NCBI GenBank assembly: GCA_003140315.1
Contig: PLJS01000205.1
Location: 1-48,067, forward strand
From: Hyphomicrobiales bacterium
GTDB taxonomy: Bacteria; Pseudomonadota; Alphaproteobacteria; Rhizobiales; Xanthobacteraceae
DNA: 48,067 nt
Reading direction: 5' to 3'
Shown in pieces: positions 1-48,067 of the stretch. The first letter of the stretch is position 1, and every line of letters starts with the position of its first letter. Position numbers and translations under genes: made by a program. The notes beneath the pieces were generated by a model, which was not told the origin of the DNA, searched no databases, and saw only the letters and a list, made by a program, of their open reading frames with translations.

Positions 1-130
1 TTCTGACTCAGTAGGACTAGGGCTGTTTGAAAATTCGAATGGAACGATGAGTGCGAAGCGAGCCGAACGCTCGGATACCCTCTTCCCTTGTGGGAGAGAG
101 GAAAGCAGAGATCGCGGCACGGCCTCGATG

Positions 131-1099
131 CTAATTCACCTTGATGTTCGCCGCCTTGATGACCGGCGTCCAGCGCGCGATGTCGGCGTCGATCAGTGCG
201 CGGAATTCGGCCGGCGTGTCGCCCACGGGCTCCATCAGTTGAGCGGCGAACTTCGCCTTCAGTTCGCCAGACTGGATCGCCTCGACGACCTCGCGCTGGA
301 TCTTGTCGAGGATCGCCTGCGGCGTTCCGGCCGGCGCGACCAATCCGTTCCAGGCGTCGGCCTCCACGTCGATGCCGCTTTCCTTCAAGGTCGGAACGTC
401 GGGCAGGAAGGGCGAGCGCTTCGCGGTGCTGACCGCGAGGATCGTCACGGCGCCGCTCGCCGCATGCGGTGTCACCGAGATCGCCGGCATCACTGCCATC
501 TGCACGTCGCCGCGGATCAGCGACTGCATGACCTGGGGCGAGGAGCCATAGGGAAGGTGCACGACCTGCGTGCCGCTCTTCTGCGCGATCGCCTCCATGG
601 CGAGGTGCGACAGCGAGCCGGTGCCGATCGAGCCGAAATTGTACTTACCGGGATTTTTCTTCAACAGGTCGATCAGCTCCGCGACGTTCTTCACGCCGAG
701 ATTGGCCGGCACGGCAAGCACGCTCGGTTGCGTCGTCAACGCGGTGATCAGCGCGAGCTCCTTGCGCGGGTCGTAGGGCATCTTGGAGAAGAGGAGCGTG
801 TTGATCGCGAGCGGCCCGCCGATGCTGACGCCGATCGTGTAGCCGTCGGGCTCGGCCTTCGCGACGGCGTCGGTGCCGGTCATGCCGCTCGCGCCCGGCT
901 TGTTCTCGATGATGAAGCTCTGCCCGAGCTTCTGCTGCAAGCGGTCGGCGATGAGGCGCGCGATCGTGTCCGGCGTGGCGCCGGCGCCGAACGGCACGAT
1001 GATGCGGACGGTCCTTGTCGGCCACTCCTGCGCGGCCGCCGGCAGGGCGGACAGCGCGGACAGCGCGAAAATGAGCGCCGGCGCGATCAGCCGTCTCAT
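131..1099 (-). CDS. Tripartite tricarboxylate transporter (Bug/TctC-type) substrate-binding protein
   Basis: Signal peptide MRRLIAPALIFALSALSALPAAAQEWPTRTVRIIVPFGAGATPDTIARL and Bug-family motifs (ENKPGASGMTGTDAVAKAEPDGYT). Start moved from ORF start 1345 to internal ATG at 1099. Confidence 0.9.
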   Translation of the reverse strand: MRRLIAPALIFALSALSALPAAAQEWPTRTVRIIVPFGAGATPDTIARLIADRLQQKLGQSFIIENKPGASGMTGTDAVAKAEPDGYTIGVSIGGPLAINTLLFSKMPYDPRKELALITALTTQPSVLAVPANLGVKNVAELIDLLKKNPGKYNFGSIGTGSLSHLAMEAIAQKSGTQVVHLPYGSSPQVMQSLIRGDVQMAVMPAISVTPHAASGAVTILAVSTAKRSPFLPDVPTLKESGIDVEADAWNGLVAPAGTPQAILDKIQREVVEAIQSGELKAKFAAQLMEPVGDTPAEFRALIDADIARWTPVIKAANIKVN

Positions 1100-1383
1100 G
1101 CGATGTTCCTCCCCGGTCGCCGCCCGTGCGCCGGGCGATCCGCAGCGGGCATATGTCCGGCCCGCTTCCGCCGGGTCAAGATGACGCGTTGCCTCCCAAA
1201 AGGCCCCGAGATTGCGGCCGCAAGCCGCTGGCGGGGCTGGAAAAAGGTTAATTTCATCGGCCGCGCCGGAATCTTTGCCATGGCCTTGCCACATCGCTAC
1301 TTTACCCGCGCGCAGGGTCGGAGACCTGCTGTCCCGCGCATTCATCCCGCGCTGACTGGGTCGAAGGTTCGAAGAGAGGTTGC

Positions 1384-2037
1384 GTGTCCGATATTTTCCG
1401 CGAGGTTGACGAGGAAGTCCGGCGCGAGCGGCTGGCGCAGCTCTGGGAGCGGCACAGCGGCCTCATCGTCGGCTTGGCGGTGCTTTTCGTCGTCGCGATC
1501 GGCTGTTGGCGCGGATACGAGTGGTGGGACGCGAAAAAGGCCGCCGAGTCCGGGAGCGCATTCGAGACGGCCGCCTCGCTCGCCGAGGGCGGCAAGTATG
1601 CCGAATCGCAGGCCGCCTTCGCCAAGCTCGCCGCGCAGGGAAGCTCGGGCTACCGCATGCTGGCGCAGTTCCGCGAGGCTGCGGAACTTGCGCGCACCGA
1701 CAAGGACGCTGGCGTGAAGGCCTATGACGCGCTTGCCGCCGATTCGGGTCTCGGGCGCACGCTGCAGGATCTCGCCGCAGCGCGCGCCGGGCTGCTTCTC
1801 GTCGACACCGCGCCGCTTGCCGATCTCGCGGCGCGGCTCGAGCCGCTGACCACGGCGGACCGCACGTTCCGCCACACCGCGCGCGAGCTGCTCGCGCTCG
1901 CGGCTTGGCGCAGCGGCGATCAGGCGGTGGCCAAGCGCTGGTTCGACATGATCACCACCGACACGGAAACTCCTGCCAGCACGCGCTCCCGCATCGACGT
2001 GCTGATCGCGCTGACCGGCACGCGTGACAAGGGTTGA
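1384..2037 (+). CDS. TPR-like (YfgM-type) single-pass membrane protein
   Basis: GTG start; MSDIFREVDEEVRRERLAQLWERHSGLIVGLAVLFVVAIG: N-terminal cytosolic segment, TM helix, helical repeat region; located two genes upstream of der. Confidence 0.8.
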   Translation: MSDIFREVDEEVRRERLAQLWERHSGLIVGLAVLFVVAIGCWRGYEWWDAKKAAESGSAFETAASLAEGGKYAESQAAFAKLAAQGSSGYRMLAQFREAAELARTDKDAGVKAYDALAADSGLGRTLQDLAAARAGLLLVDTAPLADLAARLEPLTTADRTFRHTARELLALAAWRSGDQAVAKRWFDMITTDTETPASTRSRIDVLIALTGTRDKG

Positions 2038-2047
2038 GGGGACTGCG

Positions 2048-2503
2048 ATGCGCAAAACGATCCTGACCGCCGCCGCGTTCGCGCTCACTTTGGCGCTCGG
2101 CGGCTGCGATTCCTTCGATCCGCTCGACAAGTTCCAGGAGTGGGACGTCTTAAGCTCGAAGAAGCCGATCCTGGGCGACCGCCGCGCGGTGTTTCCCGAG
2201 GGCACGCCGGGCGTGCCGAAGGGCGTCCCGCCCGAGATGGTGAAGGGGTACGAGCCGCCGGCCGAGCCGCCGCCGCAGGTCGCCGAGGAAAAGACGAAGC
2301 CCAAGCCGAAGAAGACCGCCGCAAAGCCGAAGCCCAAGAAGGCGCCGGCTCAAGTGCAGCAGACCCCGCCGCCGGCTCAGCCGGCTTCGCCCCCGCAGGC
2401 CACCACCACGCAGCCCGCTCCGAGCGCGACCGCCGCATGGCCTGCCATTCCCGGCTCGCAGCCGACCTGGCCGAGTCAGGCGCCGCCCGCGCAGACGCGA
2501 TAA
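2048..2503 (+). CDS. Pro/Lys-rich hypothetical lipoprotein
   Basis: MRKTILTAAAFALTLALGGC lipobox; KPKPKKTAAKPKPKKAPA and Pro-rich tail; between the YfgM-like gene and der. Confidence 0.75.
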   Translation: MRKTILTAAAFALTLALGGCDSFDPLDKFQEWDVLSSKKPILGDRRAVFPEGTPGVPKGVPPEMVKGYEPPAEPPPQVAEEKTKPKPKKTAAKPKPKKAPAQVQQTPPPAQPASPPQATTTQPAPSATAAWPAIPGSQPTWPSQAPPAQTR

Positions 2504-2504
2504 A

Positions 2505-2548
2505 GCATGATCCCGAAAGTGGAAACTGGTTTTCGGAAACGATCATGC
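2505..2548. repeat. Intergenic palindromic repeat gcatgatc...gatcatgc
   Basis: gcatgatcccgaaagtggaaactggttttcggaaacgatcatgc; outer arms gcatgatc/gatcatgc, inner ccgaaa/tttcgg; second related copy at 26785. Confidence 0.8.
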
Positions 2549-2598
2549 CCGAAGTAGAGGTTGCGCTGCGCGGCTGACCGTGCTCGCCCTATCAGCCC

Positions 2599-3975
2599 AT
2601 GAACTTCACCGTCGCAATCGTCGGCCGGCCGAATGTCGGCAAGTCGACCCTGTTCAACCGGCTGGTCGGCCGGCGCATCGCGCTGGTCGATGATCGGCCG
2701 GGCGTCACGCGCGACCGGCGCGAGGGCGCAGCGCATCTCGGCGATCTCGCCTTCACGGTCGTGGACACGGCGGGCTTCGAAGAGGCCGCAGCCGAAAGCC
2801 TGACCGGCCGGATGGCGGCGCAGACCGACGTCGCGATCGCCGGCGCCGACGCCGTGATGCTGATGATCGATGCGCGCGCCGGGCTGACGCCGGTCGATCG
2901 CGCGTTCGCGGACCTCGTGCGCCGCGCCGGCAAGCCGGTGATCGTCGTTGCCAACAAGAGCGAGGCGAGGGCGGGTGTCGCGGGCGCGTTCGAAGCCTAT
3001 GAGCTCGGCTTCGGCGATCCGGTCTCGATCTCGGCCGAGCACAACGAAGGCTTGGCCGATCTTTACGAGGCGCTGCGCGCGGCGTTGCCGGCTCAAACCG
3101 AAAAGCCGGCTGACGATGAAGTGAAGGACGAGACCGATGGCGAAGCCGCGGACCGGCCGATCCGCGTCGCCGTGGTCGGACGGCCGAATACCGGAAAGTC
3201 GACGCTGATCAATCGGCTCCTCGGCGAGGAGCGCCTGCTCACCAGCCCGGAGGCCGGCACGACGCGCGACGCGATCGCGGTCGAATACGAATGGCACGGC
3301 CGCCATTTCCGGCTGTTCGATACCGCCGGGATGCGGCGGCGCTCGCGCATCGATGAGAAGATCGAAAAGCTCTCAGTCGCCGACACCCTGAACGCGATCC
3401 GCTTCGCCGAAGTCGTGATCGTGCTGATGGACGCGACGCATCCGTTCGAGGAACAGGACGTGCGCATCGCCGATCTGGTGCAGCGCGAAGGCCGCGCGCT
3501 CGTGCTCGGCATGAACAAGTGGGACTTGGCCGAACGCAAGCCAGGTGCCGCCGGCAAGCTGCAGGAGGCGGCGGATTATGAGCTGCCGCAGGTGAAGGGC
3601 GTGCCGATCGTCGCGATCTCAGGGCTGCGCGGCGAGGGTCTCGACCGGCTGATGCAAGCGGTCGCCGACATCCACGCGGTCTGGAACCGCCGCGTCACGA
3701 CGAACGCGCTCAACCGCTGGCTCGGCCACGCGCTCGACTCGCACCCGCCGCCGGCCGTGCGCGGCAGGCGCATCAGGCTCAATTATATGACGCAGGCGAA
3801 GACGCGCCCGCCGAGCTTCGTGCTGTTCTGCACCCGCGCCGACGCGATCCCCGAGGCCTACCAGCGTTACCTGGTGAACGCCTTGCGCGAGGCATTCGAG
3901 CTGCCCGGCGTGCCGATCCGCCTGACCTTGCGCGAGAAGGAAAATCCCTATGCGGGGCGGGCGCGCAAGACATGA
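2599..3975 (+). CDS. der: Ribosome biogenesis GTPase Der (EngA)
   Basis: Two tandem GTPase domains: [15 protein letters not shown] and [17 protein letters not shown]-like C-terminus. Confidence 0.97.
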
Positions 3976-5216
3976 GCGTGTCGTCACCGCTCGTGACGAC
4001 GCCGCGCCGCGCCGCTTTCACGTTCATCTTCATCACCGTGCTGCTCGACATGTTGGCGCTCGGCATCATCATTCCGGTGCTGCCGCGCCTCGTCGTCTCG
4101 TTCATGGGCGGTGACGCGGCCGCCTCCGCCGAGGTGCTCGGCCTGTTTGGCACTGCCTGGGCGCTGATGCAGTTCCTGTTCGCGCCGGTGCTCGGCGCGT
4201 TGTCGGATCGCGTCGGCCGCCGGCCGGTGATCCTGATCTCGAATGTCGGGCTCGGGCTCGACTACATCCTGATGGCGATCGCGCCGTCGCTCTCATGGCT
4301 GTTCGTCGGCCGCATCATTTCCGGCGTCACGGCGGCGAGCGTCTCCACGAGCTTTGCCTATGTGGCGGACGTCACCCCGGCGGATCAGCGCGCTACGCGC
4401 TTCGGCCTGCTGGGCGTCGCGTTCGGCGCCGGCTTCGTGTTCGGTCCGGCGCTCGGCGGGCTCGCAGGCGCGGTCGATCCGCGGCTCCCGTTCTGGATCG
4501 CGGCCGGGCTGAGCCTCGCCAACGCGCTTTACGGACTGCTGGTGTTGCCGGAATCCTTACCCCTGGCGCAGCGCATGCCGTTCGCCTGGCGACGTGCCAA
4601 TCCGCTGGGATCGCTCAAGCTGCTGCGCTCGCGGGGCGCCTTGATGGGACTTGCAAGCGTGAGCTTCCTCGGCAGCCTCGCGCATGCGGTGCTGCCCGCG
4701 ATGGCGGTGCTCTACATGAGCTATCGCTACGCCTGGGACGAGCGCATGGTCGGATTCGTCATGGCAGGCGTCGGCGCGTGCGCGATGGTGGTACAGGGCG
4801 CGCTGATCGGGCCCGCGGTCAGGCGCTTCGGCGAGCCGCGTGCGTTGATCGTGGGGCTCCTGTTCGGCGCGGCCGGATTCGCGATGTATGGGGTGGCGAC
4901 CACCGGCGGGCTGTTTCTGTTCGGCGTCCCGTTGATGGCGCTATGGGGCATCGCGAACCCCTCGGCGCTCGGGATGATGAGCCGGATGGTGGGCGCCGAC
5001 GAGCAGGGCCAGCTTCAGGGCGCGAACGGCAGCATCATGGGCATCGCGAACCTGATCGGTCCCGGCCTGTTCACGCTCTCGTTCTCGTTCGCCATCCGCC
5101 CCGAGCTTGGGTTGCGGCTTCCCGGCACGCCGTTCCTGCTGGCTGCCTTGCTGTTGCTGGCCGCGACCGCGATCGCGTGGCGCACGATGCGATCGCCCGT
5201 TACGAAGGCGGCGTGA
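3972..5216 (+). CDS. TCR/Tet-family MFS transporter
   Basis: 12-TM-like protein with TetA-type motifs ([47 protein letters not shown]); ATGA overlap with der. Confidence 0.88.
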
Positions 5217-5952
5217 AGGTGAGGAATTTCTTGACGCGATAATTGTAGAGCGTGCCGGTCTGCGTATAGGCGGGCAGGCACAGTTCGAGGATCTTCTCGG
5301 CGACGTTCTCCGGCACGTCGAGCGTCGCAGGGTCTTCGCCCGGCATGGCGGTTGCGCGCATGCGCGTGCGGATCGGTCCCGGGTTGAACACGTTGACGCG
5401 CAGACTTGTGGACGCGGTCTCGGCCGCATAGATGCGTGCCATCAGTTCCACCGCGGCCTTCGACACCGAGTAGGGGCCCCAATAGGCGATCGGCGCCCAG
5501 GCGGCGCCCGAGGTGAGAAACACCGCGCGCCCCGCGTCGGATTTTTGCAGCAGCGGATCGAGCGAACGGATCAGCCGGTAATTGGCGGTGACGTTCACCG
5601 CCATCACGTCCTCCCACGCTTTCGGCTCGATATGGGAGAGCGGCGACAGCGCACCGAGCAGCCCGGCATTTGCGACCAGCACGTCGAGCTTGCCGTAGCG
5701 CTCGTTCAGCGAGGCGCCGAGCCGGTCGATGCCGTCGTAGTCCTTCAGATCGAGCGGCACGAGCGTCGCCGAGCCGCCCGCGGTCTTGATCGCATCGTCG
5801 AGCTCTTCCAGGCCTCCGACCGTGCGGGCAATCGCGACGACATGGGCGCCGGCCTTCGCGAGCGCGAGCGCGGTGGCGTATCCGATGCCGCGCGAGGCGC
5901 CGGTGACGAGTGCGATGCGGTCAGCGAGGGGTTTTGGCAAAGCTCTCTCCAT
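5200..5952 (-). CDS. SDR-family NAD(P)-dependent oxidoreductase
   Basis: Rossmann TGASRGIGYATA, NAG motif, Y-x3-K (YSVSK). Convergent 17-nt overlap with the MFS gene. Confidence 0.92.
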   Translation of the reverse strand: MERALPKPLADRIALVTGASRGIGYATALALAKAGAHVVAIARTVGGLEELDDAIKTAGGSATLVPLDLKDYDGIDRLGASLNERYGKLDVLVANAGLLGALSPLSHIEPKAWEDVMAVNVTANYRLIRSLDPLLQKSDAGRAVFLTSGAAWAPIAYWGPYSVSKAAVELMARIYAAETASTSLRVNVFNPGPIRTRMRATAMPGEDPATLDVPENVAEKILELCLPAYTQTGTLYNYRVKKFLTFTPPS

Positions 5953-5953
5953 T

Positions 5954-6043
5954 CGTCATGCGCGGGCTCGACCCGCGCATCCACGTCTTTCTTCGCATGA
6001 GGTTTTAAAGACGTGGATGGCCGGGACAAGCCCGGCCATGACG
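5954..6043. repeat. ~90-bp mosaic intergenic inverted repeat
   Basis: cgtcatgcgcgggctcgacccgcgcatccacgtct...agacgtggatggccgggacaagcccggccatgacg; outer cgtcatg/catgacg and inner atccacgtct/agacgtggat arms flanking two local palindromes. Confidence 0.8.
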
Positions 6044-6059
6044 AAGATGAAAACGCGCC

Positions 6060-6803
6060 TCACGTCCGCCGATACGCGCCGACCCCTTCGCCGAGATGGG
6101 CGTTGTTGGCTTCGCGAATCTTCGCGGCTTCATCATCGTAGAGGAACGGCAGGAAGGCGTAGCGCCGCCCGCTGGTGATCTTCGATACCGCGTGCAGCAG
6201 CGAGCAGGAGAACACCACCGCGCCGCCGGCCGGCATCTTGAAACCGCGCGGCCCGTATTCGGGAAAGCTGATCCGTCCGCCTTCGAAGTCGTCATTGAGG
6301 TTGATCGACACCGCGAAGCGGCGATGCGCAGTGCCCTTGGTGGTGTTGTCGCGGTGCGCGCGGAAATGCCCGCCGTCCTCGGCCGCGTAGCAGGAGACGA
6401 TGTAGCGCTCCATGCGCGTCGCCTTGAACTGATGCACTTTGAGGATTTCCGGCACGATCCGGCGCAGCACGCGCGCCTGCGTCTGCCGGATCAGTTCCGG
6501 GTCCTGGATGATGTAGTCCTTGCGTCGCTTATGCGCGGCATTGGTCAAAAGCACGGTCTTGCCGTCGACCTCGCGCATAAAGCCGGATTCTTCGCCGCCA
6601 TTCTGCTCGTAGAGGCCGATCAGCTTGGCGCAGAATTCGGGCTCGAACACGTTCGGCAGAATCAGCACCGGGGCCTGGACTTCGAACCCCACGAAGGCCG
6701 CGGGCGGCGGCAGCCGGTCGAGATAGGAAAATAACGCGGTGCGGTCGCTGCCATCGCTGGCGAACGGGAAGAGCGCCATGATCCGCATGGTCGGATCGAG
6801 CAC
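6060..6803 (-). CDS. 2OG-Fe(II) oxygenase (PKHD/P4Hc-like), apparently N-terminally truncated
   Basis: HFRAHRDNTT...RRFAVSINLNDDFEGGRISFPEYGPRGFKMPAGGAVVFSCSLLHAV: HxD...H iron-binding and 2OG-binding region. Start (GTG 6803) uncertain. Confidence 0.82.
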   Translation of the reverse strand: MLDPTMRIMALFPFASDGSDRTALFSYLDRLPPPAAFVGFEVQAPVLILPNVFEPEFCAKLIGLYEQNGGEESGFMREVDGKTVLLTNAAHKRRKDYIIQDPELIRQTQARVLRRIVPEILKVHQFKATRMERYIVSCYAAEDGGHFRAHRDNTTKGTAHRRFAVSINLNDDFEGGRISFPEYGPRGFKMPAGGAVVFSCSLLHAVSKITSGRRYAFLPFLYDDEAAKIREANNAHLGEGVGAYRRT

Positions 6804-6930
6804 GGTCCAAAAGCGCAGAAAACCGGCGGCGTTTCCGCCTTCTTTCGGGCTCGCGCCGAGGCGCCGGATCGCCGATTGCGAGTGTAACCGCGCGCGATTC
6901 GGCGACGTCGTTCATGAGCCGATCGCCGTT

Positions 6931-8427
6931 TCAGCTCGCTTCGGCGAGCAACGACAATTGCCGCGGCGAATGCTCGCGTGCGGTCAGGTCGGTGAGTGGC
7001 GTCGGGTACTCGCCGGTGAAGCAATGGTCGGTGAACTGCGGCCGCTCGGGATCGCGCCGCTCATAGCCCATGGCGCGATAGATGCCCTCGACCGACAGGA
7101 AGGCGAGCGAATCCGCGCCGATGATGCGGCGCATGCCCTCGATGTCGTGGGTCGCGGCGAGCAGCTTGTCACGCTCCGGCGTGTCGATGCCGTAATAGTC
7201 CGGATGCGTGATCGGAGGCGACGCGATGCGGAAATGCACTTCTTTCGCGCCCGCGTCGCGCATCATCTGCACGATCTTGGTCGAGGTGGTGCCGCGCACA
7301 ATCGAATCGTCGATCAGCACGATGCGCTGGCCGCTGACCACGGCGCGGTTGGCTGAGTGCTTCAGCCGCACGCCGAGCGCGCGAATCTGCTGCGTCGGCT
7401 CGATGAACGTGCGCCCGACATAATGATTGCGGATGATGCCGAGCTCGTAAGGGATGCCGGACGCCTGCGCGTAACCGATCGCGGCCGGCACCCCGGAATC
7501 CGGTACCGGCACTACGACATCGGCCACGACAGGGGATTCCTGCGCGAGCTGCGCGCCCATGGTCTTGCGTACATTGTAGACGGCGCGGCCGCCGACAATC
7601 GAATCCGGCCGCGCGAAATAGATGTATTCGAAGATGCATGGCCGCGGCGCCATCTCGGGGAACGGCTTGTGCGAATGCAGGCCGTCCTCGTCGAACACCA
7701 CCACTTCGCCGTTCTCGACGTCGCGCACATAGCGCGCGCCGATGATGTCGAGCGCACAGGTCTCCGAGGCGAGGATCGGATGGCCGTCGAGATCGCCGAT
7801 CACCAGCGGCCGGATGCCGAGCGGGTCGCGCGCGCCGATCAGCTTCTTGTTGGTGAGGGCGACGAACGAATAGGCGCCTTCGAGTTGGCGCAGCCCGTCG
7901 ATGAAGCGATCGATGAAGCGGTTGCGCAGCGAACGCGCGACAAGGTGCAAGATCACCTCGGTGTCGCTGGTTGACTGCATGATCGCGCCGTCGCGCACGA
8001 GCTGTTTGCGCAGCGTGAGTCCGTTGGTGAGGTTGCCGTTATGGCCGACCGCGAAGCCGCCGCCGTCGAGCTCGCAGAACAGCGGCTGCACGTTGCGCAG
8101 GATGGTCTCGCCGGTCGTCGAATAGCGCACATGACCGACCGCCAGATGGCCGGGCAGGCGCTGGATCACTTCGCGCCGTGAGAAGTTGTCGCCGACAAGG
8201 CCCATCCGGCGCTCGGAGTGGAAGCGGTTGCTGTCGAAGGTGACGATGCCGGCCGCTTCCTGGCCGCGATGCTGGAGCGCATGCAGGCCGAGCGCGGTGA
8301 TCGCCGCAGCTTCCGGATGGCCGAAGATGCCGAAGACGCCGCATTCCTCGCGCAAGCGGTCGGCGTCGAGATCGAGGCGCTGATCCGGGTCCTGATCGAG
8401 GTCCTGGCGGCTATCGGGCTGATGCAT
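6931..8427 (-). CDS. purF: Amidophosphoribosyltransferase
   Basis: EECGVFGIFGHPEA (Ntn Cys), HALQHRGQEAAGI, PRPP motif VLIDDSIVRGTTS. Confidence 0.97.
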   Translation of the reverse strand: MHQPDSRQDLDQDPDQRLDLDADRLREECGVFGIFGHPEAAAITALGLHALQHRGQEAAGIVTFDSNRFHSERRMGLVGDNFSRREVIQRLPGHLAVGHVRYSTTGETILRNVQPLFCELDGGGFAVGHNGNLTNGLTLRKQLVRDGAIMQSTSDTEVILHLVARSLRNRFIDRFIDGLRQLEGAYSFVALTNKKLIGARDPLGIRPLVIGDLDGHPILASETCALDIIGARYVRDVENGEVVVFDEDGLHSHKPFPEMAPRPCIFEYIYFARPDSIVGGRAVYNVRKTMGAQLAQESPVVADVVVPVPDSGVPAAIGYAQASGIPYELGIIRNHYVGRTFIEPTQQIRALGVRLKHSANRAVVSGQRIVLIDDSIVRGTTSTKIVQMMRDAGAKEVHFRIASPPITHPDYYGIDTPERDKLLAATHDIEGMRRIIGADSLAFLSVEGIYRAMGYERRDPERPQFTDHCFTGEYPTPLTDLTAREHSPRQLSLLAEAS

Positions 8428-8469
8428 CTGTTCGCCTTTCAGGCCCCGGCAGGGTTTTCTAAACGCGCT

Positions 8470-9072
8470 TCAGTGCGAAAGGGCAACACGTGGGCCTGGC
8501 GGCGGAACGAGGCTTGATCGGTCGCCCGGCGGATTGTCCGGGTCCTGATCCTCGGGCCGCGGCCGTTTCAACCGCTTCAAGATGGTGCTCTCGGGGTCTT
8601 CCGGCAACATCGACATCAGCCACTGGCCGGTTCCCTGGAGAACCACGCGGGATTTGGCGTTTTTGACCCAGTCAGGCTGACTACGATCAGGCACCAGCCA
8701 GGCGAAGAACAGGAATGCCACGACCACGATCACCAGCCCGCGCGCGAGCCCGAACAGGAAGCCGAGCGTGCGGTCGAGAGCGCCGACGCGGCTGTCGAGG
8801 ATCGTGTCCGAAATCTTGATTGTGACGACCGAGACCAAGAGCAGCGTGCCGAGAAAGGCGACCCCGATGGACGCCGCCGAAGCGACGATGTCGTTGGTGA
8901 AATACTGGAGCGCGATAGGCTTGAGCTTCGGGTAGGCCCATACCGTGACGAGCGCGGCGGCGGCCCAAGACGCAATCGACAACACCTCGCGCATGAACCC
9001 GCGCACCATCGCGAGCAGCGCCGAGATCAACATGACGACCAGCAGGATGATATCAAGCAACGTGATCGGCAT
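8470..9072 (-). CDS. cvpA: CvpA family protein
   Basis: MPITLLDIILLVVMLISALLAMVRGFMREVLSIASWAAAALV; upstream of purF on same strand. Confidence 0.9.
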   Translation of the reverse strand: MPITLLDIILLVVMLISALLAMVRGFMREVLSIASWAAAALVTVWAYPKLKPIALQYFTNDIVASAASIGVAFLGTLLLVSVVTIKISDTILDSRVGALDRTLGFLFGLARGLVIVVVAFLFFAWLVPDRSQPDWVKNAKSRVVLQGTGQWLMSMLPEDPESTILKRLKRPRPEDQDPDNPPGDRSSLVPPPGPRVALSH

Positions 9073-9179
9073 CGACCGCTCGTCAAACTCGCCTGGGAAG
9101 CGCTTTTCGCGCCTCCCGAGGGCGTCGGAATCGGGGATACGCGAGCACGGTCCGTGTATAGCGGGCGCGGACCCCGGCG

Positions 9180-10595
9180 TCATCCGTCTTGTCGTGCGAT
9201 CCGCGCAGGGCCGCGCGTGCGGCTACCCGCAACGGCGATACCGGCCACGAGTTCCGTTAACGAATCGATTGCCGTAATGGCAAATCCCGCATCCGGCCCG
9301 GTTTCGCCGTGCGCGGTCTCCGGCGCGAAGGCGCGGGTGAAGCCGAGCTTGGCGGCTTCCTTCAGCCGCGCGGCGGCCTGCGCCACCGGCCGGATCGCGC
9401 CCGACAGTGACACCTCGCCGAAATAGACCGCCTCGCGCGGCAGCGATGCACCCGCGAGCGAAGAGACGAGCGCGGCCGCGGCCGCAAGGTCTGCGGCGGG
9501 TTCCTGGATGCGCAGCCCGCCCGCGACGTTGAGATAGACGTCGTGCCCGCCGAGCTTGATGCCGCAATGCGCTTCCAGCACGGCAAGCACCATCGAGAGG
9601 CGGCTCTGATCCCATCCGACCACCGCGCGCCGCGGCGTTCCGAGCGAGGTCGGCGCGACCAGCGCCTGAATCTCGACCAGCAGCGGGCGCGTTCCCTCGA
9701 TCCCGGCGAACACGGCGGTGCCGGGGCTGCCGAGATCGCGTTCGGAAATGAATAGTTCGGACGGGTTCGGCACCTCTTTCAGGCCCGCGCCGGTCATCTC
9801 GAACACCCCGATCTCGTCGGTCGGGCCGAAGCGGTTCTTCACGGCGCGCAGGATGCGAAATTGATGCGCGCCGTCGCCCTCGAACGAAAGCACCGCGTCG
9901 ACCATGTGCTCGACGACGCGCGGGCCCGCGATCTGCCCGTCCTTGGTGACGTGGCCGACCAGGATCGCGGCCGCGCCGGAGCGCTTGGCGAACCGGATCA
10001 GTGCCTGCGCCGAGGCGCGCACTTGCGTCACGGTGCCGGGCGCGGACTCGACCGCGTCGGTCCACATGGTCTGGATGGAATCGATAATGACGAGGCGGGG
10101 AGTCTTGCCTTCCGAAAGGGTTGCGATGATGTCTTCCACCGCGGTCTCGGCCGCAAGCTCGACCGCAGCGTCGGTGAGGCCGAGCCGTTCCGCGCGCAAC
10201 CGCACTTGTGCGACTGCCTCTTCGCCCGAGACATAGACCGCGCGATGGCCCGTGCGCGCGAGCGCGGCGGCGGCCTGGATCAGGAGCGTCGACTTGCCGA
10301 TGCCGGGATCGCCCGCCATCAGCAGCACCGAGCCGCGTACGAAGCCGCCGCCCGTGACGCGATCAAGCTCCGGCAGGCCCGAGGGCAGGCGAGGGGCCTC
10401 GTGCGCCTGTCCGGCAAGCGGCTCGAGCGCGAAGACGCGGCCCTTGCGCGGCGCGCGGCCGGGCATGCGCGGCTGCGTCGCCGCCCCTTCCTCGGCTATC
10501 GTGTTCCATTCGCTGCAGGAATCGCACTTGCCCTGCCAGCGGCCATACACGGCACCGCAGTTCTGGCAGATGAAGGAGGGGATGTTCTTGGCCAT
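9180..10595 (-). CDS. radA: DNA repair protein RadA
   Basis: MAKNIPSFICQNCGAVYGRWQGKCDSCSEWNTI zinc motif, Walker A GDPGIGKSTLL, KNRFG motif, Lon-like C-terminus. Confidence 0.96.
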   Translation of the reverse strand: MAKNIPSFICQNCGAVYGRWQGKCDSCSEWNTIAEEGAATQPRMPGRAPRKGRVFALEPLAGQAHEAPRLPSGLPELDRVTGGGFVRGSVLLMAGDPGIGKSTLLIQAAAALARTGHRAVYVSGEEAVAQVRLRAERLGLTDAAVELAAETAVEDIIATLSEGKTPRLVIIDSIQTMWTDAVESAPGTVTQVRASAQALIRFAKRSGAAAILVGHVTKDGQIAGPRVVEHMVDAVLSFEGDGAHQFRILRAVKNRFGPTDEIGVFEMTGAGLKEVPNPSELFISERDLGSPGTAVFAGIEGTRPLLVEIQALVAPTSLGTPRRAVVGWDQSRLSMVLAVLEAHCGIKLGGHDVYLNVAGGLRIQEPAADLAAAAALVSSLAGASLPREAVYFGEVSLSGAIRPVAQAAARLKEAAKLGFTRAFAPETAHGETGPDAGFAITAIDSLTELVAGIAVAGSRTRGPARIARQDG

Positions 10596-10662
10596 CACCG
10601 AGGCGCGCTGGAGGTGCCGCGTCTCGCCATGCGGCCTGATCTGGAAGGTATCAGAACGACTA

Positions 10663-10677
10663 GAACAATACAAGAAC
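10663..10677 (-). promoter_or_regulatory. Putative LexA (SOS) box GAAC-N7-GAAC
   Basis: + strand gaacaatacaagaac, an exact GAAC-N7-GAAC direct repeat 68 nt upstream of the radA ATG in the alr-radA intergenic region. Confidence 0.5.
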
Positions 10678-10696
10678 AAACAGCGTTGCGTGTGAC

Positions 10697-11815
10697 TTAA
10701 GACGTGTAAATCCGCCGGTATCGCCGCCCGAGGCTCGTGAGCACTTCATAACCGATCGTGCCTTCGCGCTTGGCAAGATCATCGACGCCAATTCCCTCGC
10801 CGATCAGCGTGACGAGATCGCTGCGCCGGATTTCGCTGGTGGGAACGTCAGTTACGTCGAGCGCGATCAGGTCCATAGATATCCGGCCCGCGAACGGGCA
10901 GCGCTGACCGGCGACGATCGCTTCGGCACCGGCATGCGCGTCCGTCGCGCTCGCGGCGCGCATCAAGCCGTCCGCGTAACCCGCTGAGATGATGGCGATA
11001 TGGCTTGGCCGTCGCGCGGTCCATGTCGCGCCGTAGCCGACCGTTTCTCCGGTCGCCACGTCGCGTGTCTGGACGATGCGGGCGTCGAGGCGCACGACCG
11101 GCCGCATTGGGTTCGGACGCCCCGGCGTCGGGTTCGCGCCGTAAAGCGCGACACCTGGGCGGACGAGGTCGTGATGCGCCTCGGCGCCTAAGAAAATGCC
11201 CGAGGAATTCGCGATTGATCCTGGGATTTGTGGGAAAAGCGCACGAATTTTGCGAAATCGCGCCATTTGTCGCGAATTGAGCGGATGCTCTTCCTCGGCG
11301 CAGGCGAAATGGCTCATCACCAGCGCTATCCCCGGCTGCGCGCCGAGACTTGCCGCGAGGTCAGCGGTCTCGTCGAGCGCGAAGCCCAGCCGGTTCATCC
11401 CGGTGTCGACATGCAGCGCGGCGGCGCCGGCCCAGCCGGTCGAGACCTGATAGGCATTCCACTCGTCGAGCTCGGCGCGGCTGCCGATCACCGGGCGCAG
11501 GCTCTCCTTGGCGTAAGCGGGAGCCGTGCCGGGTAACAAGCCGTTGAGCACATACACCGTCGTGTCGGCCGCGATAGCGCGCACGCGCCGCGCCTCGGCG
11601 AGGTTGGCGACGAAGAACGTGCAACATCCGGCCGCCGCGAGCGCGCCCGTGACTTCATCGATGCCGCAGCCATAGCCGTCGGCCTTGACCACGGCCGCGC
11701 CTTCGGCGGGCGCCGCGCGCGCGCGCAACGCGCGCCAGTTCGCGACGATCGCCGCAAGATCGATCGTGAGGATACCGCCGGCTTCAGTTTCGGCCGGCCC
11801 CGACTCTGTCGCCAT
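10697..11815 (-). CDS. alr: Alanine racemase
   Basis: PLP-Lys motif AAVVKADGYGCG; HVDTGMNRLGF; GRISMDLIALDVTD. Confidence 0.95.
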   Translation of the reverse strand: MATESGPAETEAGGILTIDLAAIVANWRALRARAAPAEGAAVVKADGYGCGIDEVTGALAAAGCCTFFVANLAEARRVRAIAADTTVYVLNGLLPGTAPAYAKESLRPVIGSRAELDEWNAYQVSTGWAGAAALHVDTGMNRLGFALDETADLAASLGAQPGIALVMSHFACAEEEHPLNSRQMARFRKIRALFPQIPGSIANSSGIFLGAEAHHDLVRPGVALYGANPTPGRPNPMRPVVRLDARIVQTRDVATGETVGYGATWTARRPSHIAIISAGYADGLMRAASATDAHAGAEAIVAGQRCPFAGRISMDLIALDVTDVPTSEIRRSDLVTLIGEGIGVDDLAKREGTIGYEVLTSLGRRYRRIYTS

Positions 11816-11879
11816 GCCGCATCATCCGCCGCGCAGGCGTGGGGGACAAGCCGCGCCGGTCGTTCGCGGCAAGGTGCCG

Positions 11880-12341
11880 CTAGTTCTTGAGCGCCGAGAG
11901 TTGATCGGTGTCGTAGCGCCGTCGCAATTCCGCGATGACGCCGGCGTCCGGGATGCCGCCGGCTGCAACTATCTTTGCGAGCTCTTCGAAATAGTGCTCG
12001 TGGCCGGGCGGCGACACGGTCATCAGCATCCTTGCCGGCTTGCCGCTCGAATTGCCGATGTTATGAGGCATGCCCGGCGGAATGAACAGGTACGTTCCGG
12101 GCGTGGCGCGAACGCGTTGCTCGCCTACCTGCCAGTCGCATTCGCCTTCCAGCACATAGAAGGTCTCTTCCTGCACGCGGTGCACGTGGAGGCCGGTGGA
12201 GAAGCCGGACGGCAGCGTCCAGTCGAACATCGAGGTGTGCTTCGTGTCCGCTCCGGTCAAAAGGAAGACCATCGGCTGTCCGGCCAATGTGACGCCATGA
12301 CCTTCGGCCGGCATGCGAATGACTGCTTTCGCGCTCATCAT
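11880..12341 (-). CDS. Cupin domain-containing protein
   Basis: GLHVHRVQEETFYVLEGECDWQVGEQRVRATPGTYLFIPPGMPHNIGN cupin motifs; divergent from the wHTH regulator. Confidence 0.85.
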   Translation of the reverse strand: MMSAKAVIRMPAEGHGVTLAGQPMVFLLTGADTKHTSMFDWTLPSGFSTGLHVHRVQEETFYVLEGECDWQVGEQRVRATPGTYLFIPPGMPHNIGNSSGKPARMLMTVSPPGHEHYFEELAKIVAAGGIPDAGVIAELRRRYDTDQLSALKN

Positions 12342-12447
12342 GTCCTCCATGGGCGGCGCTTCGGGATGTGCCGCGACCACGGCAATGTGCGCGCGAAGCG
12401 CCGGGAGGTCGTGAATCGGTTCTGAAAATGATGCAAAATGTTCTTGA

Positions 12448-14007
12448 ATGGATGGCACTCGGCCGATGGCGAGAATTCGAGAATTTGGCCCGTTCCGCCT
12501 CGACGCGGATGCGGCGATCCTATTTCGCGGCGCCGAGCCGACCGCGCTCGGCCGGCGAGCGGTGGCGTTGCTGCGGCTGCTGCTGGAGCGCGCCGGAGAG
12601 CCGGTTTCCAAGGATGCCCTGATTGCGGCCGCGTGGCCCGGACTTGCGATCGAGGACAGCAACCTGGCGGTTCAGATCGCGTCGCTGCGCCGAACGTTTG
12701 AAGAGCAAACCGGCGGGGCGGGTTGGATCGAGACGCTCCCGCGCCGTGGCTATCGCTATGTCGGCCCGGCGGTCGCAACCGTGAATTCCGCCGAGCCCAA
12801 GGCGCCGCCGCTTGCCTTGCCCGGCAAGCCGTCGGTCGCGGTGCTTGCTTTTTCAAATCTGAGCGGGGACGCCGAGCAAGAGTATTTCGCTGACGGTGTC
12901 GTCGACGACATCATCACCAGCCTTTCGCGCATCAAGTGGCTGTTCGTGATCGCGCGCAATTCTACTTTTACTTACAAGGGCCGGGCCGTGGACGTGAAGC
13001 AGGTCGGCCGCGAATTGGGCGTGCGCTATGTGCTGGAAGGCAGCGTGCGCAAGGTCGCAGACCGCGTGCGCGTCACCGCGCAGCTCATCGATGTCGCGAC
13101 CGGCGCGCATGTCTGGGCCGAACGCTACGACCGCAAGTTCGACGATATCTTCGCGTTGCAGGATGAGATCACGCTCTCGATCGTCGGCGCGATCGAGCCG
13201 GGCCTGCGCCAGGCCGAGGTCGAACGCGTCACGCGTAAATGCCCCGAACACCTCGACGCCTACGATCTCGCCTTGCAGGCGCTTCCCGATGTCTATGCCG
13301 TGATGCCGGCGAGCGTCAGAAGAGCGCTCTTGCTCCTCGATCGTGCGCTTGCGATCGAGCCGAATTATGCGGCGGCGCATGGCTACGCCGCGATGTGCCA
13401 TCATTGCCTCTTTCTCAGAGGCGGATTGCAGGAAGAAAACCGCGCCGCATCGATCGGTCACGCGCAAGCGGCGATTTCATGCGGCCGCGACGATTCGGTT
13501 GCGCTCACCCTCGCCGGCTTCTCCATGGGGATGGACGGCCACGATCGTGCCGCTGCTTTCGCGGCCTTCGAGGCGGCGCTCGCGCTCAGTCCTTCATTGG
13601 CACTGACCTATATTCTGGGTGCCGCGATTCTGTCCTGGGCCGGGGAGGCCGAGCGCACGATCGAATGGGCCGAACGCGCGCTGCGCCTCAGCCCGTTCGA
13701 TCCGTGGAAATTCATCGCCTATCGGGCGCTGGCGCTCGCGCACTTCCTGCGCGGCCGCTATGAGGCAGCCGCGGAGGCCGGACTGAGAGCGGTGCAGTTC
13801 AATCCCGGATTCGGGAGTTCACACATGCTGCTCGCGGCATCGCTCGCGAAGCTCGGGCGCCACGACGAAGCGAACGCCGCCGTGGCGCGTCTCATGGCGC
13901 GGGAGCCTGGGTTTCATCTCACGGGTCAATTCGCCGGCGTAAACTGTGCGCCGGCGCTTGCGGCGTCGCTGCGCGAGGCGCTGCGCCCGACCGGGCTGCC
14001 GGAGTGA
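12448..14007 (+). CDS. Winged-helix (Trans_reg_C) + TolB-like N-domain + TPR regulator
   Basis: REFGPFRLDADAAILFRGAEPTALGRRAVALLRLLLERAGEPVSKDALIAAAWPG...GYRYVGP (OmpR-type wHTH), then SVAVLAFSNLSGDAEQEYFADGVVDDIITSLSRI and TPR-like repeats. Internal ATG 12466 is an alternative start. Confidence 0.88.
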   Translation: MDGTRPMARIREFGPFRLDADAAILFRGAEPTALGRRAVALLRLLLERAGEPVSKDALIAAAWPGLAIEDSNLAVQIASLRRTFEEQTGGAGWIETLPRRGYRYVGPAVATVNSAEPKAPPLALPGKPSVAVLAFSNLSGDAEQEYFADGVVDDIITSLSRIKWLFVIARNSTFTYKGRAVDVKQVGRELGVRYVLEGSVRKVADRVRVTAQLIDVATGAHVWAERYDRKFDDIFALQDEITLSIVGAIEPGLRQAEVERVTRKCPEHLDAYDLALQALPDVYAVMPASVRRALLLLDRALAIEPNYAAAHGYAAMCHHCLFLRGGLQEENRAASIGHAQAAISCGRDDSVALTLAGFSMGMDGHDRAAAFAAFEAALALSPSLALTYILGAAILSWAGEAERTIEWAERALRLSPFDPWKFIAYRALALAHFLRGRYEAAAEAGLRAVQFNPGFGSSHMLLAASLAKLGRHDEANAAVARLMAREPGFHLTGQFAGVNCAPALAASLREALRPTGLPE

Positions 14008-14054
14008 TGTTTTGAGCAGCGCCCCGGTCAGGGCACAGCGCATAAGCCACGCGC

Positions 14055-14160
14055 TCCACCTCCCCCTGAAAGGAGGAGGTCGCCGAGCGAAAGCGAGGCG
14101 GGTGGGGGTCTTCTGTGCGTTTGACCCCCACCCCAACCCTCCCCCTTTCAGGGGGAGGGA
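14055..14160. repeat. Intergenic nested inverted repeat between convergent genes
   Basis: Outer arms ccccctgaaag (14062-14072)/ctttcaggggg (14145-14155); inner arms gggtgggggtc (14100-14110)/gacccccaccc (14123-14133). Confidence 0.8.
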
Positions 14161-14205
14161 GCGCACCGCATTCGTGGCAACGCTTCGATGCAAGACGATC
14201 CCGCG

Positions 14206-15699
14206 CTAAATCCGCTCCGGCAACCGGCTCGAATCCGCCAGGTTGGAGAAGCGCGTGACGTTGGCCTCGAACTGGAGCTGCACCGTGCCGGTCGGGCCGT
14301 GGCGCTGCTTGCCGATGATCAGCTCGGCCTTGCCGTGGACCGCTTCCATCTCGGTCAGCCACTTGAAATGCTCTTCGGAGCCCGCGCGGGGTTCTTTATT
14401 CTTCAGATAATATTCCTCGCGGAACACGAACAGCACAACGTCGGCGTCCTGCTCGATCGAGCCGGATTCGCGCAAGTCCGAGAGTTGCGGCCGCTTGTCG
14501 TCGCGGTTTTCCACCTGGCGCGAGAGCTGCGACAGCGCGAGGATTGGAACGTTCAGGTCCTTGGCGAGCGCCTTCAGGCCCGTGGTGATCTCGGTCACCT
14601 CCTGCACGCGCCCCTCCTGCGCGCGCCGCAACGAGCCTTGCAGCAACTGGATGTAGTCGACCACGATCAGGTCGAGCCCGCGTTGGCGCTTCAAGCGTCG
14701 CGCGCGCGCGGCGAGCTGCGCGATCGAGAGCCCGCCGGTTTCGTCGATGTAGAGCGGGATCGTCTCCATCTCGCGCGCGACCGCGGCGATGCGGTCGAAG
14801 TCGGCCGGATCGATCTCGCCGCGGCGGATGCGGTAGGAGGGGACTTCGGTCTGCTCGGAGATGATACGGGTCGCGAGCTGCTCGGCCGACATTTCGAGCG
14901 AGAAGAAACCCACGATGCCGCCGTTGATCGATTCGGTGCGGCCGTCGGGGCGCACCTCGCCCTCCCAGGCCTTGGCGATGTTGTAGGCGATGTTGGTCGC
15001 GAGCGCGGTCTTGCCCATGCCCGGCCGTCCGGCGAGGATCACGAGATCGGAAGACTGCAGGCCGCCCATCATGCGGTCGACGTCGGCGATGCCCGTGGCG
15101 AGCCCGGACAGCTTGCCGTCGCGCTGGTAGGCGCGCGCCGCCATTTCGACCGCGGTGGTGAGCGCGCTCGCGAAGCGTTGGAACCCGCCGCCATAGCGCC
15201 CGATCTCGGCCAGTTCATAGAGGCGGCGCTCGGCGTCCTCGATCTGATCGCGCGGCGCCAGATCGACCGGCGCGTCGTAGGCGACGTTGACCATGTCCTG
15301 GCCGATCAGGATCAGAGAACGGCGCGTCGCGAGATCGTAGATCGTGCGGCCGTAGTCCTCGGCATTGATGACGGTCGTCGCTTCCGCCGCGAGGCGCGCG
15401 AGATATTGGCTCGCCGTCAGTCCCGCGACCTCGAAGTCGGGCGGCAGGAAGGTTTTCAGCGTCACCGGGCTTGCGACCTTGCCGGCACGGATCAGGCTAC
15501 CGGCAAGCTCGATGATCTTCTGATGGATCGGCTCGAAGAAATGCTCCGGCAACAAGAAATCGGAAACGCGATAGAACGCTTCGTTGTTGACCAGCACGGC
15601 GCCCAACAGCGCCTGCTCCGCTTCGATATTGTGCGGCGCAGCGCGAAACAGCGCAGGGCTCTCTGGCGCGGACTTGCGCGCGGTCTGATCGATTGCCAT
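14206..15699 (-). CDS. dnaB: Replicative DNA helicase
   Basis: PHNIEAEQALLGAVL N-terminus; Walker A GRPGMGKTALATNIA; DLIVVDYIQLL; ALSQLSRQVE. Confidence 0.97.
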   Translation of the reverse strand: MAIDQTARKSAPESPALFRAAPHNIEAEQALLGAVLVNNEAFYRVSDFLLPEHFFEPIHQKIIELAGSLIRAGKVASPVTLKTFLPPDFEVAGLTASQYLARLAAEATTVINAEDYGRTIYDLATRRSLILIGQDMVNVAYDAPVDLAPRDQIEDAERRLYELAEIGRYGGGFQRFASALTTAVEMAARAYQRDGKLSGLATGIADVDRMMGGLQSSDLVILAGRPGMGKTALATNIAYNIAKAWEGEVRPDGRTESINGGIVGFFSLEMSAEQLATRIISEQTEVPSYRIRRGEIDPADFDRIAAVAREMETIPLYIDETGGLSIAQLAARARRLKRQRGLDLIVVDYIQLLQGSLRRAQEGRVQEVTEITTGLKALAKDLNVPILALSQLSRQVENRDDKRPQLSDLRESGSIEQDADVVLFVFREEYYLKNKEPRAGSEEHFKWLTEMEAVHGKAELIIGKQRHGPTGTVQLQFEANVTRFSNLADSSRLPERI

Positions 15700-15883
15700 G
15701 AACGAGATGCCGGACTGATACGAAATCGACTCGGGTCTTAGCATCGCTGAACGAATCTGACGATCAACGGAAGCGCGGATCACCACTGTCCCCGTTGCTC
15801 ACCGCGAATCATTTTCATTCGACATTGAGCGGAATTGGTCTTGACGGATTTATGTCCGCGTCGCGGACAAGATCGGCTGCGAT

Positions 15884-17140
15884 CTACTCGCCGGCGAGAC
15901 GCAACGGCGGGCGGCTGCCGCTTTCGAGGGAGCGCAGCCGGGATTCCTCGGGCCCGATGTAATCGCGTGTGATCGGAACCACATCCTGCCGTTTGGTCAA
16001 CTGAAGCTGGAACACCATCATGCCCTGCTCGCGGAACGTCATCTCCGAAGAAGCGAGATAGAATTCCCACATGCGCACGAAGCGTGCGTCGTAGAGTCTC
16101 TCGACTTCCTCGCGATGCGCGAGGAAACGCTCGCGCCAGTTCTTCAGCGTCTCGGCGTAATGCAGGCGCAGGATCTCGATGTCGGTGACGAGGAACCCGG
16201 AGCGCTCGACCGCGGGCAGGACTTCCGACAGCGCCGGGATGTAGCCGCCGGGGAAGATGTATTTCGCGATCCACGGATTGGTGATGCCGGGACCTTCCGA
16301 GCGGCCGATGGAATGCAGCAGCATCACGCCGTCGTCGGCGAGCAGTTCCGCGGCCTTGCGGAAGAACACATCGTAGAAGCCGACGCCGACATGCTCGAAC
16401 ATTCCGACCGAGACGATCCTGTCGAAGTGCTCGTTGATGTCGCGATAATCCTGCAAGCGGAACTCGACGCGATCCGCGAGACCTTTCTCTTCGGCGCGCT
16501 GGGTGGAGAGCGCAAGCTGCTCTTTGGAAAGCGTGACGCCGGTTACGCGCGCTCCGGCGAGTTCGGCGAGATAGAGCCCGAGCCCGCCCCAGCCGGAACC
16601 GATGTCGAGCACGCGCGCGTCCGGCGTGACCAGCAGCTTCGCCGTGACATGCCGGCGCTTGGCGAGCTGCGCGTCATCGAGCGACTGATCCGGATGCTCG
16701 AAGTAGGCGCAGCTATATTGCCGGTCGGCGTCGAGGAAGAGCGAATAGAGCCTGCCGTCGAGATCGTAATGATGCGCGACGTTGCGGCGCGACCGCGTGC
16801 GCGCGTTGAACTGCGCGAGGCGCCGGCCGAGATAGCGCAGCAACCATCGCAGGCGTCCCCAGCGCGGCGGCTTGCCGGAATGGTCCTGCGACAGCGCGAG
16901 CGCGAGCAGCTCCGTGATCGAGCCCTGCTCGATCACAAGAGTCCCGTTCATGTAGGTTTCGCCGAGCGCGAGTTCCGGATCGAGCAGCATCGCGCGCTGT
17001 GCCGCAGGTGTCATGAAGCGAACGGCGATCGGTGTTCCGGTGCCGTCGCCGAGCATGAAGGTCGTTCCGTGGGCCGTCGCGACGCGCAACATCCCTTGCC
17101 GGAAGAACGACTGCAAGACCGTCCGTAGCACCCATTCCAT
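15884..17140 (-). CDS. cfa: Cyclopropane-fatty-acyl-phospholipid synthase family protein
   Basis: YDLDGRLYSLFLDADRQYSCAYFEHPDQSLDDAQ; VLDIGSGWGGLGLYLAE; SVGMFEHVG. Confidence 0.92.
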   Translation of the reverse strand: MEWVLRTVLQSFFRQGMLRVATAHGTTFMLGDGTGTPIAVRFMTPAAQRAMLLDPELALGETYMNGTLVIEQGSITELLALALSQDHSGKPPRWGRLRWLLRYLGRRLAQFNARTRSRRNVAHHYDLDGRLYSLFLDADRQYSCAYFEHPDQSLDDAQLAKRRHVTAKLLVTPDARVLDIGSGWGGLGLYLAELAGARVTGVTLSKEQLALSTQRAEEKGLADRVEFRLQDYRDINEHFDRIVSVGMFEHVGVGFYDVFFRKAAELLADDGVMLLHSIGRSEGPGITNPWIAKYIFPGGYIPALSEVLPAVERSGFLVTDIEILRLHYAETLKNWRERFLAHREEVERLYDARFVRMWEFYLASSEMTFREQGMMVFQLQLTKRQDVVPITRDYIGPEESRLRSLESGSRPPLRLAGE

Positions 17141-17418
17141 GGGCCGCCCCAAGCACACATACGTCCGCCTGGTCCATCGTCGGGCGGCAGGGCAAAAGAA
17201 GCGACACCGCGCGCTCGGCAGGACCGCCGGCTCGCTTCCACCCCTCAAAACCCCAGGCAGTCGCGTCCGGATAACACCATTAAAACAAAGTCATTCATTA
17301 TCGGCAACACCCATGCGCGGTCCGGCTGCATTTTCGGCTGGCACGGCCGCGGGAATGCGCTAAAGGACGGCAGGGCCGATCGGCGGATTGGCCCCCGGCG
17401 TGACGCAGGAGGTTTGGG

Positions 17419-18108
17419 GTGGCCGGCTTTGGACGGATCGTATTGATTGGCGCGACCATCGCGGCCGGGCTCGGCACCGCGATCGTGCGCGCGCAAACCG
17501 TTCTGGAAGACCCCAAGAACTCGGCGAAGATCTTCGCCGGCACCTGCTCGGGCTGCCACAAGAGCCCGGCGGGTCTTGCCAAGCGCGGCGGCACGGCCGC
17601 ATTCCTGCGCGAGCACTACACGACCGGGCCGGAGATGAGCAGCGCGATGGCGGCTTATCTGGCGTCCGCCGGGAACGGGCCGCCTCCCAGCGCCACCAAG
17701 AAGAACGAAAAGCAGAAGGAAGCGGCCGCGCCGACCGCGACCAAGACCAATCCCGGGCAGAAGCAGATATCCACCGGGCCGACCGAGACAGGGCCCGAGG
17801 GTACCCGGCCGTCCCTGCGCGGCAAGCAGCAGAAGAACGCCAAGGGGCCGCCGAATGAGCCGGCTCAGGCCACCCCGCCGAACCGTGTGGCGGCGCGCCC
17901 GGCCGAGCCGACCCCGCTGCCGCCGGAGCGTCCGGCGCCGCCCCAACAGCCCGCGTCCGCGGCGCTCAGCACCAGTCCGGTGGCCAACCCGCAGCCCGAG
18001 CCTGCGGCACCGGCGGTCACGCTCGACCTGCCGCTGCCGCCATTCCCGAGCGAGCCGCCCGCCGACCTGCGTCAGCCCTCGGCTTTCTCCTCCGCGCCGC
18101 TGCCCTGA
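17419..18108 (+). CDS. c-type cytochrome-like protein with Pro/Ala-rich C-terminal tail
   Basis: GTG start; N-terminal signal-like segment; single haem motif [15 protein letters not shown]; long Pro-rich tail. Confidence 0.75.
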
Positions 18109-18683
18109 TCGTCTTCCGGCTGTTCGGGCTTCTCGAACACGGCCGCGGCCGCTGCGGCGGCTGCCGCATCGTCGGCGTCCTCGCCTCCCTCGCGATGTTG
18201 CGTCACGTTCTCGCCGCGCGCCTGGCGTTCGGCCTCGTCGGCGTTGCGTGCCACGTTGATGGTGATCGACACCTCGACTTCCGGGTGAAGCGCGACCGGC
18301 ACCTTGTGTAGGCCGACCATCTTGATCGGCGCATCGAGCGCGATCTGGTTGCGGCTGACCGTGAATCCGCCGTCGCTCAGGAGCGTTGCGATGTCGCGGC
18401 CCGACACCGAGCCGTAGAGTTGGCCGGTGTCAGACGCCTGCCGCGTCACGATGAAGCTCTTTCCGTCGAGCTTCTTGCCGATGCCTTCGGCCTCGCCCTT
18501 GGCCTCGAGATTGGTCGCCTCGAGTTGCGTCTTCATGCCCTCGAAGCGGCCCTTGTTCTCCTTGGTGGCGCGCAGCGCCTTGCCTTTCGGCAGCAGGAAA
18601 TTGCGTGCGAACCCGTCCTTGACGCGCACGACATCGCCCATCTGGCCGAACTTGGCGACGCGTTCGAGCAGAATGACTTCCAT
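18072..18683 (-). CDS. rplI: 50S ribosomal protein L9
   Basis: [40 protein letters not shown]; acidic/Ala-rich C-terminal extension. Confidence 0.97.
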
Positions 18684-18724
18684 CTTGGTTTCTCCGTGGT
18701 TGGATTGGGTTGAATGAAATTCCG

Positions 18725-19699
18725 TTAGACCGGTTTAGGAGGCGGGCCGCGCTTGGCGGCAAGCCGCGCACGCAGGGTGAACAGGGTCTCGATGAGGCCG
18801 AGCAGCGCCATCAGCAGGACCGGCCAGCCGAACAGGCCGAGCGTCAGGTAGGTGCCGGTGAGCATGAAGCCGCGGCCGTTGATCCCGACGGTGAGGGCGT
18901 GCATGACCGCGAGGCCGAGTAGTGCATAGGCGACGAGCAAGCTCGCGCTCAGGATGCCGGAGCCGATGCCGATCAGGTCGGGCAGGAACGTGCCGGCGAC
19001 CGCGAGCGCGAGCAGGGCTGGCGCATAGGACGGAAACGTCATCGCCGAAATCTTCGGCCAGGGCCGCTTGAGCCGGCCGGACAGGCGCACGATCAGGCCC
19101 GCGAGCCAAAGATTGATCAGGCTGGTCAAGGTCGAGAGCACCGCTGCGACCGGCGGGATCAGCACGACCAGGAGGTCGAGCACGCGGCCGGTATCGGATA
19201 TGCCGGGAAGCTGCAGCGGCGCGTCGTCGGCGGCGCCGGTCTGGGCGCGCAACACGCGCTCGAACACGCGCCGCAGGCCGCCCCGGAAGCTGTCGGCATC
19301 GAGGCCGAAATTCGGGATCGCGATCAGCACCACGACCGCGCCGAGGATCGCGGCCCACACGACCAGCCGGCCGACCGGATACCATTCGAGCGCTTCACCT
19401 GCGGGTCCGGCAACCGGCCGGGCGAGCAGCGCCAGATAGCCGAGCCACCACGCAGGGAGGCCTACGCCGAGCAGGAAGGCGAGCAGCAGGACCTGACCGA
19501 ACACCGCGGCGAGGCCGCCGGCGGCGACGAGGGCCGCCACGAGCCCGGCCACAGAGCTCCAGCCTATCGCCGCGATCATCAGCGGCAGCGCCGCCAGATA
19601 GAACAGCGCAACCGACAGGATCGAGCCGGACACCACGGACGCGAACAGGAGCGCCGACGCTGCGCCCGCCGCAATCCCGATGAGGACGATCTGCACCAT
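18725..19699 (-). CDS. DUF2232 domain-containing membrane protein
   Basis: Multi-TM protein in the rplI-rpsR interval, the usual DUF2232 position in alphaproteobacteria. Confidence 0.8.
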
Positions 19700-19809
19700 T
19701 CGAGCTGTCCCGCGTCTAGGTTCCTAGAGCGGTTAGAGACGGATCCTTGCCCGTCCCAACCATCGGCCGCCGGAAACGCTCCGCCGGCCTCGTAAAGGCA
19801 GTGACCCGG

Positions 19810-20061
19810 TTAGCGGATCACGTAAGGCAGCAGGCCGAGGAAGCGCGCGCGCTTGATCGCCTGCGCGAGCTCGCGCTGCTTCTTGGCCGAGACCGCGGTG
19901 ATGCGGCTCGGCACGATCTTGCCGCGCTCAGAGACGTAACGCTGCAGCAGCTTCACGTCCTTGTAGTCGATCTTCGGCGCGTTGGTGCCGGAGAACGGGC
20001 AGGTCTTGCGGCGGCGGAAGAACGGCCGGCGGGCAGGGGAGGATGACGATGTGAAGGCCAT
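19810..20061 (-). CDS. rpsR: 30S ribosomal protein S18
   Basis: [70 protein letters not shown]. Confidence 0.98.
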
Positions 20062-20066
20062 GATCC

Positions 20067-20579
20067 TTACTCCTGCGCCGCTGCGGGGGCGGGTTCGGCG
20101 TCCTCGCGCGGACGACGTTCGCCGCGGTCGCCACGATCGCCGCGGTCCCCACGGTCGCGATCGCCGCCGAAGCGGTCACCGCGGCCGCGATCGCCAAACC
20201 CGCGGTCGCGGTCGCCGAAGCGGCCACCGCGCTCGTCGCGGTCGCGATCGCGATCGACCTTGCGCATCATCGCCGAGGGGCCTTCCTCGTGCGCGTCGAC
20301 GCGCACCGTGATGTAGCGCAGCACGTCTTCGTTGATGCGCTGCTGGCGCTCGACCTCGGTCAGCGCGGCCGGCGGCGCGTCGACCCTCAGAAGGGTGAAG
20401 TGCGCCTTGCGGTTCTTGCGGATGCGGAAGGAGAGCGACTTGACGCCCCAGTATTCGGGCGGGTTGACGAGCTTTCCGCCGAGCCCTTCGATGACGCCGG
20501 TAAAGGCGGTCGTCATCTCCTCGACCTGCTGCGCGCTCAGATCCTGGCGCGCCATATAGACGTGTTCGTACAATGGCAT
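20067..20579 (-). CDS. rpsF: 30S ribosomal protein S6 with Arg/Asp/Gly-rich C-terminal extension
   Basis: [22 protein letters not shown]...[27 protein letters not shown]; tail [46 protein letters not shown]. Confidence 0.97.
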
Positions 20580-20756
20580 GATGGCCCTTTCCTAAGACTT
20601 CAGGCTCGATCCCAGCGCCTAGCCGCCTCGGCCTTTCGGGAAAGGCACGAATGCTCGAAGTGCGGGAACACGGGACGTCGGGCCGACTGGCCCTGCCGGG
20701 CGTCCCAAAGGGGACGCACAGCCGTCCGTTCAGCTCCCGGCCGGGATCGAGCGGAA
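20580..20756 (-). ncRNA. Candidate structured 5' leader of the rpsF-rpsR operon
   Basis: Perfect 10-bp long-range inverted repeat (20604-20613 gctcgatccc / 20743-20752 gggatcgagc) enclosing hairpins at 20700-20717 (gcgtccc-aaag-gggacgc) and 20631-20646 (gcctttcgggaaaggc). Confidence 0.5.
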
Positions 20757-20761
20757 GCGGC

Positions 20762-20790
20762 GTTATAGGGATTTTGGCCGCAAATGCAAG
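20762..20790 (-). promoter_or_regulatory. Putative sigma70-type promoter for rpsF operon
   Basis: Minus strand CTTGCA-N17-TATAAC, placing the start at about 20755, adjacent to the 5' arm of the leader stem. Confidence 0.5.
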
Positions 20791-20812
20791 AACGAGCGCC
20801 CCGGGCGGGCCA

Positions 20813-22246
20813 TCAGGCCAACGGCACACTCTGGGCGTGACGGAACACGTTATCGGGGTCGACCGCCGCCTTGATCTGCTTGAGGCGAGGTAGGTTCGCG
20901 CCCCAATAGGCGGTCGGATAGTCGGGCAGCTCCACGTCCGGGTAATTCACATAGGCCGCGCCCGAGACATACGGGCGCATCGCCGCATAAAGCTCGCCGA
21001 TGCGCGTCGTCTCGCTGGCGCCGTTCGACGTCTTCGCCCAGTTGATGAAGTACTGGATCGAATAGAGCATGTCGCGGTGGCCGAACGCGGTCGCATCGCC
21101 CGGAACGCTACCAACCGCGCCGCCATAGGCATCGCAGATCGCGCCGACCGAGGGGCTTTTCAGCATTTCGCGGAACAACATCGCCATTCCGTTCTCGCTC
21201 ATCGGCGACTTCACGTAGTCGGACTTCGCCTTCTGGAACAGCGAAGGATAGGCCCAGCCCGAGACAGGCTTCTTCGGCACCTGGCGGGATGAAACCGTGA
21301 TCGTCGGCGTCGCGGCCGCGACCTTAGTCAGCTTGGCAAGCTCGTGCCGCACCTCGTCGGTGGACCCGGGCGACTGCCCGGAGCACGTCAACGCGACGCG
21401 TCCCTTGCCGCCGTTGGCGAGGACAAGGACGGTCGTGAGATTGGCCGGCGCGTGCGGGGCCCAGGCCTGCCAGGCCTGCATCAGCTTGACTGCGCTTGCC
21501 GGATTAAGCTTCCAGCTCACGCTGAAATGCACGATCTGCTGCACCTTGTGGATCGTAAAGCGCATGCGCGTGACCGCGCCGAAGCTGCCGCCACCGCCGC
21601 CGCGCAGCGCCCAGAACAGATCGGCATTGTTCTGCGCGTCCACCGTGATGATGTTGCTCTTCGCGTCCACGAGCTCGGCCCATTCGAGGTTGTCGCAAGC
21701 CAGACCGAAAGGCCGCCCCATGAAGCCGAAGCCGCCGCCGAGCGCATGCCCGGTGACCCCGACGGTCTCGCAGCTTCCGCCCGGGAAAGCGAAGCCGGCG
21801 GCGTTGATTTTCGCGTAGATGTCGCCGAGCGCGGCGCCGGCTCCGACCGTCATCGTCGCGCTCGCGATGTCGATGCGGTTCATCTGGCTGACGTCGATTG
21901 CCACGTCCTCGCTCTGCGAAAAGCCCTCATAACTGTGGCCGCCGGCGCGCAGCGCGAACGGCAAGCCGTTGTCGCGCGACCAGTTGATGACCGCCGCAAC
22001 GCCTTGGGGCGTCTTGCAAAGAGCGCGCAGCCGTGGCGCCTTGATGGTGCGCAGGTTGTAGGCGACCTGGAATTTCTTATAGCGCGCGCTGCCGGGCACC
22101 AGCAGTTCGGCGTCGCTCGCCGGTAAGGTCGGGAGCGTCGGGAGGGGAGCGGCTGCGGCCAGCGACGAGCGCGCCAGCAGCGGTGTTGCAGCGGCCGCCG
22201 CCATGGCCTTGAGGTAATCGCGTCGGCTGATCGGACTTGTTGGCAT
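20813..22246 (-). CDS. Tat-exported FAD-binding oxidoreductase (BBE-type C-terminus)
   Basis: Tat motif SRRDYLKAMAAAAATPLLA; FAD motif LRAGGHSYEGFSQ; C-terminal YVNYPDVELPDYPTAYWGANLPRLKQIKAAVDPDNVFRHAQS. Confidence 0.9.
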   Translation of the reverse strand: MPTSPISRRDYLKAMAAAAATPLLARSSLAAAAPLPTLPTLPASDAELLVPGSARYKKFQVAYNLRTIKAPRLRALCKTPQGVAAVINWSRDNGLPFALRAGGHSYEGFSQSEDVAIDVSQMNRIDIASATMTVGAGAALGDIYAKINAAGFAFPGGSCETVGVTGHALGGGFGFMGRPFGLACDNLEWAELVDAKSNIITVDAQNNADLFWALRGGGGGSFGAVTRMRFTIHKVQQIVHFSVSWKLNPASAVKLMQAWQAWAPHAPANLTTVLVLANGGKGRVALTCSGQSPGSTDEVRHELAKLTKVAAATPTITVSSRQVPKKPVSGWAYPSLFQKAKSDYVKSPMSENGMAMLFREMLKSPSVGAICDAYGGAVGSVPGDATAFGHRDMLYSIQYFINWAKTSNGASETTRIGELYAAMRPYVSGAAYVNYPDVELPDYPTAYWGANLPRLKQIKAAVDPDNVFRHAQSVPLA

Positions 22247-22351
22247 CGCCTCTGTGCCATCTCGGGTTGAAATCGCACTGTAGCCAAGGTGGCGGCGCCT
22301 TGACAGTCCCGTCATCGACGTGTCTTTCGGCGCGTTTTCCGGGGGTGGCAG

Positions 22352-23293
22352 ATGTCCGTCGCGTTGGTGTTTCCGGGCCAGGGTAGCCAGGCCGTCGGCA
22401 TGGGCAAGGCGCTAGCCGAGAACTTCAAGGCGGCGGCTGAAGTCTTTGCCACCGTTGACGATGCGCTCGGCGAGAAGCTTACCGCCGTGATCTGGGACGG
22501 GCCGGCCGACAAGCTCATGCTGACCGAGAACGCCCAGCCGGCCCTGATGGCGGTGTCGCTCGCGACGCTGCGCGTGCTGCAAGCCGAGGCCGGCTTCGAC
22601 TTGAAGCGCGACGTAGCCTTCGTCGCCGGCCATTCGCTCGGGGAATATTCCGCGCTCGCGGCCGCGGGCTCGCTCACGATCGCCGACACCGCACGGCTCC
22701 TGCGCATCCGCGGACGCGCGATGCAGGCGGCGGTGCCGGTCGGCGTCGGCGCGATGGCGGCGCTGCTTGGGCTTGAGTTCGAGCAGGTTGTCGCCGTCGC
22801 CGCAGAGGCCGCCCAAGGCGAGGTCTGTCAGGCCGCGAACGACAATGGCGGCGGACAGGTGGTGGTCTCCGGCAACAAGGCCGCGGTCGAGCGCGCGGTG
22901 GAAATCGCCAAGGGGAAGGGTGCGCGACGCGCGATGCTACTGCCGGTGTCGGCTCCCTTCCATTGCGCGCTGATGCAGCCCGCGGCGGACGCGATGGCCG
23001 AGGCACTGGCCAATGTGACGGTCAAGGCGCCAGCCGTCCCGCTCGTCGCCAACGTGCTCGCGCGCCCGGTGACCGCGCCGGCCGAGATCGTGACCAGCCT
23101 GATCCGGCAGGTGACCGGTACGGTGCGCTGGCGCGAATGCGTGGCCTTCATGGCCAATGCGGGCGTTGATTCATTTTATGAGGTCGGCGCCGGCAAGGTG
23201 TTGTCCGGACTCGTGAAACGCATCGCGGCCGGCGCGACCGGAACGGCGATCGGTAGCCCTGAGGATGTCGCGGCATTCAAGGCGCGCGCCTAG
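22352..23293 (+). CDS. fabD: Malonyl CoA-ACP transacylase
   Basis: VALVFPGQGSQAVGMGKALAE; GHSLGEYSALAAAG; VSAPFHCALMQPAAD. Confidence 0.97.
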   Translation: MSVALVFPGQGSQAVGMGKALAENFKAAAEVFATVDDALGEKLTAVIWDGPADKLMLTENAQPALMAVSLATLRVLQAEAGFDLKRDVAFVAGHSLGEYSALAAAGSLTIADTARLLRIRGRAMQAAVPVGVGAMAALLGLEFEQVVAVAAEAAQGEVCQAANDNGGGQVVVSGNKAAVERAVEIAKGKGARRAMLLPVSAPFHCALMQPAADAMAEALANVTVKAPAVPLVANVLARPVTAPAEIVTSLIRQVTGTVRWRECVAFMANAGVDSFYEVGAGKVLSGLVKRIAAGATGTAIGSPEDVAAFKARA

Positions 23294-23540
23294 ATGCTCG
23301 ATCTTGCGACAGCGCTGATGTGCTTGTGCGAGGCTGTGTTCCGCCCGCCCACGCGCGCTGGCCAAGCCATTGGAAGTATGATAACCGAACCCCGTCTTGG
23401 GTGGGGCAACCAAGCGAGGGGGCTGCTGAAACGGACCCTCCATCGACGACGGTTGTGCGCCGCCTTGCACCACGACGAGGCTGTGACGGCTTGAGGTCGC
23501 GCGGCCGACAGCCCATTGAGAAGAACACGAGGGTCAAGCG

Positions 23541-23780
23541 ATGAGTGACATTGCCGAGCGGGTCAAGAAGATCGTCGTGGAGCATCTCGGCGTCGAGCCT
23601 GACAAGGTGGTCGAGGCTGCAAGCTTCATCGACGACCTCGGCGCCGACAGTCTCGACACGGTCGAACTGGTGATGGCGTTCGAGGAGGAGTTCGGCTGCG
23701 AGATTCCCGATGACGCGGCCGAAACGATTCTGACCGTCGGCGATGCCGTCAAGTTCCTCGAAAAGAACGCGAAGAGCTGA
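23541..23780 (+). CDS. acpP: Acyl carrier protein
   Basis: [23 protein letters not shown]...[23 protein letters not shown] (DSL phosphopantetheine site). Confidence 0.98.
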
Positions 23781-23940
23781 TTCCCGCTTCAGGCACGTCG
23801 CAATTCTGCTCACGGCCGCAGCCGTCACCGTCTCCGCGATGCGAACGCGGAAGCCTAGACGATGCGACCGGCCGCTGCGCGATGTCGACGTCGCCAATCA
23901 GGCGGAAACCGGCAACTTTATGATCCTAGTGTGATTTTCC

Positions 23941-23994
23941 GGATTTTAAGTTCCATTACGAGCTTGCGGCACTGTCATAGGAGCTTCAAAATCC
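23941..23994 (+). promoter_or_regulatory. Imperfect hairpin between acpP and fabF (possible attenuator/terminator)
   Basis: ggattttaagttcc (23941-23954) pairs with ggagcttcaaaatcc (23980-23994) apart from one bulge and one G-U pair. Confidence 0.4.
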
Positions 23995-24073
23995 GCCGCG
24001 TGGGGCATTTGAAGGATCGTCCGACGTCGCCCGCGCCGGGCGGCCGGCGCGATCGTCCCGTGTTGGAGCCGGC

Positions 24074-25339
24074 ATGAGGCGTGTCGTTGTCACAGGGCTT
24101 GGCATGGTCTCGCCGCTCGGATGCGGCGTCGAGATCACGTGGCAGCGACTGATCGCCGGACAGAGCGGCGCCAGCCGAATCGAAAAGTTCGACGTCTCCG
24201 ACCTGCCGGCCAAGATCGCCTGCCAGATCCCGCGCGGCGACGGTACCGGCGGCACCTACAATCCCGATCAGTGGATGGAGCCGAAGGAGCAGCGCAAGGT
24301 CGACGAGTTCATTACCTACGCGCTCTGCGCCGCGCGTCAGGCGCTCGCCCACGCCGGCTGGAAGCCGGAAAGCTACGAGGACCAGATCGCGACCGGCGTG
24401 ATGATCGGCTCCGGCATCGGCGGCGTCGAAGGCATCGCCGAGACCGCGCTCATTCTGCATGAGAAGGGCCCGCGCCGGGTGTCGCCGTTCTTCATCCCGG
24501 GCCGCCTGATCAACCTCGCCTCCGGCTATGTCTCGATCGCATTCGGCCTGAAAGGCCCCAATCATGCCGTGGTCACCGCCTGCTCGACCGGCGCGCATGC
24601 GATCGGCGACGCCTCGCGGCTGATCGGGCTGGGCGACGCGGACGTCATGGTCGCGGGCGGCACCGAGTCCCCGGTCAACCGGCTGTCGCTCGCGGGCTTT
24701 GCCTCCTCGCGCGCGCTTTCGACGCATTTCAACGACACGCCCGAGCGCGCGTCGCGTCCCTATGACCGCGACCGCGACGGCTTCGTGATGGGCGAGGGGG
24801 CGGGCATCGTGGTGCTCGAGGAGCTGGAGCACGCCAAGGCGCGCGGCGCCACGATCTATGCCGAGGTGATCGGCTACGGCATGTCGGGCGACGCTTATCA
24901 CATCACCGCGCCTTCGCCGGAAGGCGACGGCGCCTATCGCAGCATGCAGGCCGCGCTCAAGCGCGCCAAGATCAGCCCCTCCGAGCTCGACTACATCAAC
25001 GCGCACGGCACATCGACGCCGCTTGGCGACGAGATCGAGCTTGGTGCCGTGCACCGCCTCGTCGGCAATGCGGCCGGGCGCATCTCGATGTCGTCGACCA
25101 AATCCTCGATCGGCCACCTGCTGGGGGCGGCCGGCGCCGTGGAGGCGATCTTCTGCATCCTGGCGATGCGCGACAGGATCGTGCCGCCGACCATCAATCT
25201 CGACAATCCGTCGGTCGAAACGCCGATCGACCTCGTTGCTCACAAGGCGCGCGAACGCGACGTGGATGTGGTACTATCCAACTCGTTCGGCTTTGGCGGC
25301 ACCAACGCGTCGCTGGTGTTTCGTCGGTTTGCGGGGTAG
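24074..25339 (+). CDS. fabF: 3-oxoacyl-ACP synthase II
   Basis: MRRVVVTGLGMVSPLGCGVEITW; TACSTGAHAIGDA active Cys; INAHGTSTPLGD; NSFGFGGTNASLVF. Confidence 0.97.
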   Translation: MRRVVVTGLGMVSPLGCGVEITWQRLIAGQSGASRIEKFDVSDLPAKIACQIPRGDGTGGTYNPDQWMEPKEQRKVDEFITYALCAARQALAHAGWKPESYEDQIATGVMIGSGIGGVEGIAETALILHEKGPRRVSPFFIPGRLINLASGYVSIAFGLKGPNHAVVTACSTGAHAIGDASRLIGLGDADVMVAGGTESPVNRLSLAGFASSRALSTHFNDTPERASRPYDRDRDGFVMGEGAGIVVLEELEHAKARGATIYAEVIGYGMSGDAYHITAPSPEGDGAYRSMQAALKRAKISPSELDYINAHGTSTPLGDEIELGAVHRLVGNAAGRISMSSTKSSIGHLLGAAGAVEAIFCILAMRDRIVPPTINLDNPSVETPIDLVAHKARERDVDVVLSNSFGFGGTNASLVFRRFAG

Positions 25340-25404
25340 CCAGCGGTGTCGCTTCACCCTTTCGCCATATTTGCACTTAACCTGCCTGCGCGGTCCGGCG
25401 CGAC

Positions 25405-26667
25405 ATGACGGATTGGGGCCGACGCACCGTGGGCGATCCCGGAGACATCAAGCGCGTAGCACCGCGCAGCCCGCGCGCGGCGCTGGAGCCGGAATACATG
25501 GTCGATCCGAGCAACCGACCGTCGCGGCGCGTCCGTCATCCGCTCGTCATCGCCGGCAATGCCATCTTCACCATCATCCTGATCGCCGCGATCGCGGGCG
25601 GCCTCGTGTATTCGGTCGGCAAGGGCCGCTTCGATGCGCCGGGCCCGCTCGACCGCGACAAGATCGTCAACATCCCGCGCGGCCTCGGCTTGCGCGACAT
25701 CGCCGACGTGCTCGCGCGCGAAAGCGTCATCGACCAGCCGTGGTTCTTCATCGGCGGCGTCGTGGTGCTCAAGGCGCGCGAAGATCTCAAATACGGCGAA
25801 TACAAATTCACCAAGAACATCAGCCTGCACGACGCGATCGAGACCATCATCGAAGGCAAGGTGATCCAGCATTCGGTCACCATCCCGGAGGGCCTGACCT
25901 CCGAGCAGATCATCGCGCGGCTGGTCGAGGTCGATTTCCTCGCCGGGAACATCAAGGAAGTCCCGAAAGAAGGCACGCTCCTGCCTGAGACCTATAGCTT
26001 CCCGCGCGGCACGACGCGCGAGCAGGCGATCCAGCGCATGCAGCAGGCGCAAAAGCGCGTGCTGCAGGAGGTTTGGGAACGGCGCAGCGCCGACGTCCCG
26101 GTCAAGACGCTGGAACAGCTCGTCACGCTCGCGTCGATCGTGGAAAAAGAGACCGGCAAGCCCGACGAGCGCACGCGCGTCGCCGCGGTGTACGTCAACC
26201 GGCTCAAGCTCCGCATGCGGCTCCAGGCCGACCCGACCATCATCTACGGACTGGTCGGCGGCAAAGGCACCCTCGGCCGCCCGATCATGAAATCCGAGAT
26301 CGACCAGCCGACGCCGTACAATACCTATGTGATCGAGGGGCTTCCGCCCGGCCCGATCGCCAATCCGGGCCGCGGCTCGCTCGAGGCGGCTGCCAATCCG
26401 GCGCGCACCAAGGAAATCTTTTTCGTCGCCGACGGCACCGGCGGTCACGCCTTCGCCGAGACGCTCGCGCAGCAGCAGCAGAACGTCGCGCGCCTGCGCC
26501 AGTTCGAGCAGCAGGTGCGCCAGGCAAACACGCCGTCCGACACCGCGATCCCCTATGCGCCGGCCGCCGATCAGTCGACACCCGTGACGGCTCCCACGGC
26601 GCCGCCTCCCGCGGCCAAGAAGGCTGCCGCCAAGAAAGCCGCGACCAAGACGACGCGCCAGCCGTAA
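25405..26667 (+). CDS. mltG: Endolytic transglycosylase MltG
   Basis: IPEGLTSEQIIARL; LASIVEKETGKPDERTRVAAVYVNRLKLRMRLQADPTIIYGL; PTPYNTYVIEGLPPGPIANPG. Confidence 0.96.
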   Translation: MTDWGRRTVGDPGDIKRVAPRSPRAALEPEYMVDPSNRPSRRVRHPLVIAGNAIFTIILIAAIAGGLVYSVGKGRFDAPGPLDRDKIVNIPRGLGLRDIADVLARESVIDQPWFFIGGVVVLKAREDLKYGEYKFTKNISLHDAIETIIEGKVIQHSVTIPEGLTSEQIIARLVEVDFLAGNIKEVPKEGTLLPETYSFPRGTTREQAIQRMQQAQKRVLQEVWERRSADVPVKTLEQLVTLASIVEKETGKPDERTRVAAVYVNRLKLRMRLQADPTIIYGLVGGKGTLGRPIMKSEIDQPTPYNTYVIEGLPPGPIANPGRGSLEAAANPARTKEIFFVADGTGGHAFAETLAQQQQNVARLRQFEQQVRQANTPSDTAIPYAPAADQSTPVTAPTAPPPAAKKAAAKKAATKTTRQP

Positions 26668-26677
26668 CGGCGCCGGA

Positions 26678-26720
26678 GCGTTTTCCGGCGAAGTGGGAAC
26701 CAGTTCGCCGCAGAAAACGC
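26678..26720. repeat. Intergenic palindromic repeat (gcgttttcc...gaaaacgc type)
   Basis: gcgttttccggcgaagtgggaaccagttcgccgcagaaaacgc; imperfect inverted repeat. Confidence 0.7.
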
Positions 26721-26784
26721 GACCAAACAAAGAATCCTCGCTGCTTGTGACGGCCTCGCGGCGCCGCTAAAACCGCTCTTCAAC

Positions 26785-26853
26785 GCATGATCCCGAAACA
26801 GCCTGCCCCGCACTTGATGCGGGGTTGGAACTGGTTTTCGGATAAGATCATGC
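26785..26853. repeat. gcatgatc...gatcatgc repeat with nested ccccgcacttgatgcgggg hairpin
   Basis: gcatgatcccgaaacagcctgccccgcacttgatgcggggttggaactggttttcggataagatcatgc; same framework as 2505-2548 plus an internal palindrome. Confidence 0.8.
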
Positions 26854-26875
26854 GTGAGTAACCGGGAATCGGGCG

Positions 26876-27763
26876 ATGACGCTGTCGAGCATGACCGGCT
26901 TTGCGCGGGCCGACGGCGTCGCCGGGGCCTATCACTGGGCCTGGGAGCTGAAATCCGTCAACGCCAAGGGGCTTGAGCCGCGGCTGCGGCTGCCGCCGGG
27001 CTGGGACGCAATCGAGCCTGCGCTGCGCGCACGCGTCGGCAAGGCGCTCGCGCGTGGCTCTGTGCACGGAAACCTGACCGTGCAGCGCGCCGGCGTACCG
27101 CCGGTGGTGCGCATCAACGAGCCCGTGCTCGCCGCGGTGATCGCCGCCATGCGCGATGTCGCAAAGCGTGTCGACAGCGACCGGCCGAGCCTCGACGGCG
27201 TTCTCGCGCTCAAGGGCGTGATCGAGGTGATCGACGAGGACGAGCGCGAAGAGGACCGCAGCGCCGCCGAGGCGGCGGTGATCGCGGGGTTCGATACGGC
27301 GCTCGCAAGCCTTGGTGAGATGCGCCGCCGCGAGGGCGAGGCGCTCCAGGCCGTGCTCCTAGGCCGGCTCGACGAGATCGCGGCGCTCACTGCGCGCGCC
27401 GAAAACGTGCCGGGGCGCAAGCCCGAGGCGATCAAGGCGCGCCTTGCCGAGCAGATCGCGGCGCTGCTCGAGACCTCGACGCGCTTCGATCCCGACCGCC
27501 TGCACCAGGAGGCGATTCTGATCGCCTCCAAGGCCGACATCCGCGAAGAGCTCGACCGGCTGGTCGCCCATGTCGCGCAGGCGCGTCATCTGATCGCGGC
27601 CGGCGGGCAGGTCGGTCGCAAGCTCGATTTCCTGTCGCAGGAGCTCAATCGCGAATCCAATACGTTGTGCGCGAAATCCAACGACGTCGAGCTCACGAAC
27701 ATTGGCCTCGAACTCAAAACCGTGGTCGAGCAGTTCCGTGAGCAGGTGCAGAATCTCGAATGA
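26876..27763 (+). CDS. YicC/YloC family endoribonuclease
   Basis: [12 protein letters not shown]...[19 protein letters not shown]-terminal [49 protein letters not shown]. Confidence 0.95.
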
Positions 27764-28416
27764 ACGCCGTCCCTGAGATCGCCCGCCGCGGCATCATGCT
27801 GGTCGTGTCCTCGCCGTCCGGCGCGGGCAAGACCACGCTGACGCGCAATCTGCTGGAGCAGGAGGAGAATGTCGGCCTCTCGATCTCGGTCACGACGCGG
27901 GCGCGCCGCGCGAGCGAGATCGACGGCATCCATTACCGCTTTATCACCAAGCGCCGCTTCGAAGCGATGCGCGACGGCGACGAGCTTCTGGAATGGGCCG
28001 AGGTGCACGGCAATTATTACGGGACGCCGCGCGAGCCGGTCGAAACCGCGCTTGGCGCCGGCCGCGACATGCTGTTCGACATCGACTGGCAGGGCACGCA
28101 GCAGCTTTACGCCAAAATGCGCACAGATGTCGTGAGCGTGTTCGTGCTGCCGCCGTCGGCGGCGGAATTGCGCACGCGGCTCGAACGCCGCGCCGAGGAC
28201 TCCGGCGAGGTGATCACGCGCCGCCTGCGCAACGCGGCCGAGGAGATCCCGCACTGGAACGAATACGACTACGTGCTGGTCAATCGCGATCTCGACAAGA
28301 GCTTCACGCGGCTGCGCGCCATTTTGACGGCCGAGCGCTTGAAGCGCGTGCTCAAGCCGAACCTGCACAGCTTCGTCGCCGAACTGCTCGCGGATTTGAG
28401 GAAGATCGACGGGTAG
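27760..28416 (+). CDS. gmk: Guanylate kinase
   Basis: [51 protein letters not shown] overlap with yicC. Confidence 0.97.
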
Positions 28417-28552
28417 CGGGGTATCCTCCCCCGCGTATGGCGCACCCGATCAAGCCCGATCCGAGGGGGCGTACGCACGCGCATATCGGTCGTCCGCCAT
28501 CACGGAAATCGGGCGTGTAGATCGGGTGGGTTGATGCGAGCGGTGAGGTCAT

Positions 28553-28571
28553 CGTGCTCGAAAGGAGCACG
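28553..28571 (+). promoter_or_regulatory. Hairpin overlapping the Shine-Dalgarno sequence of the 28574 ORF
   Basis: cgtgctc-gaaag-gagcacg, 7-bp perfect stem, 5-nt loop; AAAGGAG lies in loop and 3' arm; ATG at 28574. Confidence 0.45.
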
Positions 28572-28573
28572 CA

Positions 28574-28930
28574 ATGATCTTCCGCATCTTCGACCAGGTT
28601 CTTGCCAATCACACATGGAGCAGCACGGGACGTCTGTGCATCGCGCAGGCGCCGCAAACGGTCTCGTGCGGAACGTGTTCTTCAAACGCAGAAATCGTCT
28701 CGCTTCTTGACCGGCTCATCCTGCGCTCCAGGTCGGATCGGATCATGTGTCGCGCCGCGAGGCGTTTGGTGACGAAACCGTCGATCCCGCTGGATGAATT
28801 GGCTCGGGAACTGGGCGTTACCGAGCGATACCTGTTGTCGGGACTCCGCGCGGTGCTTGGAGTCGACCCGCAACGAGTTTTCGTCGAGCTTCAGAAGGGC
28901 GCGGCTGCGGCAGATCAGACGACGATGTAG
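28574..28930 (+). CDS. Small putative DNA-binding protein with a single AraC-like HTH
   Basis: SIPLDELARELGVTERYLLSGLRAVLGVDPQRVFVELQKG resembles one AraC-type HTH half; preceded by AAAGGAG. Confidence 0.5.
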   Translation: MIFRIFDQVLANHTWSSTGRLCIAQAPQTVSCGTCSSNAEIVSLLDRLILRSRSDRIMCRAARRLVTKPSIPLDELARELGVTERYLLSGLRAVLGVDPQRVFVELQKGAAAADQTTM

Positions 28931-28940
28931 AAAGGGCGCG

Positions 28941-29993
28941 CTACGGCGTCAGCACCGCGCGCCCGATCACGCGACCGTTGCGCAGGTCATCGAGCGAAGC
29001 CTGGGCGGCGCTGAGCGGCCGCTCCTGCGTCGGCACCGGCGTCACCTTGCCGGCGCGTGCGAGCGCCATCATCTCGTGCGCTTCGGCGAGCGTGCCGGTC
29101 ATCGTGCCCTCGATCGTCATGGCGCGTAACGGGAACATCGCGATCGCGGTCTGATAGCTGCCGCCGAGGAGCCCCGTGATCACGACCTTGCCGCCCTTGG
29201 CGATGGCGCCGGTCGCGAATGCGAGCGAGCCGTCGGAGCCGACGAAATCGACCGCGCCGGCAACGCCGCCGGTCGACTTCAGCAGCGCCTTGCGTGCGCC
29301 GGGATCGGCCGGGTCGTAGGCGGCGGCAGCGCCCGCGGCGAGCGCGGCCTCGCGTTTCTTGCCATCGATGTCGGCGACGATCGGCGCATCGGCAAGCATC
29401 GCGCGCGCGAGCGCGAGCCCCATCATGCCGACGCCGCCCAAGCCCACCAGCAGGATCGGCCCGCGCGCGGCGCGATCCGTCAGTCGCTTGAGCGCCGAGA
29501 ACGCCGTGATGCCGGAGCACATGTAGGCGCCGGCGAGACCCGCCGGCAGCGGGTCGTGCTCGATCAGGTAGCGCGGGTGCGGCACCAGCACGTGGGTGGC
29601 AAAGCCGCCGTCGACCTGCACGCCGAGATGGCGCGGCGCCGCGCATAAATTCTCTTCTGCGGCTTTGCATGCGGCGCATTGCCCGCAGCCGATCCACGGA
29701 AACACCGCGTAGGATTTACCCATCTCGACCCGCGCATCCGGGCCCGCCTGCTCGACGGTGCCGGCGATCTCGTGTCCGAGCGTGAAGGGGAGGGTGCGCC
29801 CTTGCGTCACGTCGAGCTTCTTCTCGCCCCCGAGACCGAAGTAACCATCCTGCAGGTGGATGTCGGAATGGCACACGCCGCAGCGGCTGATCCGCACCAG
29901 CACCTCGGTACCGCGCGGCGTCGGCGCCTCAACGATCGTCTCGCACAGCGGCGTCGCATAGGCGACCAGCGATTGGCGGATCATGCGGGCCAT
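28941..29993 (-). CDS. Zinc-dependent alcohol dehydrogenase family protein
   Basis: CGVCHSDIHLQDG; GHEIAGTVEQAG; structural Zn cysteines CGQCAACKAAEENLC; GLGGVGMMGL. Confidence 0.93.
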   Translation of the reverse strand: MARMIRQSLVAYATPLCETIVEAPTPRGTEVLVRISRCGVCHSDIHLQDGYFGLGGEKKLDVTQGRTLPFTLGHEIAGTVEQAGPDARVEMGKSYAVFPWIGCGQCAACKAAEENLCAAPRHLGVQVDGGFATHVLVPHPRYLIEHDPLPAGLAGAYMCSGITAFSALKRLTDRAARGPILLVGLGGVGMMGLALARAMLADAPIVADIDGKKREAALAAGAAAAYDPADPGARKALLKSTGGVAGAVDFVGSDGSLAFATGAIAKGGKVVITGLLGGSYQTAIAMFPLRAMTIEGTMTGTLAEAHEMMALARAGKVTPVPTQERPLSAAQASLDDLRNGRVIGRAVLTP

Positions 29994-29998
29994 GGAGG

Positions 29999-30862
29999 TC
30001 AGTCCGTTGCGTGGGATAGCCGATGCTCGGCGAATGCGCGCGCGAGCGCAACGAATCCTTCAACCGGAATTTCCTCGGCGCGCGCGGTCGGCTCGATGCC
30101 GGCAGCGGCGAGAAGCGCCATCGGATCGCACCCGAGCGAGCGCAGGCTCGCGCGCAGCATCTTGCGGCGCTGTCCGAAGGCCGCCTGTGTCACGCGCTCG
30201 AGCGCGCGGCGGTCGCAGGCGAGCGGTGTCGCGCGCGGAATGAGCGCAACCAGCGACGACGTCACCTTCGGCGGGGGCACGAAGGCCGACGGCGCGATGT
30301 CGAACAGGATCTTCGCCTCGCTGCGCCAGCCCGCGAGCACCGACAGCCGGCCGTAGGTCTTCGCGCCCGGCGCGGCGACGATGCGCTCGGCGACCTCGCG
30401 CTGGAACATCAGCACGAGCCGGTCGTACCAGGGCGGCCACGGCTCGGTGGTGAGCCAGGAGACCAGCAGCGCGGTCGCGATGTTGTAGGGCAGGTTCGCG
30501 ACGACGCGCGTTACTGCGCCGTCGAGCAGCGGTCTCACGTCGAAGGCGAGCGCGTCGTCCGCGATGATCGTCAGGCGTCCAGGATAATGCGCCGAAATCT
30601 CTTCCAGGGCCGCGGTAGCGCGCGCGTCGCGCTCGATCGCGATCACGCGCCCCGCGCCCTCGGCGATAAGCGCCCGCGTGAGCCCGCCCGGCCCGGGTCC
30701 GACCTCGACCACGGTGACGCCCTCAAGCGGGCCCGCGGCGCGCGCGATGCGCCCCGTGAGGTTGAGATCAAGCAGGAAATTCTGACCCAGCGACTTGCGG
30801 GCGGAGAGGCCGTGCCGGCGGATCGCATCGCGCAGCGGCGGCAGGTCGTCGAGCGCGCTCAT
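29999..30862 (-). CDS. rsmA: 16S rRNA (adenine1518/1519-N6)-dimethyltransferase
   Basis: [51 protein letters not shown]. Confidence 0.96.
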
Positions 30863-31881
30863 AGCGCCGCGGCGTCAGCGGCCACCGGGCTCGCGAGCCG
30901 CGCCGCGAGCTTGAGCGCCGCGATCAGGCTCGACGGGCTCGCGCGTCCGGTTCCCGCGATATCAAAGGCGGTGCCGTGGTCGGGCGAGGTGCGCACGAAC
31001 GGCAGGCCGAGCGTGACATTGACCGCATGATCGAAGGCGAGCGTCTTGATCGGGATCAGCGCCTGATCGTGATACATCGCGAGCGCCACGTCATAGGTTC
31101 GCCGCGCCGCGGCATGAAACATGCTGTCGGCCGCCAGCGGGCCGCGCGCATCGATCCCCTCGGCGCGCAGCCGCCCGACCGCGGGCGCGACCACGGCGAG
31201 ATCCTCCTCGCCGAGCGTGCCCTCCTCGCCGGCATGCGGATTGAGGCCCGCGACCGCAAGGCGCGGACGCGCGATGCCGAAGCGCTCCTTCAAGTCGCGC
31301 GCGACGATGCGTCCGGTGGTCACGATCAGCTCCGCGGTCAGCGCGCCCGGCACGTCGCGCACCGGCAAATGGATCGTCACCGGCACCACGGCGAGCTCGG
31401 GCGACCACAGCATCATGACCGGCTGGGCGGCCTTGCCGGTATGGGCTTGCGCGAGCTTTGCCAGATATTCGGTATGTCCGGGTTCGGCGAAGCCGTTGCG
31501 GTAGAGCACGGATTTCGAGATCGGGTTGGTGACGACGGCGTGCGCGCGCCCGGCGAGCACGGCCGCGACCGCGCGCCGGATCGAGGCGATTGCGGCCGGC
31601 GCGCTCGACGCGTCGGGATGCGCCGGCTCCGCGGTGACGGGCTCGTCGAGCGCGACCACCGGCAGCGCCCTCTCAAACACGTCGCGCGTCTCCTCGGGGT
31701 CGATCTCGCGCACCGGGACGCTCAAGCCGAGCAGCTTGGCGCGGCGGGCAAAAAATCCGGCGTCGCCGGCCACGTAGAATGGCGGCAGCCCGAGCTCGGC
31801 GCGCCGCTCCCACGCCGCGAGCGTGATATCGGGACCGATCCCGGCCGGCTCGCCGAGCGTCAGCGCCAACGGTCCCGTCAT
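30859..31881 (-). CDS. pdxA: 4-hydroxythreonine-4-phosphate dehydrogenase
   Basis: [58 protein letters not shown]. Start set at ATG 31881; ATGA overlap with rsmA. Confidence 0.95.
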
Positions 31882-31892
31882 CGCGGCGCGGC

Positions 31893-32876
31893 CTACCTGA
31901 TCTCGATCAGTGCCTGGGTACGCAATTCCTTGAGGAATTTCTTCGCCAGAGCCGTATATCGTTCGGCGAAGATCTCGTCGCGTGCTTCGCGCCGCGTCGG
32001 CGTGTCGGTGGTGGTGGCCACCTTGCCGCAGATCGCAAACACTTCGATTCCCTGTATGCTGATGTCGGGCGGCGTCAGATGTCCGAGCGGCGTGTTGTTG
32101 AGAACTTCGCGTTGCGGCGCGGGGAGATCGGCCGATTGCCGCCGGATCGGGTCGCGCACCGCCACGTCCGTCAGGGCCATCGCGAGGCGTATGCCTTCGT
32201 CGCAACTCTGGAAGCGAGTCCGCAGAGCCTCGACCTCGCGCCTGCGGGCCTCGATCGCCTCGGGAGACGCGCCGTTCGGCAACAGCAGCATGATCGGACG
32301 CAGCAGATATTCGTAGCCGACCGAATCCGGCTTGTTCTTGGTCTGCAGCGCGGCCATGACGTCCTTTTCGCCGATCTGCAGGCTTCCCTGGTATTTGCCG
32401 CGGATGATCTGGCCCCAGACGAAGTCGGCATGGATACGCACCTTCAACGCCTCGACGCTGACGCCGTCCTTGGTGAGGGCCTGGGTGAACTGCTGCGTGG
32501 TCAGGCCGGCGCGCCGCGCCATGTTGGCATAGGCGCTGTCGATCTCCCGCTTCGGCACTTCCGCGATGAAGCGCTTGGAGAGTTGGATTTTCAATTTGTC
32601 GTCGATCAGTTCGTCGAGCACTTCCTGGCGCGGCGGCGCCTTGTGCGTCGAGAGCTGCAGCAGCTTGCTGCGCTGCGCGATGTCGGTCGCGGTGATTGGC
32701 TCACCGTTGACGATCGCGACGATCTGCGCGTGCGCGGGCAGGTGGCCGCCGCAGAGCAGCGCGGCGGCGAGCACAGCCGCCGCACCCGCACGGCGCGCGC
32801 GGGCAGGTTGGCGGACAAGCCATGCCGCACACCGATCGCCGGACCCGCCGGCACTCGTCGCGATGAAGGGCGTCAT
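31893..32876 (-). CDS. surA: SurA-like periplasmic chaperone/PPIase
   Basis: Signal sequence, then [24 protein letters not shown]...[16 protein letters not shown] SurA N-domain; adjacent to lptD. Confidence 0.85.
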
Positions 32877-32923
32877 TTTCTCATCCTCGCTGTCGCCCCG
32901 CCAGTGGCACCCATCCCGGCCGA

Positions 32924-35449
32924 TCAAAGGCCGAGGCCGGTAGCATTGTTGCTGGAGTTGTTCTGGGTCACGCTCTGGCTGAACGACGTGCCGCCAAGCG
33001 TGCGCAAGTTGATCACGACCATCACCTTCTGGTCCGTCGCCGTGGTGCCGGCGTAGTTATAAGTGGTGATATAGTTGAGCGAGATCGCAAAGCAATCGTC
33101 GATGTAGCCGAGGCCGAGCCGGTGCTCGTCGATCTGGCCAGCCTGGATGTCATAGCGTGCCGACGCGATGACGCTCCAGTTCTGGGTGACCTTGAGGTTC
33201 ACCGATCCGACGATTCCCTGCCGGCGCTCGACGAATCCGATCTCGGGCTGCGGGGCATAGTCGCCGTACAGCACGGATAGGCCGATGCGATCGAAATTGG
33301 CGCGGGCCTCCAGTTCGATGCGGCGGACGTTGAAGGTCTGATGATCGATCAGAAACCGCGAGATGAAAGTATAGATGTTGTCGGGCTGATAGGCGACGCG
33401 CGCGACGTAATCGGAAACCGGCGTGTCCAGCCCGCTGCCGAGGCCCGTATTGACGCTGTCGGCGGTTGCGAACGAGTTCTGCCCGAACAACTGGTAGGAC
33501 TGGCCGAACAGCACGTTCACGAATCCGGCCTTGTTGAATTGTGCCGTGTATTGGACGCCGGCGTTGACGCGCGTGCCGCCCTCGACGCGGTCCCAGCCGG
33601 AGAATTTGTTGACGCTGAACAGGTTGCTGTCGTCGAAGATCAGGCTCTGGGCGTCTTCGTTCGGCAGCCGGCCGACCGCGGTCTCGTTCGGGCGTACGAT
33701 GAGCTGGGCGATCGGCTCGATCGTCTGGGTGCCCCAGGACTGCACGTCGATGAACGGGTAGCGGTATTCGAGACCGACCGCCGGCATGAAGCGTCCGACC
33801 GTGCTGTCGCCGGGGGTGAGGAAGTTGGAGACCCCCGGCTGGGCTGTGACCGACAGCGCGGCCACGTCGGCGCGCATCGAAATGAACGGCGTCCACTTCT
33901 CTCCATAGGGATCGATGAAGGTGCGCTTCCAGGTCGCGTCGGCCGAGGCGCGCGAATAGGTTCCGGGAAAACCACGCAGGATGCAGTTGGCCGGCGTCTT
34001 GAGCGCCGAGTCCGCGCTGATCAAGTCGCACTGTCCGGTCGCAAAAGCGACCGGCGTGATCGGGTCGAAGTCGGCCTGGGCGCGCGAAAGGCTCGTCAGG
34101 TTGAACCGATAGGCCAGATCGCCGCCCAACAGCGACTGCACGTTCTTGTAGTCGATCACCGGAAGAACGACGGGGAGCTGCGTCTGCACGTCGCTCGCCG
34201 CGAGGCCGTAGAAGTACATGCCGCGGATGTCGAAGTAGCTGCGCGCGCCGCGTCCCGTGAGATAGAGCTGCGAGACCGTCTCCAGGCCGCCGGACCGCAT
34301 CGGATCGGAGGTCGTGAAGTAGGTCTGCAGGCCGTAGTCCTGCAGGAACAGCTTGTCGGTCAGCAGCGAGCCGTCCCAGCCCCAGACCCATTGGTTATTC
34401 AGGCTGAACTGGCCGGTGGTGTCGATATTGCCGCGAAAAAGGCGATCGCCGGGCGAACCGGGGCCGACTGTGTCGGCGAAGTACTGGCGGTCGAGCTGGA
34501 AGATTCCCGCCGCGCGCACCGAGTAGGACCCGTTCATCAGGCGCTGACGCCACTCGCCTTGCAGCAGCAATCCCTGCTTCGACGTCAAGGTCGGCGTCAG
34601 CGTGAAGTCGTAGTCCGGCGCGAGCGCCCAGAAATACGGGGTCGTCACGGCGGCGCCGTACGCGCTCGAATAGGAAGCTCTCGGCTCGAGCATGCCGGTC
34701 TTGCGCTTCACGGTCGGGTCGGGCGTCGAGAAATACGGCCAGTAGAATAGCGGCACGCCGAACGCTTCGAGCCGCGCCTGCTCGAAGTAGATCATCTTCT
34801 CGTTTTCGTCGTGGATGATACGCGTTGCCTTGACCTGCCAGCGCGGCGGCTTGGTCGGATCGTCCTTGCACGGCTCGCAGGCGGTGTAGACGCCGCTCTG
34901 GAACACCGTGTAGCGCTTGTCGCTGCGCTCCGCGCGCGGCGCGGCGAAACGCGTCTTGTCGGCCGCCTCCACTTGCAGCGAGTCGACGAACCCGTCGCGG
35001 AAATGCTCATCGAGGTCGAGCGTCTCGCCATGCACGACCTTGCCGTCGGCCTCGATCAGCCGGACGTTGCCTTCGGCGTGCAGGCGCTTGGACTTCTTGT
35101 CGTAGATGACCTTGTCGGCTTCGAGCTGCGAGCCCTGGTAATAGATCTGCACGTTGCCGATCGCGAGGACGCGGTCGTTGGCGTTGTCGTGCTGCAACTC
35201 GTCGGCGCGCACGAGCATCTGCGCATTGGGATCGCGCTCGTCGGCTCCAAGCCGCGAGGAGGCGGTGGGCGGCGGCTTGGTGGTCGGCACTCCGACCCAG
35301 GGCTGCGGTCCGTTGTTGAACTGGGCAAACGCAGGGCGAGCCCCAACGCCGGCCGTGAGCACGATCGCCACGACCGCCACAAGGGCAGAAGCCGCCAAGC
35401 GGCTTCCCTGACTCACTCTACGAGGCCGAGCGGTGATCGCCGCGGCCAT
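32924..35449 (-). CDS. lptD: LPS-assembly protein LptD
   Basis: MLVRADELQHDNANDRVLAIGNVQIYYQGSQLEADKVIYDKKSKRLHAEGNV OstA domain; beta-barrel C-terminus; ATGA overlap with lptG. Confidence 0.95.
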   Translation of the reverse strand: MAAAITARPRRVSQGSRLAASALVAVVAIVLTAGVGARPAFAQFNNGPQPWVGVPTTKPPPTASSRLGADERDPNAQMLVRADELQHDNANDRVLAIGNVQIYYQGSQLEADKVIYDKKSKRLHAEGNVRLIEADGKVVHGETLDLDEHFRDGFVDSLQVEAADKTRFAAPRAERSDKRYTVFQSGVYTACEPCKDDPTKPPRWQVKATRIIHDENEKMIYFEQARLEAFGVPLFYWPYFSTPDPTVKRKTGMLEPRASYSSAYGAAVTTPYFWALAPDYDFTLTPTLTSKQGLLLQGEWRQRLMNGSYSVRAAGIFQLDRQYFADTVGPGSPGDRLFRGNIDTTGQFSLNNQWVWGWDGSLLTDKLFLQDYGLQTYFTTSDPMRSGGLETVSQLYLTGRGARSYFDIRGMYFYGLAASDVQTQLPVVLPVIDYKNVQSLLGGDLAYRFNLTSLSRAQADFDPITPVAFATGQCDLISADSALKTPANCILRGFPGTYSRASADATWKRTFIDPYGEKWTPFISMRADVAALSVTAQPGVSNFLTPGDSTVGRFMPAVGLEYRYPFIDVQSWGTQTIEPIAQLIVRPNETAVGRLPNEDAQSLIFDDSNLFSVNKFSGWDRVEGGTRVNAGVQYTAQFNKAGFVNVLFGQSYQLFGQNSFATADSVNTGLGSGLDTPVSDYVARVAYQPDNIYTFISRFLIDHQTFNVRRIELEARANFDRIGLSVLYGDYAPQPEIGFVERRQGIVGSVNLKVTQNWSVIASARYDIQAGQIDEHRLGLGYIDDCFAISLNYITTYNYAGTTATDQKVMVVINLRTLGGTSFSQSVTQNNSSNNATGLGL

Positions 35450-36540
35450 CACCCGTCCTCCTGGTACAAAAGCACGATGAAGCCCGTCAGTCCCCCTGCG
35501 AGGACAGGCATCCAAGCCGCCACCGCCGGGTGCAGCAGCTCGGCTTTGCTCAAATCCTCGGTCACTTTCGACAACACATAGAGCAGAAACCCCGCCGCAA
35601 TGCCACCCAAAACCATTTTGGTAATGCCACCAAAGCGAAAGAATCGTAAACTCACGCAACACGCGAGCATAACCATTGCGGCCAGAAAGAAAGGCCGAGC
35701 AATCAGGAGGTGGTACTGGAGCTTATAGCCTGCGGCGACCAGACCTGACCGTTCCGCGACCTCGATATACGCTGGAAGATCCCAGAACGGCACGGTCTCT
35801 GGTGTCGAAAAGCTTTCGCGCACCTGCGCGGACGTCAAGTTGGTCTTGACATCATAGGTCTCGTATTCGCGCGGCGCCTCGCCGACCACGTAGACGCGCG
35901 CCTGATCGAGCCGCCAATGCCCGGTTTCGAGCGTCGCGCGCTTGGCTTCGATGCGTTCGAGCGGCTTGCCGGCCGGGTCGAAGGTGAACACGCTCACGCC
36001 GTCGAGGCGCACGCCCTGTTCCTGGCTGGAGGCCGCAAAGACGATCGATTGGCCGTCGATGCTCTTCTGGCGTACCCAGAAGCCGGAGACCGTAGCCTGC
36101 AGCGCGGATTGCCTCTCGCCAAACATCTCCGCTTCGAGCCGCTTGGACCATTCGCGCATCATCGCCGACAGCGGATTGTAGACCGCCGTCGCCACGATCC
36201 CGAGCGCGAATGCCGTGATGACGGCGGGCGCGACGAACTGCCAGGCCGACATTCCGGCCGAACGCGCCACGACCAGTTCGTTGCGCCGCGACAGCGCGAG
36301 GTAGCAGGCCATGGCCCCGACCAGCACGGAGAACGGCAGCAGCCGCTCGGTCAGTTGGGGAACGCGGAAGAACGACGTCTTGGCGACGACCCAGGCCGAC
36401 AGGTTCGGCACGTCGGAGGCGCGGCGCATCAGCTCGATGTAGTCGACCAGCACGACCAGAATGAAGATGCCGAAAAACACCGACATCACCGCGCCGAGAA
36501 AGCGCAGGCCGATATAGCGGAGCAGGGTGCGCGAGACCAT
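35449..36540 (-). CDS. lptG: LPS export ABC transporter permease LptG
   Basis: MVSRTLLRYIGLRFLGAVMSVFFGIFILVVLVDYIELMRRASD; LALSRRNELVVARSAGMSAWQF. Confidence 0.93.
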   Translation of the reverse strand: MVSRTLLRYIGLRFLGAVMSVFFGIFILVVLVDYIELMRRASDVPNLSAWVVAKTSFFRVPQLTERLLPFSVLVGAMACYLALSRRNELVVARSAGMSAWQFVAPAVITAFALGIVATAVYNPLSAMMREWSKRLEAEMFGERQSALQATVSGFWVRQKSIDGQSIVFAASSQEQGVRLDGVSVFTFDPAGKPLERIEAKRATLETGHWRLDQARVYVVGEAPREYETYDVKTNLTSAQVRESFSTPETVPFWDLPAYIEVAERSGLVAAGYKLQYHLLIARPFFLAAMVMLACCVSLRFFRFGGITKMVLGGIAAGFLLYVLSKVTEDLSKAELLHPAVAAWMPVLAGGLTGFIVLLYQEDG

Positions 36541-36550
36541 TGGCTCGACG

Positions 36551-37711
36551 TCAGGTCGGCGCAAGGCGTTGCGTGAGCCGTTCGAACAGCGAACCGAACG
36601 GCTGCGTGACGAACGATGGAGCCTCCAGCACGAGCCCGCGCGCGATGACGTAGACGCCAATCCCGATCGCCGCGAACACCGTGGCATAGAGCACGACGAC
36701 CGCGAGCACGGTCTGTGCCGCCAGCACGTTGCAGACAAATCCGATCAGGCGCAGCGCGGCGGTGCTGGCGAGCGCCAGGATGACCGAGGTTTCGCGGCTC
36801 TGCCGGCTCGTGCGCGGCGCACCCAGTATGGCGAAGCACATCACCGTGAAAGCTATGGGATAGAGCGGCGCCACCAGCCGGTCATGCAGCTCGGCGCGGA
36901 AATGCGTCGGCACCTGCTTGTAGACCGGGTCGGCCGGATCGGGGAACGCGAGGTCCCACAGATTCCGCTCGCGCACGCCGAACGGCTGCACCGTGGGGCC
37001 CGCGGTAAAGCGCGACAGGTCGAAGGCGTAACGCTCGAACCGCACGATGGTCGGATCGGTGCGTGTGCTTTCGAGCCGCTGCACGCTGCCGCTCGTGAGA
37101 ACCAGGAACGTGCCGGTTCCGGTCTGGACGATTTCCCCATAGTCGGAGAGCGACGTCACCCGCTCCTTCGGATCGCGCCGGTCGTCGATGAAGATGCCGA
37201 GGAGCTGACCGTTTGGACGGCGCTCGCGGATATGCAGCGTGAGGCCGCGCTCGATCGTCGTGAAGCGGCCCGGCTGGATGATGTTGACGACGAAGTCCGC
37301 CTTTACCTTGGTTGCCCAGTCGCGCAGCGTGCGCAGCCCCGCGGGCGCCACATAGGCGCTGACCGCCGCGACCAGAGCCGAGACCACCAGGGTGGTCGTC
37401 AGGAAGGGACGGAAGATGCGCCACGGCGACATGCCGGAGGCGTTCATCACCACGATCTCGGAATCCGTATTCAGGCGGTTGAGCGTGTAGCCGACCGCGA
37501 TCACCAGCGCGATCGGCGCGATGATCAGTACCAGCATCGGGATCAGCAGTCCGGTGATGCCGATGAAGGTCAGCACCGTCTGGCGCTGATTCGTCATGAG
37601 GTCGATCTCACGCAGAGCGTGCGTGAGCCAGATGATCATCGTAAGGCTGACGAGGATCAGCAAAAACGCGCCGAACGTCGTGCGGAAGATGTAACGATCG
37701 AGCGCACTCAT
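36551..37711 (-). CDS. lptF: LPS export ABC transporter permease LptF
   Basis: MSALDRYIFRTTFGAFLLILVSLTMIIWLTHALREIDL; LNRLNTDSEIVVMNASGMSPWRI; paired with lptG. Confidence 0.93.
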   Translation of the reverse strand: MSALDRYIFRTTFGAFLLILVSLTMIIWLTHALREIDLMTNQRQTVLTFIGITGLLIPMLVLIIAPIALVIAVGYTLNRLNTDSEIVVMNASGMSPWRIFRPFLTTTLVVSALVAAVSAYVAPAGLRTLRDWATKVKADFVVNIIQPGRFTTIERGLTLHIRERRPNGQLLGIFIDDRRDPKERVTSLSDYGEIVQTGTGTFLVLTSGSVQRLESTRTDPTIVRFERYAFDLSRFTAGPTVQPFGVRERNLWDLAFPDPADPVYKQVPTHFRAELHDRLVAPLYPIAFTVMCFAILGAPRTSRQSRETSVILALASTAALRLIGFVCNVLAAQTVLAVVVLYATVFAAIGIGVYVIARGLVLEAPSFVTQPFGSLFERLTQRLAPT

Positions 37712-37920
37712 TGGGCGGCAGCTTCCCCCGGGTTCCCGCGACGCAGCATCCCCCGATGCAACGCACCTGACCCCTAAACCCGATCGATGGCAAGAGCGGG
37801 GCAACGACCTCGCAAGACGGCGCTCAATGCGCTAAAGGAAGGCCCGAAATGGCCCAAGTTTCGCGGAGTTCCCCGCGCTCCAGCCTCCGTTTACCAAGAT
37901 CAGGATAAGGACTCGTTCTC

Positions 37921-39417
37921 ATGGCCGAAGCCCCGAAACTCTTCTTTGCGCCGATCGCGGTGCCGGGAAGCGGTGTTCTCGTCGTGTTCACGGACGCCGA
38001 TCTGCGTTTTGGGGCCAGGACCCGCGCGGTGCTCGGGTCCGCTCTCGACATGGTGACGCGGGCCGCCAAGGCCGACCGGTTCACCGGCAAGAGCGGCTCT
38101 GCGCTCGACGTCGTGGCGCCGGCGGGGATGAAGGTGTCGCGGCTCGTCGTGGTCGGCGCCGGGAAGGCCGCCGAGCGCAAGCCGCAGGACCTCGTCAAGC
38201 TCGGCGGCGCCGCGATGGGACGCATTCCGTTGGCCGCAAGCGACGCGACGATCCTGCTCGAGCTCGGAGATGGCGTCGTCAAGCCTGACGCCGCGGCGGA
38301 TGTCGCGCTGGGCGCGACGCTGCGCGCCTATTCGTTCGATCGCTACAAGACCAAGCGCAAGGAGGGCGAGGAGCCCGCGGCGAAGCGGCGCGTCACGCTC
38401 GCCGTTGCCGACGTTGCCGGCGCGCGCCGCGCCTGGGGCGCCCGGCGGGGCATCGCCGACGGCGTCGTGCTCGCGCGCGACCTCGTCAACGAGCCGCCGA
38501 ACGTCCTCTTTCCCGTGGAGTTCGCGCGCCGCGCCGCCGGCTTGCGCAAGCTCGGCGTCGGCGTGGAGATCCTCGACGTCAAGGCGATGACAAAGCTCGG
38601 TATGGGCGCGCTGCTCGGCGTCGGCCAAGGCTCCGCGCGTGACAGCCGCGTCGTGGTGATGCGTTGGAACGGCGGCAAGAAGGGCACGCCGCCATTGGCG
38701 TTCATCGGCAAGGGCGTGTGCTTCGATACCGGCGGCATTTCGATCAAGCCGGCCGCCGGCATGGAGGACATGAAAGGCGACATGGCGGGCGCGGCCTGCG
38801 TCGTCGGGCTGATGCACGCGCTTGCCAGCCGCAGGGCCAAGGTGAACGCGATCGGCGCGATCGGGCTCGTCGAGAACATGCCGGACGGCAACGCGCAGCG
38901 TCCGGGCGACATCGTCACCTCGATGTCCGGCCAGACCATCGAGATCATCAACACCGACGCGGAAGGCCGCCTCGTGCTCGCCGACGTCTGCCACTACGTC
39001 AACACGCGCTTCAAGCCGGCGTTCATGATCGACCTGGCGACCCTGACGGGGGCGATCATCGTCGCGCTCGGCCAGGAATACGCCGGCATGTTCGCCAATG
39101 ACGACAAGCTCGCCGAGCGCTTGACGCAGGCCGGGCTCGATACCGGCGAGCGCGTGTGGCGCATGCCGCTCGGGCCCGAATACGACAAGATGATCGATTC
39201 GAAATTCGCCGACATGAAGAACACCGGCGGCCGCTTCGGCGGCTCGATCACGGCCGCGCAGTTCATCGGCCGCTTCGTCGGCAAGACGCCGTGGGCGCAT
39301 CTCGACATTGCCGGCACCGGCTTCGCGTCGAGCAACTCCGACATCAACAAGAGCTGGGGCTCCGGCTGGGGCGTGCGGCTGCTCGATCGGCTGGTGGCGG
39401 AGGAGTATGAGGGGTAA
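37921..39417 (+). CDS. pepA: Leucyl aminopeptidase
   Basis: [52 protein letters not shown]. Confidence 0.97.
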
Positions 39418-39440
39418 AGTCGAATCGAGAGGATGCAGTC

Positions 39441-39701
39441 ATGGCACGGGAAAATGTGTCGATCTCATTGCCGCCGAAGATTCGGTCACTGGTCGACCGG
39501 GAAGCGAAGCGCGGTAAGCGCAGTCGCTCCGCGGTCGTGAACGACGCGCTACAACTCTATTTCCGGCTCCGGCGGATCGGGGATGAAGCTCCGAGCGCGG
39601 GCGAACGTGTAGCCGTGAATGAAGGGCGCCGGGCGCATAAGCAAGGCGAAGTGATGACACTCGACGAGTGGCGCCATGCCGTGGAACTTGGCGATCACTA
39701 A
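39441..39701 (+). CDS. Ribbon-helix-helix antitoxin-like protein
   Basis: VSISLPPKIRSLVDREAKRGKRSRSAVVNDALQLYF RHH fold; overlaps the downstream RelE-like ORF by 26 nt. Confidence 0.8.
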   Translation: MARENVSISLPPKIRSLVDREAKRGKRSRSAVVNDALQLYFRLRRIGDEAPSAGERVAVNEGRRAHKQGEVMTLDEWRHAVELGDH

Positions 39702-39933
39702 GCCTGCCGCTCGCGATCTCAAGGCCATTCGCGCGGAGGATCTTCAGCGCATCGATGCGGCATTTGAAGCAATGCGGAACGACCCGTTCGGTGGTGACGT
39801 CAAGTTTTTACGCGGAATGGGCGGCACCTTGCGACGACGCGTCGGAACGTGGCGGATTTTGTTTGAAGTTCATCAAAAGCAGCGCGAGGTGGTGGTGCTC
39901 GGCGTAAGGCGCCGCACCTCCACAACGTACTGA
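39676..39933 (+). CDS. RelE/ParE-family toxin
   Basis: WNLAITKPAARDLKAIRAEDLQRIDAAFEAMRNDPFGGDVKFLRGMGGTLRRRVGTWRILFEVHQKQREVVVLGVRRRTSTTY. Confidence 0.85.
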   Translation: MPWNLAITKPAARDLKAIRAEDLQRIDAAFEAMRNDPFGGDVKFLRGMGGTLRRRVGTWRILFEVHQKQREVVVLGVRRRTSTTY

Positions 39934-39943
39934 CGGCGCCTCG

Positions 39944-40396
39944 ATGACCGAAATCCTCTTTTACCACCTCCAACGCCAGCCGATCGAGCGCGTGCTTCCC
40001 TCGCTGCTTGAGCGCTCGCTCGAGCGCGGCTGGCGTGCCGTCGTCCAGGCCGCAACAGACGAGCGCGTTGACGCGCTCGACGCGCACTTATGGACCTATC
40101 GCGAGGACGGTTTCCTTGCGCATGGCACCTATCGGGAGAGCGAGGCCGCCGCGCAGCCGGTGCTGCTCACCGTGCATGACCACAATCCGAACGGCGCGCA
40201 CGTGCGCTTCCTGATCGACGGCGCGCCGGTGCCGGCGGATGCCGCCACCTATCAGCGCGTCGTGCTCCTGTTCGACGGCGAGGACGATGACGCGGTTGCG
40301 GCCGCCCGCGCGCATTGGAGCGAGGCCAAGGCCAATGGCTTTGCGGCGACCTACTGGCAGGCCGACGAGCACGGCCGCTGGGAAAAGAAAGCGTGA
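39944..40396 (+). CDS. holC: DNA polymerase III subunit chi
   Basis: MTEILFYHLQRQPIERVLPSLLERSLERGWRAVVQAATDERVDALDAHLWTYREDGFLAHGT. Confidence 0.94.
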   Translation: MTEILFYHLQRQPIERVLPSLLERSLERGWRAVVQAATDERVDALDAHLWTYREDGFLAHGTYRESEAAAQPVLLTVHDHNPNGAHVRFLIDGAPVPADAATYQRVVLLFDGEDDDAVAAARAHWSEAKANGFAATYWQADEHGRWEKKA

Positions 40397-40440
40397 TGAT
40401 CGCGCTTCTACTCGGCACGATCATGATCTAACAACCCGCC

Positions 40441-42315
40441 ATGCTCGAGATCGACGACATATCCCTGCGCGTGGCCGGGCGCCTGCTGCTCGACGGCGCG
40501 TCCGCGCGTATTCCGGACGGCGCCCGCGTCGGCCTCATCGGCCGCAACGGCATCGGCAAGACCACGCTGTTCCATGCGATCATGCACGAAATCCCACTGG
40601 AGAGCGGATCGATCGCGATTCCGGCACGCGCGCGGGTCGGACGGCTCGCGCAGGAGGCGCCGGACGGACCGGAAAGCCTGATCGAGGTCGTGCTCGCGGC
40701 TGATGCCGAGCGCACCGCGCTTCTAGCCGAGGCCGAGACCGCGCGCGATCCGCACCGCATCGCCGAGATCCAGACCCGGCTCGCCGATATCGGCGCGCAT
40801 GCGGCGCCCGCGCGCGCCGCATCGATCCTTGCCGGCCTCGGCTTTGACGAGGCCGCGCAGCAGCGCCCCTGCGCCGACTTCTCCGGCGGCTGGCGCATGC
40901 GCGTCGCGCTCGCGGCGGTGCTGTTCGCGCAGCCGGATCTCCTGCTGCTCGACGAGCCGACCAACTATCTCGACCTTGAAGGCACGCTCTGGCTCACCGA
41001 CCACCTCGCCCGCTATCCGCACACCTTCATCGTCATCAGCCACGACCGCGACCTGCTCGACGAGGCGGTCGACTGGATCCTGCATATCGATGCCGGCAAG
41101 CTGGTGCTCTATCGCGGCGGCTACACGTCCTTTGCGCGCCAGCGCGCTGAGCGCCAGGCGCTCGACGTCAAGCATGCCAAGAAGCAGGAAGCCGAGCGCA
41201 AGCATCTGCAGGCCTTCATCGATCGATTCAAGGCCAAGGCCACCAAGGCGCGCCAGGCCCAATCACGCGTCAAGCGCCTCGCCAAGATGGAGCCCGTGAT
41301 CGCGATAACCAGCGACGAGGTGCGCCCGATCGTATTTCCGCCGCCCGCAAAGTCGCTGTCGCCGCCGATCATCGCGATGGAGAAGGTCTCGGTCGGCTAT
41401 GAGCCGGGCAAGCCGGTGCTGCATGACCTGTCGCTGCGCATCGACAATGACGATCGCATCGCGCTGCTCGGTCCGAACGGCAACGGCAAGTCGACGCTGG
41501 CGAAGCTGCTGGCGGGCCGGCTCGCGCCGTTTAAGGGCACGATCACCCGGCCGGCTCGCATCGAGGTCGCGTATTTCGCCCAGCACCAGCTCGACGAATT
41601 GATCCCGGAGCAGAGCGTCTACGATCACGTCCGCCGGCTGATGCCCGACGCGCCCGAGGCGAAGGTTCGCGCGCGCGCCGGCAGCGTGGGATTCTCCGGC
41701 CAGACGGCGGATACGCCGGTCGGCAATCTTTCGGGTGGCGAGAAGGCGCGGTTGCTGCTCGCGATCGCGACGTTCGCAGGACCGCATCTTCTCATCCTCG
41801 ACGAGCCGACCAACCATCTCGACATCGACAGCCGCGCCGCGCTGGTGCAGGCAATCAACGAGTATCCCGGCGCCGTGATCCTGGTGTCGCACGATCGCCA
41901 CCTGATCGAAGCCTGCGTTGAGCGCCTGTGGCTCGTCGGCGGCGGAACGGTCACGCCCTATGACGGCGATCTCGATGATTATGTGCGCCTCGTACTCGGG
42001 CGCGGGACGCGCCGGCGCGACACCCGCGACGAGGCGGAGCAGGCCTCGCGCACCGACCAGCGCCGTGCCGCGGCCGAAAAGCGCATCGGGCTACAGCCGC
42101 TCAAGCGGCAGATCGACGCCGCCGAAAAGGCCGTGACGAGGCTGGCGGCCGAGATCGCGCGCATCGACGGCGAGCTCGCGGGCGGCCTGTTCGCGCGCGA
42201 TCCCGCGAAGGCCACGACGCTTGCCAAGGCGCGCAGCGAGGCCGCCGGCGCGCTCGCCAAAGCCGAGGAAGACTGGCTCGCCGCAAGCGCGGCTTACGAG
42301 GACGCTATGGCGTAG
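40441..42315 (+). CDS. ABC-F family ATP-binding protein
   Basis: Two ABC domains: GRNGIGKTTLFHAI/LLLLDEPTNYLDLEGTLWL and GPNGNGKSTLAKLL/LSGGEKARLLLAI/LILDEPTNHLDIDSRAAL. Confidence 0.95.
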   Translation: MLEIDDISLRVAGRLLLDGASARIPDGARVGLIGRNGIGKTTLFHAIMHEIPLESGSIAIPARARVGRLAQEAPDGPESLIEVVLAADAERTALLAEAETARDPHRIAEIQTRLADIGAHAAPARAASILAGLGFDEAAQQRPCADFSGGWRMRVALAAVLFAQPDLLLLDEPTNYLDLEGTLWLTDHLARYPHTFIVISHDRDLLDEAVDWILHIDAGKLVLYRGGYTSFARQRAERQALDVKHAKKQEAERKHLQAFIDRFKAKATKARQAQSRVKRLAKMEPVIAITSDEVRPIVFPPPAKSLSPPIIAMEKVSVGYEPGKPVLHDLSLRIDNDDRIALLGPNGNGKSTLAKLLAGRLAPFKGTITRPARIEVAYFAQHQLDELIPEQSVYDHVRRLMPDAPEAKVRARAGSVGFSGQTADTPVGNLSGGEKARLLLAIATFAGPHLLILDEPTNHLDIDSRAALVQAINEYPGAVILVSHDRHLIEACVERLWLVGGGTVTPYDGDLDDYVRLVLGRGTRRRDTRDEAEQASRTDQRRAAAEKRIGLQPLKRQIDAAEKAVTRLAAEIARIDGELAGGLFARDPAKATTLAKARSEAAGALAKAEEDWLAASAAYEDAMA

Positions 42316-42330
42316 CCGCGCCCGCGCCGA

Positions 42331-43383
42331 TCACGCCACCAGCAACAGCTTGTAATACGTCTCGGCGTGGTGCTCGAAGAACTCGTCCGAGCATTCTTGC
42401 GGATTGGAGCAGGGAGAACCCATCAGCGAGAAGTTCGTCGCCGCGTTGACGTAGTTGAACGAGAACATCAGCGGAAGGTCGATGCTTGCGCCGGGAACGG
42501 CCGCGGCGGGTCCGGCCTTGGCGGTCACGAGCGCTTGCAAGGCAGGGCGAACGCGCGCGATTTCGCGCGCGACGATCAAGTGGCTCGCGTCGTGAACCAG
42601 CGTCGTGATCGCGCGTACATGCATCGCGGCGCCGATCCTGATCAACTGCTCGGTCTGGGTGAGCACGCTGAGCGGGTTCGGCACGTTGATGTCGCTCAGG
42701 ATTTCGATCGTGAACGGCATCTGCGGCACCCAGTCGAGCGAGTTGGTCACGCGATAGCCGAGGCCCGTGTTCGAGAACCGGTTCTCGAAATCGGCCGCGT
42801 AGTGGTCGTTGCCGGGCTTCGGCTGGGCGAAGACGTAGGTCTTGTAGCCGATCCCCTGCGGCATTCCGGCGCCGTATTGCAGGTAGGAGCGCAACAGCGT
42901 CGCCATCGCGGCGCCCTGGCTGTGTCCGGTGACATAGACGTTGCTGCCGGCGCCGACCCCGTTGAACTGCAACTGCTCGAGAATGCCGATAATGGGAAGC
43001 TGGGCCACGAGCAGCGTCGCGGTTGCGAAGCCGAGATGGACGCCGGCCAGCGGATCGGCCGCGAATGAATAGGGGAGCGACACGCCGTCGACGGTGATGG
43101 TGCCGGTCGCCTCGATCATCAGCGCCAGGAGATCCTCGACGATGCTGCCGGGCTGATACACGGTGCCGCGGATCGCGATCGCGAAGGCGCCGTCGCGGTC
43201 GCGTTTCCACAATTGCCACATGTTGTCGAACGGTGGGATCACCGGCGAGACGAACAGCGAGGTCCAGCCCGCCGGCGGATCGGGGATCGGCGGCTGCACC
43301 TTCAAGGGAGCCAGTTCGACGATGGCGCACATCGCCAGCATGTCGAGGGCTTCGGCGTGATCGAATCCGGCAGGTAGGGACAT
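42331..43383 (-). CDS. Lipase family alpha/beta hydrolase
   Basis: VYVTGHSQGAAMATLLRSYLQ (GxSxG), FAIAIRGTVYQPGSIVEDL; start set at ATG 43383. Confidence 0.85.
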   Translation of the reverse strand: MSLPAGFDHAEALDMLAMCAIVELAPLKVQPPIPDPPAGWTSLFVSPVIPPFDNMWQLWKRDRDGAFAIAIRGTVYQPGSIVEDLLALMIEATGTITVDGVSLPYSFAADPLAGVHLGFATATLLVAQLPIIGILEQLQFNGVGAGSNVYVTGHSQGAAMATLLRSYLQYGAGMPQGIGYKTYVFAQPKPGNDHYAADFENRFSNTGLGYRVTNSLDWVPQMPFTIEILSDINVPNPLSVLTQTEQLIRIGAAMHVRAITTLVHDASHLIVAREIARVRPALQALVTAKAGPAAAVPGASIDLPLMFSFNYVNAATNFSLMGSPCSNPQECSDEFFEHHAETYYKLLLVA

Positions 43384-43391
43384 GACAGCCT

Positions 43392-43418
43392 CCGCGCGGC
43401 CGACCGCCGGCCGCGCGG
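43392..43418 (-). promoter_or_regulatory. All-GC hairpin overlapping the Shine-Dalgarno region of the lipase gene
   Basis: ccgcgcggcc-gaccgcc-ggccgcgcgg: perfect 10-bp stem; on the mRNA the 3' arm runs into GGAGG about 8 nt before the lipase ATG. Confidence 0.5.
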
Positions 43419-43476
43419 GAAATACTATCTCAAGTTGCCGCCGCTGCAACCGCGAACTGCTGGCGCCGCCGCGCCG

Positions 43477-45021
43477 CTATCCGCGCGGTTTCTCGGTGGA
43501 TTGCCCGACGGCGCGGTAGAGCCGCTCGGCGTCATCGCGCAGCGCGCGGCGCGAGGCGTCGCGCGTGTAGTACATGTGGCCGCCGCCATAGACCGCGAGC
43601 TTGAGCCGCTCCGGCGTCGCGAAGGCCGGCATCTGGTCGAGGATGAGCTGATCCTCGAAATAGGGCGTGACCAGGTCGCTCGCGCCGTGGGTGATGAGCA
43701 CGCGCAGCCGCGGATCGAGCGCGAGCGCGTTGCGGAGATCGCTCACGATTTCTTGGGAGTCGCGGCCACCGTCCCAGTCCCAGCGCGACGAGACTTGGTT
43801 GTTGAGCAGGCGGTAAGGGTCTTCGACGCGCCAGTTGAGCACGCGGTTATAGAGGTCGGTCATCGCGGTCGCGAGCGGCGCCGTCACCACATTGAGGACC
43901 GCATCGTCGGAGCGGGAATCCGCCGCGCGCGGGTTCGGATCGAGCGCCGTGACGGTCCCGTCGTAGTTGCTGGCGACGAGACCACGGTCGCGGTTGAGCT
44001 CGCGCAGGAACGTGCGAGTATCGATCCGCGCGGCGAGCCGGCGCACCAGCGCCGGGTCGAGTCGCGTGTAAGCCGCGACCTTTGGCACCATACGGTCGAT
44101 CGCGGCGGCGTCGCGCTCGCCGCGCATCAGGTCCTGCATGTATTCGCCCGACGCGTAGCGCTCGACCTCGCGCAGCGCCTCGCGGTCGAACGGCGCGTTC
44201 TGCTCGCGCGCGGCTGCCGCCATCGACGGCAAGCGCGCGATCCAGTTGTTCGGCATGTGCCGGCCATTGCCGCGCCAGCCGAAATCGAGCACCGGCGAAA
44301 CCATCACGAGCCCGCTGACGCCGACGCCGTCGCCCATGAGCTTGCGCGCGAGCTTGGGCGCGCGGAAGCCGCCGTAGCTCTCGCCCGCGATGAATTTTGG
44401 CGAGACCTGGCGGCCGGCCTTCTCGATCCATTTGCGCACCGCCGTCGCGAGATAATCGATGTCGCCCTCGACCGACAGGAAGCGCTTGCGCACGTCGTCG
44501 CCGGTCGAAATGAAGCGGCTGTAGCCGGTGGCGACCGGATCGATGAATACGAGGTCGGTGAAATCGAGCCAGGTCTCGGCGTTCGGCACGATGACCGGCG
44601 GCGTCGAGGGCGTGACGCCCTCGAGCGGCAGACGCCATGGCCCGAGCGCGCCAAGCTGCATGTAGCCGGAGGCAGCGCCGGGGCCGCCATTGAACACGAA
44701 GGTGAGGGGACGGCCTGCGGCGTCCTGGTCCGTGCGCACATAGGCGATGTAGGCAATTTCGGCGAGCGGCTTGCCGTCGGTCGCGTCGTTGATCGGGATG
44801 AAGCCCGCGGTCGCCTTGAAGTGCAGCGTGCGGCCCGGAAGCTCGACCGTCTGATCGGTCGTCACGTCGGCCGGCAGATGCCGTCCTTCCGCGGGCTTCT
44901 CCGTGGGAGACGGGGAATGCTTTTCGGGCGATTGCGCGAAGGCCGAGCTCGCGAATGCGAGTGTCAATGCGGCGGCGGTCGCTACGGCAAACAGACGCCG
45001 GGTCTGATGGGATTGGGTCAT
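43477..45021 (-). CDS. S10 family peptidase (serine carboxypeptidase-like), secreted
   Basis: Signal peptide; FVFNGGPGAASGYMQLGALGPW; GESYGGFRAPKLARKL; C-terminal GGGHMYY. Confidence 0.92.
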   Translation of the reverse strand: MTQSHQTRRLFAVATAAALTLAFASSAFAQSPEKHSPSPTEKPAEGRHLPADVTTDQTVELPGRTLHFKATAGFIPINDATDGKPLAEIAYIAYVRTDQDAAGRPLTFVFNGGPGAASGYMQLGALGPWRLPLEGVTPSTPPVIVPNAETWLDFTDLVFIDPVATGYSRFISTGDDVRKRFLSVEGDIDYLATAVRKWIEKAGRQVSPKFIAGESYGGFRAPKLARKLMGDGVGVSGLVMVSPVLDFGWRGNGRHMPNNWIARLPSMAAAAREQNAPFDREALREVERYASGEYMQDLMRGERDAAAIDRMVPKVAAYTRLDPALVRRLAARIDTRTFLRELNRDRGLVASNYDGTVTALDPNPRAADSRSDDAVLNVVTAPLATAMTDLYNRVLNWRVEDPYRLLNNQVSSRWDWDGGRDSQEIVSDLRNALALDPRLRVLITHGASDLVTPYFEDQLILDQMPAFATPERLKLAVYGGGHMYYTRDASRRALRDDAERLYRAVGQSTEKPRG

Positions 45022-45115
45022 GCGCCGATCTGTCCTGAAGGTTTGCGGCAAGTCCATGGCCAGGTCCGTGGCTGCGTGAGCTGTTCGCGGCGTTGTGACC
45101 CGCGCTGCCGGAGCG

Positions 45116-45805
45116 TCAGGCGGGCCGCCGAAACAGCGCGCGCCAATGCGGCTTGCCGTCGGTCGGGTCGGGACGCCGCTCGATCGCCTCGGGCGTCAGG
45201 CCATGAGCCGTGAACGCCATCAACTCCTCGCGCGCGAGCGGCCAGGGTCGCCCGGGCGAAGGCGTTGCGCTTTCGCGCATGCGCGCGATCACGAGGAGAG
45301 CCCCACCGGGCTTCACGAAGCCTGCGATCGCCGCCATCGCTTCGCCGTGCACGCGATCCGGCAGCGCCTGCACGGTGTAACACTCATGCACGAGGTCGAA
45401 TGCGGAGCGCCAATCCGCCGGCGCCGAGAACAAGTCGGCAGCCGCGAAATCGACGTCCGGGAAACGCCGCTTGGCCCAGCCGGTCGCAAGCTCCGAGAGA
45501 TCGAATGCGGTGACCTTGAATCCCTTCGCCGCGAGTGCGGCCGCGTTGTCGCCGAGGCCGCAGCCGATGTCGAGCGCGCGCGCACCACTCGGCGGCGCCG
45601 CGGTCTTGGCGAGCCATTCGGCGAGGAGGGGATGCGGAGCAAGATCGGCCCACGGAATCTGGGCCGGGTCGTCGCCCGCGAGCGCATAGACGGCTTCGAA
45701 CCAGGCGCGCCGGTGGGGATCGCTTGCGCCGCCGTCGTCGATCGCGTCGAGCCGCGCTCGCGCTGCCAGTCGGCGCGCGGCGAAGCCCGGATCGTCGACG
45801 CTCAT
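45116..45805 (-). CDS. Class I SAM-dependent methyltransferase
   Basis: ALDIGCGLGDNAAALAAKGFKVTAFDLSELATGWAKRRFP; ATGA overlap with upstream lipoprotein gene. Confidence 0.9.
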   Translation of the reverse strand: MSVDDPGFAARRLAARARLDAIDDGGASDPHRRAWFEAVYALAGDDPAQIPWADLAPHPLLAEWLAKTAAPPSGARALDIGCGLGDNAAALAAKGFKVTAFDLSELATGWAKRRFPDVDFAAADLFSAPADWRSAFDLVHECYTVQALPDRVHGEAMAAIAGFVKPGGALLVIARMRESATPSPGRPWPLAREELMAFTAHGLTPEAIERRPDPTDGKPHWRALFRRPA

Positions 45806-46494
45806 GTGGCTGGCTTGGCTTTCGCGGTCTTCTTGCGCGGGGGCGCCTTCTTCGGCGCCGTCTGCGGCGCCTCGACGCGCTCCATCGAGGTGAGACGTCC
45901 GTCGAGGAAGCGGTAGATGCCGGGCCGCGCGCCGCTCATGTAGGTGAGCGTGACGCTGCGGCGGCCGGCCTCGGCGCCGATCTCGACGCGATCGGTATTG
46001 CCCACGAGCTGCACCACTTGGCATTCGGTCATCGCGAGCGCGACGCCGCGCGGGCCCTCGCGCACTTGAGGCGGCAGGGTCCCGGTCGACGGCACGTTGC
46101 CCGGCTGCTGCGGGCTGGCTTGCGGGCCGGCGGTGAAATAGAGCGCCTGGTTGCTGCGCGGATTGACCGGCTCGGTCGTGGCCTCCGGCGGCAGAGCCGC
46201 GCCGCGCGGTGGCGCGGACGGATAGGGCGCCGCCGTAGCGGGTGCGGCCTCGAACGCGCAGTGACCGTCGGGTCCGACCAGGTCGGCCGCCGTCACGGCC
46301 CCGTTACCGCGCACGTCGTTTCTATAGAACATATTGTAATCGGCGCTGCGCTCAACGCCGCCCGAGAACGGATTGAGGTTGATCGAGGGCCCGTCTGCCG
46401 AACAGCCGCCAAGCGCGATGGTCAATGCGGCCGCGAGCGGGGCCAGCGTTCGCAGGCGGACGCCGGGTTCCGGCACAGGCAATTTCTCGCTCAT
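45802..46494 (-). CDS. Hypothetical lipoprotein
   Basis: LAPLAAALTIALGGCSADGPS lipobox; Lys/Ala/Pro C-terminus PKKAPPRKKTAKAKPAT. Start choice uncertain. Confidence 0.72.
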   Translation of the reverse strand: MSEKLPVPEPGVRLRTLAPLAAALTIALGGCSADGPSINLNPFSGGVERSADYNMFYRNDVRGNGAVTAADLVGPDGHCAFEAAPATAAPYPSAPPRGAALPPEATTEPVNPRSNQALYFTAGPQASPQQPGNVPSTGTLPPQVREGPRGVALAMTECQVVQLVGNTDRVEIGAEAGRRSVTLTYMSGARPGIYRFLDGRLTSMERVEAPQTAPKKAPPRKKTAKAKPAT

Positions 46495-46706
46495 GCGCGA
46501 TGGCATTGCTTGAGTTTGCGTCATTGTTGCGGCGCTATCAACCGCGCGGCGGCCCTTAAGTCAATCGCAGTGCCGCGGCGGGACGTCCTTTGTGACGGCA
46601 TGGTTTCCGGCGGCCGGGTCGGCAAGTTATGTTGTATTTACCAGGCCGGACACGCTATCAGGTGCACTGATTGACTGCGGGGCGTCGGCAATATCGGGAA
46701 AATCGA

Positions 46707-47330
46707 ATGACAAACAGAATCTCAGTCGTCGCGAAACGCACGGCACGCACCGGTACGATCGCGCTCGCCGCGCTCTCGATGCTCGCCACTCACCTGCCGG
46801 CGCAGACCGTGGCGCAAGACGCGCGCGGCGGCATGACGGAGTTCTCCTCGGAGCACAATCCGCAGATCAGCGCCGGCAAGCCTCACGGCGCCCCGCAGCG
46901 GGTGGTGCCGCAGCAAAAGACCTTCCAGCAAAAGACCTTCCAGCAGAAAAACTTCGCGCCGCGCAATCTTCAGGTCGTGCCCGGCGGGCCGGGCCCGCGC
47001 TTTCGCGGTCCGATCGGTCGCGGACCGGCCGCCGCCTTCCGCGGTCCGGTCGGCGCGATGCGATTCCATGGCGTCAATGCCAACTTCATCCGCGGCCCGC
47101 ACCGCTTCTTCCGCAATGGCATCTATATCCCGTTCGTGGCGCTCGGCGTGCTCGCCGCCATCACGATCGGCTCGCGCTACTACACGCCTTATGCCTATGT
47201 CGACGGGCCGGATCCCGATGCGTGCATGGGCCCGACTGATGACGGCATGTGCGAGCTGCGCATGACCGACGTCCCGCTTGAAGACGGAAGCTCCGCGCCG
47301 CAGTGCGTCGCCTATTGCCCGCAGCAATAA
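46707..47330 (+). CDS. Hypothetical exported/membrane protein with QQKTF repeats
   Basis: Signal-like N-terminus, Gln/Lys repeat, RGP/RFHG segment, TM-like FVALGVLAAITIG and Cys-containing C-terminus. Confidence 0.65.
   Translation: MTNRISVVAKRTARTGTIALAALSMLATHLPAQTVAQDARGGMTEFSSEHNPQISAGKPHGAPQRVVPQQKTFQQKTFQQKNFAPRNLQVVPGGPGPRFRGPIGRGPAAAFRGPVGAMRFHGVNANFIRGPHRFFRNGIYIPFVALGVLAAITIGSRYYTPYAYVDGPDPDACMGPTDDGMCELRMTDVPLEDGSSAPQCVAYCPQQ
46911..46955 (+). repeat. 3 x 15-bp in-frame tandem repeat
   Basis: cagcaaaagaccttc / cagcaaaagaccttc / cagcagaaaaacttc encoding QQKTF/QQKTF/QQKNF. Confidence 0.85.
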
Positions 47331-47356
47331 TCGATCGTTCGCGCTTCGCACAATAA

Positions 47357-47394
47357 GAAACCCCGGTCTCGGACGAGACCGGGGTTTTTGTTTT
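47357..47394. terminator. Bidirectional rho-independent terminator
   Basis: gaaaccccggtctcggacgagaccggggtttttgtttt between convergent genes. Confidence 0.9.
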
Positions 47395-47412
47395 CGGCCA
47401 TCAGGTCGATGA

Positions 47413-47631
47413 TCAATCGCAAACTTGGATCGTGCGCACGTAGCCGTGGCGGCCAACCTTCTGCACGAGGTAGCAGTCGCTCGAGGGTGCGACATCGATG
47501 AGGCCGAGGCCGAAGCCGAAGTGCGAGTGATGCCAGCCCTTGAAGCCCCACGCGGACGCGGAGGTCGGAGCGAGCGCGGCGGCGCCCAGGGTGGCGATGG
47601 CGGCGAGGGCGAAGATGGACTTGCGGATCAT
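47413..47631 (-). CDS. Small secreted protein of unknown function
   Basis: MIRKSIFALAAIATLGAAALAPTSASAWGF signal peptide; mature region with C...C near terminus (DCYLVQKVGRHGYVRTIQVCD); 3' end faces a terminator. Confidence 0.7.
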   Translation of the reverse strand: MIRKSIFALAAIATLGAAALAPTSASAWGFKGWHHSHFGFGLGLIDVAPSSDCYLVQKVGRHGYVRTIQVCD

Positions 47632-47879
47632 GATAGTCTCCCAGTTGGGTTCGAGTTGATGGATTGTGTCATCCGCTCAATCAGTCGGCCCGCGGCGCGA
47701 TAAGGTTCACGCTATCCATTTGAAAAATCGACCTGAATGGGCGTTCAGTGTAGCGCCGTTCGTATCGTTAGTGTCGCACGCCAGGTCGCGCTCGCGCTTG
47801 CTTGCCGGTGAATGTTGGCGCCGCTATAAGCCGCGGCAGCTTCCATCCGATTTTTTCCAGCAATGAAGAGGGATGAGCG

Positions 47880-48067
47880 ATGGCGCTCGAGCGTACCTTC
47901 TCGATCATCAAGCCCGATGCGGTGAAGCGCAACCTGACCGGCGCGATCAATGCGATGATCGAGAAGGCGGGCCTGCGCATCATCGCGCAACGGCGCGTGC
48001 GCATCACGCGCGAGCAGGCCGAAACATTCTACGGCGTGCACCGCGCGCGGCCGTTCTTCGGCGAGCT
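47880..48067 (+). CDS. ndk: Nucleoside diphosphate kinase (3' truncated by window end)
   Basis: [63 protein letters not shown]; absent from ORF track because it runs off the end. Confidence 0.96.

Follow-up and report, generated by a model that had tools for sequence, protein, structure and literature searches.

Upstream of rpsF in the window (the whole stretch of 48,067 nucleotides that was analysed), we identified a structured RNA leader whose existence is close to certain. Its structure, in the 5′ UTR of an operon for ribosomal proteins, is conserved and covaries, as expected of an r-leader; the element is probably a cis-regulatory leader of new architecture for the rpsF-rpsR mRNA, modelled here as the means by which S6:S18 represses its own synthesis through sequestration of the Shine-Dalgarno (SD) sequence. 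The S6:S18 leader has been described as conspicuously absent in Alphaproteobacteria (Eckert and Weinberg 2020, PMC7247131); for one large order, the new leader is a defined candidate for this missing element: its coordinates and consensus are given below, its structure is supported by covariation, and it is sharply delimited from a second, canonical-like leader. It would also exemplify, in a clear-cut way, how one operon can exchange its regulatory RNA for a non-homologous one.

Architecture and covariation of the leader

The closest named relatives of the window rpsF are those of Xanthobacteraceae and other Hyphomicrobiales, and the gene is followed by rpsR and, on the same strand, by the genes for a DUF2232 membrane protein and L9 (see the table). 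At its C terminus, the S6 protein of the window extends into a long tail with abundant R, G and D residues (20067-20260). A berberine-bridge-type FAD oxidase gene (20813-22315) lies between fabD and rpsF and ends 22 nt before the -35 box; in S. meliloti, a divergent gene directly flanks the rpsF leader. The promoter-like boxes CTTGCA and TATAAC, separated by 17 nt (20790-20785 and 20767-20762), are present on the minus strand, in agreement with an earlier note on this DNA. A strict sigma-70 scan did not call this element upstream of the rpsF leader; a promoter-like TTG-N(20-22)-TA element was found at a near-constant distance upstream of the leader in 56 of 95 relatives, compared to 4.8 expected.

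Features of the rpsF leader and its operon in the window, in the direction of transcription
Feature	Position	Strand	Basis and remarks
-35-like box CTTGCA	20785..20790	-	Exact position; TTG-N(20-22)-TA element kept in relatives
-10-like box TATAAC	20762..20767	-	Exact position; predicted transcription start ~20756-20753
P1 5′ strand GCUCGAUCCCGGC	20740..20752	-	Fold; position check; pairing covaries
P2 5′ strand CGGGAGC	20733..20739	-	Alignment columns 4-10; two-sided changes in 4/7 pairs
UGA bulge	20730..20732	-	Start of near-invariant UGAAC
P3 5′ strand ACGGACG	20723..20729	-	Alignment columns 14-20
P4 hairpin, variable in length and sequence, contains GCGUCCC-CUUU-GGGACGC	20695..20722	-	Two-sided changes in 5/5 basal pairs
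P5 hairpin GGGCC-AGUC-GGCCC	20680..20693	-	Two-sided changes in 5/5 pairs
P3 3′ strand CGUCCCGU, one bulged C (or G)	20670..20677	-	Alignment and tree-aware covariation
P2 3′ strand GUUCCCG	20663..20669	-	Two-sided changes (same pair set as P2 5′ strand)
P6 hairpin GCCUUUCCCGAAAGGC, carries the anti-SD	20631..20646	-	Sequence, fold
Anti-SD CCUUUCC inside P6	20639..20645	-	P6:SD pairing beats swapped partners
Conserved linker GGCUnnGCGCC, here GGCUAGGCGCU	20614..20624	-	Ends in P1 3′ strand
P1 3′ strand GCUGGGAUCGAGC	20604..20616	-	Fold; position check; pairing covaries
Shine-Dalgarno GGAAAGG	20586..20592	-	6 nt before rpsF ATG; complementary to the anti-SD
rpsF (S6)	20067..20579	-	Pfam PF01250, 1.9e-22; ATG at 20579
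rpsR (S18), next gene after rpsF	19810..20061	-	Pfam PF01084, 9.9e-26
DUF2232 membrane protein	18725..19699	-, same as rpsF	Pfam PF09991
rplI (L9)	18072..18683	-, same as rpsF	Pfam PF01281 + PF03948

The leader transcript folds at -93.4 kcal/mol (z = -3.67), and none of 200 shuffled sequences was as stable. In this fold the closing stem P1 encloses two arms, i.e., a P2/P3 arm that branches into P4 and P5, and the P6 hairpin. The consensus reads, from the 5′ end, P1 5′ strand, P2 (CGGgrgC / GYYYCCG), the UGA bulge, an A-U and a C-G pair with a bulged C or G on the opposite strand, P3 (GGANG / CN'UCC), and a three-way junction with the variable P4 and with P5 (GGrcc/ggyCC), followed by the P2 3′ strand, CCGCYYUC, P6, GGCUnnGCGCC, the P1 3′ strand, the SD and AUG. 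The UGAAC motif is near-invariant (92 of 96 sequences). Some leaders carry long insertions and retain the core; these lie between P1 and the SD (L073, L016) or inside P6 (L121).

In the alignment of 96 distinct core sequences, 97.5% of the cells are paired, and 18 of the 24 core pairs show two-sided changes (307 cells). None of 500 shuffled alignments approached this pairing on any measure, and slid partners were paired in 36-54%. To account for shared ancestry, we used our own implementation of the R-scape idea, in which substitutions are redistributed along the tree (100 replicates). Only 4 of approximately 7000 column pairs reached E<0.05; each of them belongs to the predicted structure, in P3 (pair 19-175, E<0.01, occurring as CG in 43 sequences, AU in 36, GC in 12 and UA in 2), P4 (one pair, E=0.02) and P5 (two pairs, E<0.01).

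The earlier note had drawn attention to a perfect 10-bp complementarity between GCTCGATCCC (20752-20743) and GGGATCGAGC (20613-20604), ending 24 nt before the rpsF ATG (20579) and enclosing two hairpins, one of them GCGUCCC-CUUU-GGGACGC; the complementarity, the distance and both hairpins were all borne out. The emphasis on this stem holds in part: it is real, but it is only the outer portion of the 13-bp P1 (which includes one G-U pair), whereas P2-P5 form the conserved core, and the part that is informative about function is the anti-SD in P6. The same note had made its reading depend on compensatory change in the closing stem among relatives. As the length and register of P1 vary, we tested this by the duplex energy of own versus swapped partners. 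With one sequence from each of 33 families, the P1 flanks gained 3.2 kcal/mol in pairing with their own partner over pairing with partners taken from other families (mean z = -7.3), the controls stayed near 0, within noise, and with more sequences z ranged from -11 to -15; thus, P1 covaries. In the tree-aware test with a fixed register, column-wise covariation of P1 was not significant because the stem has indels.

Pairing of P6 with the Shine-Dalgarno and the proposed function

The same comparison was made for P6 and the SD. Over 33 families (one sequence per family), the SD paired 2.6 kcal/mol better with its own P6 than with swapped ones (mean z = -5.3), and over 74 sequences z was -7.5, whereas P6 against the coding-region start and other controls showed zero gain in the swapped-partner test. 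In several leaders the anti-SD and the SD change jointly, yielding the anti-SD/SD pairs GCCUUGUC/GACAAGGC (L115), GUCCUCU/AGAGGAC (L119), GGCCUGUC/GACAGGCC (L066), GCUUUUCUUGC/GCAAGAAAGGC (L120) and AGCUUCUC/GAGAAGCU (L125); in the window, the match is the 7-bp core only. Mimicry of an SD target by P6 for another reason could account for part of the P6:SD complementarity. The two competing pairings are nearly equal in energy, with medians of -17.5 kcal/mol for local P6 and -18.0 kcal/mol for anti-SD:SD, and we infer that this competition is the anatomy of a switch. In nested folds P6 and the SD are apart in most leaders, and only 11% of the predictions have anti-SD:SD pairing in more than half of the ensemble, so that the OFF state would depend on a pseudoknot or on assistance by a protein. 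P1 encloses the anti-SD but not the SD, and P6:SD pairing is therefore a pseudoknot unless P1 opens.

The placement before rpsF-rpsR, the unpaired UGAAC, the retained S18 contact residues and the anti-SD switch jointly make S6:S18 autorepression the best reading of this leader. Since all loci checked have the leader in front of rpsF-rpsR, S6:S18 is, by analogy with known leaders, quite likely to be the ligand, and SD sequestration is the moderately likely output predicted from the pairing model. When S6:S18 is scarce, P6 would fold on itself and leave the SD free. In excess, S6:S18 would bind a putative site at the conserved P2-P3 bulge and the P4-P5 junction, and the bound protein would shift the balance to anti-SD:SD pairing, in which case ribosomes could not start; this pairing would be a pseudoknot if P1 stays closed and an alternative fold if P1 opens. 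Transcription attenuation was considered and rejected, as there is no terminator-like site near the leader.

Other ribosomal-protein leaders are known in which pseudoknots entrap the ribosome, and S6:S18 might likewise block initiation sterically or by trapping the ribosome next to P1, with anti-SD:SD pairing only setting the basal rate. The short distance from P1 to the ATG and the separation of the SD from P6 in most nested folds are compatible with such a mode of action, which we nevertheless consider unlikely, given that the strong P6/SD covariation across 33 families would hardly be expected from an incidental pairing. A different ligand, such as L9, either S18 or S6 without the other, or one from outside the operon, appears rather improbable. 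Although rplI and the DUF2232 gene also belong to the operon and no rRNA mimicry was found, the leader always precedes rpsF-rpsR, the rpsR product of the window retains RNA-contacting residues of E. coli S18 (K60 and R63), and the E. coli leader in the corresponding position has S6:S18 as its proven ligand (PMC4647458).

That the element is constitutive, with a fold that protects the mRNA or tunes ribosome loading in the absence of any ligand, would agree with the high stability of the fold and with the short stable leader RNA of S. meliloti (PMC2245857); however, the near-invariant unpaired UGAAC looks like a binding site and the two competing pairings of similar energy look like a switch, making a purely constitutive role improbable. 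Finally, it is highly improbable that a leader fragment acts in trans as an independent small RNA through its C-rich, anti-SD-like CCUUUCC loop: sra29/SmelC246 were indeed discovered as short RNAs, but the leader lacks a terminator-like site, and covariation of the anti-SD with the SD of the same gene argues for a role in cis.

Two types of rpsF leader in Alphaproteobacteria

A DNA search with the window leader gave hits in 35 of the 37 genomes from the same family and in none of the 24 genomes that represented other families of the order. With a core covariance model built from 26 sequences of one family (R1), the leader was recovered in 156 of 249 Hyphomicrobiales genomes, and a model built from 96 sequences of relatives (R3) raised this to 215 of 249, with exactly one match each; the R1 figure therefore reflects a limit of sensitivity. 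R3 matched 10 of the 289 genomes in a class-wide sample, four of them from Hyphomicrobiales (including the window genome) and six from two other families, and 18 of the 150 genomes in a phylum-wide sample, all from Hyphomicrobiales. The two families outside the order are f70 (L125, L126, L243) and f61 (L127, L244, L245). Among named genomes with a related rpsF, 62 of 64 carry the leader, the two without it being an Erythrobacter and a Porphyrobacter. All inspected matches are located upstream of rpsF; S18 is present in all 64 named loci and lies downstream on the same strand in 63 (tblastn).

In 30 other alphaproteobacterial families, most of the rpsF upstream regions that were read share a second arrangement, CUCCUUGCC-hairpin-GGCUA...CCAUAAGGAG (L128-L157, e.g., L141, L142 and L134). 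None of 20 such loci tested matched Rfam at E<=0.5; a model of this canonical-like form (R2) finds the E. coli leader in the right place (20.7 bits, E = 0.012) and does not match the new leader. R2 matched 81 of the 289 class genomes, none of them in Hyphomicrobiales, and 1 of the 249 Hyphomicrobiales genomes. In that genome (G261), the canonical-like leader (L242) precedes a second, different rpsF on a second, foreign-looking contig (C28, the new leader being on C24), and we set it aside as likely contamination. Many class genomes match neither R2 nor R3; R2 is narrow and the search filters were strict. With the canonical-like leader in many other Alphaproteobacteria and the new one in Hyphomicrobiales, the two types replace each other, and the canonical-like leader may fill, for the rest of the class, the S6:S18 gap named in PMC7247131. 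Tentatively, we suggest that at the base of Hyphomicrobiales (and in two other families) the canonical leader was replaced by an unrelated RNA that would read the same dimer without rRNA mimicry and repress via a protein-driven P6 anti-SD:SD pseudoknot across P1.

Comparison with known leaders

The earlier note had left two readings side by side: the known S6:S18 leader in an alphaproteobacterial form, or another architecture of ribosomal-protein leader. The latter is supported; for the former, neither Rfam nor R2 gave a match. In the comparison with the known S6:S18 leader model that the note had proposed, Rfam yielded no match in the window at E<=5 and none in 20 relatives at E<=0.1, and homology to the Rfam rpsF leader (RF02893) was accordingly rejected. 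The E. coli rpsF leader scored 110 bits against the same library, so that an element of this kind was within reach of the search. On sequence, model and architecture we thus reject a place for the new leader in the canonical family, although it is likely to work like the canonical one.

The canonical leader (RF02893; E. coli, B. subtilis) and the new one share the gene, the operon (both directly precede rpsF of rpsF-rpsR), the place before the ATG, and an SD-complementary strand within a folded leader. They differ in that the new leader matches neither the canonical sequence nor its covariance model and has a topology of its own, consisting of a closing stem, an internal three-way junction and a separate anti-SD arm, with the SD outside the closing stem and without CCG in a bulge. 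The canonical CCUUGCC 5′ strand, which closes the entire element by pairing with the SD AAGGAG, was not found in the new leader. A CCG does occur at the P5/P3 junction in 82 of 96 sequences, but its two Cs form P5 pairs and covary with the bases opposite them. E. coli 16S rRNA has CCG at the S18 contact site where a Hyphomicrobiales relative (L250) has CCA (ACCAGUGGCG). The 16S gene is absent from the window's own assembly, and rRNA mimicry was assessed with the 16S of this relative: the longest word shared between the leader core and the S6:S18 region of Hyphomicrobiales 16S was no longer than that shared with shuffled cores, and mimicry was rejected.

The E. coli rpsF leader mediates translational repression of the gene by the S6:S18 dimer (PMC4647458). 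In S. meliloti, sra29 was detected by Northern blot at ~110 nt and described as 'a probable leader for rpsF' (PMC2245857), and deep sequencing identified the same RNA as SmelC246, a 187-nt mRNA-leader transcript (PMC2873474). sra29/SmelC246, which is tied to the leader described here by description rather than by sequence, is a short transcript that likewise comes from an rpsF leader; it differs in having been reported as a 5′ UTR only, without structure or regulation, and with all other genomes marked '-'. In the open-access literature searched, we found no description of the structure, spread or regulation of the leader. The unpublished 'promising motifs' of Weinberg mentioned in PMC7247131 possibly correspond to the new leader or to the canonical-like one, no sequence, structure or mechanism being given there. 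The S6:S18 r-leader of Chlorobi (PMC7247131), compared by description only, belongs to another phylum, and the new leader matches no Rfam family; what the two have in common is an apparent lineage-specific replacement of the canonical leader before rpsF by an RNA with no apparent likeness to rRNA.
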